Assembly: GCA_011050525.1 (NCBI GenBank)
Contig: DRFO01000017.1
Coordinates: 62,001-126,000, forward strand
Direction of reading: 5' to 3'
Length of the DNA: 64,000 bases
Origin: Halopseudomonas xinjiangensis
GTDB lineage: Bacteria; Pseudomonadota; Gammaproteobacteria; Pseudomonadales; Pseudomonadaceae
The notes below the pieces were generated by a model. That model searched no databases, was not told the DNA's origin, and saw nothing but the letters and a program-made list of their open reading frames with translations. The translations under genes and the position numbers were made by a program. Below are positions 1-64,000 of this stretch, one piece after another (position 1 is the first letter of the stretch; each line of letters begins with the position of its first letter).

Positions 1-1
1 T

Positions 2-196
2 ACCTACGATGCGCTCAAAGAGCAGAACGGTATTGCCGATCTGCTGCGAATACTGGTTCAGGAAAATATCGAATTCAAAGACCTGCATTCCAGCCAGAGT
101 TCTCTGGAGGACATCTTCGTGGATCTGGTGAATACCAGCGCGCGGCCATCCACTGCGGTGACTGGAACCGCCGCCGCAGTGGAGAGCACGCTATGA
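2..196 (+). CDS. ABC transporter ATP-binding protein, C-terminal fragment
   Basis: This is the 3' end of a gene that starts before the window; about 64 residues are visible, in frame from base 2 to the TGA at 194-196. The stretch with [11 protein letters not shown] is the usual C-terminal tail of ABC-2 type exporter ATPases such as the YadG family. The stop overlaps the start of the permease gene (ATGA), which fits a two-gene ATPase-permease operon. The Walker and signature motifs lie outside the window, so the family is inferred from the tail and the neighbour. Confidence 0.8.
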
Positions 197-954
197 ACCT
201 CTACGGTGTAAAAGCGATCTATCTGTTTGAGTTGTCCCGCCTCAGGCGCACCCTGCTGCAGAGCATCGCCTCTCCAGTCATTTCCACGTCACTTTATTTC
301 GTCGTGTTCGGTGCTGCCATCGGTTCGCGTATGACCGAGATCGATGGTGTCAGCTACGGGGCCTTTATCATTCCTGGCCTTATCATGCTGATGCTGCTCA
401 ACGAAAGCATTTCCAATGCGTCGTTTGGGATCTACATGCCACGGTTCACGGGAACCATCTATGAAGTCCTTTCAGCCCCGGTTTCGCCCGCGGAAATCGT
501 CATTGGGTATGTTGGCGCGGCTGCGACCAAATCGGTAATTCTCGGCCTGCTGATTCTGCTAACCGCGCGCCTGTTCGTGGTCTACGACATTGCGCACCCG
601 GTCTGGATGCTGGCGTTTCTCACCCTGACTGCCGTGACCTTCAGCCTGTTCGGCTTCATCATCGGCGTATGGGCTGATGGCTTTGAAAAGCTCCAGATCA
701 TTCCAATGATGATCGTCACGCCACTGGCTTTTTTGGGGGGCAGCTTCTACTCCATCAACATGCTCCCGCCAGTCTGGCAAACGGTAACGTTGTTCAATCC
801 CGTGGTTTATCTGATAAGCGGCTTCCGCTGGAGTTTTTACGGGGTAGCGGACGTGCATATAGGGATCAGCCTGGCGATGACTCTGGTCTTTCTGGCGGTC
901 TGCCTTGCCATCGTCTGGTGGATTTTCAGGACGGGCTACAAACTCAAGGACTGA
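193..954 (+). CDS. ABC-2 type transporter permease (YadH-like)
   Basis: A 253-residue integral membrane protein with about six hydrophobic segments (roughly residues 20-45, 58-80, 105-128, 138-160, 172-190 and 225-245). The stretch [17 protein letters not shown] near residues 200-216 is typical of ABC-2 permeases of the YadH/NodJ type. It should pair with the ATPase whose end overlaps its start codon, forming an inner-membrane exporter. The substrate cannot be told from sequence. A short gap separates it from the downstream phosphoribosyltransferase, so it appears to end its operon. Confidence 0.85.
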
Positions 955-1072
955 TCGCTCGTCGCCAAGATTGCCCAACTATTGAACGGCAGGCCAAACC
1001 CCCGGTCTGTTTTACTGAAATGCTCGTTTTAGAGCGTCAGCCATAGTGGGGCAGTTATGAGACAGGTGGATC

Positions 1073-1702
1073 ATGCACTTTCGTGACCGTGCAGCAGCAG
1101 GACAGGAGCTAGCGCAGGCTCTTTCAGAGTTTGCCGGGCGACGGGATGTTGTGCTGATGGCCCTGCCGCGTGGCGGTGTTCCAGTGGCTGCTGAAGTGGC
1201 GCGCGCCCTGGCCCTGCGGCTGGACGTGATCCCAGTGCGCAAGCTAGGCGTACCCGGCCATGAAGAGTGTGCCATGGGGGCCATTGCCCAAGGTGACCTG
1301 TATTTTCTCGATCAGCAGGTCGTGTCCGAGCAGGAGTTGACCGAAACGCAGGTGGACCACGTTATGGCTCAGGAGCAGGCCGAACTGCAACGCCGCTGTC
1401 GCCTTTACCGGTCACAGCGCTCCATACCTGACCTCAGCCGACATACCGTCGTCGTCATAGATGATGGGCTTGCCACCGGCACCACAATGCGGGTCGCCGT
1501 AGCGGCCCTCGAGCAGGCTCACTCCCACGAGATAGTTGTCGCAGTACCTGTGGGCGAAACGGAGACCTGTCGCGAAATCGAAACTATCGTGGGACGGTTA
1601 ATATGTCCCCATCAGCTGTCGCCGTTTTACAGCGTTGGGAGTTGGTACGATGATTTCTCACAGGTGACCGACGCCGAAGTGGTGAAAATGCTGCACCGTT
1701 AA
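1073..1702 (+). CDS. Phosphoribosyltransferase-family protein
   Basis: A 209-residue protein with a type I phosphoribosyltransferase fold. The PRPP-binding loop VVVIDDGLATGTTM lies at residues 126-139, and LPRGGVPVA at 31-39 is a second typical family segment. The start is preceded by AGGTGG. Free-standing proteins of this class often sit beside an erythromycin-esterase-family gene, as here (100 bases downstream, same strand). The true substrate is unknown; the fold need not mean nucleotide salvage. The ligand loop is intact, so it is probably catalytic or a PRPP/nucleotide sensor. Confidence 0.8.
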   Translation: MHFRDRAAAGQELAQALSEFAGRRDVVLMALPRGGVPVAAEVARALALRLDVIPVRKLGVPGHEECAMGAIAQGDLYFLDQQVVSEQELTETQVDHVMAQEQAELQRRCRLYRSQRSIPDLSRHTVVVIDDGLATGTTMRVAVAALEQAHSHEIVVAVPVGETETCREIETIVGRLICPHQLSPFYSVGSWYDDFSQVTDAEVVKMLHR

Positions 1703-1804
1703 CGGCGAAAAGGGGCTTCCCATGGTTGCCGAGCTCTTTAATATCCGGCTACGGGAAAAGAGTCTGCCAGGCTTCTGCATAGCTGACGCGGAGAAGGTAC
1801 ATTC

Positions 1805-3160
1805 ATGAGCGACACAGACGAACGCATTATTCAGGCGATCAACGATTGCGCCATTCCGTTGCAGGGCGACTCCACCGATTACGACCGGATTGTCGAGGCG
1901 TCTCGTGGCAAGAGCTTTGTATTGATTGGCGAGGCCTCCCACGGCACCGAGGATTTCTATAGGCACCGTGCGCTGATCACTCGGCGACTGATCGAGGAGC
2001 ATGGCTTTGCGGCGGTGGCGGTGGAAGCCGACTGGCCGGATGCCTATGCCATCAACCATCACGTCTGGGCCTCTGACCCGGCTGTTTCTCACGAAACGGT
2101 GTTTGAAGTATTTGAACGCTTTCCCACCTGGATGTGGGCGAACACCGAAGTGCTCGATTTTGTCCGCTGGCTTGCTTCCTTCAATCAGTCCAAGAGCAGA
2201 TCAGAGACAGGAGAGCGACCGGTCGGGTTTTATGGCCTGGATCTCTACAGCATGGCCAGCTCTGCCCATGCGGTTATAGGTTATCTGGAACGGCATGATC
2301 CGCCTGCAGCGCGGCGAGCTCGCGAGCGGTACGCCTGTCTCGATCAATTTATGGAAGATCCCGCGCGTTATGGCCAGGCGGTGGAGTTTGGCCTCAGCGA
2401 ATCCTGTGAACAGGCAATTACTGAACAACTGATGGACCTGCAAGGCAAAGCGTTGCAACGCCTTACCGGCCTGGGTCTCGTAGAGGACGAGCAGCGCTTC
2501 TGCGTCGAGCAGAACGCCAGGCTGGTAAGCAATGCCGAAAAGTACTACAGAGCCATGTTTCGCGGACGGCCAAGCTCCTGGAACCTACGTGACAGCCACA
2601 TGTTCCAGACGCTCGAAGCGCTGCGTGAACACCTCAACCATCAGTTGGGACGCGAAGCTGGCATTGTGGTCTGGGCTCACAATTCACATATCGGTAACGC
2701 AGCTGCTACGGAAATGGGTCGCTGGGGAGAGCACAATATTGGTCAGCTGGCTCGGGAGAGCTATGGGGATAAGGCTCTGCTAGTAGGATTTTCGACCGCT
2801 GAGGGTGAAGTGACAGCGGCCTCGGACTGGGATGCGCCTGCTGAACGGAAACGCGTCCGCAAACCCTTGGCGGGGAGTTACGAAAGCCTGTTTCAGCGAG
2901 CCAGGTGCAACCGGTTCATGCTGGATCTGCGCGAGCAGAATGAAGCTGCCAGGTTGCTCGCAGAGCCCAGGCTGCAACGGGCAATTGGCGTCATTTATCG
3001 TCCGGAAACCGAGCGTCAGAGCCACTATTTTCAAAGTCGGCTACCCGAGCAGTACGATTTCATGATTCACCTGGACGAAACCCGTGCACTGGTGCCGCTG
3101 CATGATGAGGCGAACCCTGCGCACAATGAACCTGATAACACCTACCCTAGCGGGATGTGA
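1805..3160 (+). CDS. Erythromycin esterase family protein
   Basis: A 451-residue protein of the erythromycin esterase/succinoglycan-biosynthesis-like family. Family motifs are GEASHGTEDFYRHR (residues 42-55), VEADWP (73-78), LRDSHM (261-266) and AHNSHIG (291-297); these carry the conserved His and Glu residues of the EreA/EreB-type active site. There is no signal peptide, so it is probably cytosolic. Chromosomal members next to a phosphoribosyltransferase usually have unknown substrates and should not be assumed to give macrolide resistance. GAGAAGG lies upstream of the ATG. It converges on yejK, with only 15 bases between the stops. Confidence 0.82.
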   Translation: MSDTDERIIQAINDCAIPLQGDSTDYDRIVEASRGKSFVLIGEASHGTEDFYRHRALITRRLIEEHGFAAVAVEADWPDAYAINHHVWASDPAVSHETVFEVFERFPTWMWANTEVLDFVRWLASFNQSKSRSETGERPVGFYGLDLYSMASSAHAVIGYLERHDPPAARRARERYACLDQFMEDPARYGQAVEFGLSESCEQAITEQLMDLQGKALQRLTGLGLVEDEQRFCVEQNARLVSNAEKYYRAMFRGRPSSWNLRDSHMFQTLEALREHLNHQLGREAGIVVWAHNSHIGNAAATEMGRWGEHNIGQLARESYGDKALLVGFSTAEGEVTAASDWDAPAERKRVRKPLAGSYESLFQRARCNRFMLDLREQNEAARLLAEPRLQRAIGVIYRPETERQSHYFQSRLPEQYDFMIHLDETRALVPLHDEANPAHNEPDNTYPSGM

Positions 3161-3175
3161 TTCCGGTGCCGGGGG

Positions 3176-4183
3176 TCAGCGCCCTTTCTTTTTCAGCTGT
3201 TGCACCAGGCCTTTGGGTGGATGTTTGATGACCAGCGCGTCTTCGCTTTCGTCATACTCCACCCGCTCCCCGAAGAGGTGGGCTTCAAAGCTGATCGACA
3301 AACCGTCGGCCTTGCCATAGAAACGCATGAAATTGTTCAAGGTGCGTTTATCCGGCGGGATTTCGGCGTTCAGACCGTAGTCCTTGTTGCGGATGTAATC
3401 GTAGAAGGCGCGTGGTTGCTCTTCATCCAATACGCCGGAAAGCTCTTCCAATGCGACTTGCTCACCCTGACGCGCCTGACCGGTGACGTAACCGCTCATG
3501 GCCTTGGTCTTGTCCTTGCGGCTCTGCGCATCCATGTCAGGTTCGCCAACATAGTCGCTGAACGCCTGTAATAGCGTGCTGGTTTCCTCTTCGGGGTTGG
3601 CGCCTTCAACGCAGCCGATGAAATCGCGGAAATAATCCGATACCCGCTTGCCGCTACGGCCGCGAATGAACGAGATGTACTGCTTGGAGGTGGTGTTCTG
3701 TTTCCATTCGGTCAGATTGATGCGCGCAGCCATGTTCAGGCTGGACAAATCCAGGTGCCGAGCGGCGGCAACGTTGAGATCGTCAGTGACGGTCACGCCT
3801 TCAGTGTGATGCAGCAGGGCAATGACCAGGAAAGCAGTCATGCCCTGACGGTAGCGGATGAATAATACATGGCCACCCAGGGCCAGGTTGGAGCCCTCCA
3901 TCAAGGTCTTCAGATGTTCTGTGGCCTTGGTCGAAAACTGCGGAAAGTCCAGTTCCTGATCAATCAGCAGCTGCAGCCAGCCGCTAAACGGGTAGGCACC
4001 GCTTTCTTCATGAAAGTAACCCCAGGCCTTGTTCGGTTTGCTGTTGTATGCCTCGATCAACCCGGCCAACAGCTGTTCCAGCGCCTCGGAGCTGCTCAGT
4101 TCTGCGTCACGAAGGGTCAGGCTGGCGGGCTGGCCGTCTGGCTTCTTGTGGATCTGGTGAACGATGCTGTTGTCGATGGGCAT
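3176..4183 (-). CDS. yejK: Nucleoid-associated protein YejK/NdpA
   Basis: A 335-residue protein of the YejK (NdpA) family, a widely conserved nucleoid-associated protein. The N-terminus [17 protein letters not shown] is typical and sets the start at 4183; the frame could extend 20 codons further upstream but that extension looks unlike the family. The C-terminus is lysine-rich ([10 protein letters not shown]). It lies downstream of valS on the same strand, separated by a strong hairpin at 4221-4245, so it probably has its own promoter or depends on read-through. Cellular role beyond DNA association is poorly defined. Confidence 0.9.
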
Positions 4184-4220
4184 GTGGTTGGGTCCGCGAT
4201 TACTGTGTCTGGGGCGCAGA

Positions 4221-4245
4221 CATTGGCGCGGGGCTCGCGCCAATG
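4221..4245 (-). terminator. Perfect 10-bp hairpin between valS and yejK
   Basis: The stem CATTGGCGCG (4221-4230) pairs perfectly with CGCGCCAATG (4236-4245) around a 5-base loop. It sits 38 bases past the valS stop on the minus strand. The minus-strand sequence after the stem has only scattered T residues, so it is a weak intrinsic terminator at best and could equally stabilise the 3' end of the valS mRNA. Confidence 0.45.
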
Positions 4246-4282
4246 CAGGCTGGGTTAGAGATTTAAGGGATACTCGCCTTGG

Positions 4283-7162
4283 CTACAAGTTGGCTATATG
4301 CGCGCGTTGTACGCTGAGCTGAGACAGCGCCTGCTCAGCCTCGGCCATCTTGCCACGCTCTTTGTCGATAACCGCCGCTGGCGCCTTGTCGACGAAACCG
4401 GCATTGCTCAGCTTGCCATTGATACGCTTGACCTCGCCCTCAAGACGCACAATCTCCTTGTCGAGACGCGCCAGCTCGGCGGCTTTGTCGATCAAACCAG
4501 CCATCGGCACCAGGACTTCCAGCTCGCCCACCAGCGCGGTGGCGGAAAGCGGCGCTTCAGCGCCTTCGTCCAATACGGTGATGGACGAGAGCTTGGCCAG
4601 CTTGCGCAGGAAGGCGTCATTTTCGTTCAGCCGTCGCTGGTCTTCAGTGCTGACCTTGCGCAGCAGCAGCTCGAGTTCTTTGCCAGGACCGATGTTCATC
4701 TCCGCACGAATATTACGTACGCCGACAATCAGGCCCTTGAGCCATTCGATATCCGCTTCGGCGATGTCATCGACTCGGCTGTCATCGGCGGCCGGCCATG
4801 GCTGCAGCATGATTGTCGGGCCGCTTTTGCCTGCCAGCGGGGCGACTTTCTGCCAGATTTCTTCGGTGATGAAGGGCATGAACGGATGCGACAGGCGCAG
4901 TGCGGTTTCCAGAACCCGAACCAGGGTGCGACGTGTGCCGCGCTGACGTTCGGCTGGGGCGTTGTCGTCCCACAGCACTGGCTTGGACAGCTCCAGGTAC
5001 CAGTCGCAATACTGGTTCCAGATGAATTCGTAAAGCGCCTGGGCAGCCAGGTCGAAACGGAATTGCTCGAGCTGGCGAGTCACCTCGGCTTCGGTGCGCT
5101 GCAGCTGGGAGATGATCCAGCGGTCAGCCAGTGTCAACTCCACCGGGGCGCCGGCCGCCGGAGCGCCGGCCGCCGATTCGCCATCAGCGCCGTTATCCTT
5201 GCCCTCGCATTGCATCATCACATAGCGGGCGGCATTCCAGATCTTGTTGCAGAAATTGCGGTAGCCCTCCACTCGGCCCATGTCGAATTTGATATCGCGA
5301 CCAGTTGAAGCGAGCGAGCAATTGGTGAAGCGTAGCGCGTCGGTGCCATAGGGCGCGATACCGTCGGGAAATTCCACGCGGGTCTGTTTCTCGATCTTGG
5401 CGGCCAGCTTGGGCTGCATCATCCCGCTGGTGCGCTTGGTTACCAGCGATTCCAGATCGATGCCATCGATAATATCCAGGGGGTCCAGCACGTTGCCCTT
5501 GGACTTGGACATCTTCTGGCCCTGACTGTCGCGAACCAGCCCATGGACGTAAACGGTCTTGAACGGTATTTGCGCCGTGCCGTCATCGTTCTTCATCAGA
5601 TGCATGGTCAGCATGATCATGCGGGCGACCCAGAAGAAGATGATGTCGAAGCCAGTGACCAGTACGTCAGTCGGATGGAAGGTTTTCAGCGCGTCGGTCT
5701 GCTCAGGCCAGCCGAGCGTCGAGAAAGTCCAGAGACCCGAGCTGAACCAGGTGTCCAGTACGTCTTCATCCTGACGCAGGTTGGCATCGCCGAGGTTGTG
5801 CTTGGCGCGCACTTCTGCCTCATCGCGACCAACGTAGACGTTGCCGGCGTCGTCGTACCAGGCCGGGATGCGATGGCCCCACCAGAGCTGCCGGCTGATG
5901 CACCAGTCCTGAATATCGCGCATCCAGCTGAAATACATGTTTTCGTACTGCTTGGGCACGAACTGGATGTCGCCATTTTCCACCGCTGCAATCGCCGGTT
6001 CCGCCAGCGGCTTGGTGGACACATACCACTGGTCGGTCAGCCAGGGTTCGATGATCACGCCAGAGCGGTCACCCTTGGGCACCTTGAGCGCGTGGGGCTC
6101 GATTTTTTCCAGCAGACCTGCCGCGTCAAAGTCTTCGACGATCTTTTTGCGCGCCTCGAAGCGGTCCAGTCCGGCGTAAGCGGCGGGCAGGGTGGCATCA
6201 ACTGAGCTGTTGACGCTGCCATCGATGTTGAAGACCTGGGCGCTGGTCAGGATAGCTGCGTTCTTGTCGAGAATATTGATCAAGGGCATGGCGTGGCGCT
6301 TGCCGACTTCGTAGTCATTGAAATCATGCGCCGGGGTGATCTTCACACAACCGGTACCGAATTCGGGATCGCAATAGTCATCCGCGACGATGGGTATTCG
6401 CCGGTTCACTAGCGGTAGCTCGATGAACTTGCCAATCAGTGCCTGATAACGTTCGTCCTGGGGATTCACCGCCACGGCGGTATCGCCGAGCATGGTTTCC
6501 GGGCGGGTAGTGGCAACGATCAGATAGTTCTGGCCGTCGGCGGTAACAGCCCCATCAGCCAGCGGGTAACGCAGGTTCCACAGCGAGCCTTGCTCGTCGT
6601 GGTTCTCCACTTCCAGGTCGGAAATAGCTGTGTGCAGTGTAGGGTCCCAATTGACCAGGCGCTTGCCCCGGTAGATCAGGCCGTCTTCATGCAGGCGTAC
6701 GAAGGCTTCCTTGACCGCTTCGGACAGACCCGGATCCATGGTGAAGCGCTCACGGCTCCAGTCTACGGAGCTGCCCAGGCGGCGAATCTGCCGGGTGATA
6801 TTACCGCCGGACTCTTCCTTCCATTCCCAGACCTTTTCCAGAAACTTGTCGCGACCCAGATCATGGCGGGATTGGCCTTGGGCGGCTAGCTGGCGCTCAA
6901 CCACCATCTGCGTGGCAATACCCGCATGATCAGTGCCTGGCTGCCATAGCGTGTTGCGGCCCTGCATGCGACGAAAGCGAATCAGCGCGTCCATGATCGA
7001 ATTGTTGAAGCCGTGGCCCATGTGCAGGCTACCGGTCACGTTGGGTGGCGGCAGTGCGATGGTGTATGACTCGCCTGAGCCCTGGGGGGCGAAATAGTTA
7101 TTCTGCTCCCAGGTCTGATACCAGGAAGATTCGATGGCGTGAGGCTGGTAAGTCTTATCCAT
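4283..7162 (-). CDS. valS: Valyl-tRNA synthetase
   Basis: A 959-residue class I aminoacyl-tRNA synthetase that charges tRNA-Val. It shows the HIGH-type motif [12 protein letters not shown] (about residues 41-52), the KMSKS loop (QKMSKSKGN, about 552-560), a CP1 editing domain between them, and a C-terminal coiled-coil arm (about 890-959). Residues about 660-675 contain an Ala-Gly-Pro-rich insert made by a 15-base tandem repeat (5148-5175), between the catalytic and anticodon-binding parts. It is the last gene of the pepA-holC-unknown-valS group. Confidence 0.98.
5146..5175 (-). repeat. 15-bp tandem repeat inside valS
   Basis: The 13-base unit GCGCCGGCCGCCG occurs at 5148-5160 and again at 5163-5175, a period of 15 bases. 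It encodes two copies of an Ala-Ala-Gly-Ala-Pro unit in a surface linker of ValRS. It looks like a slippage-type, in-frame duplication. Confidence 0.75.
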
Positions 7163-7259
7163 GGGCGTTCTGGGTGTCCGGGTTGTCGATGGGCGATTCG
7201 GCTGGCGAAAAAACGCCCATTATAGCGGCCCGGATCGGCAGCGTCCCGGCCAGGGCAGG

Positions 7260-7742
7260 TTATTTCAGTTGTTGGCGCACTATCTCTTCGAGTTTGCCGC
7301 GCAGGCGATTGCGCAATTCGGCTTCGATGGCGGGAATCATGTCGTCTATGACGTCCTGCAATACCAGTTGGACCTCGGCCTGCAATCTGGCCTCGAGGCG
7401 TACCTCACGGGCACCGGTGTGCACGCTGTCACGCGGCGGCGGTATGTGTCCTGCCATCAGGCGGTCCAGTTGCAGGCGTTCCTCGGCCAGCCGGGCGAGG
7501 GAATCATAGGGCAGGAAGGGGTTATGGGGGCGGTCTGGGGTAGGCGGAGCGAGCTCGGGGGCAGCTGCCGGCGCTTCGGCCATGGGAAGCTGCTCGGAAA
7601 TGACATCCTGAAGAAGCGGGATATCCGCATGCGGGAGCGGTCGTTCCACGCTGGCGGTAGCGTCCGGCTGCTCGTCAAGCAGGATACGGATAGACTCAAG
7701 ATCCTTCAGCAGGCGTGAGGGTTCAGACGGATCGTGGGTCAT
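7260..7742 (-). CDS. Conserved hypothetical protein between holC and valS
   Basis: A 160-residue acidic protein that I cannot assign to a characterised family. The N-terminal part (residues 1-90) is low in predicted structure and rich in Pro, Ala and Glu, with the segment IPLLQDVI. The C-terminal part (about 95-160) should form long amphipathic helices with many Arg, Glu and Leu residues. It starts 3 bases after the holC stop and is followed by valS, the same order I recall in Pseudomonas aeruginosa. The tight linkage suggests co-expression with the clamp-loader subunit gene, but no function follows from this. Confidence 0.8.
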   Translation of the reverse strand: MTHDPSEPSRLLKDLESIRILLDEQPDATASVERPLPHADIPLLQDVISEQLPMAEAPAAAPELAPPTPDRPHNPFLPYDSLARLAEERLQLDRLMAGHIPPPRDSVHTGAREVRLEARLQAEVQLVLQDVIDDMIPAIEAELRNRLRGKLEEIVRQQLK

Positions 7743-7745
7743 GGT

Positions 7746-8177
7746 TCATCCCGCCGTGCGGATCTGATGAGAATTCAAAGGATAGCCCCGTTCCCGGTAG
7801 AAGCGAAAGCGTTCACGCGCCGGCACACGAACAATATCATCCTCCACGACGATTTCGGCCAGTCGACTGAAACGGCTGAAGAAGGTCGGCGTCTCGTTCG
7901 CGAGATTGATCAGCAGGTCGTGATGGGGCGCCGGATCGATTCCAGCGCCGCATACCACGGCTTCTTCCGGGCGGTCGGCATGCAGGGCATGGGGCAGAAA
8001 GCTGTCGGCCTTGAACGACCATAGTAACCGGTCGAGATCCTCTGCCTGGCCTGCGTCGCTGCAATGCAGGTACACCCGGTGACCTTTGGCCCAGGCCTTA
8101 TGCGCCAGACGGCACGCATAATCCAGCCGGGTATTCAGCTGGTCACTGGTTAGCAGATAGAAGTCGACGCGGGTCAT
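7746..8177 (-). CDS. holC: DNA polymerase III chi subunit
   Basis: A 143-residue protein of the HolC family. It opens with MTRVDFYLL and ends with the family's RFRFYRERGYPLNSH segment (residues 123-137). Chi, with psi, links the clamp loader to single-stranded DNA-binding protein during replication. The ATG is one base past the pepA stop and the next gene begins 3 bases after its end, so it is in the middle of an operon. Confidence 0.93.
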   Translation of the reverse strand: MTRVDFYLLTSDQLNTRLDYACRLAHKAWAKGHRVYLHCSDAGQAEDLDRLLWSFKADSFLPHALHADRPEEAVVCGAGIDPAPHHDLLINLANETPTFFSRFSRLAEIVVEDDIVRVPARERFRFYRERGYPLNSHQIRTAG

Positions 8178-8178
8178 A

Positions 8179-10918
<2,740 letters not shown>

Positions 10919-10932
<14 letters not shown>

Positions 10933-11980
10933 TCGTTACATTGGCAGTTCGGTTCTCTGGAGTGTTCTGGTTGTTTCGTTGATCGTTCTGGGACTGGATA
11001 TGCTGTTCGCCTACATTGGCGAGCTGGAGGATCTGGAAGGCGAATATGATGCGGTCGAGGCGCTGATCTATGTTGTGCTGACCATGCCGCGACGCCTTTA
11101 TGACCTGCTGCCGGTGGCGGTGCTGGTCGGCTGTCTGGTGGGGCTTGGAACGCTCGCCAGCAACTCGGAATTGACTGTGATGCGCGCGGCTGGGGTTTCC
11201 GTGGCGCGGATCATAGGGGCCGTCATGAAACCCCTGGTTTTCGTCATGGTCGGTGGCGTGCTGTTGGGCGAATATGCCGCGCCCTATAGCGAAGGCGTTG
11301 CCGAGAGCCGCAGGGCGATTGCCGTGGGCAGCGGGGAAGCGATCAAATCCAAGGGACTGTGGCACCGGGAGGGGAATGAGTTCATTCACATCAATGCTGT
11401 GCAACCCGACGGAATGCTGCGTGGCATAACCCGTTACCGATTCGATGATGAGCGGCGCCTGCTTGAAGCCAGCTTTGCCAACCGCGCCACCGTTCAGGGA
11501 AATGACTGGCTGCTTCAGGACGTCCAATTTACTCGCTTTCTTGACAGCGGAAATAGCGAAGTCGGCACGCTGGAGAGCCTGCGTTGGAATGCCGGTCTTT
11601 CACCGGAACTGTTGAGAGTCGTGCTCCTGGAGCCGGATGTGTTGTCCCTTCGGGGGCTGTGGCGCTACCAGAACTATCTGGCTGAGCAGGAATTGAATAA
11701 TACGGCGTACTGGCTATCGTTCTGGCGCAAGCTGCTCCAGCCCGTAACGACAGCGACTCTGGTTTTTGTGGCGATATCCTTTATTTTCGGGCCACTTCGG
11801 TCAGTCACGCTGGGTCAGCGGATTTTCACCGGTGTGCTGGTAGGCTTCAGTTTCAGGATAGTGCAGGACCTGCTGGGGCCGTCCAGCCTGGTGTTCGGCT
11901 TTTCACCCTTGATTGCCGTCGTTGCGCCAATACTGGTGCTGGTGGTCATGGGGATTTTGCTTATGCGGCGGGCTGGCTGA
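10919..11980 (+). CDS. lptG: LPS export ABC transporter permease LptG
   Basis: A 353-residue homologue of LptF and the second permease of LptB2FG, with the same plan: membrane helices, periplasmic jellyroll, membrane helices. The start at 10919 (MRQLDRYIGSSV) has AGGAGG 7 bases upstream, inside the 3' end of lptF, which suggests translational coupling. The frame is open further upstream, but that start lacks such a site. It converges on the RDD gene with a 14-base gap containing the palindrome CCCTCGAGGG. Confidence 0.95.
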
Positions 11981-11994
11981 CCCTCGAGGGCACT

Positions 11995-12486
11995 TCAGCC
12001 CTTGGTTTTAGGCAGTTTTACCAGGCGCGTACCCGAGGCGATATCCTGCCAGGTACGCGACTGGCGATCCCACAATGCCCACAGGATACCCAGCCCGCCA
12101 AGCAGCCAGGCGGGAAAGGCCACTAGGAAGCGGATCACAGCCTGCCTCCAGGTGATCGAATGACCCTCTGCCTGCTCCACGCGCAAACGCCAGACCTGCA
12201 TGCCCAGGGTCTGGCCTTTGAGGGTCCAGAATGTGCCGAAAAAGGCGAAGAGACTGAGCAATACGACGATGCTCAGGACCGGGTCGTGATCCAGCGTTCC
12301 GGCCTCGGACATGGCTCTTAGCGTATCGCTGCCATATAGCTGACGCAGCACACCCTGTTGATAGAGCAGGGTAATGACCATCACCAGACCCAGACACAGC
12401 AGAAAGTCATAGAAAGCACTGGCCAGGCGTCCAGCTAGACCAGGTGTCGGGAAATCCCCGACGGGCTTGAGTTGTTTGACCGCCAT
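11995..12486 (-). CDS. RDD-family membrane protein
   Basis: A 163-residue protein with three hydrophobic segments (about residues 28-48, 73-92 and 120-140). The first carries the Arg-Leu-Ala-Ser-Ala-Phe-Tyr-Asp pattern (about residues 20-27) that defines the RDD family. The family is widespread but of mixed or unknown role; some members are reported as Na+/H+ antiporters. It lies tail-to-tail with lptG, the same context I recall in other pseudomonads. Confidence 0.85.
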   Translation of the reverse strand: MAVKQLKPVGDFPTPGLAGRLASAFYDFLLCLGLVMVITLLYQQGVLRQLYGSDTLRAMSEAGTLDHDPVLSIVVLLSLFAFFGTFWTLKGQTLGMQVWRLRVEQAEGHSITWRQAVIRFLVAFPAWLLGGLGILWALWDRQSRTWQDIASGTRLVKLPKTKG

Positions 12487-12518
12487 GCGGACTCCGTCAG
12501 AATAAAAAGTTGCGGCGG

Positions 12519-12854
12519 CTAGCGTCGGGTCAGTGGTGGGCGTTCGAACGAAACGCCGATCAGGCCATGGTTCATCAGTGCACGTATATTGCCATGCGAT
12601 TCACCTTGCGGATCATCCAGCACCGCCTGGTAGTGTTCGGCGAAACACTGCAACGCCTGTGTGTCGCTAAGACCAAGATCGATCGCCATGGCCAGCACCT
12701 TGCACGAACCCTGGTTCTGCTCGCGAGTGTTGCTTACGTCTCCGTTCGCAAAGGCGCTGGGCTGGTACACGTAGTATGCATCAATGAACGCCAGGGTATC
12801 GTTGAAGCACAGCCCCGGCGTACCCAGTCGACTGCGGAAGATTTCAGGATTCAT
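12519..12854 (-). CDS. HopJ type III effector family protein
   Basis: A 111-residue protein matching the HopJ family, with the segment FNDTLAFIDAYYVYQPSAFA near the N-terminus and NIRALMNHGLIGVSF near the C-terminus. Despite the family name, homologues occur in many bacteria with no type III secretion and probably have a housekeeping role. The start at 12854 is chosen because homologues begin at MNPEIF; the open frame continues upstream only inside the previous gene. It overlaps the DUF1244 gene by 11 bases, suggesting coupling. Confidence 0.85.
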   Translation of the reverse strand: MNPEIFRSRLGTPGLCFNDTLAFIDAYYVYQPSAFANGDVSNTREQNQGSCKVLAMAIDLGLSDTQALQCFAEHYQAVLDDPQGESHGNIRALMNHGLIGVSFERPPLTRR

Positions 12855-13152
12855 GCTTGTCTGGTTTTTGCGTATTTTGAAAGTTCGCCTGCTGGGCGGG
12901 TGTTGCTTCCTTCTGGTATTTGTTCTTCCAGTCGGTGTAGGGCATGCCATAAATAGCTTCCCGCGCCTCATCCAGGTTCACCGGAATGTCCATGTCGTCT
13001 GCCGCGCCCTTGTACCATTTAGCCAGACAATTTCGGCAGAACCCGGCAAGGTTCATGAGCTCGATGTTCTGTACGTCCTTGCGGCTGTTCAAATGGCTTA
13101 CCAGATTCCGAAAGGCCGCAGCTTCCAGTTCAATGCGCTCTTGCTTGGTCAT
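12844..13152 (-). CDS. DUF1244-domain protein
   Basis: A 102-residue protein of the DUF1244 family. The conserved part runs from about residue 5 to 80 and includes NLAGFCRNCLAKWY (two cysteines, about residues 34-47) and YGMPYTDWK. It is small, cytosolic and of unknown biochemical role. Its 3' end overlaps the HopJ-family gene by 11 bases; the two probably form an operon. The gap to folX (105 bases) contains nothing I can name. Confidence 0.85.
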   Translation of the reverse strand: MTKQERIELEAAAFRNLVSHLNSRKDVQNIELMNLAGFCRNCLAKWYKGAADDMDIPVNLDEAREAIYGMPYTDWKNKYQKEATPAQQANFQNTQKPDKHES

Positions 13153-13257
13153 GATCTACTCCGGTGGGACAGCACTCGTGGCACGAATAATACTGGGGCC
13201 CGTTTCGGGCAGCAACGGCTTGCAGCTGCTGTTATCTGGTACTGGCAGCCGCACTGA

Positions 13258-13632
13258 TCACGTCCGCTGCGCGCTCAGCGTGATCGAGACCGATTCAGCG
13301 AACCTCAAAGCATGCGGTTTGTCGACCTCCACCTCAGCATATTGAACCTGAGGATGGCGCATCACCAGATCCAGCAGTTCCTGCGTCAACCGTTCCAAAA
13401 GGGCAAAGCGATTGTCCTCGACGTGCCGGATCAGTTCCTTGGTAATGGTCCGGTAGTTCAGTGCATGCTCAATCTGGTTGATTTCCACCGCGCTCACCGC
13501 TGGGTAACGCACGATGACATTGATCAGGACGTCCTGCTTGTTGGCTATTTCTTCATCATTGATGCCGATAAAGGTGCGTAAGCTCAGATTCTTGATATGT
13601 ATTCGAGCCGTGCCGGGAGTCAAGGTGTTCAT
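13258..13632 (-). CDS. folX: Dihydroneopterin triphosphate 2'-epimerase
   Basis: A 124-residue member of the FolB/FolX pterin family. FolX epimerises 7,8-dihydroneopterin triphosphate to the dihydromonapterin form. The FolX assignment over FolB rests on its position after folE and folM and on the family-like stretch [18 protein letters not shown] (about residues 22-39). It starts one base after the folE stop. With FolM it should make tetrahydromonapterin, in pseudomonads the cofactor of phenylalanine hydroxylase. Confidence 0.88.
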
Positions 13633-13633
13633 G

Positions 13634-14197
13634 TCAGCTTCCCCGAGTAATCAACTGCAGAAATTCCTGCCTGGTAGTGCCTGAACTGCGGAAAGCGCCA
13701 AGCATTACCGAGCTGTGCATGGACGAGTTCTGCTTCTCCACCCCGCGCATCATCATGCACATGTGTTTGGCCTCGATTACTACCGCCACGCCTTTGGCAT
13801 TGGTTACCGATTGCAGTGCTTCGGCAATTTGCCTGGTGAGATTCTCCTGAATCTGCAGCCGGCGCGCGAACATGTCCACAATACGAGCTACCTTGGACAG
13901 GCCAATGACCTTCCCGGTGGGGATATAGGCTACGTGTGCCTTGCCAATAAACGGCAGCATATGATGTTCGCACAGCGAGTAGAGTTCGATGTCCTTGACG
14001 ATCACCATTTCGTCGTTATCAGAATCAAAGAGGGCGCCGTTGACGATCTCTTCCAGCGACTCCCCATAGCCTCGGCAGAGAAACTGCATTGCCTTGGCGG
14101 CACGCAGCGGGGTCCCTTGCAAACCCCCGCGCTCGGTGTCTTCCCCCAGGTTGGTGAGGATTTCGTGGTAGTTCTGGGTAAGCTTTTCAATACTCAT
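13634..14197 (-). CDS. folE: GTP cyclohydrolase I
   Basis: A 187-residue FolE-type enzyme that converts GTP to dihydroneopterin triphosphate, the first step of pterin synthesis. Typical residues include the zinc/catalytic segment [10 protein letters not shown] (about 73-82), [13 protein letters not shown] and the second zinc cysteine in KHMCMMMRG. It belongs to the folM-folE-folX operon. In Pseudomonas putida a folE gene is reported as light-inducible under LitR-type regulators; a LitR-like gene lies divergent here, so light control is a reasonable inference. Confidence 0.95.
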
Positions 14198-14216
14198 GAA
14201 GATTTCTCATCGAGGA

Positions 14217-14918
14217 TCATTTGAGGTCTCTGCCGCCATTCAGCTCCAGGCAGGTTCCTGTTACGTAGGGTGTGTCCATCAGATAACGTATGGACTGATA
14301 GACGACTTCCGGGCCGGGCTCTATCCCCAGCGCCGACTTGCTCAAGGCTTTGGCGCGATATTCGGGACTGTCGTCAGTGTTGAACATGACCAGTGCTGGC
14401 GCGATGGTATTTACTTTGACGCCTGGAGCAAGCCGGGCGGCATAGGACAGCGATAGCGCTTCCAGTCCGGCTTTGCTTGAGCAGTAGGCAATGTGGCGGG
14501 CGCTCCCGCGGCGCGCAACATGATCGCTGATATGAATGATGTCTGCTGGCAGACCGGGGTCACGAAGCTCGTTAAAGGCGTTGTTGAGCAAATATGGCGC
14601 CTGCATATGGACCATGAACATCTGCTGAAACGCATCCTGCTGGTCTTTATCATCCAGCCACAGGGAGGCATTATGAACAAGCGCGCGCAAGCGTACCCGT
14701 TTCTGTCTGAGGGTGTCGATCAGCCCTTGGATGCCGTCCCAGGTCGAAAAGTCGGCAACAATCACGTCGATGCCCACCAGGGGTCGGCTTGCCCATTCAG
14801 CGCGTAGATGCCGACAGGTAATGATCACCGCGAACCCGTCGTCCACGAACCGCTGGGCACAATGCAGGCCAACGCGTTGCGCAGCTCCGGTAATAAGCAC
14901 TGTGGGCTTGGAATCCAT
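14217..14918 (-). CDS. folM: Dihydromonapterin reductase
   Basis: A 233-residue short-chain dehydrogenase/reductase. The N-terminus VLITGAAQRVGLHCAQRFVD holds a glycine-rich nucleotide motif with the Arg seen in FolM/pteridine reductases. The usual Tyr-x-x-x-Lys pair is in IAYCSSKAGLEAL, where the expected Tyr is present and Lys follows four residues later. It reduces dihydromonapterin to the tetrahydro form. It is the first gene of the operon, about 200 bases downstream of the predicted promoter at 15117-15145, so the leader is long. Confidence 0.88.
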   Translation of the reverse strand: MDSKPTVLITGAAQRVGLHCAQRFVDDGFAVIITCRHLRAEWASRPLVGIDVIVADFSTWDGIQGLIDTLRQKRVRLRALVHNASLWLDDKDQQDAFQQMFMVHMQAPYLLNNAFNELRDPGLPADIIHISDHVARRGSARHIAYCSSKAGLEALSLSYAARLAPGVKVNTIAPALVMFNTDDSPEYRAKALSKSALGIEPGPEVVYQSIRYLMDTPYVTGTCLELNGGRDLK

Positions 14919-15116
14919 GAATCGTCGTGTCCCTCAGAGTTAGTAGGCAGTCTGCAGCCTGCGGAGCCTTGGTTGACTGCCTCCGTAAATGTCCGGGGCG
15001 GATATTATCACGCCTGAAGGTCCAAGTAGGCACCTACCTGCTGGCCAAGCCTGTTGAGACGGTTGCCGACGGACGCTTCTGGGTCCGAGGGTATCCATTC
15101 GCTTCTCGACGTAGCA

Positions 15117-15145
15117 TGAATATCTGTACAATCCTGTACAGTCAA
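15117..15145 (-). promoter_or_regulatory. Candidate folM-folE-folX promoter with LitR-type operator
   Basis: On the minus strand, TTGACT (15145-15140) is followed by a 17-base spacer and TATTCA (15122-15117). The spacer region contains two perfect TGTACA palindromes (15135-15140 and 15125-15130) four bases apart. TGTACA is the half-site of the operator reported for the P. putida LitR homologue PplR1, but the reported spacing is 12 bases, so the match is partial. The divergent regulator gene starts 62 bases away on the other side, so the site could control both. Confidence 0.5.
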
Positions 15146-15206
15146 GAAGCGTATACGTGGCAGCAGTGCCGACCAGTCCGTCAGGGCTCATACAGTGTAA
15201 GAGAAT

Positions 15207-16169
15207 ATGACCAACCACTCGTCCACACCATTTCTGTCGCGAACCGACCTGGACGCCGAGGATTTGTATCCTATACGCGAGGTCTCCAGGCTGACGGGCG
15301 TCAATCCCGTCACGCTTCGGGCGTGGGAGCGGCGCTATGGTCTGCTGGTTCCACACCGTACCGAAAGCGGACACCGTCTTTATTCGATGGCCGATATTGA
15401 TCGGGTCAGAGCGGTGACGGCCTGGATCGAGCGGGGAGTGACGGTCAGCAAGGTTGCTACCATCATCGACCGAGAGGCCGTTCCCCAGGCTAGATCACCT
15501 GGTTCCGATATCCACCCTGACACGACAGATAGCAGCGATTATCAGCCCTGGCAAAACAGGCTGGTCGAAGTCGTCAGCCAGTTCGACATACGTGAACTCG
15601 AACGGGTATACGGACAGATTTTTGCCAGCTTCCCGTTGCCAGTGGTCTTTGCTGAAATCGTCCTTCCCGTGTGGCGACGTTACCGCGAAGCGCACCTGGG
15701 GTCGGACGGTTCGGGACATTGGACATTTCTCGATACCTTTCTACGGGGCAAGATTTTTCAGCGGTTGGGCTATATGCGTGCCGATGTTCCGCTGGTGCTT
15801 TTGATAAATCTACCCGGCCCCCAGGAGGAGCTGGAAAGTCTGGTCGTTGCCTTGTCGATAGCCGCGGCGGACGCGGATGTCGCCTTTGTGCCCCAAAGCT
15901 TTCCGCTCACCGAGATCGCCATAATGGCCGAGCGTTCACGCTGTGCTGCGGTAGTGCTGCTGAGCGAGCGGACGGTTGACACGGATATGCTGGCCCGACA
16001 TTTACCCCGCTTGGAGCAGGCGCTTGAATGCCCATTGGGTATAGCGGGCAAGATATGTGAGATACAGACACCGCAACTCGAGCAAGCCGGACTTGTCTGT
16101 CTTGGCGACGCCACGCAGGCGCTGACCGCCAGGGTCCGAGCGCTTTTGGCAGGAAGGCTCGATGCTTGA
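15207..16169 (+). CDS. MerR-family regulator, LitR/CarH-like, probably B12-independent (class II)
   Basis: A 320-residue regulator. A MerR helix-turn-helix domain (about residues 19-90, with IREVSRLTGVNPVTLRAWERR) is joined to a helical bundle and a Rossmann-like domain (about 115-320) like that of LitR/CarH photoreceptors. Where B12-binding members have Trp-x9-Glu-His in the bundle, this protein has Gly-His (170-171); where they have the axial histidine, it has Glu within PGPQEELES (203-211). This points to class II LitR, which in P. putida acts with short LOV proteins and not B12. It lies divergent from folM-folE-folX, and a LOV gene is 1.5 kb downstream. Confidence 0.82.
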   Translation: MTNHSSTPFLSRTDLDAEDLYPIREVSRLTGVNPVTLRAWERRYGLLVPHRTESGHRLYSMADIDRVRAVTAWIERGVTVSKVATIIDREAVPQARSPGSDIHPDTTDSSDYQPWQNRLVEVVSQFDIRELERVYGQIFASFPLPVVFAEIVLPVWRRYREAHLGSDGSGHWTFLDTFLRGKIFQRLGYMRADVPLVLLINLPGPQEELESLVVALSIAAADADVAFVPQSFPLTEIAIMAERSRCAAVVLLSERTVDTDMLARHLPRLEQALECPLGIAGKICEIQTPQLEQAGLVCLGDATQALTARVRALLAGRLDA

Positions 16170-16330
16170 GCGTCCGATAGTCATTCCCTTTATCTAAGCT
16201 GCTAAGGTTTGTAACCATCAAACTCCGCCCGTTGGTCCTGCTCTTTTCTCCCTTTATCCGGATAATGACTTGCGAGTCGTCATTTATTCTGAGGCGGCGC
16301 AAGATGCTGGCTTTTTAATTTCATTAACAC

Positions 16331-16339
16331 TGCTATGAT
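16331..16339 (+). promoter_or_regulatory. Extended -10 promoter element for the HD-GYP gene
   Basis: TGCTATGAT reads as an extended -10 (TGn-TATGAT) 81 bases before the start codon; there is no good -35. The intergenic stretch 16170-16419 holds this element and a 6-bp stem (264-269 with 279-284 of the 16-kb block, that is 16264-16284) followed by TTATT, which could weakly end the regulator transcript. Confidence 0.35.
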
Positions 16340-16419
16340 CTTCTTTAAGTGCTCTGCCTGTCGCTACACGATTTGGCTTCACCCTGGCGTTCAGGTCGAT
16401 CAAGGAAGGTAACGGTACT

Positions 16420-17667
16420 GTGATGCCTAAAACAATAAAGCAGTTGCATCAGGTCAAGCTTTCATCTGCTCATTTGCAGCTGGGTATGTATGTCTGTGAA
16501 CTGGATCGTGACTGGCTGGAGACGCCGTTTTTATTCCAGGGTTTTCTGATCTCCGACCCGGACGACCTTCTGGCGCTGAAAAGCATTTGCGAGTTTGTGT
16601 ACATCGATTTGCATAAAACCAGAGCGCTGAACCTGGACCTGCACGCCCTTGCCAATACGACGCAGCGCAGCGAGGCCGTTTACCAGGTCTCTACCAGTAT
16701 CGAGACTGAAATCAAGACCGCCAATACCAGCTATCGCAATGCTTTCTTCGAAGTAAAAACGATGTTGCAGCACGTCTTCGAAGGGGAGGGATTCAGCACC
16801 GGTAATATGGTCGTAGCGGTTCGGTCATGTCTGGATTCCATCCTTCGCAACCCCTCCGCCCTGCTGTGGCTTACCCGCATCAAACACGTTGATCAGTACA
16901 CCGCAGAACACTGCCTGAACGTCGGGATCGAGGCAATGGCGTTGGGGCGTCATCTGGGGCTGGGCAGGAAGCACATCGAGCTGCTGGGTCTGTGCGGCAT
17001 GTTGCATGACGTGGGCAAGATGTCAGTGGATCAGTCCATTCTGAACAAGGCGGGCAAGCTGACCGCGAACGAATTCGAGCACATCAAGAAGCACGTCATC
17101 TTTGGTCGGGACAAGCTGAACGAAGATTCGGAGATGCCGCCGCAGGTGGCCAATGTCGCCTATAGTCACCATGAGCGGCTCGACGGCCAGGGTTATCCCC
17201 GCGGCCTGCCGGCGCACAGGCTGGATTTCTATACCCGCGTTATCACCATCGTCGATGCCTATGATGCGATAACCAGCGTACGGTGTTACAGCTCGAGCAA
17301 CTCGTCGGCCGAAGCGCTGAGAATTCTTTATGCCAACCGCAGTGCTCAATTCGACGAAAAACTGGTAGTCAAGTTTATCGAATGCATCGGAATCTACCCA
17401 CCGGGAGCGCTGGTGGAGATGAATACAGGTGAGGTAGGGGTGGTGTTGTCGGTAGACCCGCTCAAGCGCTTGTTGCCGAAGGTCGCGTTGGTGCGGGACG
17501 CCGACAAGGGGCATATGGAACAGCTGATCGTGGACCTTGCAGCGGAACCGCTGGAAAACGGTACGCGCAAGTACTGGGTTGCCAAAGTGCTGGTCGACGG
17601 GTCACACGGAGTGGATCTGGAAGACTTCACTATTCATAACGTGCGGCTGAGCGACGGAGCTTCCTGA
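16420..17667 (+). CDS. HD-GYP domain cyclic-di-GMP phosphodiesterase
   Basis: A 415-residue protein with an N-terminal DUF3391-type region (about residues 1-130) and an HD-GYP domain (about 145-340). Catalytic and metal motifs are intact: H164, HDVGK with HD at 196-197, HH at 250-251 and GQGYP at 257-260. Such enzymes hydrolyse c-di-GMP to pGpG or GMP, usually lowering biofilm and raising motility. No membrane segments. The start is GTG at 16420 (AAGGAAGG about 10 bases upstream); an ATG one codon later is possible. It lies between a LitR-like regulator and a LOV photoreceptor gene, which suggests a light link. Confidence 0.9.
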   Translation: MMPKTIKQLHQVKLSSAHLQLGMYVCELDRDWLETPFLFQGFLISDPDDLLALKSICEFVYIDLHKTRALNLDLHALANTTQRSEAVYQVSTSIETEIKTANTSYRNAFFEVKTMLQHVFEGEGFSTGNMVVAVRSCLDSILRNPSALLWLTRIKHVDQYTAEHCLNVGIEAMALGRHLGLGRKHIELLGLCGMLHDVGKMSVDQSILNKAGKLTANEFEHIKKHVIFGRDKLNEDSEMPPQVANVAYSHHERLDGQGYPRGLPAHRLDFYTRVITIVDAYDAITSVRCYSSSNSSAEALRILYANRSAQFDEKLVVKFIECIGIYPPGALVEMNTGEVGVVLSVDPLKRLLPKVALVRDADKGHMEQLIVDLAAEPLENGTRKYWVAKVLVDGSHGVDLEDFTIHNVRLSDGAS

Positions 17668-17691
17668 ATAAAGACCCGACCAACGCGGTTT

Positions 17692-18141
17692 TCAGGCGCG
17701 GTTGGACTGCACCAGCTGCGCGCGCAACGCTGCGACCTCTGCTTCCAGCTCTTCCACTTTCTGTAGCGCCAGTACCTGCTCGGTGACATCCTTCTGAATG
17801 CCAATGAAATAGGTCAGCTGGTCTGCCTCGTTGAATACAGGCGTTATCGACAACTCGTTCCAGAATAGCGTGCCGTCTTTGCGATAATTGCGGATGGTCT
17901 GCCGTACAGGCTCGCCCGTGGTAACCGCTTGCCTGATCACGTCCAAGCCTGGCTGATCGCGATCTCCCATCTGGAGAAAGCGGCAGTCCTGATAGAGAAT
18001 GTCGTCGGTGTTGTACCCGGTCAGGTGCTCGAACGCCTTGTTGACGTAGATCAGAATGTTGTCGTCGCCCTCCTGCTCGGCCACCACAATGCCGTCATTC
18101 GAAGCGTCAACTACCAGCTGCAGTAATTTTGCGTTGATCAT
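17692..18141 (-). CDS. Short LOV blue-light photoreceptor
   Basis: A 149-residue protein made of one LOV (PAS) core (about residues 15-119) and a C-terminal helix with coiled-coil pattern (about 120-145), with no effector domain. The photoactive motif YQDCRFLQ places the adduct-forming cysteine at residue 53 when the start is MINAKLLQ; this equals the numbering of P. putida PpSB1-LOV and supports the start at 18141 over an upstream in-frame ATG. FMN-contact residues include Arg54, Arg61 and Arg70, with Leu at 66, plus the Asn in RNYRKDG and in FWNELSI and the Gln in GIQKDV. It converges on the HD-GYP gene. Likely partner: the LitR-like regulator. Confidence 0.92.
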   Translation of the reverse strand: MINAKLLQLVVDASNDGIVVAEQEGDDNILIYVNKAFEHLTGYNTDDILYQDCRFLQMGDRDQPGLDVIRQAVTTGEPVRQTIRNYRKDGTLFWNELSITPVFNEADQLTYFIGIQKDVTEQVLALQKVEELEAEVAALRAQLVQSNRA

Positions 18142-18266
18142 TGCTACAACGTTTCTCTTTGGGTGTGTCGCCATTCTATATCAACCGCAGGCGCTGTCTA
18201 CCGCGACCGGGACGGCCACAGCTGTTTGCGGCATAATGCTGTTTTCATCGTCTACAGGAGCACCTG

Positions 18267-18737
18267 ATGCATCTGGGAATAGTGAGCGGTTCCGTCTTCG
18301 GCACCGCTGATCTGGTAGCTGACGAGGCTGCCGATTATTGCACCAATGCCGGGCTACAAGTGACCCGCATCAGTCCGCCCTCGGTGAGCCGCCTGCTGGA
18401 AGCTGACGTTCAGTCTCTGCTGATATGTTGTTCAACTACAGGAATGGGGGAAGTGCCGGACAGCTTGCTTCCCTTTTATGTGGAAATGCAGGATCGTTTT
18501 CCCCTGCTCACCGATATCCCCTTTGGCGTAATCGCCCTTGGCGACTCGGCCTACGGTGATACATTCTGCCAGGCCGGGGAACAGTTCCGAGAGTTACTGC
18601 AGGACCTGCAAGCCCGCGAAATATTGCCGATGCTGCAACTGGACGCCAGCGAGACCGTCACCCCTGAAACCGATGCGCAGCCCTGGCTCAATAAGCTGGT
18701 TAGCTTGCTTGGCAAAGCCGACATCCCTACTCACTGA
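18267..18737 (+). CDS. Flavodoxin (MioC-like)
   Basis: A 156-residue flavodoxin-fold protein. The FMN phosphate loop is GSVFGTAD (about residues 8-15), and the later segments CCSTTGMGEVPD (about 54-65) and ALGDSAYGDTFC match the family. It carries single electrons in the cytosol; the acceptor is unknown. TACAGGAG lies just before the start. I recall a flavodoxin close to folM in P. aeruginosa, so this is probably the conserved neighbour, with the light-sensing genes between. Its 3' end overlaps the convergent Crp/Fnr gene by 11 bases. Confidence 0.88.
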   Translation: MHLGIVSGSVFGTADLVADEAADYCTNAGLQVTRISPPSVSRLLEADVQSLLICCSTTGMGEVPDSLLPFYVEMQDRFPLLTDIPFGVIALGDSAYGDTFCQAGEQFRELLQDLQAREILPMLQLDASETVTPETDAQPWLNKLVSLLGKADIPTH

Positions 18738-19488
18738 TGTCTGGAGGCGTCTCGCCAGTGGCCAGGCGCGTCAGGGCATCTTCCTGAAGAAGCACGATTT
18801 CGCCGTACTTGATCTGCAGCCAGCCTGCCTGTTCCAGCCGTTTGAGCAGCTTGTTGATGCTTTGCCGGGAACTGTTGAGCATCAGCCCCAGGGCTTCCTG
18901 CGATAGCTGAATAGAAGGCCGGCCTTCCGCTTCCTCCGTCTGGCCGTAATTGTGCGCATGCATGAGCAGCCGCTTGGCTAGTCGCGAGGGCAGGGGCAAC
19001 AGGGCGCTATCTTCAAGCATGCCAAAGGACAGGCGAATTCGCCGGCAAAGCAGCCGCATGAAATGCGGATAAAGCTCCGGTCTACGCTCAAGCAGTTGGT
19101 GAAAGCCAAGCCTGGGAATCATCAGCAGTTCGGTCGGCCCGTTGGCATGGGCGTCATGGGTTCTGGGCAGGCCGTCGAACAGTGAAATCTCACCGAACCA
19201 GTTGCCGGGGCTGAGGACGGTCAGCAGGGCTTCGCGGCCGTCCGCACCGGTGCTGCTTATCTTGATGGCACCGCTTATTACTCCGTAGAGCCCGTCGGGC
19301 GGGTCCTGTTGTGCGTGCAGGCGTTCGCCATCGTCGAGCTGACGCAGGCGGGCAAGGCCGACCATCTCGCTGATGCAGTCGTCCGGCAGGTCGCGAAACC
19401 AGCGGTTGCGTTGCAGCAACCCGACCAGGTTTTCGGCGCCAGTCTTGGTGGACAATGTAAAGTGATTGACAGTCCTTTTTGCTGTCAC
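18727..19488 (-). CDS. Crp/Fnr-family transcriptional regulator
   Basis: A 253-residue regulator. A cyclic-nucleotide-binding-type beta-roll spans about residues 25-140 (with GDGREAL-like ADGREALLTVLSPGNWFGE) and a winged helix-turn-helix spans about 170-235, with the recognition helix near SQEALGLMLNSSRQSINKLLKRL. The N-terminal cysteine cluster of Fnr/Anr is absent, so it should not carry an oxygen-sensing iron-sulfur cluster. Start codon GTG. It is divergent from a class II aldolase gene with less than 100 bases between, making that gene a possible target. Ligand unknown. Confidence 0.85.
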   Translation of the reverse strand: MTAKRTVNHFTLSTKTGAENLVGLLQRNRWFRDLPDDCISEMVGLARLRQLDDGERLHAQQDPPDGLYGVISGAIKISSTGADGREALLTVLSPGNWFGEISLFDGLPRTHDAHANGPTELLMIPRLGFHQLLERRPELYPHFMRLLCRRIRLSFGMLEDSALLPLPSRLAKRLLMHAHNYGQTEEAEGRPSIQLSQEALGLMLNSSRQSINKLLKRLEQAGWLQIKYGEIVLLQEDALTRLATGETPPDISE

Positions 19489-19586
19489 GCTCTAGACTCC
19501 TGCTAATCTGAACATTCCACAGTATGCCGCAACTTCTGGCCGGTATGTATCAGGCAGTTGGTTATCACTTACAAGAGGATGCTCCC

Positions 19587-20360
19587 ATGAACGCAGTCCA
19601 GGCTATGCAGGATTTGGATGTGAAATCTCAGGTTAGCGCAGAGGAATGGCAAACCCGGGTTGATCTGGCCGCCTGTTATCGGCTCATTGCCATGTATGGT
19701 TGGGATGACGTGGTGTTTACCCATGTGTCGGCCAAGATTCCAGGCACTGAGCACTTTTTAATCAATCCCTATGGTTTGATGTTTGAGGAAATAACCGCCT
19801 CCAATCTGGTCAAGATTGACCTGGAGGGGAACAAGCTGATGGAGTCGCCATACGACATCAACCCCGCAGGCTTTACCATCCATAGCGCCGTGCATGAGGT
19901 GCGGCACGACGTGGAATGCGTGCTGCATACCCACACCGCTGCGGGCGTTGGGGTGTCGGCGCAGAAGGCCGGTATTCTGCCGATCTCCCAGCAGTCGATT
20001 TTCGTGTTGAGCAGTCTGTCTTACCACGATTACGAGGGCGTTGCGTTGAATGACGAAGAAAAGGCCCGGTTGCAGGCGGATCTTGGCCGCACCAACGCCA
20101 TGGTGCTGCGCAATCACGGGTTGATGACCTGTGGCAAGTCCGTATCGGAGGCGTTCCTGGGCATGTACACATTGCAACGCTGCTGCGAGATCCAGGTGAA
20201 CGCCCAGGCTGGAGGGAGTGAGCTGTTGACCATCCCGCAAGCGATACTTGATGGCGCGCGGGAGAGCATGCGCAAGGTAACACGCGGTGCTGGAAGCGGT
20301 ATTGCCTGGCCCGCCCTGTTACGTAAACTGCAGCGCGTCAATCCTGGTTTTGACGCCTGA
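19587..20360 (+). CDS. Class II aldolase/adducin family protein
   Basis: A 257-residue protein of the class II aldolase fold (FucA/AraD-like). Zinc-ligand histidines are visible in VLHTHTAAG (two His) and in RNHGLMTCG (one His). Members of this long subgroup are often aldolases or decarboxylases of uncertain substrate. The start at 19587 is preceded by AAGAGGA at 7 bases; an in-frame start 21 codons upstream lacks such a site. Divergent from the Crp/Fnr regulator. Confidence 0.83.
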   Translation: MNAVQAMQDLDVKSQVSAEEWQTRVDLAACYRLIAMYGWDDVVFTHVSAKIPGTEHFLINPYGLMFEEITASNLVKIDLEGNKLMESPYDINPAGFTIHSAVHEVRHDVECVLHTHTAAGVGVSAQKAGILPISQQSIFVLSSLSYHDYEGVALNDEEKARLQADLGRTNAMVLRNHGLMTCGKSVSEAFLGMYTLQRCCEIQVNAQAGGSELLTIPQAILDGARESMRKVTRGAGSGIAWPALLRKLQRVNPGFDA

Positions 20361-20398
20361 CGTCACGTAAAGACAAGTGGCTTTCTGACTGGCTCTGG

Positions 20399-20424
20399 CT
20401 GGCGGCAGCTATGCTGCCGGCCAG
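20399..20424. terminator. Hairpin between convergent aldolase and yaaA genes
   Basis: An 11-pair stem with one bulged base (20399-20409 with 20413-20424, loop TAT) sits in the 75-base gap between two converging genes. Position suits a shared terminator, but neither strand has a clear T-run after the stem, so this is a weak call. Confidence 0.3.
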
Positions 20425-20435
20425 GCGGAGAACAG

Positions 20436-21212
20436 CTATTTTGTTTCGTTTCGCAAGAAGACCAGTTTCGAGGGGGTCGATTCGGCCTTATCAAAGTAGT
20501 AGCCATCAAGGGTGAAGTCCTTCAAGCCTTCCGGATCCGTTAGACGTTCCTTGATAACGTAGCGGGCCATCAGTCCGCGCGCTTTTTTCGCATAGAAACT
20601 GACTATCTTGTACTGGCCATTTTTCTGGTCCTTGAATACGGTATCGATCACCCTGGCCTTCAATGCCTTTGGCCTGACTGCCCCGAAATATTCCTGGGAA
20701 GCCAGGTTGAGCAGCACGTCGTCCTTCTGCGCGAGCAGATCTTTGTTCAGCCATTCGCTGATCCGGTCACCCCAGAAAGCGTAAAGATCCTTGCCCCGGG
20801 AGTTGGCTAGCCGAGTACCCATCTCCAGTCGGTAGGGCTGTATAAGGTCCAGCGGGCGAAGCAATCCGTACAGACCTGAAAGCATCCGCAGGTGCTGCTG
20901 GGCGAAGTCGAAATCCGCGGCGCTGAAATCCTCAGCCTGTATGCCGGTATACACATCACCCTTGAAGGCCAGCAGCGCCTGTTTGCTGTTGGGCTTGGTG
21001 GCTCTGTTTTCCCAGCTGCCGTAGCGGGCAACGTTGAGACTGGCCAGCTTGTCGGAAATGGACATGAGCTGGGCAATCTCCTGGGGTGACTTTTCCCTCA
21101 GCACATTGATCAGTTCCTCGCTGTGCTCAAGATAACGGGGCAGGGTGTGTTTGCTGGCAACCGACCGGGTTTCATAGTCGAGCGTTTTGGCAGGGGAAAT
21201 GACCATCAGCAT
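20436..21212 (-). CDS. yaaA: Peroxide stress protein YaaA
   Basis: A 258-residue protein of the YaaA/DUF328 family, opening with the hallmark [12 protein letters not shown] and containing the conserved [12 protein letters not shown] and FYAKKARG segments. In E. coli YaaA is induced by OxyR and limits free iron and DNA damage in peroxide stress; structures show a DNA-binding-like fold. No OxyR site was identified here. Single gene, convergent with the aldolase gene. Confidence 0.93.
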
Positions 21213-21335
21213 GGGAAGCCTCCTTGATAGCTAAGTAGAAGGCATTATGCCGGATGCCGGGAAGCTTGGCTGCGTATGAAACTGATTGAGCGATTCTATC
21301 GCCTGGCTTGGGTGAATTCCGGTGCAGGTTTATCG

Positions 21336-21355
21336 GGCGCCCCGGTGGGGGCGCC
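21336..21355 (-). terminator. Candidate terminator after the PIN-PhoH gene
   Basis: GGCGCCCC (21336-21343) pairs perfectly with GGGGCGCC (21348-21355) around a 4-base loop, 9 bases past the stop of the minus-strand PIN-PhoH gene. The following minus-strand bases (CGATAAACC) lack a T-run, so efficiency is doubtful. Confidence 0.4.
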
Positions 21356-21363
21356 TATTCGGT

Positions 21364-22746
21364 TTAAAGGTGGGTTTCTGCGTACTCGGCCAGCACCGAG
21401 CGCGGTACGCCCTGCAGGTGAATATGTACGCCGTGGGGAAAGTCCTTGAAGCATTCTGTCAGATAGGTCAGCCCGGAGCTGGTGGCGTTCAGGTAGGGCG
21501 TGTCGATCTGGGCCAGGTTACCCAAACACACTACCTTGGACCCCGCGCCAGCGCGGGTAATGATGGTCTTGATCTGGTGGGGGGTGAGGTTCTGGCTCTC
21601 GTCTATCAGGATGAAGCTTTGCTGGAAGCTGCGGCCCCGTATGTAATTCAATGACTTGAACTGCAGCGGTACGCGGTCAAGGATGTAGTCCACGCTTCCG
21701 TGGGTGCACTCGTCATCCATATGCAGCGCTTCGAGATTATCGGTGATTGCGCCCAGCCAGGGCTCCATCTTCTCGGCCTCGGTACCCGGCAGGAAACCGA
21801 TGTCTTCGTCGAGCCCCTGGGTGCTTCGCGTCGCGATGATGCGCCGGTAGGTTTTGCTGACCATGGTCTGCTCTATCGCTGCGGCCAGCGCCAGAATGGT
21901 CTTACCCGATCCGGCAGCCCCGGTCAGGTTGACCAGGTGAATGTCCGGGTCGAGCAGGGCATACATGGCCAGTGCTTGAAAAACATCCCGTGGCCGCAAT
22001 CCCCACGCTTCCTGATGCATCAGCGGTTCCTGGTGCAGGTCGCGCAGCGTCAACTGGCCCCCCTCCATTGATCTGACCCAGCCAATAAATCCCTGTTCGT
22101 CAATGATGAAATCATTGATATGGATTCCCGGCAGGTTCTCGGATAGCTGCACATTATGGACGGTCTGGCCGAGGCGCTGATGGGTCTCTACCTTGCTCAC
22201 CCTGTCCCAGAACGACCCCTCGATCTCGTGATAGCCGCGCGCTAGCAGGGCGATGTCGTCCAGCAACTGATCGGTATGATAGTCCTCGGCGTCAATGCCG
22301 CACGCGCGCGCCTTGAGGCGCATGTTGATGTCCTTGGACACCAGTACGATGCGGTCGTCGGGATGTCGGTGCTGAAGCTGGCACAACTGATTGATTATCT
22401 TGTTGTCGTTGAGGTCGTTGGGTAAGCAGTGGGCGGGGATCGGCGCCTTGTCCATGAGTATCGCCAGGGTACCGTTGGCTGGCAATTTACCGCGCTGGAT
22501 CGGAACGCCTTGTTCTACTTTGTCGGGAGGAGCATCGGAAAGGGTCTGGTCGATCTGGCGGATTGCCTGGCGGCAGTCTGCGGCGGTGCTGGTCTTGCCG
22601 GATTTGAGCTTATCCAGCTCTTCAAGGACGGTCATCGGGATGATGACATGGTGTTCTTCAAAATTCAGCAGTGCGTTGGGATCATGTATCAGGACGTTGG
22701 TATCAAGTACGTAGAAGGAATGTCGGGTTGGTCCGCACGCTTCCAT
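21364..22746 (-). CDS. PIN domain-PhoH-type ATPase fusion (YlaK/PhoH2-like)
   Basis: A 460-residue two-domain protein. The N-terminal PIN nuclease domain (about residues 10-140) carries the acidic residues in VLDTNVLIHD and VSKDINMRLKA. The C-terminal PhoH ATPase (about 235-455) has a Walker A in LTGAAGSGKTILAL and a Walker B region in FILIDESQNL. PhoH2-type proteins are reported to unwind and cut RNA. Gene stands alone on the minus strand downstream of rhlB with a 264-base gap. Confidence 0.88.
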   Translation of the reverse strand: MEACGPTRHSFYVLDTNVLIHDPNALLNFEEHHVIIPMTVLEELDKLKSGKTSTAADCRQAIRQIDQTLSDAPPDKVEQGVPIQRGKLPANGTLAILMDKAPIPAHCLPNDLNDNKIINQLCQLQHRHPDDRIVLVSKDINMRLKARACGIDAEDYHTDQLLDDIALLARGYHEIEGSFWDRVSKVETHQRLGQTVHNVQLSENLPGIHINDFIIDEQGFIGWVRSMEGGQLTLRDLHQEPLMHQEAWGLRPRDVFQALAMYALLDPDIHLVNLTGAAGSGKTILALAAAIEQTMVSKTYRRIIATRSTQGLDEDIGFLPGTEAEKMEPWLGAITDNLEALHMDDECTHGSVDYILDRVPLQFKSLNYIRGRSFQQSFILIDESQNLTPHQIKTIITRAGAGSKVVCLGNLAQIDTPYLNATSSGLTYLTECFKDFPHGVHIHLQGVPRSVLAEYAETHL

Positions 22747-22879
22747 ATGCCATCACCTCGCAAGGCCATATTTACGAGACTGTATCAAATGCCTGGTCTG
22801 CATCTGGCAGTCCGCAGGGCCGATCTCGAAAGCTCGCCGGTATCAGGGGATCACCGAAAAACTCTGGTCGGTTGATTGA

Positions 22880-22909
22880 TGTATAGCCCAAAGCAAATGA
22901 CTTTCACAA
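22880..22909 (-). promoter_or_regulatory. Candidate promoter for the PIN-PhoH gene
   Basis: On the minus strand, TTGTGA (22909-22904), an 18-base spacer and TATACA (22885-22880) lie about 134 bases before the start codon. The rest of the 22747-23010 gap shows no gene I can support. Confidence 0.3.
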
Positions 22910-23010
22910 GCGTGTGTCCCCGGAATATGAAATAAACCTGGAAATGGATGAACGGCGATGTTCAGACGGATCAACACCACGTTATATTGTTCGGCCCGGC
23001 GTCTCGCTTG

Positions 23011-24558
23011 TCAGCGTCGGCGCTGCCGGTCCCCTGAGGGCCTGGAGCGCTTGCGACTGGCCGCGGCTGCCGCAGCCTGCTCAGCTTCATTGGCGTCGCT
23101 GGCGGCGCTTTCTTCAGCGCTTTGCTGGCGTGCCGGAAGGGCGCGCAGCAGATGCTCTTCCGGCGGCACGCAGATCAGTTTGTTCCCCAATAGCGCTTCG
23201 ATTGCAGGAATCTGGAAGGCATCGTCCTCACAGGCAAAACTGATTGACGTACCCTTGGCGCCAGCCCGACCGGTGCGGCCGATACGGTGGACGTAATCCT
23301 CAGGATCGTCCGGCAGGGTGTAATTGATGACATGACTGATGCCTTCCACATGAATCCCTCTACCGGCCACGTCGGTTGCCACCAGTACGCGCAGCGAGCC
23401 GTCGCGGAAGCTGTCGAGCGTCCGCACGCGCTTCTGCTGTGGCACGTCACCTGACAACTGGGCGGCGTGGATACCGTCGCGCACCAGGCGTTCCTGAATG
23501 CGTCTGACCTGATCCTTGCGGTTGGCGAAAATCATTACCCGGCGCAAATCCAGTTGCGTGATCAGGTTGTAAAGCAGCTTGTATTTATCGGAGCCAGTAA
23601 CGGCATATGCCTGCTGGGTGACGTTCTCGGAGGCTGCCCGCTCCGGCTCGATCTCGACGATAGCCGGGTCAAGCGTCCACTGCTGGGCGAGGTTCATGAC
23701 GTCATCGCTGAACGTGGCGGAAAAGAGCAGCGTCTGACGGTCACCCTTGCGCGGTGTTTGACGGATGATCTGGCGCACCTGGGGAATGAAACCCATATCG
23801 AGCATGCGGTCGGCTTCATCCAGGATCAATACTTCGATCAAGTCGAGATGCACTTCGCCCCGGTTACAGAAATCCAGCAAACGGCCAGGCGTGGCGACCA
23901 GTATGTCGCAATACCTGTTCTCCAGCTGCCGTGTCTGCTTGTCAAAATCCATGCCACCGACAAAACCCATCACGTTCAGATCGCAATGCTTGGTAAGACC
24001 CTCTGCGTCGTTGGCGATCTGCATGACCAGCTCGCGGGTCGGTGCGATGATCAGGGCCCGGGGCTCACCCATGAAGCGCTCATCCGGAGCGGGCGTTTCC
24101 AGCAATTGGGTGATGGTGGAAATCAGGAAAGCGGCGGTCTTGCCTGTGCCGGTCTGGGCCCTGCCGATGGCATCGTGCCCTTTAAGAGTGTTGCCCAGTA
24201 CCGCAGCCTGAATCGGCGTGCAGTAACTGAAACCCTGCTCGTTGATGGCGCGCATCAGGCTGTCTGGCAACGGGAAGTCGTGGAATCGGGTTTTCCCTTC
24301 GGCCGGCTCGACAACGAAATCGGACAGAGACCAGGGGGCGATCGGCTCCGCTGGTTTTACATCGGCCTGACGCTTTGGTGACTTCTGCCGCGCTTTGGGC
24401 GCACGCCGCCCTTCCTGCTCTGCAGGCCGGGAGGGCGTGGCTTGCCGATTGGCCGCAGAAGAGGACGGCTGTGCTGCCGTAGTAGCCTCTTCCCTGCTGT
24501 TGGATGCAGGCGTATCGCCAGGTTGAAACAGTTTTTTCAGTGCTTTAAGCACGGGCAT
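23011..24558 (-). CDS. rhlB: DEAD-box ATP-dependent RNA helicase RhlB
   Basis: A 515-residue DEAD-box helicase. Visible motifs: Q motif ([12 protein letters not shown]), motif I AQTGTGKT, Ia PTRELVMQ, motif [14 protein letters not shown], motif III SAT, motif [11 protein letters not shown] and motif [14 protein letters not shown]. The core runs from about residue 95 to 455. The first 95 residues are a basic, Ala/Ser/Pro-rich disordered leader, and the tail after 455 is Ala/Glu- then Arg-rich (ending RQRRR), probably RNA-binding. In gammaproteobacteria RhlB works with the RNA degradosome. The RhlB assignment over other DEAD-box helicases rests on overall likeness. Confidence 0.9.
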
Positions 24559-24674
24559 TTTCTCGATCAGGGCAAATTGATAGTCAGCCAGTGTAAAGCA
24601 AGGCCGCCGCTTAGCGAAGCCTTGCTCCGGTTGTTTTTTGACCAGCTGGATTCAACTGCGCCGAAACACGCCGA

Positions 24675-25337
24675 TCAGAGACCCAGGCGCTCCATCAGCC
24701 AGGTCCGGATCTGGGTGATTTCTTCCGGGCACACCTCATGGGCCATCCGGTATTCATGCCAGTGGGTGTCATGACCTGCCTGGTGAAAATAATCGTGGGC
24801 CTCCCGTCCCATGTGCATGGGCAACATGGAGTCGAGCTGGCCATGGGCGAAAAGCAGATCCAGCCGGGGTCCCTCGGCATACTGCTGGAACAGGCTCTCC
24901 AGCGTCGGGCCATAGGTCGACAGGGCCATTACTCCTGCAAGGGGCAGTTGGCTTTCCAGAGCGGCGTGCAATACCACCGCTCCGCCTTGGGAAAATCCGG
25001 CCAGAACGATGCGATTCGCGGACAGACCCTGGTTGAGCTGTTCATCAATCAGTTGGCGCACCATGGCTGCCGATTCGTTCATCTGGTCCTCATCGATCAG
25101 CCGTGCCGGGGACATTCCGAGAATGTCGTACCAACAAGGCATAGGAAGACCATTATTGATAGTCACAGGGCGAGTCGGCGCCTGGGGAAAGATGAATCTT
25201 ACGCCATGTTCCGCAGGCAGACTCAGTGCCTTGACTACCGGGACAAAGTCGAAGCGATCAGCACCGAGGCCATGCAGCCAGATCACGCAGGCATCTGCAT
25301 TGCCCGGTGGATCCATAATCAGTGGGGGGTGGCTCAT
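24675..25337 (-). CDS. Alpha/beta-hydrolase carboxylesterase
   Basis: A 220-residue esterase of the phospholipase/carboxylesterase (acyl-protein thioesterase-like) family. The nucleophile elbow is GFSQGG (about residues 113-118), the Asp is in the FAHGQLDSMLP region and the His in the HEYRMAHEVC region; IWLHGLGAD near residue 20 forms the oxyanion side. Cytosolic, with short-chain ester preference in known members. It lies between rhlB and the EF-P paralogue on the same strand. Confidence 0.88.
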   Translation of the reverse strand: MSHPPLIMDPPGNADACVIWLHGLGADRFDFVPVVKALSLPAEHGVRFIFPQAPTRPVTINNGLPMPCWYDILGMSPARLIDEDQMNESAAMVRQLIDEQLNQGLSANRIVLAGFSQGGAVVLHAALESQLPLAGVMALSTYGPTLESLFQQYAEGPRLDLLFAHGQLDSMLPMHMGREAHDYFHQAGHDTHWHEYRMAHEVCPEEITQIRTWLMERLGL

Positions 25338-25357
25338 GATATTCTCCGTTGAAGGGC

Positions 25358-25924
25358 TCAGGCCCGTGACATGAACTTGCCGGTGTCGGTATGGATGCGT
25401 ACGACCTCACCGGTTTCGAGGTATTCAGGGATCTGAATTTCCAGGCCCGAGGCAAAGCGGGCCGTCTTGGTGCGTGCGCTGGCCGAGGAGCCTTTGATGG
25501 CTGGCGGCGTCTCTTCGATGGGCATTTCCACCACCGCAGGTAGCTCTACACCTACCAGGTTGCCTTCCACAATCAACCCGAAGAGGCCTTGAATGCCTTC
25601 CGATAAATAAGGGATCTGCTCCTCCAGTTGCTCGTCGCCAAGGGTGTATTGGCTGAAATCCTCATTGTCCATGAAGGTGTAGCCGTCGGCGTCCTGGTAG
25701 AGGAACTGCACCGCGCGCTTCTGGAAATCAATCGAAGCCAGAACGTCATCGCCGGTTAGGCTCTGATCGAGTTTCTGCTTGGTCTGTACGTGATTGAAAC
25801 GGACCTTGTACAGGGTGGTACCGCTCCGCGAGGAGGGATTCTTCACGTCTATGGTGGAAACAATATAAGGCTGGCCGTTGATCTGCACGATCTGGCCTTT
25901 CTTCAATTCTGCAGCTCTGGGCAT
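25358..25924 (-). CDS. yeiP: Elongation factor P-like protein (YeiP/EfpL)
   Basis: A 188-residue EF-P paralogue with the KOW-like N-domain and two OB domains. The tip of the N-domain loop reads NPSSRSG with Arg at residue 33, where lysine-type EF-Ps carry a modified Lys and where EarP-type EF-Ps carry a rhamnosylated Arg32. The longer segment EETPPAIKGSSASARTKTA is typical of YeiP and not of EF-P proper. YeiP/EfpL proteins are reported to relieve ribosome stalling at proline-containing motifs. Starts 34 bases before the MscK-type gene's end. Confidence 0.9.
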   Translation of the reverse strand: MPRAAELKKGQIVQINGQPYIVSTIDVKNPSSRSGTTLYKVRFNHVQTKQKLDQSLTGDDVLASIDFQKRAVQFLYQDADGYTFMDNEDFSQYTLGDEQLEEQIPYLSEGIQGLFGLIVEGNLVGVELPAVVEMPIEETPPAIKGSSASARTKTARFASGLEIQIPEYLETGEVVRIHTDTGKFMSRA

Positions 25925-25958
25925 GGCGAAATCCTTGTTCTGACGAGGTGTCCCGTCG

Positions 25959-28900
25959 CTAGTCTAGCTTCCGGGGGTTATCGTCCGGCGCGTTGGCGTC
26001 TGGTTCGGTTGCCCCCGGCGCGGTACTCCCCTGGTCTGGGAAATTGTTCATGGGCTGAGCGTCGGAAGACCGGGCCGATGTGGGTGAAACAGGCTGGTCT
26101 CCATTGAAATGCCTACTGGCGACAAGGCGTTCCAGGCCCTCGGTGTTGCGCAGATTCACATCCAGTTGCCTGAACGCAATCCCTATATTGTGCTGGCGGA
26201 ATTGCTGGTCAATTTCCCGGTTGATTTCATCAATGGCCATGTTGCGGTCCAGCAGCTCACGAACATGTATCCGCAGCTCATGCCCCAATGTGCTTTCGCC
26301 AAAAGACAGAAACAACACCAGTGGTTCGGGATCCTGGAGCACTCGAGGATTGGCCGTGGCAATGTTCATCAGCAGTTCCTTGGCCTTGGCCAGGTCGCTG
26401 CCGTAGGAGATACCTACGCTGATTGTGACCCGCGTGATGGTGTCGTTGAGCGACCAGTTGATCAGTTGTTCGGTAACGAAGGTTTTGTTCGGAACGATAA
26501 TTTCCTTGCGATCAAAATCGGTGATGGTGGTAGCGCGAATGCGTATCCGGTTAACGGTGCCGGACAAGGGCCCGATGGTGACAACGTCGCCAATTCGCAC
26601 GGGGCGCTCAAACAGAATGATCAAGCCTGAGACGAAGTTGGCGAAGATCTCCTGCAGACCAAACCCCAGTCCTACGCCAAGCGCTGCCACCAGCCATTGC
26701 AGCTTGTTCCAGCTCACACCCAGGGCCGACAGGGCATAGAATATTCCCAGGCTGACGATGACGTAGCTCAGCAGCGTGGTTATCGCATAGCTGCTGCCTT
26801 GCCCCAGCTGAATGCGCGACAGCACCATTATTTCCAGCAAGCCGGGCAGGTTGCGACCGAGGGTGAAGGTAAGCGCAATGATGACCAGCGCGCCGAGTAC
26901 ATCGCCGGCGCTGATGGGGGCCATCTGCGGATTCTCTGCAGTGCCGCTGTTGTATTCCCAGAGGCTTACGGACTCCAGGTAGGAGGTTGCGCTAAGCAGA
27001 TCTGCCCAGGTCAGATACACCAGCACGCCAAACAGAACCAGCAAACCCAGCCGGGCCAGACGCAGCGACTGCTGGTTGATCTGCTGGATATCCATCTCGG
27101 GCACCTCGGCGCCTGGCTCTGAATCATGCTGCGCATCCCGTTGAGTAGCCTGACGCTTGGTCAGGGCTCGCTGGTAGGCCAGGCGGCGCCCGGCGACGCC
27201 GAGATACCGCACCACGGTTCCTTCCAGAAGCATCCAGATGGTGATCAGGTACAGGGTGCCGATAAACCGGTCTGCCAGCTTTATCGCTGTGTAATGAAAA
27301 CCCCAGGCAACCAGGCCGGCCAGGATCAGGGGCACGAGGGTCAAGACCAGCGCCGCCATGAGGTGCAGGAATTTGGAGTTGTACAACGGCTTGCTGCGTT
27401 GCATGACCTTGCCGAGCAGATAGGCCAGGACCAGCATGCCGACCAGCATAAACAGACGGCCCAGCACATCTTCGCTGAGCTTTTCCGGGCGTATTTCGGC
27501 CACGGCAATGACTAGCACGAGGGGCAGGACAACCCAGGCAGCGCGGCGGGCCAGGCGATGCAGGCGACCCACCAGCTCAGGCTCCCAGCGGAAATGTCTG
27601 GTTGCGATGCCATGGGGGTCCAGCACCCGGTAGAGCATATGAAGAATGAACCAGGCCAGCGCCATCTGACTCAACCCTTGCCCAAGCTCGGGCATGGCTG
27701 GCTCATCGCCGGTACTTAACAAAAAGCCGATCCCGCTCAGCACCAGCGGCACCGGGACGACCATCAGGGCGGTCAGCAGGAGCGCCCGGGGCGTGTGGCC
27801 GACACTATCGCGGCGGAAATGACCCACGTCCTCATGCAGGCTGCGTAGTTGTTGGCGCAAATGTGGCAAACGCCAGGTATACAGGCCCAACACGATGATC
27901 AGCAACCCGATCCACACTATCTGGCTGCGTAGTGTTTCGTACAGCCTCTGCAACTGGTCCAGAGGTTCGATGTCTTCCCATTGCGCGGCGGCCTGCCTGG
28001 GGAAGCTGGCAAACCATGCGCGATCCAGCGTGCGGTTGCTGGCTACCCAGAACAACTGGTCATCGATGGTCTGTCGCAGGTCGCCGCTCAGCTGTTGCAG
28101 CTGGCGCTGGTTGATCTGCAGGCTTATGCCCAGCGTAAGCAAGGAGTTGATGTTGTTGCCAAGTTGTTCCACCAGGCTGGCCCGGCTGCTGACAACCGTC
28201 TCGAACTCGCCCCGCAGGGCTTGTTGCTGGTCCTCTGGCAAGCGGTTTACCAGTCGTTCCAGATATGCGGGGCGATTGGCCATCTGCTCGCGCAATTGGT
28301 TCAGCTCGAACTGGCGCAGTCTGAGATCGGCGATCTGGTCGGCCAGGGTTGCGTCGTAACGAACCTTGGGCAGCGATTTTTTCTGCTGGTGAAGAATTCT
28401 GGACAACAGCACGCTGCCTTCCAGAACCCCAATTTGCTGCTCCAGAGCACTTTCGATCTGCAGCAGACTATCAATCTGTTGCTTGGTCTGGATAACCATT
28501 CCGGTCAGCTCACCGACCTGAGTGGTGGCGCGCAAGAGTTCTTCGCTGAGTTCCCGGTTCAGGGTGCCCTGTTGGCGAAGCAGGTCATGGTTGCCTGCCT
28601 GTAAAGCCTGGGATGTGGCTTCGCTGACAGTCTGCTCTGATTCGCTGCGACGTTTTTCGTTTATCACGTCCTGGAGAATCTGCGTCTCCACCTCAACGTC
28701 GGCTATCTGTTGGGACAACAGGCTACGCTGCTGGGCGGCGACGTCCTGCAATACCCCGTTTGCAGCGAGCTTCTGGCGCAGCAGGTCGCTGGCTATCTGC
28801 AGGCTTTGCGACTCCGCTTTCAGCATGCTCAGGCGTGCCTGGTTCAGCGCGCTGTCCGATTGTCTTTGCAGGTTGCGGATCTGTTCGTTGATTGCGTGTT

Positions 28901-29399
28901 CACGTTGCTGATTGCTGGATACGCTGGCCTGAGTTCTTTCCGGACGAGTCTGTGCAGCGATCAGCTCGCTGTTGACGGCCGTGAGCTGATTCTGGGCGCC
29001 AAACATGTCGCCGACTTTTTCGCCCAGCAGCCTCTCCAGGTCTTCCAGTTCCTGGCTTGCATACCGGCTGCGAATTTTTTCCGGATCAAGGGTGCCCAAG
29101 CGATCAAGCTGCTGGCGAGCGGTGCGAATATGTTCGGGAGCCTGCGCTATCTGCTCGCGCAGCTCAGCCTGTTCCCGGGCCTGGGCCTGGCTGCGCTGCA
29201 AGAAGGCGAGGGTTTGCTGATAAAGATCTTGAAGGTCACGTTTTTCAATATCCGAGAGCGAGCTGCTTTCCAGTTCGGCGATATTCTCCTGGACGCCCTC
29301 GATCGCGGCATCGATTTCCGGGGCGGCAAATGCCGAACCGGCCAGCAGCAGCTGGCAAGTCAGAAAAACACCGAACAAAAGCTTGATAATACGCGGCAT
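25959..29399 (-). CDS. mscK: Large mechanosensitive channel, MscK/KefA type
   Basis: A 1146-residue member of the large MscS family. A signal peptide is visible (residues 1-25, ending AGSAFA), followed by a long Gln/Glu/Leu-rich periplasmic coiled-coil region (about 26-480), about eleven membrane segments, and a C-terminal MscS pore and beta domain with GLGFGLQEIFANFVSGLIIL and RPVRIGDVVTIG (about 920-960). It releases solutes at hypo-osmotic shock. The start at 29399 is chosen because the signal peptide begins there; the open frame upstream is not family-like. MscK versus MscM-type naming is not certain. Confidence 0.9.
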   Translation of the reverse strand: MPRIIKLLFGVFLTCQLLLAGSAFAAPEIDAAIEGVQENIAELESSSLSDIEKRDLQDLYQQTLAFLQRSQAQAREQAELREQIAQAPEHIRTARQQLDRLGTLDPEKIRSRYASQELEDLERLLGEKVGDMFGAQNQLTAVNSELIAAQTRPERTQASVSSNQQREHAINEQIRNLQRQSDSALNQARLSMLKAESQSLQIASDLLRQKLAANGVLQDVAAQQRSLLSQQIADVEVETQILQDVINEKRRSESEQTVSEATSQALQAGNHDLLRQQGTLNRELSEELLRATTQVGELTGMVIQTKQQIDSLLQIESALEQQIGVLEGSVLLSRILHQQKKSLPKVRYDATLADQIADLRLRQFELNQLREQMANRPAYLERLVNRLPEDQQQALRGEFETVVSSRASLVEQLGNNINSLLTLGISLQINQRQLQQLSGDLRQTIDDQLFWVASNRTLDRAWFASFPRQAAAQWEDIEPLDQLQRLYETLRSQIVWIGLLIIVLGLYTWRLPHLRQQLRSLHEDVGHFRRDSVGHTPRALLLTALMVVPVPLVLSGIGFLLSTGDEPAMPELGQGLSQMALAWFILHMLYRVLDPHGIATRHFRWEPELVGRLHRLARRAAWVVLPLVLVIAVAEIRPEKLSEDVLGRLFMLVGMLVLAYLLGKVMQRSKPLYNSKFLHLMAALVLTLVPLILAGLVAWGFHYTAIKLADRFIGTLYLITIWMLLEGTVVRYLGVAGRRLAYQRALTKRQATQRDAQHDSEPGAEVPEMDIQQINQQSLRLARLGLLVLFGVLVYLTWADLLSATSYLESVSLWEYNSGTAENPQMAPISAGDVLGALVIIALTFTLGRNLPGLLEIMVLSRIQLGQGSSYAITTLLSYVIVSLGIFYALSALGVSWNKLQWLVAALGVGLGFGLQEIFANFVSGLIILFERPVRIGDVVTIGPLSGTVNRIRIRATTITDFDRKEIIVPNKTFVTEQLINWSLNDTITRVTISVGISYGSDLAKAKELLMNIATANPRVLQDPEPLVLFLSFGESTLGHELRIHVRELLDRNMAIDEINREIDQQFRQHNIGIAFRQLDVNLRNTEGLERLVASRHFNGDQPVSPTSARSSDAQPMNNFPDQGSTAPGATEPDANAPDDNPRKLD

Positions 29400-29496
29400 C
29401 AAAGATGTTCCAGTTGGGTAATTTTGCTGGTGCAGGTTAGTCCTGCCGGAGTTGAATAGGAAGATATCAGTGGTAGCGTCAGATTCTGAACGAGAA

Positions 29497-29520
29497 ACAG
29501 GCCACATGAGGGTGGCCTGT
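29497..29520 (-). terminator. Rho-independent terminator of the acyl-CoA dehydrogenase gene
   Basis: ACAGGCCAC and GTGGCCTGT form a perfect 9-bp stem with a 6-base loop (29520-29497 on the minus strand), followed by TTCTCGTT. It lies 35 bases past the stop at 29555 and before the mscK start. Confidence 0.6.
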
Positions 29521-29554
29521 CCGATGCTGCTTCCTGGTTGCGCTCACATACCGA

Positions 29555-31357
29555 TCAGAACCAGTTGTCCTGCATGTCGAGACAGGTAGGGTCGCGTTTC
29601 TCCAGCACGTCCAGAGCGTGATGGCAGCCGGGCACTTCCCAGGTCAGAAAGTAGCGAGCTGCCTGAAGTTTGCCCCGGTAGAAATCTGCATCCGCCGCTT
29701 TGCCGTCAGCCAGACCCTGTTCTGCACGCACCGCCTGCTCCAGCCAGCGCCAGCCGATTACCATGTGGCCGAACGCATTCAGGTAAAGCGCCGAGTTGGC
29801 CAATGCCTGGTTTACCTTGCCTTGCCCCATATCCCCCAGCAAAGCCAGGGTGACCTTGCCGATATGCGCGTGCAGTTTCTCAAGCGGCTCGCGTAGCGCA
29901 GTCAAGCCCTCGAAATCCGCCGCACGGCGGCAGGTATCCTGAATCAATCCGGATAGCTGTTTTAATGCCGCGCCATTGTTCATTGCCACCTTGCGTCCCA
30001 GCAGATCCAGCGACTGTATGCCGTTGGTGCCCTCGTGGATCGGGTTGAGGCGGTTGTCACGGTAGTATTGCTCCACCGGATATTCGCGGGTGTAGCCAGA
30101 GCCGCCAAGAATCTGGATGGCCAGCTCGTTGGCTTTCAGGCAAAACTCCGAGGGCCAGGACTTGACGATGGGAGTCAGGAGGTCGAGCAGTTGCAGGGCG
30201 GTCTTGCGCTGCTCTTCGGTTTCCAGGGTTTCGGTATCATCAAACAAGCGCGCGGCATAGAGCCCCAGGTCAAAGGCGCCTTCTACATAGGCTTTCTGCG
30301 TCAACAACATGCGCTTGACGTCCGTGTGCTGGATGATCGACACCTGTGCGGAAGTCGGATCTTTGCCGTCGGGCAGTCGGCCCTGCGGACGTTCGCGAGC
30401 ATAATTGAGCGAATACAGGTAACCAGCGTAACCCAGCATGACGGCGCCCATGCCCACTCCAATGCGCGCCTCGTTCATCATCTGGAACATGTACTGCAGG
30501 CCCTGGTGCGGCTTGCCTACCAGATAGCCGACACACTCGCCTTTTTCACCAAAATTCAGGGCGGTCGAGGTCGTGCCACGCCAGCCCATCTTGTGGAACA
30601 GACCCGCCAGGGCGACATCATTGCGCGGCCCCAGGCTGCCATCGTCATTCACGTGAAATTTGGGCACGATAAATAGCGAGATGCCTTTAACACCGGGCGG
30701 GGCATCGGGCAGCTTGGCCAGTACCATATGCACAATGTTCTCGGACAGCGGATGATCGCCGCCGGAAATGTAAACCTTGTTGCCCTTGAGGCGATAGCTA
30801 CCGTCCGCCGCAGGCTCAGCCTTGGTGCGGATGTCCGACAGGGACGAGCCGGCATGCGGCTCGGTTAACGCCATGGTGCCGAAAAATCGGCCTTCGATCA
30901 TGGGCTGCAAAAAGCGTTGTTTCTGTTCATCACTGCCAAAGGCTTCAATCAGATTCGCCGCGCCCATGGTCAACATGGCGTAGGAGGACGTGGCGACGTT
31001 GGCTGACTGGAAATGCGCAAAGCAGGCTTGCGAAAGCAGATTGGGCATCTGCATGCCACCCTGCTCGAAGGTACGCGTGGCGTTCAGAAAGCCAGCCTCA
31101 AGGAAGGCGTCCACTGCGGGCTTGACCTCGGGGATCAGCTCGGCGGCGCCATCAACGTACTGGGGTTCGTTCTCGTCGCTCTTGCGATTGTGCGGTGCGA
31201 AGAATTTTTCTGCGATGCTACGGGCGGTACCCAGTGCGGCGTCGAAGGTTTCGCGGTTATGGTCGGCAAAACGCGGGCGCTGTGTCAGCCCTTCGGCATC
31301 CAGCACTTCATACAACTCAAACGCCAGATTTCGGGAATCGAGCAGGGTATCGGTCAT
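29555..31357 (-). CDS. Acyl-CoA dehydrogenase (about 600-residue class)
   Basis: A 600-residue FAD enzyme that introduces the 2,3 double bond into acyl-CoA in beta-oxidation. It has the acyl-CoA dehydrogenase N, M and C domains (about residues 40-480, with MALTEPHAGSSLSD) plus the C-terminal extension domain typical of this long class (about 480-600). The catalytic glutamate is expected in IHEGTNGIQSLDLLGRK. It resembles the protein at 39147-40952 but is clearly divergent. Chain-length preference cannot be told. A terminator follows it. Confidence 0.92.
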   Translation of the reverse strand: MTDTLLDSRNLAFELYEVLDAEGLTQRPRFADHNRETFDAALGTARSIAEKFFAPHNRKSDENEPQYVDGAAELIPEVKPAVDAFLEAGFLNATRTFEQGGMQMPNLLSQACFAHFQSANVATSSYAMLTMGAANLIEAFGSDEQKQRFLQPMIEGRFFGTMALTEPHAGSSLSDIRTKAEPAADGSYRLKGNKVYISGGDHPLSENIVHMVLAKLPDAPPGVKGISLFIVPKFHVNDDGSLGPRNDVALAGLFHKMGWRGTTSTALNFGEKGECVGYLVGKPHQGLQYMFQMMNEARIGVGMGAVMLGYAGYLYSLNYARERPQGRLPDGKDPTSAQVSIIQHTDVKRMLLTQKAYVEGAFDLGLYAARLFDDTETLETEEQRKTALQLLDLLTPIVKSWPSEFCLKANELAIQILGGSGYTREYPVEQYYRDNRLNPIHEGTNGIQSLDLLGRKVAMNNGAALKQLSGLIQDTCRRAADFEGLTALREPLEKLHAHIGKVTLALLGDMGQGKVNQALANSALYLNAFGHMVIGWRWLEQAVRAEQGLADGKAADADFYRGKLQAARYFLTWEVPGCHHALDVLEKRDPTCLDMQDNWF

Positions 31358-31443
31358 GACAGTAGCCTCTGAATAAACGCGTGGCAGTGTATGCGTTCCC
31401 GATGTGACTGAAAACGGCCATTGATCTCCTTTATGGCGACGGA

Positions 31444-32424
31444 TCAGAACAGCCGAAGCGATGGCTCATCAAGCGCGGCGCGCTGTTCGCGTAGCGTCAG
31501 TATCTGGTCGGCCCAGTACCGTTCGCTGGCGAACCAGGGGAAATGCTTGGGAAACGCCGGGTCCTCCCAACGCCTGGCGAGCCAGGCGCTGTAATGAATC
31601 AGACGCAAGCTGCGCAGTGATTCGATCAAGGGCAACTGGCGAGGATCGAAATCGTGAAATTCGTTGTAACCATCCACCAGCTCCGCCAGCTGCGCCTGAC
31701 GTTGATCCCGCTCGCCCGAGAGCATCATCCACAGATCCTGGATTGCCGGGCCCTGGCGACAATCGTCCAGATCGACCATATAAAGCAGCTCATCGCGCCA
31801 TAGCAAGTTGCCCACGTGAAGGTCTCCATGCAGGCGTATGGTCTGGTGGGGTTGATCCTGGTAGATGCCGTCGATGCGTTCCAGCAGGTCATCGGCTACC
31901 GAAAAGTAGGCCGGGCGCAGGTTGGCCGGGACACAATCGTTGTCACGCAGCCAGCTGACGCTCTCATGTCCGAAATTCTGAACTGTGAGCGCTGGCCGAT
32001 GCTGAAAAGGCTGCATCGATCCCACTGCATGCAAACGGCCGAGCAGTCTGCCGAGCATCAGCAAGTGGTCGGGATTGTCGAACTCGGGGGCGCGTCCACC
32101 GAAACGCTTGAACAGACTGAAACGAAACCCGGCATGTTCGAACAGCGTTCTACCGTCAATTTGCATAGGCGGGATGACCGGGATCTCCAGGTCGGCGAGC
32201 TCCAGCGAAAACTGGTGTTCTTCGAGAATGGCTTCATCGCTCCAGCGCTCAGGGCGATAGAATTTGGCGATCAGTGGCTGCGCGCCTTCAATGCCGATCT
32301 GAAACACTCGGTTTTCGTAGCTGTTCAGCGTCAGCGTGCGCGCATCGCTGGTGAAGCCCAGGGACTCTACCGCATCCAGTACGGTATCCGGTGTAAGCAG
32401 GGCAAAAGGATGTTGCGTGTCCAT
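31444..32424 (-). CDS. srkA: Stress response kinase A (YihE/RdoA)
   Basis: A 326-residue protein of the SrkA/YihE aminoglycoside-phosphotransferase-like kinase fold. Catalytic segments are IRLHGDLHVGNLLW (HGD, about residues 197-210) and YMVDLDDCRQGP (metal-binding Asp). In E. coli SrkA protects cells from stress-linked death and is part of the Cpx regulon. Cytosolic. Monocistronic by spacing; 86 bases separate it from the acyl-CoA dehydrogenase start. Confidence 0.93.
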   Translation of the reverse strand: MDTQHPFALLTPDTVLDAVESLGFTSDARTLTLNSYENRVFQIGIEGAQPLIAKFYRPERWSDEAILEEHQFSLELADLEIPVIPPMQIDGRTLFEHAGFRFSLFKRFGGRAPEFDNPDHLLMLGRLLGRLHAVGSMQPFQHRPALTVQNFGHESVSWLRDNDCVPANLRPAYFSVADDLLERIDGIYQDQPHQTIRLHGDLHVGNLLWRDELLYMVDLDDCRQGPAIQDLWMMLSGERDQRQAQLAELVDGYNEFHDFDPRQLPLIESLRSLRLIHYSAWLARRWEDPAFPKHFPWFASERYWADQILTLREQRAALDEPSLRLF

Positions 32425-32530
32425 GGAAGCTCCGCCATACGGTTAACAGGTGTGTATGGTTGCACATTCTGGAGGGCAGCGGCATTGCTGCTATGTAACG
32501 ACTTTGTTCGCTGGGCGCTCGCCGTGCGGC

Positions 32531-33250
32531 TCAGGGCGTTCGAGCGACACACCAGATGCTGACGCTGGCCGCACCTGCATCGAGTAATGTTCGGCTAGCT
32601 TCGTCGGCGGTGGTGCCGGTGGTCATCACGTCATCAACCAGCGCGACGTGGCGATTGCGGATTCGCTCTGGAAAACGACACCGAAAGGCACCCTGCAGAT
32701 TCTGGCGGCGCGCCTGGGCATCGAGCCCTTGCTGGGCTTGCGTGGCGCGCTCACGGATCAGATTGTTTAGCTCAAGCGGTATCGCGAGTGGCTTAAGCAA
32801 GGGGCGCGCCAGTTCCAGCGCCTGGTTATAGCCCCTTTTGGCTTGGCGCGAGCGGTGCAGGGGCATGGGGACAAGGCAATCCGGCAATGTCTGGTGATGC
32901 TCCTGGTAATGAAAGCGAACGGCATCAAGCAGCATCAATCCCAACAGCTTTCCATAGGTGAGCTGGTGGTGGTACTTGAATGCGAGGACCAGGCTATCCA
33001 CGGGGAAGCGATAGAGAAAAGGCGTCACTACCTGGGCAAAAGCAGGGGAGTCACGTTGGCATCGACCACAACGGCTGTCCGCGATGGGCATCGGCAGAGC
33101 GCATTGCCGGCATCGGCTAGCGTACCAGGGCAGGTCCGCCAGGCAGCCTTCGCAGATACCAGCCGATCCATGTTTGCCCCGACTGAGGCACAGCAAGCAA
33201 TGGAAGGAGTGGTTGTTTTTTAGCCACTTGTAAACCGGCATAAGGTTCAA
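32531..33250 (-). CDS. comF: ComF family phosphoribosyltransferase-like protein
   Basis: A 239-residue ComF-family protein. Its N-terminal zinc-finger-like part has CLLC, CEGC, CRQC and CGRC pairs (within residues 18-70), and its C-terminal phosphoribosyltransferase domain has the PRPP loop [17 protein letters not shown]. Family members are linked to DNA uptake or to PriA-like functions. Start choice: TTG at 33250 has GGAGG 10 bases upstream; an ATG three codons later (33241) lacks a good site at normal spacing. Divergent from bioB, whose promoter overlaps this ribosome-binding site. Confidence 0.85.
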
Positions 33251-33253
33251 TGG

Positions 33254-33281
33254 TTGACAGCCTCCGTGCCGTCGCTATCAT
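33254..33281 (+). promoter_or_regulatory. bioB promoter
   Basis: TTGACA (33254-33259), a 16-base spacer and TATCAT (33276-33281) form a near-consensus sigma-70 promoter ending 55 bases before the bioB start. It overlaps the ribosome-binding site of the divergent comF gene. A small palindrome CTTGTCAAG follows at about 33283-33291. Confidence 0.65.
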
Positions 33282-33336
33282 GCTTGTCAAGACTGACTGC
33301 AAACCCCATTCCACGCAAATTTCAGGAACGATTTTG

Positions 33337-34386
33337 ATGACTGCTTCCGTTACTCGTCACGACTGGACTCCAGCAGAAGTGCTGGCTTTGTTCCGCCAAC
33401 CCTTCAATGACCTGCTGTTTCAGGCACAAACGGTTCATCGTCAGCACTTTGATTCCAACCGGGTGCAGGTTTCCACGCTGCTATCGATCAAGACCGGCGC
33501 CTGTCCTGAAGACTGCAAGTACTGCCCTCAGTCCGGCCACTACAACACGGGTCTGGATAAGGAAAAGCTGCTTGAAGTACAGAAGGTTCTGGACGAGGCG
33601 GCGGCGGCTAAGCAGATCGGTGCCACGCGGTTCTGCATGGGTGCGGCCTGGAAACATCCTTCCGAAAAAGACATGCCCTATGTGCTGGAAATGGTCAAAG
33701 GCGTTCGCGCCATGGGTCTTGAAACCTGCATGACGCTGGGCAAACTGACCAAGGAACAGACCGCTGCACTGGCTGAAGCCGGCCTGGATTACTACAACCA
33801 CAATCTGGACACGTCTCCTGAGTTTTACGGCAACATCATTACCACCCGTACCTATGGTGATCGGCTGGAAACACTGGCCTATGTGCGCGATGCGGGCATG
33901 AAGATCTGCTCCGGCGGCATCCTGGGAATGGGTGAGACGCTGGAAGATCGGGCCGGATTGCTGATTCAGCTGGCCAACCTGCCCGAGCACCCCGAAAGTG
34001 TGCCAATCAACATGCTGGTCAAGGTCAAGGGTACGCCGCTGGAAAACGCCGAAGACGTGGACCCCTTCGATTTCATTCGCACCCTGGCCGTGGCACGCCT
34101 CATGATGCCCAAGTCCCATGTGCGTCTTTCCGCCGGGCGCGAGCAGATGAACGAGCAGACCCAGTCGCTGGCCTTCTTCGCCGGAGCGAACTCGATCTTC
34201 TACGGCGATCGTCTGTTGACCACCACCAACCCGCAGGCCGAGAAGGACATGCGGTTGTTCGAGCGTCTGGGTATCAAGCCCGAAGAGCGCCAGGAGCACG
34301 ATGACGAGGTTCATCAGGCGGCGATTGAGCAGGCCTTGGTGGAACAGAAGAGCAGCGCCATGTTCACCAACGCGGCAGCCGTCTGA
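33337..34386 (+). CDS. bioB: Biotin synthase
   Basis: A 349-residue radical SAM enzyme that inserts sulfur into dethiobiotin, the last step of biotin synthesis. The radical SAM cysteines are in [14 protein letters not shown]. Downstream segments [14 protein letters not shown] and [10 protein letters not shown] are typical of BioB. The start at 33337 ([10 protein letters not shown]) is set by AGGAA 8 bases upstream; the frame is open 29 codons further but overlaps the promoter. First gene of the bioB-F-H-C-D operon. Confidence 0.98.
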
Positions 34387-34449
34387 ATTCCGACTGTCAG
34401 CCTTGTCGTCTTTTGACTGCGGGCGCAGCGTCAAAACATCTAGCATCCA

Positions 34450-34474
34450 GGCAAGCCCGTCAGCCGGGCTTGCC
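34450..34474 (+). repeat. Perfect 10-bp hairpin between bioB and bioF
   Basis: GGCAAGCCCG (34450-34459) pairs with CGGGCTTGCC (34465-34474) around a 5-base loop. It lies in the 114-base gap between two operon genes and 26 bases before the bioF start. No T-run follows, so it is not a normal terminator; it could be an mRNA-stabilising or processing element, or modulate bioF translation. Confidence 0.6.
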
Positions 34475-34500
34475 GCTTGCGGGTGAATACAGAGCCTTCT

Positions 34501-35676
34501 ATGCCTTTCGATCTATCTGCACGCCTGGCTGAGCGCCGCGCGGCCCATTTGTACCGTCAACGCCCGTTGCTGGGATCACCCCAAAGCGCGCGGGTGGTGG
34601 TGGACGGCCGGCCATTGTTGGCGTTCTGCAGCAATGATTATCTGGGTCTGGCCAATCATCCCGAGGTGATAGAGGCCTTTAGCGAAGGGGCTCGACGCTG
34701 GGGAGTAGGCGGGGGCGCATCGCATCTGGTGATGGGTCATAGCGAGCCTCATCATCAGCTTGAAGAGGCGCTGGCGGTCTTTACCGGCAGGCCGCGCGCC
34801 TTGCTCATGTCCAGCGGCTATATGGCTAATCTTGGCGTTATCAGTGCGTTGGTCGGGCAGGGCGATTCCGTCGTAGAGGATCGCCTCAACCACGCCTCGC
34901 TCCTGGATGGCGGATTGTTGAGTGGTGCTCGGTTTTCCCGCTATTTGCACAACGACCCGGTGAGCCTGGCTTCCCGGCTGGAGAAAACCTGCGGCAACAC
35001 CTTGATAGTAACCGACGGCGTGTTCAGCATGGACGGCGATCTTGCCGACCTGCCAGCGATCTGCTCTGCGGCACGTGCGCGTGGAGCCTGGGTGATGGTC
35101 GACGACGCCCATGGCTTCGGTTGCCTGGGAGAGCAGGGCGGCGGCATCGTCGAGCACTTCGGGCTTGGCGTAGCGGATGTTCCGGTTCTGGTTGGCACGC
35201 TGGGCAAGGGTTTCGGTACGGCTGGCGCCTTTATCGCAGGCAGCGAGGAACTGATTGAAAGCCTCATCCAGTTTGCCCGGCCCTATATCTACACCACCAG
35301 CCAGCCGCCCGCAGTAGCTTGCGCAACGCTTAAGAGTCTACAACTGTTGCGCGATGAAAGCTGGCGCCGCGAGCACCTGGCGCGCCTGATTGGCCAGTTC
35401 CGTGCCGGGGTGGGCGAACTGGGACTGCGGCTGATGGACAGTTCGACCCCTATACAGCCCATTATCATCGGTAGCAGCGAGCGCGCCATGGCTCTGTCGG
35501 CGGCGCTACGCGAGCAGGGTCTGCTGGTAACCGCTATCCGCCCCCCGACCGTTGCGCGCGGTACTGCGCGTTTGCGGGTGACGCTGTCCGCAGGGCATTC
35601 AGAAGATGATGTGGCGCAACTACTCGATGCGTTGAAGCACGCATCCATCAGCCTGCCGGAGCAAGCCGATGACTAG
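34501..35676 (+). CDS. bioF: 8-amino-7-oxononanoate synthase
   Basis: A 391-residue PLP-dependent alpha-oxoamine synthase that joins pimeloyl-ACP and alanine. Family landmarks: [13 protein letters not shown] near residue 41, [13 protein letters not shown] near 200, and the PLP lysine in [14 protein letters not shown] (about 235). The start at 34501 (MPFDLSARL) is chosen because the frame upstream holds only eight codons within the leader. It overlaps bioH by 8 bases. Confidence 0.97.
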
Positions 35677-36385
35677 CATCACTTTATTGCCCGGCTGGGC
35701 TATGGCGACTGCCACAATGGAACCGCTGCGCGGAGCGCTACAGGAACGCCTGCCGCAAACCAGAGTTGATTGTCATGGCTTGCCGGCCATGCAGATGTCG
35801 AGCATCGAGCCAGATCTGGCGCAGTTGGCCGATGAGCTTGCCCCGGGTGTGCTGGTGGGCTGGTCATTGGGCGGAACCCTGGCGTTGCAGTTGATGCGGC
35901 GCTTTCCAGAACGCTTCTGCGCTGTGGTAACGCTGGCGAGTAATGCCAGTTTCGTCTGTCGCAAGACCTGGCCCGATGCGATGCCCGCCGAAACCTTCAA
36001 GACGTTCTATAACGATTTTCGGGATGAACCGGAACAAATTCTCAAGCGTTTCGCCAGTCTGGTTACCCAGGGCAGTGAACAAGCCCGGCAGCTGCGAAAG
36101 ACGCTCAAATTTGACGATGCCGGCCATGAGCAACGACTGCATGCCCTGGCTTTGCTGGGCGTGCTGGATAGTCGAGCTATGCTCGCCCGCGGCACCGTAC
36201 CACTATTGCACTGCCTTGCCGGTCGGGATGCGCTGGTGCCCGCGGCCGTAGCCAAGCCTCTGGCGGAACTGGACCCAGGCGCGACCGTGGTCGTCCATCC
36301 CCAGGCCAGCCATGCGTTGCCCCTGGAGCAGCCGCTCTGGGTTGCCGAGCAGATCGCCGGATTTGTGCAGGCCAGACATGCTTGA
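35669..36385 (+). CDS. bioH: Pimeloyl-ACP methyl ester esterase
   Basis: A 238-residue alpha/beta-hydrolase. BioH removes the methyl group that BioC placed on the growing pimeloyl chain. The nucleophile elbow is GWSLGG (about residues 64-69); the Asp is in LAGRDALVP (about 190) and the His in [13 protein letters not shown] (about 216). It overlaps bioF and bioC by 8 bases each, which suggests translational coupling. Confidence 0.93.
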
Positions 36386-37172
36386 ACCCTGGATCGACAA
36401 GCGGCAGGTGGCTGATTCGTTCAGTCGTGCCGCACGGACCTATGATCAAGCCGCTGAGTTCCAGCGTACCGTCGGTACCAATCTGTTGGCACGCTTGCCA
36501 GAGCAGCTGCACGCCTCGGACGTGATTGATCTGGGTTGTGGTACGGGTTATTTCACGAGAATTCTGGCCGACCGTTATGCCTGTCCGGTAGCGGGTCTGG
36601 ACCTGGCGGAAGGCATGCTGCGTTATGCCCGAGAGCGCTCCGCTGCCCCGTGCGCCTGGATAACCGCTGACGCGGAGGCTCTGCCGTTGCGCTCCGCTTC
36701 TCAGGATCTGATCTTTTCAAGTCTGGCGCTGCAATGGTGTCCGCAGCTATCCCTGGCGTTGAAAGAGGGATGGCGCGTGCTGCGTCCAGGAGGCTGTATG
36801 GCCTTTTCGACGTTGGTTGATGGTTCCTTGAACGAGTTGCGGCAGGCCTGGCAACGGGTAGACGGATTTGTTCACGTCAATCGCTTCAGTCCGTTGGCCG
36901 ACCTGCAGCGAAGCCTCGCGGAAGCCGGATTCACCCGCTGGCAATGTGAGGTGGAAGAGCATGTCCTGCACTACGGCCAGTTGAGCGAACTGACTCGCGA
37001 ACTCAAGGCGCTGGGTGCCCACAACGTCAATCCGGGCCGTCCCGGGGGGCTGACCGGGCGAGCACGCTTGCGCGGACTGACCGAGGCATACGAGGTTTTT
37101 CGGCAGCCAGTAGGCCTGCCCGCGACCTATCAGGTCGCGCAGATAATGTTATTCAAAGGCGCTGGTCAGTAA
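36378..37172 (+). CDS. bioC: Malonyl-ACP O-methyltransferase
   Basis: A 264-residue SAM-dependent methyltransferase that starts pimeloyl synthesis by methylating malonyl-ACP. The SAM motif is VIDLGCGTGYFTRILAD (about residues 51-67). The N-terminus WIDKRQVADSFSRAARTYD is the family hallmark and supports the start at 36378; the frame is open 22 codons upstream but inside bioH. Sits between bioH and bioD. Confidence 0.95.
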   Translation: MLEPWIDKRQVADSFSRAARTYDQAAEFQRTVGTNLLARLPEQLHASDVIDLGCGTGYFTRILADRYACPVAGLDLAEGMLRYARERSAAPCAWITADAEALPLRSASQDLIFSSLALQWCPQLSLALKEGWRVLRPGGCMAFSTLVDGSLNELRQAWQRVDGFVHVNRFSPLADLQRSLAEAGFTRWQCEVEEHVLHYGQLSELTRELKALGAHNVNPGRPGGLTGRARLRGLTEAYEVFRQPVGLPATYQVAQIMLFKGAGQ

Positions 37173-37188
37173 ACATTGGGGAACGGGC

Positions 37189-37869
37189 ATGGCCAAACGA
37201 TACTTCATTACCGGTACCGACACCGAAATCGGCAAAACCACCATCGCTGCCGGCCTGCTGCATGCTGCCCGTGCAGCGGGTCTGACCACGGCGGCAGCCA
37301 AGCCGGTTGCGGCAGGTTGTGAGCGCACCGCCCAGGGGCTGCGCAATGACGACGCCTTGATCCTGATGGCTGAGTGCGATCCTGCATTGAGCTATGAACT
37401 GATCAATCCCATTACGCTCGAGCCCGCTATTGCCCCGCATATTGCGGCCATAGAGGGCAAGGTCGCGCTCACGGTCGATCTTCTGGCGACGGCGTGCAAT
37501 CAGGTTTTCGAGCGCGATGCGGACTTTACGCTGGTGGAAGGCGCGGGCGGCTGGCGGGTGCCGTTGAATGATCAGCAAACCCTGGCTGACCTGGCAAGCG
37601 AGCTGGCTATTCCGGTGATCATGGTAGTGGGCATGCGCCTGGGCTGTATCAACCATGCGCTGCTTACCGCTGAAGCCATTGCACGGGACGGTTTGAAGTT
37701 GGCGGGATGGATCGCCAATGGCGTGGACCCGCATATGAGCCGCCCGGAGGAAAATCTGACAACCCTCCGGCAACTGATCAAGGCCCCCTGTCTCGGAGTA
37801 ATCCCTACGCTGAGCCCGCCATCAGCGGAAAAAGTGGCCGCTTGTCTGGATCTTGGGCCGCTGATCTGA
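37189..37869 (+). CDS. bioD: Dethiobiotin synthetase
   Basis: A 226-residue P-loop enzyme that closes the ureido ring of dethiobiotin using ATP and CO2. The nucleotide loop is ITGTDTEIGKTTIAAGLL (about residues 7-24), and VEGAGGWRVPL (about 116-126) is the second signature. Preceded by a GGGGA-type ribosome site. Last biotin gene; the next gene starts 75 bases downstream. Confidence 0.96.
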   Translation: MAKRYFITGTDTEIGKTTIAAGLLHAARAAGLTTAAAKPVAAGCERTAQGLRNDDALILMAECDPALSYELINPITLEPAIAPHIAAIEGKVALTVDLLATACNQVFERDADFTLVEGAGGWRVPLNDQQTLADLASELAIPVIMVVGMRLGCINHALLTAEAIARDGLKLAGWIANGVDPHMSRPEENLTTLRQLIKAPCLGVIPTLSPPSAEKVAACLDLGPLI

Positions 37870-37944
37870 AATAGCGATGGGTGATACCCACGCCGCTTGA
37901 GTTGTGCTTCAATGACCAGGAAATCACTATAGAGGCAATGTGCC

Positions 37945-38253
37945 ATGGCTACTCTTGATTTGATGTCATCGGGCATGAACAGCGTTCGCCAAGGTCAATA
38001 CCGCGCCAATACCGCCGCAGCTGAAATAGCTCGTCTTGGTGTGCCCTCCGAGCCAACCGCAGCGGCGTCCATCCCGTTGCAACCAGCCACTGGTCAGGCG
38101 GCGGCCACTACCCAGGTCGACACCAACCGGCCGGTCAATCTGGTAGATAGTCTGGTGGAGCTTCAGCGGGGGCGGCAAGAAGTCGAAGCGGGTGCGTCTG
38201 TTATCGATACGGCTAGCGAGGTGCTGGGCACTTTGCTGGATGTAACGGCCTGA
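37945..38253 (+). CDS. Miniature flagellar-rod-like protein
   Basis: A 102-residue protein of unassigned function. Residues 4-35 (GMNSVRQGQYRANTAAAEIA) resemble the N-terminal helix of flagellar rod/hook proteins, and residues 63-100 (RPVNLVDSLVELQRGRQEVE, then SVIDTASEVLGTLLDV) resemble their C-terminal helix. An Ala/Pro/Thr linker replaces the whole middle domain. I recall a similar small gene after bioD in P. aeruginosa. Flagellar involvement is inference from this similarity only; no flagellar genes are nearby. No signal peptide. Confidence 0.75.
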   Translation: MATLDLMSSGMNSVRQGQYRANTAAAEIARLGVPSEPTAAASIPLQPATGQAAATTQVDTNRPVNLVDSLVELQRGRQEVEAGASVIDTASEVLGTLLDVTA

Positions 38254-38271
38254 CCGTTCGGGTCATGCGCA

Positions 38272-38922
38272 ATGATCAGCCTGAGTCCATCACTCTCCTC
38301 CCGATTTTCCTCGCCGATGATGATCTCAGGGCGACCTGCCGGGGCAGCCGACAGCACGCCACCGACCCCCACTACAATTGCCCGGCCTGCCACCGAAGCC
38401 GAACCTGATCGGCAGACAGAAAACGACCTTCGCAAAAGACTCGCCGAAATAGAGGCCGAATTGCAACGCGTTACGCAGGCCGATATTGCTGAACTGGCAA
38501 CTCGGGATCGGGAGGTGCGTGCACATGAGCAGGCCCACCTGGCCGTAGGTGGCCAGTATGCTGGCGCAGTCACCTATGATTATGAGCGAGGGCCTGATGG
38601 TAGGCTTTACGCTGTAGGCGGTTCAGTCTCAATTGATACCGCCGCTGTTCCGGGAGATCCGGCCGCGACGCTAGCCAAGGCGCAGCAGGTGCAGCGCGCC
38701 GCATTGGCACCGGCACAGCCGTCGGCAACCGATCTTTCCGTGGCTGCCCAGGCCGCGCAAATGGCAACCCAGGCTCGTGCTGAACTGGCGAGCCAATCAG
38801 ATGACGATACGCGAGCACGTAGCCCTGATGATCAGCCAGGTACCGATCGGAAAATGGAGCTGTACCGCACCGTAGGATCAGATGAGCGCAGTGCTGAATC
38901 CTCGGTAAATCTGGTAGCTTGA
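38272..38922 (+). CDS. SprA-family putative metalloprotease
   Basis: A 216-residue protein with a disordered N-terminus (residues 1-45), a short coiled coil (about 48-72) and a conserved core (about 75-170) with EVRAHEQAHLAVGGQYAG. HEQAH at 85-89 fits the HExxH zinc-metalloprotease motif, and the segment DPAATLAKAQQVQRAALAP is typical of the SprA-related family. The C-terminus is Ala/Gln- and then Asp/Ser-rich. No catalytic activity is established for the family that I know of. It follows the small rod-like gene by 18 bases, so they may be co-transcribed. Confidence 0.8.
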   Translation: MISLSPSLSSRFSSPMMISGRPAGAADSTPPTPTTIARPATEAEPDRQTENDLRKRLAEIEAELQRVTQADIAELATRDREVRAHEQAHLAVGGQYAGAVTYDYERGPDGRLYAVGGSVSIDTAAVPGDPAATLAKAQQVQRAALAPAQPSATDLSVAAQAAQMATQARAELASQSDDDTRARSPDDQPGTDRKMELYRTVGSDERSAESSVNLVA

Positions 38923-39025
38923 ATCCTCCGCTCGGCCACCTGCCTAGCTATGTATTTCCTCTTCTCAGACGCATCTCCGTTGCCCAGAATTTACAATTTA
39001 TTCATATCCGGACCCCTGCGGGTAC

Positions 39026-39071
39026 TTGACATAGGCATGGCGTAAACGTATGTTTCAAACGTCTGTTTGAA
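39026..39071 (+). promoter_or_regulatory. PsrA-type double operator and promoter of the acyl-CoA dehydrogenase gene
   Basis: A sigma-70-like promoter TTGACA (39026-39031), 17-base spacer, TATGTT (39049-39054) is overlaid by two inverted repeats of the GAAAC-N4-GTTTC class. Box 1 is AAAC-GTAT-GTTT (39044-39055) and covers the -10. Box 2 is TTCAAAC-GTCT-GTTTGAA (39054-39071), a perfect 7-bp inverted repeat, which meets the consensus reported for PsrA, (G/C)AAAC-N2-4-GTTT(G/C). PsrA is a long-chain-acyl-CoA-responsive TetR repressor in Pseudomonas. The start codon is at 39147. Confidence 0.75.
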
Positions 39072-39146
39072 TCAGCTGCCTTGCAGCAAAAATTGCAGCT
39101 AATGGCTGCTCTTGAATCCCTGTTATAACCATTGAGGTCAAGTACC

Positions 39147-40952
39147 ATGCCAGATTACAAGGCTCCCCTGCGTGACATTCGCTTCGTTCGTGACGAAGTA
39201 CTGGGTTATGAAGAACACTACAAGAGCCTGCCGGGCTGCGAAGACGCCACCCCTGATATGGTCAATGCCATTTTGGAAGAGGGCGCCAAATTTTGTGAGC
39301 AGGTCATTGCCCCGCTGAACCGCGTTGGCGATGCCGAAGGCTGCACCTGGAGCGCTGAGGGCGTGAAAACGCCAGAGGGATTCAAGCAAGCTTACGCGCA
39401 GTATGTTGAAGGCGGCTGGCCAAGTCTGGCGCATGACGTCGACCATGGTGGTCAGGGGCTGCCCGAATCACTGGGTTTGGCAGTAAGCGAAATGATCGGC
39501 CAGGCCAACTGGTCCTGGGGTATGTATCCCGGCTTGTCCCATGGTTGCATGAATACCATCGCCGCCCACGGTACCGACGAGCACAAGCACGTTTACCTGA
39601 CCAAGCTGGTGTCCGGTCAGTGGACCGGCACCATGTGTCTGACCGAATCCCATTGCGGCACCGACCTGGGCATGCTGCGTACCAAGGCCGAGCCTGCCGC
39701 TGATGGCAGCTACAAGATCTCCGGCACCAAGATCTTCATCTCTTCCGGTGAGCATGACATGGCCGAGAACATCGTCCATATCGTACTTGCTCGCCTGCCC
39801 GATGCACCGGCCGGCACCAAGGGTATTTCCCTGTTCATCGTGCCCAAGTTTCTGCCAGATGCAAACGGCGAAAAGGGCGAGCGCAACGGCGTGAACTGCG
39901 GATCCCTCGAACACAAGATGGGTATTCACGGTAATGCCACCTGCGTCATGAACTTCGATTCGGCTACGGGTTTTCTGATCGGACCGCCGAACAAGGGCCT
40001 GAACTGCATGTTCACCTTCATGAACACCGCGCGTCTGGGTACAGCTCTGCAAGGTCTGGCGCATGCCGAAATCGGTTTCCAGGGTGGCATCAAATACGCC
40101 CGCGAGCGTTTGCAAATGCGCGCGCTCACTGGCCCGAAGGCGCCAGAAAAAGCTGCTGACCCGATTATCGTGCATCCTGATGTGCGCCGCATGCTGCTGA
40201 CCATGAAGGCGTTCGCCGAAGGTAACCGTGCGATGGTGTATTTCACGGCGAAGCAGGTCGATATCCTCAAGAACAGCCAGGACGAAGGGCAGAAGAAGCA
40301 AGCCGACGCATTGCTGGCTTTCCTTACGCCAATCGCCAAGGCGTTCATGACCGAAGTGGGCTTCGAAGCGGCCAACCATGGCGTGCAGATTTATGGCGGC
40401 CACGGCTTCATCGCTGAGTGGGGCATGGAACAGAACGTGCGTGACGCGCGCATCTCCATGTTGTATGAAGGCACTACCGGCATCCAGGCATTGGATCTGC
40501 TGGGTCGCAAGGTGCTGATGACCCAGGGCGAAGCACTCAAGTGCTTCACCAAAATCGTCCACAAGTTTTGCCAGAATCACGAGGGCAACTCAGCCGTCCA
40601 GGAGTTCGTTGCTCCGCTGAATCAGCTGAACAAGGAGTGGGGCGAGCTGACCATGAAGATCGGCATGGCGGCGATGAAGGATCGCGAGATGGTCGGCGCT
40701 GCGTCAGTGGATTACCTGATGTATTCCGGCTACGTTTGCCTGGCCTACTTCTGGGCTGACATGGCCCGCGCTGCTGCCGAGCAATTGGCTGCCGGCACCA
40801 GCGAAGAGGGCTTCTACAAGGCCAAGTTGCAGACCGCGCGTTTCTACTTCCAGCGCATCCTGCCCCGCACTCGCACCCACGTTGATTCCATGATGTCAGG
40901 TGCTGACAACCTGATGGACATGGCTGAAGAGGATTTCGCGCTGGGTTACTGA
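39147..40952 (+). CDS. Acyl-CoA dehydrogenase, PsrA-type regulated
   Basis: A 601-residue FAD-dependent acyl-CoA dehydrogenase of the long class with a C-terminal extension. Visible landmarks are [13 protein letters not shown] (about residues 161-173, FAD-domain), and [17 protein letters not shown] (about 443-459, expected catalytic glutamate). The start [13 protein letters not shown] (39147) has GAGG 9 bases upstream. It is similar to the gene at 29555-31357, giving two such enzymes in one window. Upstream operator boxes suggest release by long-chain fatty acids. Ends at a strong terminator. Confidence 0.94.
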
Positions 40953-40977
40953 TCAGCCTGCGGGTTGTCAGGTAAGC

Positions 40978-41011
40978 AAAAAGGCCGGCCCCGCAGGGGG
41001 TCGGCCTTTTT
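40978..41011 (+). terminator. Rho-independent terminator
   Basis: AAAAAGGCCGGCCCC and GGGGTCGGCCTTTTT form a long GC-rich stem with a GCAG-type loop and a T-tract, 26 bases past the acyl-CoA dehydrogenase stop. The A- and T-flanks make it potentially bidirectional, but egtB on the other strand ends 226 bases away. The gap 41012-41236 holds nothing else I can support. Confidence 0.88.
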
Positions 41012-41236
41012 GCCTGCTAATGATGGTCGCGTTGCCGACCAGCGTTGCAAGATGTTCCTGAAAGCCTACACCTCAATCCAAGGCGCCAAGATGTAGTCCT
41101 GCACTTTCAAGCTCGGATCGATCTTGGCTTGCAGAACGCAGGGCTGTTGTTGCTGCCAGTGGTGCTCCCGGTTGCGCTTCGGCCCACGCGGGACCAGCGT
41201 CGGTAGGCGGTGTCACGTCAGCGGCGCGATTCACAT

Positions 41237-42451
41237 CTAGCACGGCTCCCGCGCCAGACGTAGCCCGCTGAACTGCCAACGCGCCTGCGGTGGAAAGAAG
41301 TTGCGATAGCTGGTGCGGGAATGTCCCGTTGGGGTGGCGAGGGATGCTCCGCGCAGGACCATCTGGTTGATCATGAACTTGCCGTTGTATTCACCGACCG
41401 CACCCGGCGCTGGCTGGTACCCCGGGTAGGCAAGATAGGCGCTATTTGTCCATTGCCATACTTCGTTGAACAGGCCGGACAACTGGGGTTCGGATCGCGC
41501 TGCAAACTCCCATTCCGCTTCGGTCGGCAATCTGGCATTGGCCCAGCGCGCATAGGCGTCTGCCTCATAAAAGCTGACGTGGCTCAGTGCTGCGTCATGC
41601 GCAAGGGGCTGCTCGCCATGCAAGGTGAAGTTATGCCAGCCTTCGTCATCGTGCCGCCAGTACAAAGGGGCCCGCCACTGTTCCTGGCACAGCAGGTCCC
41701 ACCCATCCGATAACCATAATTCCGGGCGGTTATAGCCCCCATCGGCCATGAACGCCAGATAGTCGCCATTGGTCACGTTGTGGGTCGCCAGCTCAAAGGG
41801 AGCGAGCCATACGCGGTGACGGGGCAGCTCATTGTCATAGCAAAAACCGCTCGCGTCATAGCCGTTCTCAATCAACCCGCCGCTGAGAAGAATGAAGCCG
41901 TTGCCCGTCCCCTGTTCAGACTGAGCGGACTGATCCGCCGAGATGGGTCGCCAGGCAGGGCGCAGCGGGTTGGCAAAGAAATGGTGCTTCAAGTCGGTCA
42001 GGATCAGCTCCTGGTGCTGCTGCTCATGATTTAGCCCAAGCTCTATCAGGTCCAGTACGGCACCAGGGAGCCCCTGGTTCTGCATGGCGCTCCGCAAATG
42101 CTGATCGACATGCGCACGATAGTCGAGCACCTCCTTTAGGGTAGGGCGGGACAACATGCCCCGTTCAGCCCGGGTATGGCGCTCGCCCACGCCGACGTAG
42201 TAGGAGTTGAAAAGCACCTTGAAGGCTGGGTCGTAAGCCGCAGGTGCATCAGCCAGGGATGCCAGCACGAATGTTTCGAAGAACCAGGTGGTATGTGCCA
42301 GATGCCACTTTACGGGGCTGGCATCGGGCATCGATTGCAGTTGGCAGTCTTCTGCGTTGAGACTCTCGATGAGGTCTGTGGTGTGCCTTCGGACCTCATC
42401 AAACCGGGCGGTCAGCATTTCGCTGCGCGGGACGGTGTGATGAATGCTCAT
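41237..42451 (-). CDS. egtB: Ergothioneine biosynthesis protein EgtB (sulfoxide synthase)
   Basis: A 404-residue non-haem iron enzyme that joins trimethylhistidine to a thiol and oxygen, forming the C-S bond of ergothioneine. The DinB-like N-domain carries iron-ligand candidates His50 (VKWHLAH) and His141/His145 (NHEQQHQE); the C-type FGE-sulfatase domain (about residues 185-404) includes RLPTEAEWEFAAR and the end segment RWQFSGLRLA. The start at 42451 gives an ATGA overlap with the upstream methyltransferase; the longer frame would run inside that gene. OvoA is an alternative, but the EgtD-type neighbour favours EgtB. Confidence 0.9.
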   Translation of the reverse strand: MSIHHTVPRSEMLTARFDEVRRHTTDLIESLNAEDCQLQSMPDASPVKWHLAHTTWFFETFVLASLADAPAAYDPAFKVLFNSYYVGVGERHTRAERGMLSRPTLKEVLDYRAHVDQHLRSAMQNQGLPGAVLDLIELGLNHEQQHQELILTDLKHHFFANPLRPAWRPISADQSAQSEQGTGNGFILLSGGLIENGYDASGFCYDNELPRHRVWLAPFELATHNVTNGDYLAFMADGGYNRPELWLSDGWDLLCQEQWRAPLYWRHDDEGWHNFTLHGEQPLAHDAALSHVSFYEADAYARWANARLPTEAEWEFAARSEPQLSGLFNEVWQWTNSAYLAYPGYQPAPGAVGEYNGKFMINQMVLRGASLATPTGHSRTSYRNFFPPQARWQFSGLRLAREPC

Positions 42452-43431
42452 GAGGTTGGCTCCGCGAGAAATACGCCAAACCATTGCCTGGGGTCCGTCC
42501 AGAGCTGGTGGCGTCCGAACCCGGCTTCCGCCAGCATCTCTCCGAAGGCTGCCGTCGTATATTTGTGGGAATACTCTGTAAGGACCTGTTCCCCGGCGCT
42601 GAAGCATCGGGAGTTGCCCTCTCCGAGGTTGACCTTGTGGTCTCGTTTGGCGACCAGATGCATTTCTATGCGGCTGCGATCAGAATCGAATATTGCCCGA
42701 TGGGAAAAATTGTTGGTGGCAAAATCAGCAGCGATTTCCCGGTTCACCACTTCCAGGACGTTGAGATTGAAGGCGGCGGTTACGCCAAGGGCATCGTCGT
42801 AAGCCGCTTCGAGTATTTGTGCAGGCTTCACCAGGTCAACGCATATCAACAAGCGCCCCTTGTCACCACAATGCCGCCGGATGTTGCGCAGCAGCCTCAA
42901 TGCATCCGCGCGCGCGAAATTGCCTATGGATGATCCTGGATAAAAGAAAACAGGCGCCGCATTGGGCTTTTCTTCCAACAAATGCTCAAGGTTTAGGGTG
43001 CGGGTGAAATCACTGACTACGCCAACGCATTCCAGCCCAGGATGACAGGCGGCGACGCTGGTCAGAGAGGTCTGCAGAAAATCTCCGGCGATATCCACTC
43101 CTACCAGCCTTGCCGGGGATATCTGGTCAAGCCAGCGTTCGGACTTGGCGCAATCGCCACAGCCGAGATCGATCCATTGTGCTCCGGGCGGTAGAGCAGC
43201 GGCTATTTCCTCGGCATGGTCTCGAAAGATGGCGGCTTCGGTACGGGTGGGATAGTACTCGTCCAGTTTGCAGATGCGGGTGAACAGCTCGCAACCCACC
43301 GCGTCGTAGAAATATTTCGAATCTATGCGTGCTGCCGGTTGCATCAATCCCTTCAGCAAACTGGCTCTTTCTTCCTGGACGTTCAGGTGCAGGGTATTTT
43401 CGATGCGAGGCAGGGGGAGGGCTATATTCAC
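42448..43431 (-). CDS. egtD: L-histidine N(alpha)-methyltransferase EgtD
   Basis: A 327-residue SAM methyltransferase of the EgtD family (DUF2260-type fold), which trimethylates the alpha-amino group of histidine. Visible segments are KYFYDAVGCELFTRICKLDEYYPTRTE near residue 40 (shown in part), the SAM-binding IDLGCGDCAKSE (about 87-98), and FFYPGSSIGNF (about 155-165). Start codon is GTG with AAAGG about 8 bases upstream. It forms a two-gene unit with egtB; EgtA, EgtC and EgtE genes are not adjacent. Confidence 0.9.
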   Translation of the reverse strand: MNIALPLPRIENTLHLNVQEERASLLKGLMQPAARIDSKYFYDAVGCELFTRICKLDEYYPTRTEAAIFRDHAEEIAAALPPGAQWIDLGCGDCAKSERWLDQISPARLVGVDIAGDFLQTSLTSVAACHPGLECVGVVSDFTRTLNLEHLLEEKPNAAPVFFYPGSSIGNFARADALRLLRNIRRHCGDKGRLLICVDLVKPAQILEAAYDDALGVTAAFNLNVLEVVNREIAADFATNNFSHRAIFDSDRSRIEMHLVAKRDHKVNLGEGNSRCFSAGEQVLTEYSHKYTTAAFGEMLAEAGFGRHQLWTDPRQWFGVFLAEPTS

Positions 43432-43565
43432 GATTGGACCTTTGGCGATTGGCTGCTCTGACTTTGAAAGCTAGCAGTATGTTGCCGCTTTCGCCAATCG
43501 CCGGGGGGGCTCGCAAGTCACTGGTGGATAGCGATAAATACGGGCCGGCCCTTGTCCCCTCTGGC

Positions 43566-44081
43566 CTAGAGGTCGGCCTCAACCGTTTCCCTGATGAGCT
43601 TGAAAAGTTTGCGCGACGCCGCTGGTGGTTTGTTCTCCGCGGCTTCCTTGCTCGCCTGTCTTATTAGCTGCCGCAGATTCTGACGGTCAGTCTGGGGGTA
43701 CCTTGCGATGAAGGCTTCCTGATCCTCCGCATTGCCGGTCAGCAAGCGGTCACGCCACCGTTCCAATTGATGAAAATGCTGCGCATGGGCCTGACTGCTG
43801 CTGTCGAGACGATCCACATAAGCCTGGATCGCTTCTATATCCTGGTCTCGCATGAGCTTTCCGACAAAACTGAGGTGCCGTTTGAGCGCGCCCCGGGCGG
43901 TGTGCCGGTGTGCTTCATCCAGGGCGGCCCGCAGTTTATCGGTTAGCTCGAGCTTATCGAGCTGGGCTGGTTTGAGCTCGGTAAGACGCCGCCCCAGGTC
44001 CTGCAACTGATGCAGCTCACGCTTGACCTGCGTCTTGCTCTTGCCGTCTTCAGTCTGCTCTTCGTCTTGAAAATCTGTCAT
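43566..44081 (-). CDS. yjgA: Ribosome-associated protein YjgA/DarP (DUF615)
   Basis: A 171-residue, highly charged, mostly helical protein of the YjgA family, with [19 protein letters not shown] near the N-terminus and [12 protein letters not shown] in the middle. In E. coli YjgA/DarP associates with late 50S ribosomal precursors. It is divergent from pmbA with 97 bases between, the usual neighbour in pseudomonads. Confidence 0.9.
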
Positions 44082-44178
44082 GTTCGTCCCGGTACTGTCT
44101 TCGCCACGTTAATCCGCGCCATGATACCCGTTCACAGGGCGGCTGTCCGGAGTACAATGGCTACTTAAAGGAGACCCT

Positions 44179-45537
44179 ATGACCGATATTCTGCCTACCC
44201 AGCACGACGATCCCCAAGCCACACGAAACGCACTGGAGCAACGTGTCGCTTTCATCCTCGACGAATCCAGACGCCAGGGCGCTTCGGCCTGCGAGGTGAT
44301 AGTCAGTAACAACACCGGCCTCTCGGTGGGAGTGCGCCACGGTGAAGTTGAAACGGTCGAATTCAATCGTGATCAAGGGTTTGGCATCACATTGTATGCC
44401 GGGCAGCGAAAAGGTTCTGCCAGCACTTCGGATACGTCAGATAAGGCCATTAAGGCTGCTATCGAAGCCGCTTTGGCCATTGCGCGCCATGCCTCCGAAG
44501 ATCCCTTTTCGGGGCTTGCAGACCCGCAGTTGATGGCGAGCGAACTGCCTGACCTGGATCTTTATCACCCGTGGGAACTGTCCGCCGAACAGGCTATTCA
44601 GCGCGCATTGGCCTGTGAGGCCGCGGCGCTGGAGGTGGACGCGCGTCTGACCAGCGATAGCGCCAATGTCAGCAGTCAACAGGGTTGCCGAGTCTATGGC
44701 AACAGCAATGGATTTATCGGTAGTACTCTGGGTACCCGTCATAGCGCTTCTGCAGTGCTGATCGTGGCATCCGAACAGGGCATGCAGCGGGACTATTGGT
44801 ACGGCGTAGATCGGGTAGCAGACCAGCTACCCACTCCAGAGGCATTAGGTCGCAAGGCCGCGGAGCGGACGCTGGCCCGGCTGGGTGCCGGTCCTGTTGC
44901 CACTGCCAAGGTTCCCGTGCTGTTCATGGCGGACCAGGCCGCCGGCTTGCTTGGACATCTTGTCGGGGCTATTGCCGGAGGCGCCGTGTATCGCCAGTCG
45001 ACCTTTCTCCTCGATGCGTTCGGCCAGGGGGTTTTCCCCGAATGGGTCACTATCGACGAGCGTCCGCATATGAAAAGGGCGCTGGGCAGCGCGGCGTTCG
45101 ACGGCGATGGTCTGGCGACCCGCGACCAGGCGTTCATCGAAGGGGGCGTTCTGCGCAGCTGGGTTCTCGGCACTTATTCGGGGCGTAAATTGGGGCTACC
45201 CAGTACCGCAAACTCCGGCGGCGTGAATAATTTGCATATAACCAGCAACGCCAGCGGTGGGCTCGATGCGATGCTCAAGGAGATGGGTACGGGCTTGCTG
45301 GTGACCGAATTGATGGGCCAGGGAGTTAATGGCGTAACGGGGGATTACTCCCGTGGCGCGGGCGGCTTTTGGGTAGAAAACGGGGTGATCAGTCATCCGG
45401 TCAAGGAAGTTACCATCGCGGGCAACCTGCGTGACATGTTCAGTAGACTGCGCTGTGTAGGCTCAGACGTGGAACGGCGTGGCAACTATCTGACCGGCAG
45501 TTGGCTGGTCGATGGCATGACTGTGGGCGGCGCTTAG
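44179..45537 (+). CDS. pmbA: Metalloprotease-related protein PmbA (TldE)
   Basis: A 452-residue member of the TldD/PmbA family; with TldD it forms a heterodimeric metalloprotease involved in peptide antibiotic maturation and CcdA degradation in E. coli. Segments such as SVGVRHGEVETVEFNRDQGFGITLY (opening beta domain), YSGRKLGLPSTANSGG and VNGVTGDYSRGAGGFWVENG are typical. TldE-type members lack the HExxxH zinc motif of TldD, and none is seen here. SD AAAGGAG is 8 bases before the ATG. tldD is not in the window. It converges with npr, with 2 bases between. Confidence 0.95.
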   Translation: MTDILPTQHDDPQATRNALEQRVAFILDESRRQGASACEVIVSNNTGLSVGVRHGEVETVEFNRDQGFGITLYAGQRKGSASTSDTSDKAIKAAIEAALAIARHASEDPFSGLADPQLMASELPDLDLYHPWELSAEQAIQRALACEAAALEVDARLTSDSANVSSQQGCRVYGNSNGFIGSTLGTRHSASAVLIVASEQGMQRDYWYGVDRVADQLPTPEALGRKAAERTLARLGAGPVATAKVPVLFMADQAAGLLGHLVGAIAGGAVYRQSTFLLDAFGQGVFPEWVTIDERPHMKRALGSAAFDGDGLATRDQAFIEGGVLRSWVLGTYSGRKLGLPSTANSGGVNNLHITSNASGGLDAMLKEMGTGLLVTELMGQGVNGVTGDYSRGAGGFWVENGVISHPVKEVTIAGNLRDMFSRLRCVGSDVERRGNYLTGSWLVDGMTVGGA

Positions 45538-45539
45538 GC

Positions 45540-45812
45540 TCACTCGCCCTCTTCAAAATAGTTATTGATCAGGGCCTTCAGTTCCTCGATGGCCTGCTCA
45601 GCCTGTTCGCCCTCGCAACTTACGCAGACTTCGGTTCCCTTGCTGGCCGCCAGCATCATGACCTGCATGATGCTCTTGCCGTCCACTAGATTCTGTTCAG
45701 TGGTACCGATCCTGACCTGGCATCCGTAACGGCTGGCCACGCCAACGAACTTGGCTGCGGCTCGCGCATGCAGCCCCAGCTTGTTGATGATCTGAATTCG
45801 GCAGATAGTCAT
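45540..45812 (-). CDS. npr: HPr-like phosphocarrier NPr
   Basis: A 90-residue HPr-family protein. The phosphorylated histidine is His16 in NKLGLHARAAAKF, and the conserved Ser region is GKSIMQVMML (about 45-54). In Pseudomonas this gene, next to rapZ and ptsN, encodes the NPr of the nitrogen phosphotransferase chain, passing phosphate from PtsP to PtsN. The start is at MTICRIQI (45812); the much longer open frame upstream lies within rapZ and is spurious. Two bases separate it from rapZ. Confidence 0.93.
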   Translation of the reverse strand: MTICRIQIINKLGLHARAAAKFVGVASRYGCQVRIGTTEQNLVDGKSIMQVMMLAASKGTEVCVSCEGEQAEQAIEELKALINNYFEEGE

Positions 45813-45814
45813 GT

Positions 45815-46669
45815 CTAGGGCAAGTCGCGGTGGCGGATAAGCAGGTTGGGTGTGGTGGCGCTCAATTCCCTGACCAGCCGCTCGGCAATGTAAACCGACC
45901 GATGATGCCCGCCGGTGCAGCCTATGGCGATGCTCATGTAGCTGCGTTCTCCAGCCGCGTAGCGGGGCAGCCATTTCTCGAGAAACTGGCGGATGTCCTG
46001 ATACATTTCCTGCACCTCCGGCTCCGCGTCGAGGTAGTCGCAAACGGCTTGATCTCTCCCGCAAAATGGCCGTAGGTCGGGCTTCCAGTAGGGGTTCGGC
46101 AGGCACCGCACGTCAAATACCAGATCTGCATCCACCGGGACACCACGCTTGAACCCGAACGACTGGATCAGTACCGAGGGGGTATTCGCCTCGCTGCTTA
46201 GCAGGCGTTGCTTGAGCAGGTCGCGAAGCTGGTAGAGCGTCAGATGACTGGTGTCTATCTTCAGATTGGCCAGGTCGATTATCGGTTCGAGCAGGCGCAA
46301 TTCCGTTGCGATTGCTTCGGCGAGCGATTGGTTTCCGTCTGTCAGGGGATGTTTGCGCCGGGTTTCGGAAAATCGCTTGATCAGCACCTCATCGGTTGCT
46401 GCCAGAAACAGCACGTCGCAGCGAATACCGGAATCCCGTACGGCCTGGAGCAGCTCCGGAAATCGTGCAAGGTCGCTCGCCAGATTACGTGCATCGATGC
46501 TGATGGCCACCTTTGGAAGGTTCAGGTCAGTCTGGCTTGCCTGCCTCGCCAGGTCGGGTAACAAGCCTGCCGGGAGATTGTCGATGCAGTAGAACCCATT
46601 ATCTTCAAGCAGGTGGAGCGCAGTGCTCTTGCCTGAACCGGAACGGCCACTGACGATCACCAGGCGCAT
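45815..46669 (-). CDS. rapZ: RNase adapter protein RapZ
   Basis: A 284-residue P-loop protein. The Walker A is [13 protein letters not shown] (residues 5-17), and [15 protein letters not shown] is a family hallmark near residue 248. In enterobacteria RapZ presents the small RNA GlmZ to RNase E and so controls GlmS; the Pseudomonas role is less clear. It sits between ptsN and npr in the rpoN-linked cluster. Confidence 0.95.
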
Positions 46670-46674
46670 GCTCG

Positions 46675-47133
46675 TCAGCCTCGGCCGCTAGCGCCGACCA
46701 TGGCCTCATACAGGGCCTGGGCGTCGGGAGCTTGGCGCAGAGCTTCACGTAAGGATTGCTGGTCCAGCTTTTCGGCCAGCATTTTCAGTATCTGCAAGTG
46801 CTGTTCGGTGGCTTCCTGGGGGACCAGCAACACAAAAATCAGATCTACCGGTTCTCCGTCCAGCGCGTCGAAATCTATTTTGCTATCGAGCTGCAATAAA
46901 GTGCCGGTTGCCTGAGTGCATCCTTCCAGGCGGCAGTGCGGAATGGCTATTCCATGACCGAAGCCTGTTGAGCCGAGTTTTTCCCGGGCAATAAGACTGT
47001 CATAGACAGCATCGGAGTCGAGGTTGGTGTGCTGGGAGATCAGTTTGCCGATCAGCTCCAGCACACGTTTTTTTGAGCCCCCTTGCACACCTGCGAAAGT
47101 GCGCTCGAGAGTGAGGATATGGTCTATTTGCAT
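46675..47133 (-). CDS. ptsN: Nitrogen regulatory EIIA protein PtsN
   Basis: A 152-residue EIIA-Ntr protein of the nitrogen phosphotransferase system. The active-site histidine is in [11 protein letters not shown], and the opening [13 protein letters not shown] matches PtsN starts. The start at 47133 is chosen for this reason; an in-frame start 17 codons upstream overlaps hpf. PtsN controls potassium and other regulatory functions by its phosphorylation state. Lies between hpf and rapZ. Confidence 0.95.
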
Positions 47134-47152
47134 GATTGCGGCGTTGTCAGCC

Positions 47153-47461
47153 TTATCTGTCGTGGGCGCCCTGAAGGCGGTCAATGTTCTTTTCCTTATG
47201 CTTGATCAGCTGTCGGTCAAGCTTGTCGGTCAATAAGTCGATAGCTGCATACATATCGCTATGCTCGGCGTTGGCTACGACTTCCCCTCCTGCGACATGT
47301 AAGATCGCTTCCGCTTTCTGGCGGACCTTTTCTACTTCGAGGATGACCTGGACGTTGGTAATCTTGTCAAAATGCCTTTCGAGCCGGCTCATTTTCTCAG
47401 TGACGTAATCGCGCAAACCGTCAGTGATATCGAGTTGATGACCGCTGATATTTAATTGCAT
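47153..47461 (-). CDS. hpf: Ribosome hibernation promoting factor
   Basis: A 102-residue short-type HPF. MQLNISGHQLDITDGLRDYV is the typical start and fixes the position at 47461. HPF binds the 30S subunit in stationary phase and promotes 100S dimers. It sits immediately downstream of rpoN, as in other gammaproteobacteria. Confidence 0.95.
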   Translation of the reverse strand: MQLNISGHQLDITDGLRDYVTEKMSRLERHFDKITNVQVILEVEKVRQKAEAILHVAGGEVVANAEHSDMYAAIDLLTDKLDRQLIKHKEKNIDRLQGAHDR

Positions 47462-47536
47462 ACGGCTTCTCCTGATTGGCTTTATGAACGAGGTGAAAAT
47501 TATCACCCGATGGTGCCATCTAAATCCTCTGTCTGG

Positions 47537-49033
47537 TCAAACTAGCCGCTTACGCTCGCTGGAGGGGGCAATGTTGAGCGACTCGCGATATTTGGCAATT
47601 GTCCGGCGGGCTACATCGATGCCCTGTTCTTCCAGTAAACCAGCGATCTTGCTGTCGCTCAATGGTTTCTTTGGGTTTTCTGCAGCGACCAGTTTTCTAA
47701 TCAGTGCTCGAATGGCTGTGGAGGAGAACTCACCCCCTTCGGCTGTGCCCACGTGGCTTGAAAAAAAGTATTTCAGCTCAAAAATGCCGCGGGGTGTATG
47801 CATGAATTTCTGCGTGGTCACGCGCGAGATAGTGGACTCATGCATGCCCACTGCTTCAGCAATGTCATGCAATACAAGCGGCTTCATCGCCTCTTCGCCG
47901 TACTCCAGAAATCCGCGTTGATGTTCGACGATCTGGGTCGCCACCTTCATAAGCGTTTCGTTACGGCTTTGCAGACTCTTGATGAACCAGCGCGCCTCCT
48001 GCAGGTGATTGCGCAGATAGGTGTTGTCATCACTTGTGTCTGCCCGACGGACCATTGAAGCGTAGTGGCTGTTGACCCGGACCTTGGGGACCGACTCCTG
48101 GTTCAACTCGACGATCCAGCGCTGACTATCGCGTCGAACAATGACATCAGGTATCACGTATTCCGCATCACCCGAAGCGATTTCCGCGCCGGGACGGGGA
48201 TTGAGGGTTTGAATCAGGCTTACGGCATCCCGTAGTTGGTCTTCCTTGAGCTTTGAACGACGCATCAACTGCGTAAAATCGCGATTTCCGAGTAGCTCAA
48301 GATGATCTCTGACCACACGAATAGCCTGATCCAGCGAGGGCGTATCAGCCGGCAACTGACGCAGTTGCAAAAGGAGGCACTCGCTGAGATCCCGCGCGCC
48401 TATACCAACCGGCTCGAACTGCTGAATCCGGTGCAGAACCATCTCGACCTCATCCAATTCCACTTCGAGCTCTGGATCCAGCGAGGCGAGGATGTCTTCC
48501 AGCGACTCTTCGAGATAACCGTCAGCGTTGATGCCATCTATTAGCGCTATGGCTATCTGGTAGTCGGTCTCCGACAGGGGAATGAGGTTGAGCTGCCACT
48601 CGAGATGGCTTTGCAGTGTCTCGCCTGTGCCCGTGCGCGAGGTGAAATCCCAGTCCTCATCGTCGTTGCTTGGCAGAGAGCTGGCAGAGCTTTGATAGAC
48701 ATCTTCCCACTGGGTGTCTACCGGCAATTCGCTGGGGATCTGTTCGTTCCAGTTGCCTTCTTCTTCCGCATGGCCGTGCTGCTCGATGGAGTCCAGTGCA
48801 ACGGGCTCCGGCAAGGTGACAGCGGGGGCGTCTTCATTGTCTGAAGAGCTGTCACGGCTGGAAAAATCGTCGTCGCCTTCGTCTGCCATTTCCAGCATGG
48901 GATTTGCTTCCAGTGCCTCCTGGACTTCCTGCTGAAGGTCGAGGCTGGATAGCTGAAGCAGACGAATGGCTTGCTGCAGCTGAGGCGTCATTGTCAGCTG
49001 CTGCCCCATCTTGAGGACGAGCGTAGGTTTCAT
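47537..49033 (-). CDS. rpoN: RNA polymerase sigma-54 factor
   Basis: A 498-residue sigma-54. Region I is Gln/Leu-rich ([20 protein letters not shown] at the start), region II is acidic (about 50-110), and the C-terminus holds the core-binding domain, the helix-turn-helix and the RpoN box [10 protein letters not shown] (about residues 475-484). It directs transcription from -24/-12 promoters with enhancer-binding proteins (nitrogen, flagella and more). Followed by hpf, ptsN, rapZ and npr. Confidence 0.97.
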
Positions 49034-49119
49034 CGTTCGGTAGAGTACCTTGTGCTAAATCAAACCTGGTCAGAACCTGTGGCCTTATGCCCCCTAGCAT
49101 GCCTGAAACGATTAGCCAT

Positions 49120-49845
49120 TTACAGGCGGAAGGCATGACCCAGGTAAACATCCCTTACCAACTGGTTGGAAAGCACCGTCTCGGCGTTCCCCTCGGCAAT
49201 GATATGACCATCGTTGACGATATAGGCCTTGTCGCAGATATCCAGTGTTTCACGCACGTTGTGGTCGGTGATCAAGACGCCGATGCCTTTGTCCTTGAGA
49301 TGCTGAATGATCTGCTTGATGTCGTTGACCGAGATCGGGTCCACACCAGCGAAGGGCTCGTCGAGCAGAATGAATTTGGGTTCGGTAGCCAGCGCACGCG
49401 CGATCTCAACTCTGCGCCGCTCCCCGCCGGACAGGCTCATGCCGGGACTGTCCTTCAGATGATGAATGTGGAATTCACGCAGAAGCGACTCCAGCTTGCC
49501 TTCTCGGCCCAGGCGATTGAGATCCTTGCGGGTTTCTAGAATGGCCATGATGTTCTGACCAACCGTCAGCTTGCGAAATATCGAGGCTTCCTGCGGCAGA
49601 TAGCCGATGCCCTGGCGGGCGCGGCCATGCATCGGTAGTCTCGTGACATCGGTGTCGTTGATGAGGATATTGCCTTCATCTGCCTTCACCAGACCCACGA
49701 TCATATAGAAGCAGGTGGTTTTTCCCGCGCCATTGGGGCCGAGGAGCCCAACCACCTCACCACTGGTAATTGACAGCGAAACGTCTCGCACCACCTTGCG
49801 GGATTTGTAGGCCTTGGCCAAGTGGCGAGCTTCAAGTTTGATCAT
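49120..49845 (-). CDS. lptB: LPS export ABC transporter ATPase LptB
   Basis: A 241-residue ABC ATPase. Walker A is GPNGAGKTT (about residues 36-44), signature LSGGERRR (about 137-144), Walker [11 protein letters not shown] (about 157-166), and H-loop in TDHNV. It powers LptF/LptG, whose genes lie at 9.8-12 kb. It overlaps lptA by 4 bases (ATGA). The 87-base gap before rpoN has no named element. Confidence 0.97.
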
Positions 49846-50369
49846 TGTGCCGCCGGTTCATCACGTTTTCTGGGCTGGATGGTCATCTGGATGCGCTGCG
49901 GCGCTTCCGTACTCTCGCCAGCGCGGCCAGCCTCCACGAGCTCTTCGCGTACGTTATAGGTGACGTACTCACCCTCGAAGGTATTCCCTTCCTGGTCCAG
50001 GTGGGCGTCGTCGATAAGCACGACCCGCTCGTCAGCGGCATAATATTCGATGGTCTGGCCCCGCGCATTCACGGGGCCCTGGTCCGGCTGGGGAGTCTGA
50101 ACGAATGTGGCCGGGTTGCCCACGCTGACTATCTTGCTGACTGCGCCCTCGGCGTCGGTATTAAGTGTCACCTGATCGCCCGTCAGGCGCATGGTGCCCT
50201 GGGTAATCACTACGTCGCCGGTATAAACGGCGGTATTACGGCGATCATCAAGCGTGGCAGTATCGGCCTGAATGCGGATCGGCTGCTCACTGTCCTCCGG
50301 AAGCGCAAAGGCGGGAAGGGTGGGGCTGAGCATCAGCGCCGCAACGACCAGGATTTTAACGCACCTCAT
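49842..50369 (-). CDS. lptA: Periplasmic LPS transport protein LptA
   Basis: A 175-residue protein with an N-terminal signal peptide (residues 1-22, ending PAFA) and an OstA-type beta-jellyroll (about 30-150). LptA bridges LptC to the outer-membrane LptD and carries LPS across the periplasm. It overlaps lptC by 14 bases and lptB by 4, so the three are translationally linked. Confidence 0.94.
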
Positions 50370-50937
50370 GTTGGCCTCTTACATTGGATAGCAGCTTCAG
50401 GCGGCCATCATTGAGATAAACTTCCATGCCCGTGGCTGTGGTTACATTGCGGGCGGCTTCGATTCTAACGTCTCGATCAGTTTCGGCATAATCCCGGGAA
50501 GGAAACACGGTCAGTTCCGAGGTCGTCAACTGTCTTGGCGCGTCTCCGGGAACCTCCTGTTCCAGCAATACGTTCTCGATCAGTCTCACCTTGTCGCCTC
50601 CTTCGGTCACTTCGCCGTGCGCGGCAGTGACGAACCATGGCTGTTCGTCACCCTCACGGAAAAATATCAGATCAGGGGCTTCGAGCCGTGTACTGCCGTC
50701 GCTGACCAGCTGTATGGCTCTGTCGCTGGTGAGTTTGTAAGCCGGCTTGCCATCCTCACCGAGCATGGATATGCGAGGCTCGACCATGAAAAAGTCAGGC
50801 TTCAACGGGTCAACGATCATGGGCGGGGCGGTAAAGCTTGCAGGTCTGATGTTCCAGTAGCCAACCGCCAGCGCAAGAAGCATCGCCAGCCCGATGATAG
50901 CGCCCAGGACAAGGTAGCGAGGCGGGTTGAAGTTCAC
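50356..50937 (-). CDS. lptC: LPS export protein LptC
   Basis: A 193-residue bitopic protein with one N-terminal membrane helix (about residues 9-27) and a periplasmic jellyroll. It forms part of LptB2FGC and hands LPS to LptA. Overlaps kdsC by 4 bases and lptA by 14. Confidence 0.92.
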   Translation of the reverse strand: MNFNPPRYLVLGAIIGLAMLLALAVGYWNIRPASFTAPPMIVDPLKPDFFMVEPRISMLGEDGKPAYKLTSDRAIQLVSDGSTRLEAPDLIFFREGDEQPWFVTAAHGEVTEGGDKVRLIENVLLEQEVPGDAPRQLTTSELTVFPSRDYAETDRDVRIEAARNVTTATGMEVYLNDGRLKLLSNVRGQHEVR

Positions 50938-51467
50938 AGGTACGCTGCCTGTGCGGCATCCAGAGTGCCTTGTGCGCGCATGATCAGTTCGCAGAACTCA
51001 CGCGCTGCGCCGCGACCTCCAGCCGCCATGGTAACCCCATGTGCATGATGTCTGACGAAGGGGTCCGCTGTGGATACAGCCATGCCCAGGCCCACCCGGC
51101 GTATGACCGGAAGATCAGGCAGGTCATCGCCGAGAAAAGCAATTTCTTCAATATTCACGGTCACCTTCTGACGCAACTCGGCCAGAGCCGCAAGCTTGTC
51201 TTCGCGACCCTGGATCAGATGCTTGATGCCCAAATTGGCAGCACGCCGTTCAACCAGGGGCGAGTTGCGTCCGCTTATGATTGCGACCTCTACGCCGGAA
51301 GCAATCAGCATCTTGATGCCGTGACCGTCAAGCGTGTTGAAGGATTTGAATTCGGTGCCGTCGGGCATGAAATAGAGTCGACCGTCCGTCAATACCCCGT
51401 CGACATCAAAAATTGCCAGCTTTATGGCTCTGGCGCGTTCCATAAGAGTATTCATCGCTTGGCTCAT
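50934..51467 (-). CDS. kdsC: 3-deoxy-D-manno-octulosonate 8-phosphate phosphatase
   Basis: A 177-residue HAD-family phosphatase that makes Kdo from Kdo-8-phosphate. The nucleophile segment is FDVDGVLTDG (about residues 20-29), and the third HAD motif is in AFLGDDLPDLPV (about 108-119). KdsC is tetrameric and lacks a cap domain. It overlaps kdsD by 4 bases. In-frame ATGs at codons 5 and 9 make the precise start uncertain. Confidence 0.95.
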   Translation of the reverse strand: MSQAMNTLMERARAIKLAIFDVDGVLTDGRLYFMPDGTEFKSFNTLDGHGIKMLIASGVEVAIISGRNSPLVERRAANLGIKHLIQGREDKLAALAELRQKVTVNIEEIAFLGDDLPDLPVIRRVGLGMAVSTADPFVRHHAHGVTMAAGGRGAAREFCELIMRAQGTLDAAQAAYL

Positions 51468-52435
51468 ACGACCCCCGCTCGAAGCAGGTCGTGCATATTC
51501 AAAGCGCCTACTGGCTGGCCGACGGCGTCGACCACGAACAGCCCGTTGATTTTACCATCCTCCATTACCTTGAGCGCCTCCGCGGCTAGGGCGCCCTGAC
51601 GAACAGTCTTGCAGCGTCGAGTCATGACGTCGGCAATCGTGGATGTGTGGATATCAATGTTCTGATCCAGCGTCCGGCGCAGATCGCCATCGGTAAATAT
51701 GCCTGCCAGCTTCCCCTGCGGATCTCTGATGCCGGTAAGACCGAGTCCTTTGTGGGTCATCTCCAGCAACGCATCGCGCAGGGTCGTGTCCGGGTTGACC
51801 ATTGGCATGCGCTCTCCGGCGTGCATGATGTCATCAACCAGCAGCAGCAGGCGACGTCCCAGTGTGCCGCCGGGATGTGAAAAGGCAAAATCCTCAGCGC
51901 TGAATCCGCGGGCCTCGAGCATGGCTATCGCCAGCGCGTCGCCCATGACCAGCGCGGTGGTAGTGCTGGACGTTGGGGCAAGATTCAAGGGGCACGCTTC
52001 GAGCTCTACTCCGGTATGCAGGTTAGCAATCGCCGCCCGGGCCAAAGTGGAATCAGGGTTGCCGGTGATACTGATCATCGGTACGCCCAACCGTTTTATC
52101 AGGGGCAGCAGGGTCACCAGTTCAGCCGTATTTCCGGAATTGGAAAGAGCTATCACCACGTCTTTGTTGGTAATCATGCCCATGTCCCCGTGGCTCGCCT
52201 CACCAGGGTGAACAAAAAAAGCTGGCGATCCGGTGCTCGCCAGCGTGGCTGCTATTTTCTTGCCGACATGTCCGGACTTGCCCATGCCAGTGACAACGAT
52301 GCGAGCAGAACATGCAAGCAGGGTTTCGCAGGCAGTTACAAACTGGTCATTGAGTCTGGCCAAAAGGCTGTCTACTGCGTCGCGCTCCATGCTGATGGTG
52401 CGCTGCGCCGAGGCGATAAAATCAAAATCGGACAT
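51464..52435 (-). CDS. kdsD: D-arabinose 5-phosphate isomerase
   Basis: A 323-residue protein with a SIS sugar-isomerase domain (about residues 35-180, with GMGKSGHVGKKIAATLASTG) and two C-terminal CBS domains (about 205-323). KdsD makes the arabinose 5-phosphate used for Kdo. It is the first gene of the kdsD-kdsC-lptC-lptA-lptB unit and is divergent from mlaF; a TATACT -10 candidate lies at 52470-52475 on the minus strand. Confidence 0.96.
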   Translation of the reverse strand: MSDFDFIASAQRTISMERDAVDSLLARLNDQFVTACETLLACSARIVVTGMGKSGHVGKKIAATLASTGSPAFFVHPGEASHGDMGMITNKDVVIALSNSGNTAELVTLLPLIKRLGVPMISITGNPDSTLARAAIANLHTGVELEACPLNLAPTSSTTTALVMGDALAIAMLEARGFSAEDFAFSHPGGTLGRRLLLLVDDIMHAGERMPMVNPDTTLRDALLEMTHKGLGLTGIRDPQGKLAGIFTDGDLRRTLDQNIDIHTSTIADVMTRRCKTVRQGALAAEALKVMEDGKINGLFVVDAVGQPVGALNMHDLLRAGVV

Positions 52436-52568
52436 GTGTCGTTAAGCGTCTGTGGCGGATCAGTGCGCGAGTATAGCGTTTTGTGACAACCAACTCACCT
52501 GCTGAGCGTCTGGATAGCATTCAGCATGAGCCGCATAAAAAGTCTTTAGTAAGCGGATATTGTGCAGC

Positions 52569-52597
52569 TTGGGGCTAAGCGGTTGAGCTGGTATATT
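52569..52597 (+). promoter_or_regulatory. Candidate promoter of the mla operon
   Basis: TTGGGG (52569-52574), a 17-base spacer and TATATT (52592-52597), about 55 bases before mlaF. The -10 is good and the -35 poor. Confidence 0.4.
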
Positions 52598-52651
52598 AGC
52601 GCGTTCGTTTTGCCCGTCATTCGTCGGTAACCAAGGTTGGGTTTTGCAAAT

Positions 52652-53467
52652 ATGGCCGTATCTTCGGAGTATATCGTTGATCTTCAGCAGATTTCGTTCA
52701 CTAGAGCTGAGCGAGTGATCTTTGATAAGGTCGATATCCGTATCCCCCGGGGCAAGGTGACCGGCATTATGGGCCCGTCTGGCTGTGGCAAGACCACTCT
52801 GCTGCGCTTGATCGGCGCTCAATTGCGGCCAGATAGCGGCGCAATTGTGGTAAATGGGCAAAATATTCCTGAGCTTGGCAGAGAGGATCTGTTTGCGGCT
52901 CGACAGCAGATGGGCATGCTGTTTCAAAGTGGTGCGCTTTTCACCGATCTGAGTGTTTTTGAAAACGTGGCATTTCCCCTGCGCGTGCATACCTCTCTGC
53001 CCGAGGACATGGTGCGCGATATCGTGCTGCTCAAGCTCCAGGCGGTTGGGCTGCGCGGCGCGCACAAACTGATGCCCGATGAACTTTCAGGTGGCATGAA
53101 ACGCCGTGTGGCTTTGGCGCGCGCCATTGCGCTGGATCCTGAATTGATGATGTACGACGAACCCTTTGTAGGCCAGGATCCGATTTCAATGGGCGTTCTG
53201 GTGCGCTTGATCAGGCTGCTCAATGATGCGCTGGGTCTATCCAGTATTGTGGTCTCACATGATCTGGCTGAAACCGCAAGCATTGCTGACTACCTGTATG
53301 TCGTGGGTGATGGGCAGGTTCTCGGTCATGGACAGACAGACGAGCTGATGAACTCGGATAATCCGCGCATTCGTCAATTCATGCAGGGTGAGCCTGACGG
53401 CCCCGTCCCCTTCCATTTTCCGGCCAATGGCTATATCGATGACCTGTTGAGCAGGGAGCGCACATAA
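52652..53467 (+). CDS. mlaF: Phospholipid transport ATPase MlaF
   Basis: A 271-residue ABC ATPase of the Mla pathway, which maintains outer-membrane lipid asymmetry. Walker A is GPSGCGKTT (about residues 41-49), signature LSGGMKRRV, and Walker [15 protein letters not shown], the latter typical of MlaF/Mkl proteins. The start at 52652 follows the family's N-terminal length; AAGG lies 15 bases upstream, a long spacing. Stop overlaps the mlaE ATG (TAATG). Confidence 0.95.
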
Positions 53468-54249
53468 TGGGCGCTATGATCAATCGCCTGGCCCTGCTCG
53501 GTTACGCCGGTCTTAATGTGATCGCCGCGTTAGGCCGGTCAGGTGTGTTTCTGTTCCAGGCGCTGACTGGGCGCTCTCGCTTTGGCAATGCGTTCGAGTT
53601 GCTGTTGAAGCAGCTGTATTCGGTCGGTGTGCTGTCGCTGGCCATCATAATCGTCTCCGGCCTGTTTATTGGTATGGTCCTGGCCCTGCAGGGTTACATG
53701 ATCCTCGTCGGTTACGGTTCGGAGCAGGCGGTTGGCCAGATGGTCGCACTGACGCTGCTGCGGGAGCTTGGACCGGTGGTAACCGCGCTTTTGTTCGCTG
53801 GCCGCGCCGGCTCTGCGCTGACCGCCGAGATTGGCCTGATGAAAGCCACTGAGCAGCTCTCCAGTCTGGAAATGATTGGCGTGGATCCGCTCAAGTATGT
53901 GATAGCCCCGCGTTTATGGGCTGGTTTTATTTCAATGCCGTTGCTCTCGATGATTTTCTGCGTGGTGGGCATATGGGGCGGCGCCATGGTCGCGGTCGAC
54001 TGGTTGGGCGTATACTCGGGCTCCTATTGGTCCAACATGCAAAACGCCGTCGAATTTGGCAGCGATGTGATTAACGGGCTTATCAAGGCCATTGCGTTCG
54101 CTTTTGTGGTGACCTGGATTGCCGTGTTCCAGGGTTACGATTGCGAACCGACCTCCGAAGGCATCAGTCGGGCTACCACCCGCACTGTTGTCTATGCGTC
54201 CCTGGCCGTTCTGGGCCTGGACTTCATTCTCACCGCACTGATGTTCTGA
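53467..54249 (+). CDS. mlaE: Phospholipid transport permease MlaE
   Basis: A 260-residue inner-membrane permease with about five or six hydrophobic segments. The conserved family segments [20 protein letters not shown] and [18 protein letters not shown] are visible (about residues 98-141). It couples to MlaF, MlaB and MlaD. One-base overlap with mlaF. Confidence 0.95.
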
Positions 54250-54267
54250 TCATTCAAGGAAGCCATG

Positions 54268-54732
54268 ATGCGTATGCGTACTCTGGAATTGACCGTAGGC
54301 GTGTTTATTCTCGCGGGGGTGCTTGCGCTTGCAGTTTTAGCGATGCGCGTCAGCGGCCTGACCAATGACGCTACCGGTGATTCCTACAAGGTTTTTGCCC
54401 ATTTTGACAATGTGGCCGGCTTGACTACGCGTGCCAAGGTCACCATGGCCGGCGTGACTATTGGTCAAGTGACTGATATCAGGTTCGACAAGAATCGATA
54501 TACCGGTTTTGTTGAAATGGCGATCAATAAAGACGTCAATACCTTACCGGCAGACAGCACGGCCTCAATAGTGACCGCTGGCCTGCTGGGTGAAAAATAC
54601 GTAGGTATCTCGGTCGGCGGTGACGACCTGATGCTTGCTGAGGGTGATGAAATACACGATACCCAGTCCGCCCTTGTGCTGGAGGAGTTGATCGGCCGTT
54701 TCCTGCTTAACACAGTAAGTAGTGAAGATTAA
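54268..54732 (+). CDS. mlaD: MCE-domain protein MlaD
   Basis: A 154-residue protein with one N-terminal membrane helix (about residues 8-27) and a periplasmic MCE domain (about 38-120, with DNVAGLTTRAKVTMAGVTIG). MlaD forms a hexamer on the permease and binds phospholipid. Start: AAGGA is 7 bases before the second of two adjacent ATGs, so 54268 is preferred over 54265. Confidence 0.93.
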   Translation: MRMRTLELTVGVFILAGVLALAVLAMRVSGLTNDATGDSYKVFAHFDNVAGLTTRAKVTMAGVTIGQVTDIRFDKNRYTGFVEMAINKDVNTLPADSTASIVTAGLLGEKYVGISVGGDDLMLAEGDEIHDTQSALVLEELIGRFLLNTVSSED

Positions 54733-54745
54733 TCGAGGAATGAAC

Positions 54746-55393
54746 ATGCAAAATGTGATGAAGCTGGTGCTGGCTCTGGCCATGTCGCTGCCGCTGGTAG
54801 CCCAGGCGGTCGCTGCGACGCCGCAACAGGTGGTCGAAGAAACGTCAACGCGTGTAATGGAAGTGCTGGATGCCAACCGCGAGACATACAAGGCTGACTC
54901 TGAAGCATTTCTTGAAGGGCTCAATGAAGTCCTCAACCCGGTGGTCGATTTCGAAGGCATCGCCCGCAGCGTCATGACCGTGCGCTTCAGCCGCGGTGCA
55001 AGTCCTGAGCAGATGGAGCGATTCATCGATACGTTCAAGCGCAGCATGGTTCAATTCTATGGCAACGCGCTGCTTGAATTCGATAGCGGCAACATCAAGG
55101 TTCTGCCGCCAGGCAATCGCGCGCAGCAGAGCGACGAGCGGGCTAGCGTAGACATGGAAATCCGTGCGACCAATGGCACTGTGTATCCCGTCACCTACAC
55201 CATGGTAAACCTGGACGGTCAATGGAAGGTTCGCAACGTGATTGTCGAGGGCATCAATATCGGCCTGCTGTTCCGTGACCAGTTTGCCCAGGCGATGCAG
55301 ACCAATCGCAACGATCTGGACAAGGTGATCAATAACTGGGGTGGGGTGGTGGCTGAATCGCGCGAGACCGTCGAGAAGGAAGTCGGCCAGTGA
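54746..55393 (+). CDS. mlaC: Periplasmic phospholipid-binding protein MlaC
   Basis: A 215-residue protein with a signal peptide (residues 1-23, ending AQAVAA) and the MlaC/Ttg2D fold (segments FEGIARSVMTVRF and TYTMVNLDGQWKVRNVIVEG). It shuttles phospholipid between the MlaD complex and the outer-membrane MlaA. The start at 54746 is set by GAGGA 6 bases upstream; another ATG 6 bases earlier abuts that site. The stop overlaps mlaB. Confidence 0.93.
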   Translation: MQNVMKLVLALAMSLPLVAQAVAATPQQVVEETSTRVMEVLDANRETYKADSEAFLEGLNEVLNPVVDFEGIARSVMTVRFSRGASPEQMERFIDTFKRSMVQFYGNALLEFDSGNIKVLPPGNRAQQSDERASVDMEIRATNGTVYPVTYTMVNLDGQWKVRNVIVEGINIGLLFRDQFAQAMQTNRNDLDKVINNWGGVVAESRETVEKEVGQ

Positions 55394-55710
55394 CAGCCCG
55401 GGTGGTTGATGCAGGTAACGGCGTGCTCAATATGGAAGGCGTACTGGATTTCGCCAGCGTCGTGCCGCTGCGCGAAGATCTGGAGCGCGCCGTCGAGTCT
55501 TCACAAGGTAATATCATTCTCGATCTTGGTGGGGTAACCCGGGCAAATAGTGTTGGCCTTTCGCTGATTCTGATCGTCGCGCGGGCATTGGCCAGCCGAG
55601 GTGATCGCTTTCATATCAGAAATGTACCGTCGGGTTTGCAAAGCATTGCAACTGTCTGCGAGCTGGATGAGTGGCTGGCTTCGGTAACGGCCCCACCCAG
55701 CGCTGGTTGA
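55390..55710 (+). CDS. mlaB: STAS-domain protein MlaB
   Basis: A 106-residue STAS-domain protein, with IILDLGGVTRANSVGLSLI (about residues 39-57) as the central segment. It sits after mlaC and should bind and activate MlaF. The GTG start overlaps the mlaC stop by 4 bases. Confidence 0.85.
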   Translation: MTARVVDAGNGVLNMEGVLDFASVVPLREDLERAVESSQGNIILDLGGVTRANSVGLSLILIVARALASRGDRFHIRNVPSGLQSIATVCELDEWLASVTAPPSAG

Positions 55711-55744
55711 TTCCACACGATCCGCCGAAACAGGAGAACATTCG

Positions 55745-57273
<1,529 letters not shown>

Positions 57274-57283
57274 AGGATCAGTC

Positions 57284-57925
57284 ATGAGCCAGAATTTGAC
57301 CATCGCCCTGTCCAAGGGGCGCATCCTTGACGATACCCTGCCGTTATTGAAGCTGGCGGGTATCGAGCCGCTTGAGGATATGGAAAAGAGTCGCAAGCTG
57401 ATATTCACTACCAGCGATCCGGACGTGCGGCTGCTTATTGTGCGCGCTACCGATGTACCTACCTATGTTGAACAGGGTGCCGCAGACCTGGGGGTCGCTG
57501 GAAAGGACGTCCTTATGGAATACGGCAGCCAGGGTTTGTACGAGCCCCTGGATCTGAAGATCGCCAACTGCAGACTGATGACGGCGGGACCGGTGGATAC
57601 GCCCGAGCCCCGCGGCCGCTTGCGCGTCGCGACAAAATTTGTAAATGTCGCGCGGCGTTATTATGCCGAGCAGGGCCGTCAGGTCGAGGTCATAAAGCTC
57701 TACGGCTCGATGGAGCTGGCGCCACTGGTAGGTCTTGCCGACAAGATCATAGACGTGGTGGATACCGGCAACACGCTCCGAGCCAATGGTCTGGAGCCCC
57801 AGGAACTGATCGCCCATATCAGCTCAAGGCTGATAGTCAACAAGGCCTCGATGAAAATGAAGCATGCGCGTATCAAGGCGTTGATCGATCTGTTGGAAGG
57901 CGCGGTCGAGCGTCGCGCGAATTGA
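57284..57925 (+). CDS. hisG: ATP phosphoribosyltransferase, short form
   Basis: A 213-residue HisG catalysing the first step of histidine synthesis. At this length it is the short form lacking the C-terminal regulatory domain, so by family knowledge it needs HisZ, which is not in this window. The opening [18 protein letters not shown] is typical. The start at 57284 has AAGGA 6 bases upstream; the longer frame runs inside murA. Confidence 0.96.
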
Positions 57926-57961
57926 TTCCGTGACTGTATCCATCATTTGAAGGTAATCGCC

Positions 57962-59275
57962 ATGAACACGCCGTTGAACATCAAGCGTCTCGATGCCAGT
58001 CAGGTTGATTTCAGCCAGCATCTGGACACGCTGCTGGCGTGGGAAGGCGTGTCGGACAAGGCGGTAAACAGCCGGGTCGAGGAAATTATCGAAGCAGTAC
58101 GCCAGCGTGGTGACGCTGCGCTGATCGAATACACTGCCCGGTTCGATGGGCTGGATGTGGCGCAGATGTCTGACCTGATCCTCGACCGGGCGCGGTTGGA
58201 GCTGGCGCTTGAACGCATTACCCCGGTGCAGCGCACTGCGCTGGAAGTGGCGGCAGAACGAGTGCGCATCTATCACGAGCATCAGAAACAGGATTCCTGG
58301 CGCTACACCGAGTCTGATGGCACCGTACTGGGCCAGCAGATCACTCCATTGGACCGGGCCGGGCTCTACGTGCCCGGCGGAAAGGCATCCTATCCGTCAT
58401 CGGTCCTGATGAATGCCATTCCAGCCAAGGTGGCCGGTGTGCCTGAAGTGGTCATGGTGGTGCCGACACCGCTGGGCGAGATCAACGAGCTGGTACTGGC
58501 AGCTGCCTGTCTGGCGGGAGTGGATCGGGTATTCACTATCGGAGGCGCCCAGGCGGTCGCTGCGCTGGCCTACGGCACGGAAAGTGTGCCACGTGTAGAC
58601 AAGGTCGTCGGGCCTGGCAATATCTATGTCGCTACAGCCAAGCGGGCAGTGTTCGGCCAGGTAGGTATTGATATGATCGCCGGTCCGTCTGAAATACTGG
58701 TGATCTGCGACGGTCGGACCGATCCTGACTGGATAGCCATGGATCTTTTCTCGCAGGCCGAGCACGACGAAGATGCGCAGTCGATCCTGCTTTCTCCAGA
58801 CGCTGATTTTCTCGACGCAGTGGAAGCCAGCCTGAACAGGCTGCTAGGAACATTGGAGCGCGCCGATATGGTGCGGATCTCCCTCGAAACACGTGGCGCT
58901 CTGATCAAGGTAGACAGTCTCGAGCAGGCCTGTGAGGTGTCGAACCGGATTGCGCCGGAACATCTGGAACTATCCGTAGCCGACCCCGAATCCATGCTTT
59001 CATCCATCCGCCATGCCGGGGCGATTTTCATGGGCCGCTTCACCCCTGAAGCGCTGGGTGACTACTGCGCGGGACCTAATCACGTGCTGCCAACCTCGGG
59101 CACTGCGCGGTTTTCTTCGCCCCTGGGAGTCTATGACTTCCAGAAGCGCTCATCCTTGATTTACTGCTCTGCCGAGGGTGCTTCCGAACTGGGGAAAACG
59201 GCGTCGGTTCTGGCGAGGGGCGAGAGTCTCACTGCCCACGCACGAAGCGCCGAGTATCGGATCAAACAATCGTAA
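57962..59275 (+). CDS. hisD: Histidinol dehydrogenase
   Basis: A 437-residue zinc, NAD-dependent enzyme for the last two steps of histidine synthesis. Typical segments are [17 protein letters not shown] (about 133-149), [15 protein letters not shown], and [14 protein letters not shown] with its zinc ligands, and [14 protein letters not shown] near the end. Ribosome site GAAGGTAA is upstream of 57962. Forms a run with hisG and hisC. Confidence 0.97.
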
Positions 59276-59303
59276 TAGTCACTAGTCTTGCAGGAGCGTT
59301 TGC

Positions 59304-60359
59304 GTGAGCCGATTTTGGAGCCCGTTCGTCAAGGATCTGGTGCCCTACGTGCCGGGTGAGCAACCGAAGCTGGATAACCTGATCAAGCTGAACACCAACG
59401 AGAACCCCTACGGCCCTTCGCCAAGGGTGATCGAGGCCATCGAAGCGCAGTTGGGTGACAGTCTACGATTGTATCCAGCGCCTAATGCAGATGATCTGAA
59501 GTCGATCATATCGCGTTACTACGCTGTCGAGCCGGCCCAGGTCTTTGTCGGCAACGGTTCCGACGAAGTGCTTGCGCATGTGTTCCATGGGTTGTTCCAG
59601 CATGCCCAGCCGGTGTTGTTTCCAGACATCAGTTACAGCTTCTACCCGGTCTACTGCGGGCTTTATGGAATTCAATCCGAGACCGTTTCCCTTGCGCAGG
59701 ACTTCACGATTCGCGTGGAAGATTATTCTCGCCCCAACGGCGGTATCATCTTCCCCAACCCCAATGCACCGACCGGCATACTGCTTGGGCTGGATAAAAT
59801 AGAACAGATACTCCAGGCCAATCAGAACTCCGTCGTGGTAGTGGATGAAGCCTATGTCGATTTCGGTGGCAACACGGCGATCAGCCTGGTCAACCGCTAC
59901 CCGAACCTGCTCGTTACCCAGACGCTTTCCAAATCACGGTCTCTTGCGGGCCTGCGTGTCGGCCTGGCGGTTGGTCATCCCGACCTGATCGAGGCGCTGG
60001 AAAGGATCAAGAACAGCTTTAATTCCTATCCGTTGGATCGGTTGGCAATCGCCGGAGCGGTAGCCGCCTTTGAGGACGAGCCCTATTTTCAGCAAACCTG
60101 CGCCGCGGTAATCGACGGCAGGACCGCGCTGGTCAATGCGCTGGAGGTACTGGGTTTCGAGGTGTTGCCGTCGGCGGCGAATTTCGTGTTTGTTCGGCAC
60201 CCGGAAAAGGACGCCGCAGAGGTGGCCCTCGCCCTGAGGGAGCAGAGAATAATTGTCAGACATTTCAAACTGCCAAGAATCGACCAGTTTCTGCGGATAA
60301 CCGTAGGTACAGATCAGCACATCCAGGCGCTGATCAAGGCGCTGGGCTCGCTGCTCTGA
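59304..60359 (+). CDS. hisC: Histidinol-phosphate aminotransferase
   Basis: A 351-residue PLP enzyme. The family opening [13 protein letters not shown] (about residues 28-40) and the PLP-lysine segment [19 protein letters not shown] (about 210-228) are visible. Start codon is GTG with AGGAG 7 bases upstream. It converges with algW, leaving 36 bases that hold no clear terminator. Confidence 0.96.
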
Positions 60360-60395
60360 CCGGTCCGGACGGTAGACGGCGCTTGCCGCCCGGCG

Positions 60396-61553
60396 TCAGG
60401 GTTTGAAGCTGGGGCGTACGCCCACTTCGGCTTCGAATATCTTCGCTTCGCCGTCACGCGAGATCTTCATTTTCACCTTTTCGCCCGGGTCCGCACGGGC
60501 TACCTGATTCATCGCGTTCCGCCCGTTGCTGGCAGGTTCTCCGTCGATGCTCAATATGACATCGCCTGGCTGCAGGCCGGCCTGCCAGGCAGGCCCGTCT
60601 CGGTAAAGACCGGTAATCACGATGCCTTCGACAATGTCCAGCTCAAAGGTTCTGACGAGCTCAGCCGTTACCGGTTGAACCTCCACGCCTAACCACCCCC
60701 TGATCACCCGCCCATTGGCAATGATTGCCTGCATCACTTCGGTGGCGAGGCGAACCGGGATGGCAAATCCGATGCCCTGGGAGCCTCCCGACTGGGAAAA
60801 TATCGCGGTGTTGATGCCTATAAGGTTGCCTTGGGCATCGATGAGCGCGCCGCCCGAATTGCCCTGATTGATCGCCGCATCTGTCTGAATGAAGTCTTCG
60901 TAGGTATTCAAACCCAGCTGGTTGCGCCCAGTAGCGCTAATGATGCCCATCGTTACTGTCTGGCCCAGGCCGAAGGGATTTCCGATCGCCATGACAACGT
61001 CCCCCGTGCGGTGGGGTCGGGTCTCGCTGGAACTGATCGTCATGGCAGCAAGGTTTGGCAGATCGATTTTCAGCACTGCCAGATCGGTTTCCGGATCCGT
61101 ACCGATCAGTGTAGCCATTGCCTCGCGGCCGTCCTGCAAACTGACAAGAATCTCATCGGCTCCGGCGATTACATGGTTATTGGTCAGCAGGTAGCCTTCG
61201 CTGCTGAGAATGACGGCCGAGCCCAGGCTCGATTGGCGGCGCGCAGGGGCCGGCAAGGTGTCGGAATAATCACGCAGGGTCGGGTTGCGAAAGGGGCGAG
61301 GGTCGTCTGAGCTTACCTCTTTGCTGGTGAAAATATTCGCCACCGCAGGGGAAGCTTTCTGCACTGCGTCGCTGTAGGACGCCGGACCAGAGACGGGTCC
61401 GGACGCAGGAACCTGTATTTCCGGCGCTATTTGTATGGCGACGTTGTTGGCAGAGGGCAAGCCAAGCCAGTGGGGATATTGCTGAATGATAAGCAAGGCA
61501 ACCAGCAAGCCGCATGCTACAGGCCAAGCCAAATCGCGCAGATGGTCCTTCAT
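60396..61553 (-). CDS. algW: DegS-type site-1 serine protease AlgW
   Basis: A 385-residue trypsin-like protease with an N-terminal membrane anchor (about residues 8-25), a protease domain (about 85-275) and one PDZ domain (about 280-375). The triad is seen in TNNHVI (His), ETDLAVLKID (Asp) and NQGNSGGAL (Ser). In P. aeruginosa AlgW cuts MucA in response to misfolded outer-membrane proteins, releasing the envelope-stress sigma factor AlgU. Naming rests on one PDZ, anchor and its position next to hisC. Confidence 0.93.
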   Translation of the reverse strand: MKDHLRDLAWPVACGLLVALLIIQQYPHWLGLPSANNVAIQIAPEIQVPASGPVSGPASYSDAVQKASPAVANIFTSKEVSSDDPRPFRNPTLRDYSDTLPAPARRQSSLGSAVILSSEGYLLTNNHVIAGADEILVSLQDGREAMATLIGTDPETDLAVLKIDLPNLAAMTISSSETRPHRTGDVVMAIGNPFGLGQTVTMGIISATGRNQLGLNTYEDFIQTDAAINQGNSGGALIDAQGNLIGINTAIFSQSGGSQGIGFAIPVRLATEVMQAIIANGRVIRGWLGVEVQPVTAELVRTFELDIVEGIVITGLYRDGPAWQAGLQPGDVILSIDGEPASNGRNAMNQVARADPGEKVKMKISRDGEAKIFEAEVGVRPSFKP

Positions 61554-61702
61554 TGATCTTTCCCTTGGAGGGTCACAGTCGCCGTCAAACGGAATTAAAG
61601 GAGCAGTATAAAGTGATTGCTGACCTGGTGTGCAGAGCGTTGTCCTTGAAAAGCCGCTCCCGGGACTTGAGAATACAGTCTAATTCATATCGGGAGATTA
61701 CA

Positions 61703-62506
61703 ATGACTGACCGCCCCGCACTGGACCACGTCACGCCCGATCAACATTCCGTCGAGTTACGCGTTCTGGTCGATTATTGCGACAGCCTGCTCGACAGTGC
61801 TGCCTACCAGGACTATTGCCCTAATGGCCTGCAGATAGAAGGCCGGGCCGTGGTCAGTCGAATCGTTACTGGCGTCACCGCCAGTCAGGCGCTTGTGGAT
61901 GCTGCGGTGGAGCAGGGCGCCGATCTGTTGCTGGTGCATCATGGGTATTTCTGGAAGGGCGAGCCGGCACCGTTGACCGGCATCAAGCAAAAACGTATCA
62001 AGACCTTGCTGGCCGGAAATGTCAGCTTGCTGGCGTACCATTTGCCGCTGGATGTTCATTCAGAGCTGGGTAACAACGTTCAGTTGGCGAAATTGATGGG
62101 CTGGCGCGTTGCCGGTGGGCTGGAGCCGGGGAATCCGCGTTCGATCGGGCTGCATGGCGAGCTGGCTGAAGCGCTTTCAGGTGACGCTCTGGCCAAGCAG
62201 CTCTCCCGCGTTCTGGGGCGACCGCCTCTGCACGTGGCCGGGAACGACCGACCCATCAAGCGTATTGCCTGGTGCACCGGGGCCGCGCAGGGTTATATCG
62301 AAAAAGCGATTGCTCTGGGAGTAGATGCCTATGTTACTGGCGAAGTGTCAGAGCCCACGGTACATATCGCCAGGGAAAACGGCATTCATTTCTTTGCCGC
62401 CGGACACCATGCGACCGAACGCTATGGTGTAAAAGCCCTGGGGGAGCGTCTGGCACAGCAGTTCGGCATCGAGCATGCATTCGTCGATATCGATAATCCG
62501 GTTTAG
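61703..62506 (+). CDS. Nif3-like dinuclear metal centre protein
   Basis: A 267-residue protein of the Nif3/YbgI family. Metal-ligand segments are LLVHHGYFWKG (about 77-87), AYHLPLDVHSELGNN (about 111-125) and FFAAGHHATERYG (about 231-243). Similar proteins are reported as GTP cyclohydrolase I type 2-like, but the function is not proven. The start at 61703 has GGGAGA 5 bases upstream; a much longer frame upstream overlaps algW and is not family-like. A weak promoter (TTGAAA, 17 bases, GAGAAT) lies at 61646-61674. Confidence 0.88.
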   Translation: MTDRPALDHVTPDQHSVELRVLVDYCDSLLDSAAYQDYCPNGLQIEGRAVVSRIVTGVTASQALVDAAVEQGADLLLVHHGYFWKGEPAPLTGIKQKRIKTLLAGNVSLLAYHLPLDVHSELGNNVQLAKLMGWRVAGGLEPGNPRSIGLHGELAEALSGDALAKQLSRVLGRPPLHVAGNDRPIKRIAWCTGAAQGYIEKAIALGVDAYVTGEVSEPTVHIARENGIHFFAAGHHATERYGVKALGERLAQQFGIEHAFVDIDNPV

Positions 62507-62592
62507 GAGCAATGCGTCCCCGCGAAGGTCCGATTTTAAGCAGCAGGGGTCCCGAGCTATATATTTATAACTTTTGGGTATTGATACGCTGC

Positions 62593-62621
62593 TTATTAGA
62601 ATGCATGTCCTTTGTTACAAT
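62593..62621 (+). promoter_or_regulatory. Candidate cysD promoter in an AT-rich leader
   Basis: TACAAT (62616-62621) is a good -10; 17 bases upstream is TTATTA (62593-62598), a poor -35. A weak -35 would suit a CysB-activated promoter, but no CysB site can be assigned. The start codon follows at 62675. Confidence 0.35.
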
Positions 62622-62674
62622 GCCGCCAACTGATCTCGGGATGCCCGGCGTCCCCCTTCTATTGTGAGTACGCC

Positions 62675-63580
62675 ATGCTGGAAAAACTGACTCATCTTAA
62701 ACAACTGGAAGCGGAAAGCATTCACATCATTCGTGAAGTGGCAGCTGAATTCCAGAATCCGGTAATGCTCTATTCCATCGGCAAGGATTCCGCGGTCATG
62801 CTGCATCTGGCGCGCAAGGCCTTTTATCCGGGGCGTTTGCCGTTTCCCGTCATGCATATTGATACCGGCTGGAAATTCCGGGAAATGTACAGCTTCCGTG
62901 AACGCATGGTCGAAGAGATGGAGTTGGATCTGCTGGTTCACATGAATCCTGAGGGCGTGGCTCAGGGCATTGGGCCCTTTACCCATGGCAGCGCTGTACA
63001 TACCGACGTTATGAAAACCCAGGGGCTGAAGCAGGCGCTGGACAAGTACGGTTTCGACGCCGCTTTCGGCGGCGCCCGTCGTGATGAGGAAAAATCCCGG
63101 GCCAAGGAGCGGGTTTATTCTTTCCGTGACAAGCATCACCGCTGGGACCCCAAGAACCAGCGTCCTGAGTTGTGGAATATCTACAACGGCAAAGTGCACA
63201 AGGGCGAGAGCATCCGTGTCTTTCCCTTGTCCAACTGGACCGAGCTGGATATCTGGCAATACATCTATCTGGAAAGCATCCCCATCGTTCCCTTGTATTT
63301 TGCAGCCGAGCGCCCCGTGGTTGAGCGCAACGGCTCGCTGATCATGGTCGATGACGAACGGATGCCGCTGGAAGAAGGCGAAGTGCCGCAGATGAAGAAG
63401 GTGCGCTTCCGGACTCTGGGTTGCTACCCGCTTACCGGGGCAGTGGAGTCTACCGCGGCCACGCTGCCGGAGATCATCCAGGAGATGTTGCTGACCAGGA
63501 CCTCAGAGCGCCAGGGCCGGGTGATCGACCATGATCAGGCTGGTTCGATGGAAGAAAAGAAACGTCAAGGCTATTTCTAA
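62675..63580 (+). CDS. cysD: Sulfate adenylyltransferase subunit 2
   Basis: A 301-residue PP-loop enzyme with the motif [16 protein letters not shown] (about residues 30-45). With CysN it activates sulfate to APS. The hallmark [16 protein letters not shown] is visible near 130. The start at 62675 (MLEKLTHL) is the family start; the frame is open upstream in the leader. 26 bases before cysN. Confidence 0.97.
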
Positions 63581-63606
63581 GCGCACTGCTCAGTCCGGAG
63601 AATTAC

Positions 63607-64000
63607 ATGAGTCACCAGTCCGATTTGATCAGCCAGGATATCCTGGCGTACCTGGGCCAGCATGAACGCAAGGAATTGCTGCGCTTTCTAACCTGCGGAA
63701 ACGTCGACGACGGCAAGAGCACCCTGATCGGCCGCTTGCTGCACGACTCCAAGATGATCTACGAAGATCATATGGAAGCCATCACCCGCGACTCCAGGAA
63801 ATCCGGTACAACCGGCGACGATATCGACCTGGCGTTGTTGGTCGACGGGCTGCAGGCTGAGCGCGAGCAGGGCATCACCATTGACGTTGCCTATCGCTAT
63901 TTCTCGACTGCCAAACGCAAATTCATCATTGCCGATACCCCTGGCCACGAGCAATACACTCGCAACATGGCCACCGGCGCATCCACCTGCGATCTGGCCA
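63607..64000 (+). CDS. cysN: Sulfate adenylyltransferase subunit 1 (CysN or CysNC), partial
   Basis: The first 131 codons of a GTPase that powers sulfate activation with CysD; the window ends inside it. The G1 motif GNVDDGKST (about residues 33-41) and G3 motif DTPGHEQY (about 113-120) are seen. In Pseudomonas the protein is often fused to APS kinase (CysC), but that end is outside the window. CGGAGA precedes the ATG. Confidence 0.95.

Follow-up and report, generated by a model that had tools for sequence, protein, structure and literature searches.

Organization of the locus

The window analysed here is a stretch of 64,000 nucleotides from Halopseudomonas xinjiangensis. Genes for FolX, FolE and FolM, a divergently transcribed regulator gene (LitR2), an HD-GYP gene and a short LOV gene all lie at positions 13258–18141, and every gene that the initial annotation had placed in this region was confirmed by profile matches and coordinates. 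The features are as follows.

13258–13632, minus strand: folX, dihydroneopterin triphosphate 2'-epimerase (NCBIfam NF008418, 196.6 bits, cut-off 152)
13634–14197, minus strand: folE, GTP cyclohydrolase I (TIGR00063, 252.5 bits, cut-off 181.6)
14217–14918, minus strand: folM, dihydromonapterin reductase (NF005066, 287.9 bits, cut-off 249)
15117–15140, no strand: LitR2 operator candidate in the folM–LitR2 gap (TGTACA at 15125 and 15135)
15207–16169, plus strand: LitR2, class II LitR/CarH-like MerR regulator (PmlR2-like) and predicted LOV effector (CarH is the best PDB match)
16420–17667, plus strand: DUF3391 and HD-GYP protein, candidate c-di-GMP phosphodiesterase (HDVGK and HHERLDGQGYP intact)
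17692–18141, minus strand: short LOV protein of 149 residues with Cys53 (PAS-type Pfam matches, short LOV matches in the PDB)

The three enzymes of the tetrahydromonapterin pathway, FolE, FolX and FolM, thus each exceed the curated cut-offs in the profile search. The folE gene of the window is one of three folE matches in its own genome, and a second folM-like gene, with 64% identity to that of the window, is found on contig C34.

The short LOV protein and LitR2

The LOV protein matches PAS_9 with 75.8 bits, which is over the cut-off, and the YtvA family with 153.7 bits, which is under the cut-off of 250. Its Pfam matches are exclusively of the PAS type with no effector domain, and short LOV proteins head its PDB matches. 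The open reading frame opens at 18174; the start at 18141 was picked from homologues, and residue numbers are counted from it. On this numbering Cys53 lies in the motif YQDCRFLQ, as the initial annotation had proposed, and two solved Pseudomonas-type short LOV proteins share both the motif and the MINA start in the alignment. The protein is therefore predicted to be a short LOV blue-light receptor, with a LOV core and an adduct-forming cysteine but without an effector domain.

LitR2 matches MerR_1 and, with 86.9 bits, falls below the cut-off of 400 for the NCBIfam CarH family. CarH is its best PDB match by sequence (phmmer), and CarH chains are also the top PDB matches to the predicted fold, with nearly the whole length covered; both comparisons indicate a MerR helix–turn–helix followed by a CarH-like C-terminal region. 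LitR2 thus has the MerR DNA-binding domain and predicted fold in common with the class I CarH/LitR proteins of Thermus and Myxococcus, but differs from them at key B12-binding positions. The residues of Thermus CarH that bind B12 we take to be the histidine of the Rossmann-loop sequence GERHE and a Trp-His pair in the helical bundle. In LitR2 the Rossmann-loop histidine is replaced by glutamate and the tryptophan is opposite a gap, while the bundle histidine is aligned with a histidine; no match to a Pfam B12 domain was obtained at E 0.001. The earlier description of a LitR/CarH-shaped regulator lacking B12 ligands therefore holds apart from the bundle histidine, which is kept. Because these key positions are changed, LitR2 probably lacks intrinsic photosensing. 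Its identity of 44.7–46.3% to the copies in two records named P. mendocina, together with the same gene order, suggests that it is PmlR2-like.

Comparison with known systems

The same genes have been described in P. mendocina NBRC 14162 as PmlR2, PmSB-LOV and folM-folE-folX (PMC9758184). For that pair a photocycle, light-dependent binding and derepression in vitro were shown: the lit short LOV protein binds PmlR2, a regulator that attaches to the folM promoter, and relieves its repression; the light induction of folM and folE is modest, at 1.6–3.3-fold (PMC9758184). The window resembles this system in having the fol operon beside litR, a LOV gene close by that encodes Cys53 and putative TGTACA-type sites. 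It differs in that HD-GYP lies between litR2 and the LOV gene, a place taken by a PilZ-like gene in the two records named P. mendocina, which also carry an ABM gene before folM. In P. putida KT2440, class II LitR and short LOV proteins are reported to control phrB, ufaM and folE (as related in PMC9758184 and PMC8508746); the set described comprises PplR1–3 with PpSB1-LOV and PpSB2-LOV, whereas the present genome has two matches to LitR and a single one to short LOV. The idea is largely in print already for P. mendocina, and what is added here is genus-level evidence, by which a published light switch is extended to another genus.

Of 37 genomes of the genus, 30 have LOV matches (E up to 1e-40), and exactly these 30 also have LitR matches (E up to 1e-10), a co-occurrence of the kind that the initial annotation had suggested surveying. 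Its view of the clustering of photoreceptor, regulator and target as special was not sustained, the gene order fldP-LOV-LitR2-folE being found in 46 of 80 related loci. Fol genes are seen in 24 of the 25 cassette loci.

The operator candidate and its half-site

The folM–LitR2 gap contains a pair of TGTACA hexamers, 10 bp apart, that was absent from the initial account. The hexamer at 15125 is 207 bp from the start of folM and 82 bp from that of LitR2; for the one at 15135 the distances are 217 and 72 bp. The site scores 10/12 against the published consensus TRTACA-N12-TGTAYA, a score reached by 3.5% of 200 shuffles; the exact N12 consensus was not found in the window. An alternative form of the site, TGTACA-N12-TATTCA, was rejected as unspecific (eight strand hits with at most one mismatch versus three for the control).

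The half-site TGTACA, which was taken from the published P. mendocina work before counting, is present upstream of cassette-borne LitR2 in 25 of 25 gaps in the genus, uncorrected for kinship among the loci (15 of these gaps lead to folM, nine to a DCC1-like gene and one to folE). There are 43 copies compared with 2.8 expected from shuffles; these counts, like the other comparative counts across the genus, are not phylogenetically independent. The N12 form is less uniform, with a shuffle value below 0.05 in only 10 of the 25 regions and of at least 0.6 in several. Among cassette-free fol loci, TGTACA upstream of folM was found in none of 11 congeners, which shows lack of enrichment only, since 0.39 would be expected by chance, and the hexamer was likewise not found upstream of the fol operon in five LitR genomes whose LOV pair is located away from it. 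A Fisher test of 25/25 against 0/11 ignores relatedness and was dropped as evidence.

Genome-wide, the exact consensus TRTACA-N12-TGTAYA occurs at 58 sites in 24 of the 30 LitR genomes and at none in the seven genomes without LitR; a reversed-pattern control gave six sites, all of them in LitR genomes. For 35 of the 58 sites a LitR gene is found no more than 5 kb away. The present genome has three exact sites, two of which are beside litR1-phrB. The third, on contig C24, precedes a chemotaxis receptor gene; it is a single site and could be due to chance. A promoter scan of 14900–18400 yielded a single sigma-70-like site, which precedes the LOV gene (shuffle mean 1.8); neither folM nor LitR2 has one in front of it.

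A probable light switch and its likely targets

We consider it likely that the locus encodes a blue-light switch of the PmSB-LOV/PmlR2 type, made up of a short LOV protein and a class II LitR, adjoining one likely target operon. In the dark, LitR2 would occupy TGTACA-type sites in the divergent folM–LitR2 promoter and repress. Under blue light, Cys53 of the LOV protein would bond to FMN, and the lit protein would bind the N-terminal domain of LitR2, which would release the DNA. Transcription of folM-folE-folX would follow, probably along with that of litR2 and of the litR1-phrB region at another place in the genome, and tetrahydromonapterin would rise. The published P. mendocina arrangement and the half-site in all 25 gaps agree with the initial proposal of a LOV/class II LitR pair beside its target operon and of pterin synthesis that is probably light-induced. 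The results obtained directly here are gene identities, motifs, predicted fold, synteny, co-occurrence and half-site enrichment, and we infer the functional steps in this genome, above all the control of folM by the 15117–15140 site. The site is nearer to litR2 than to folM and so may serve litR2 alone.

A rival reading combines such autoregulation with control of the litR1-phrB region by LOV and LitR2 and with no light induction of the fol operon in this genome. This is in keeping with the pattern TGTACAAT-N3/4-GTAYA, which 14 of 25 loci have 60–131 bp ahead of the LitR2 match (0.01 expected, a descriptive figure as the pattern was defined after inspection of the same 25 regions) and which in the window lies 206 bp from folM. 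It also agrees with the finding that, of 36 loci examined, 11 have the fol operon but no cassette, which implies that the operon has a function of its own. Nevertheless, we regard this explanation as unlikely: folM and folE of P. mendocina are light-induced and the promoter region of folM is a binding target of PmlR2 (PMC9758184), and in several congeners hexamers are placed closer to fol, e.g. genome G009 with three at 88, 120 and 140 bp. It is very improbable that LitR2 responds to a different signal, be it B12 or a small molecule, and that LOV has a partner other than LitR2. The CarH-like fold predicted over nearly the full length and the one retained bundle histidine would fit such a role, but the substituted Rossmann-loop histidine and missing bundle tryptophan, the identical genome sets of LOV and LitR and the direct light-dependent contact of the P. 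mendocina pair (PMC9758184) argue against it.

The HD-GYP protein, with HDVGK and HHERLDGQGYP present and 4mcw as its best PDB match, is a candidate c-di-GMP phosphodiesterase and might itself be the output through which light alters c-di-GMP. Both catalytic motifs are found in 14 of 15 homologues scanned, including the window copy; HD-GYP matches (E up to 1e-60) occur in 15 of the 30 LitR genomes and in none of the seven LitR-free genomes; an 11/12 operator begins 220–317 bp upstream of the gene in G009, G035 and G033; and 39 of 80 related loci have a PilZ-like gene in the adjacent position. However, no operator was found upstream of the window gene (best 8/12), a terminator-like hairpin, identified by eye, separates operator and gene in G009, and the PilZ-like proteins are borderline (two were scanned, and their scores fall narrowly on either side of the Pfam cut-off) with a degenerate motif in the ten aligned. 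The gene adjoins LOV in just nine of 30 genomes and requires six changes on the tree across the cassette loci, so that it is a labile neighbour and was ruled out as a fixed part of the cassette. An output through HD-GYP thus appears rather unlikely, and the short-LOV/LitR2 switch with the fol operon as its likely target remains our preferred reading.

Possible uses of the pterins

Phenylalanine hydroxylase, put forward in the initial annotation as a pterin consumer, is ruled against: neither the present genome nor any of the 37 genomes of the genus has a PF00351 match (among the search controls one of 14, Caulobacter, gave a match). The 25 LitR2-cassette loci and the 11 cassette-free fol loci, with the half-site enriched only in the 25, form a natural comparison, and the purpose of light-induced monapterin in the absence of a detectable phenylalanine hydroxylase thereby becomes testable in existing species. 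As to the suggested photolyase antenna, a photolyase gene is present in the genome, so FolE could help to supply it with folate, but the product of the route through FolX and FolM is monapterin, a compound not known to serve as an antenna of photolyase.

A quite doubtful possibility is that the LitR2–LOV cassette has made a stand-alone monapterin operon light-driven: tetrahydromonapterin raised by blue light would serve, in a genus with no phenylalanine hydroxylase detected, as a messenger rather than a hydroxylase cofactor and, together with the local HD-GYP protein, with a PilZ-like protein in other loci or with a PruR-type receptor, would alter c-di-GMP levels and the motile–sessile choice. 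Among the matches listed in a literature search, in which subscription journals are mostly uncovered, no paper combines LOV with HD-GYP, PilZ or pterin signalling. Compared with the Agrobacterium PruA–PruR–DcpA system (PMC13259868), a DcpA-type periplasmic domain is absent from the Pfam result for the window HD-GYP, and FolM matches the dihydromonapterin reductase family; as in Agrobacterium, the pathway makes tetrahydromonapterin, here near a candidate c-di-GMP enzyme.

Composition of the locus

All six genes that the initial annotation placed at window 13258–18141, namely folX, folE and folM (− strand), LitR2 (15207–16169, + strand), an HD-GYP gene (+ strand) and a LOV gene (− strand), are present there according to gene calls and family matches. 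FolX, FolE and FolM exceed the NCBIfam cut-offs for their functions, the HD-GYP protein contains both HD-GYP motifs and Cys53 of the LOV protein is borne out, in a motif common to solved short LOVs. HopJ-family and DUF1244 genes (12519–12971 and 12844–13152) adjoin folX.

In P. mendocina, pmlR2, pmSB-LOV and folM-folE-folX share one locus, and pmlR2, PME15565 and pmSB-LOV are described as conserved in Pseudomonas (PMC9758184). Binding of the LOV protein to the N-terminal domain of PmlR2 is light-dependent there; DNA binding is lost, and repression is relieved in vitro (PMC9758184). A gel shift also shows PmlR2 bound to the folM promoter region; in the gel-shift work, unlike in BIAcore, the lit complex remained on the DNA (PMC9758184). 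The qRT-PCR values were 2.4–2.5-fold for folM, 1.6–3.3-fold for folE, 1.4–1.5-fold for pmlR2 and 0.9–1.1 for pmSB-LOV; the strain could not be transformed by the authors, which leaves the in vivo roles there putative (PMC9758184). Short LOV genes had been noted earlier in the P. pertucinogena lineage (PMC6922532). The window locus is of the PmSB-LOV/PmlR2 kind in its regulator, LOV protein and folM-folE-folX, and differs in its accessory HD-GYP gene; light control of its folM-folE-folX is likely.

Fold of LitR2

LitR2 is a MerR protein whose closest solved relatives, by sequence search of the PDB, are CarH/LitR. As for the absence of B12 ligands noted at first reading, alignment to CarH shows Glu in place of the Rossmann-loop His and no bundle Trp, whereas the bundle His is kept. 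Neither Pfam B12-binding_2 nor B12-binding matches LitR2 at E 0.001; LitR1, its paralogue beside phrB in the same genome, scores 28.1 bits for B12-binding_2 (above the cut-off of 23) and 26.8 bits for B12-binding (below 32.1). An AlphaFold2 model built on an alignment of 40 sequences (that of the window plus 39 picked out of 72 relatives) has a mean pLDDT of 86.1 and a pTM of 0.65. Its best PDB matches are CarH chains, aligned over nearly the full length with a TM-score of ∼0.5 (normalized to the query); for the C-terminal part, the alignment spans ∼200 residues. Judging from this model, LitR2 seems to keep the B12-domain fold despite these two changes.

Distribution and genomic context

The co-occurrence survey suggested in the initial annotation confirmed at least 530 places with the window LOV protein as query; the analysis covers all of the best 80, some ending at contig ends. 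A LitR2 match lies inside 72 of these 80 loci, folE inside 59 and both inside 58, and the order fldP-LOV-LitR2-folE occurs in 46. Four Stutzerimonas records (L054, L063, L066 and L067) have two LOV matches per locus, near litR1-phrB. Among 37 genomes of the genus, several of which also contribute to the 80 loci, so that the sets are not independent, LOV (E up to 1e-40) is found in 30 and LitR (E up to 1e-10) in the very same 30.

LitR2 adjoins the fol operon or a DCC1-like gene in 25 of the 30 LitR genomes (folM in 15, folE in one, the DCC1-like gene in nine), and fol genes are visible in 24 of these, the contig of G027 stopping before them. A contig end truncates the G031 locus too; for G033, a separate contig holds LOV and HD-GYP, so we infer their adjacency to LitR2. 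A diverged folM-like gene (33–38% identity) follows folE in G020, G028, G032 and G036, where no folX match was found. The remaining five LitR genomes have a LOV-LitR pair beside phrB; these five and six of the seven LitR-free genomes share the closed-up order HopJ-folX-folE-folM-fldP-Crp, no folM match being found in the seventh (G004). The folM-fldP gap is 122–296 bp in such cassette-free loci, which lack the LitR2-LOV gene set, versus 1.7–4.5 kb in the 23 cassette loci measured. In a quick tree built from four flank proteins, cassette presence requires two changes, which may be losses or gains. Among 11 cassette-free loci, HopJ was matched in all and DUF1244 in three. In relatives (L015 11855–12307; L061 12466–13032), a gene for a DCC1-like thiol-disulfide oxidoreductase or an ABM-domain protein lies ahead of the fol genes and points the same way; the window has neither.

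Operator sites

Exact TRTACA-N12-TGTAYA sites number 58, in 24 of the 30 LitR genomes, with 35 at most 5 kb from a LitR gene and none across the seven genomes without LitR; the reversed pattern, as a control, gives six matches. Three lie in the window's own genome:

litR1-phrB region: before a 2-thiouracil desulfurase/DUF1722 gene
litR1-phrB region: between an FAD oxidoreductase gene and an epimerase gene
L100 4806–4829: before a methyl-accepting chemotaxis receptor gene

The last could mark a light-regulated receptor or be due to chance.

All 25 gap regions ahead of LitR2 contain TGTACA (43 copies versus 2.8 expected from shuffles). None occurs upstream of folM in 11 cassette-free loci (450 bp each, extending into fldP); because only 0.39 copies are expected by chance, these loci show a lack of enrichment and nothing further. 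The two window copies, at 15125 and 15135 in the folM-LitR2 gap, are 10 bp apart and match the N12 form at 10/12. They are candidate operators, although many regions match the N12 form poorly (shuffle value below 0.05 in 10 of 25) and the window site is closer to litR2 than to folM. A 35-bp inverted repeat at L156 3197–3231, directly past the litR2 stop and ahead of a terminator-like hairpin, has LitR-type half-sites at 0, 11, 18 and 29 bp; its 11-bp steps are reminiscent of CarH operators.

HD-GYP and PilZ-like neighbours

HD-GYP adjoins LOV in nine of the 30 LOV genomes of the genus and in three of the 80 best related loci. Copies of 51–63% identity are located elsewhere in four further genomes (G006, G014, G027 and G028), copies of 42–44% occur in G013, G014, G018 and G031, and presence among cassette loci requires six changes on the tree. 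G009, G035 and G033 have an 11/12 operator in the stretch separating LitR2 from HD-GYP (for G033, on the contig that carries HD-GYP, upstream of that gene). A terminator-like hairpin follows it in G009, and the window has no such operator between these genes; a c-di-GMP output of the switch via HD-GYP is therefore regarded as possible.

In 39 of the 80 best loci (L061 10490–11122 included), the gene next after LOV is PilZ-like, its product in many Pseudomonas being a ∼200-residue protein. These proteins have RxxR where the PilZ motif has RxxxR, together with E/DxSxxG. By position, the gene is probably PME15565 of P. mendocina, which the main text on that species mentions once, with no function given (PMC9758184).

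Pterin use

The window's genome has three folE and two folM matches, and the light-linked copies may therefore be extra supply. Phenylalanine hydroxylase, at first proposed as a possible pterin user, is disfavoured: PF00351 (aromatic amino acid hydroxylases) matched 0 of 37 genomes, in a search with one of 14 controls positive (Caulobacter). As for the proposed photolyase antenna, a photolyase gene above its NCBIfam cut-off adjoins litR1, and a peak of P. cichorii photolyase has been ascribed to MTHF (PMC13274461), so folate supply via FolE is still a fair idea, and supply via FolX and FolM less so. In Agrobacterium, PruR sets c-di-GMP through DcpA, and a 2026 review gives a tetrahydromonapterin derivative as its likely ligand; the P. 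aeruginosa PruA homologue shows its highest activity with dihydrofolate (PMC13259868), a point against simple transfer to the window FolM.

Elsewhere, the window encodes an Erythromycin esterase family protein (1805–3160; Pfam PF05139). A protein with DinB_2 and FGE-sulfatase domains (41237–42607) has an EgtB-like architecture.
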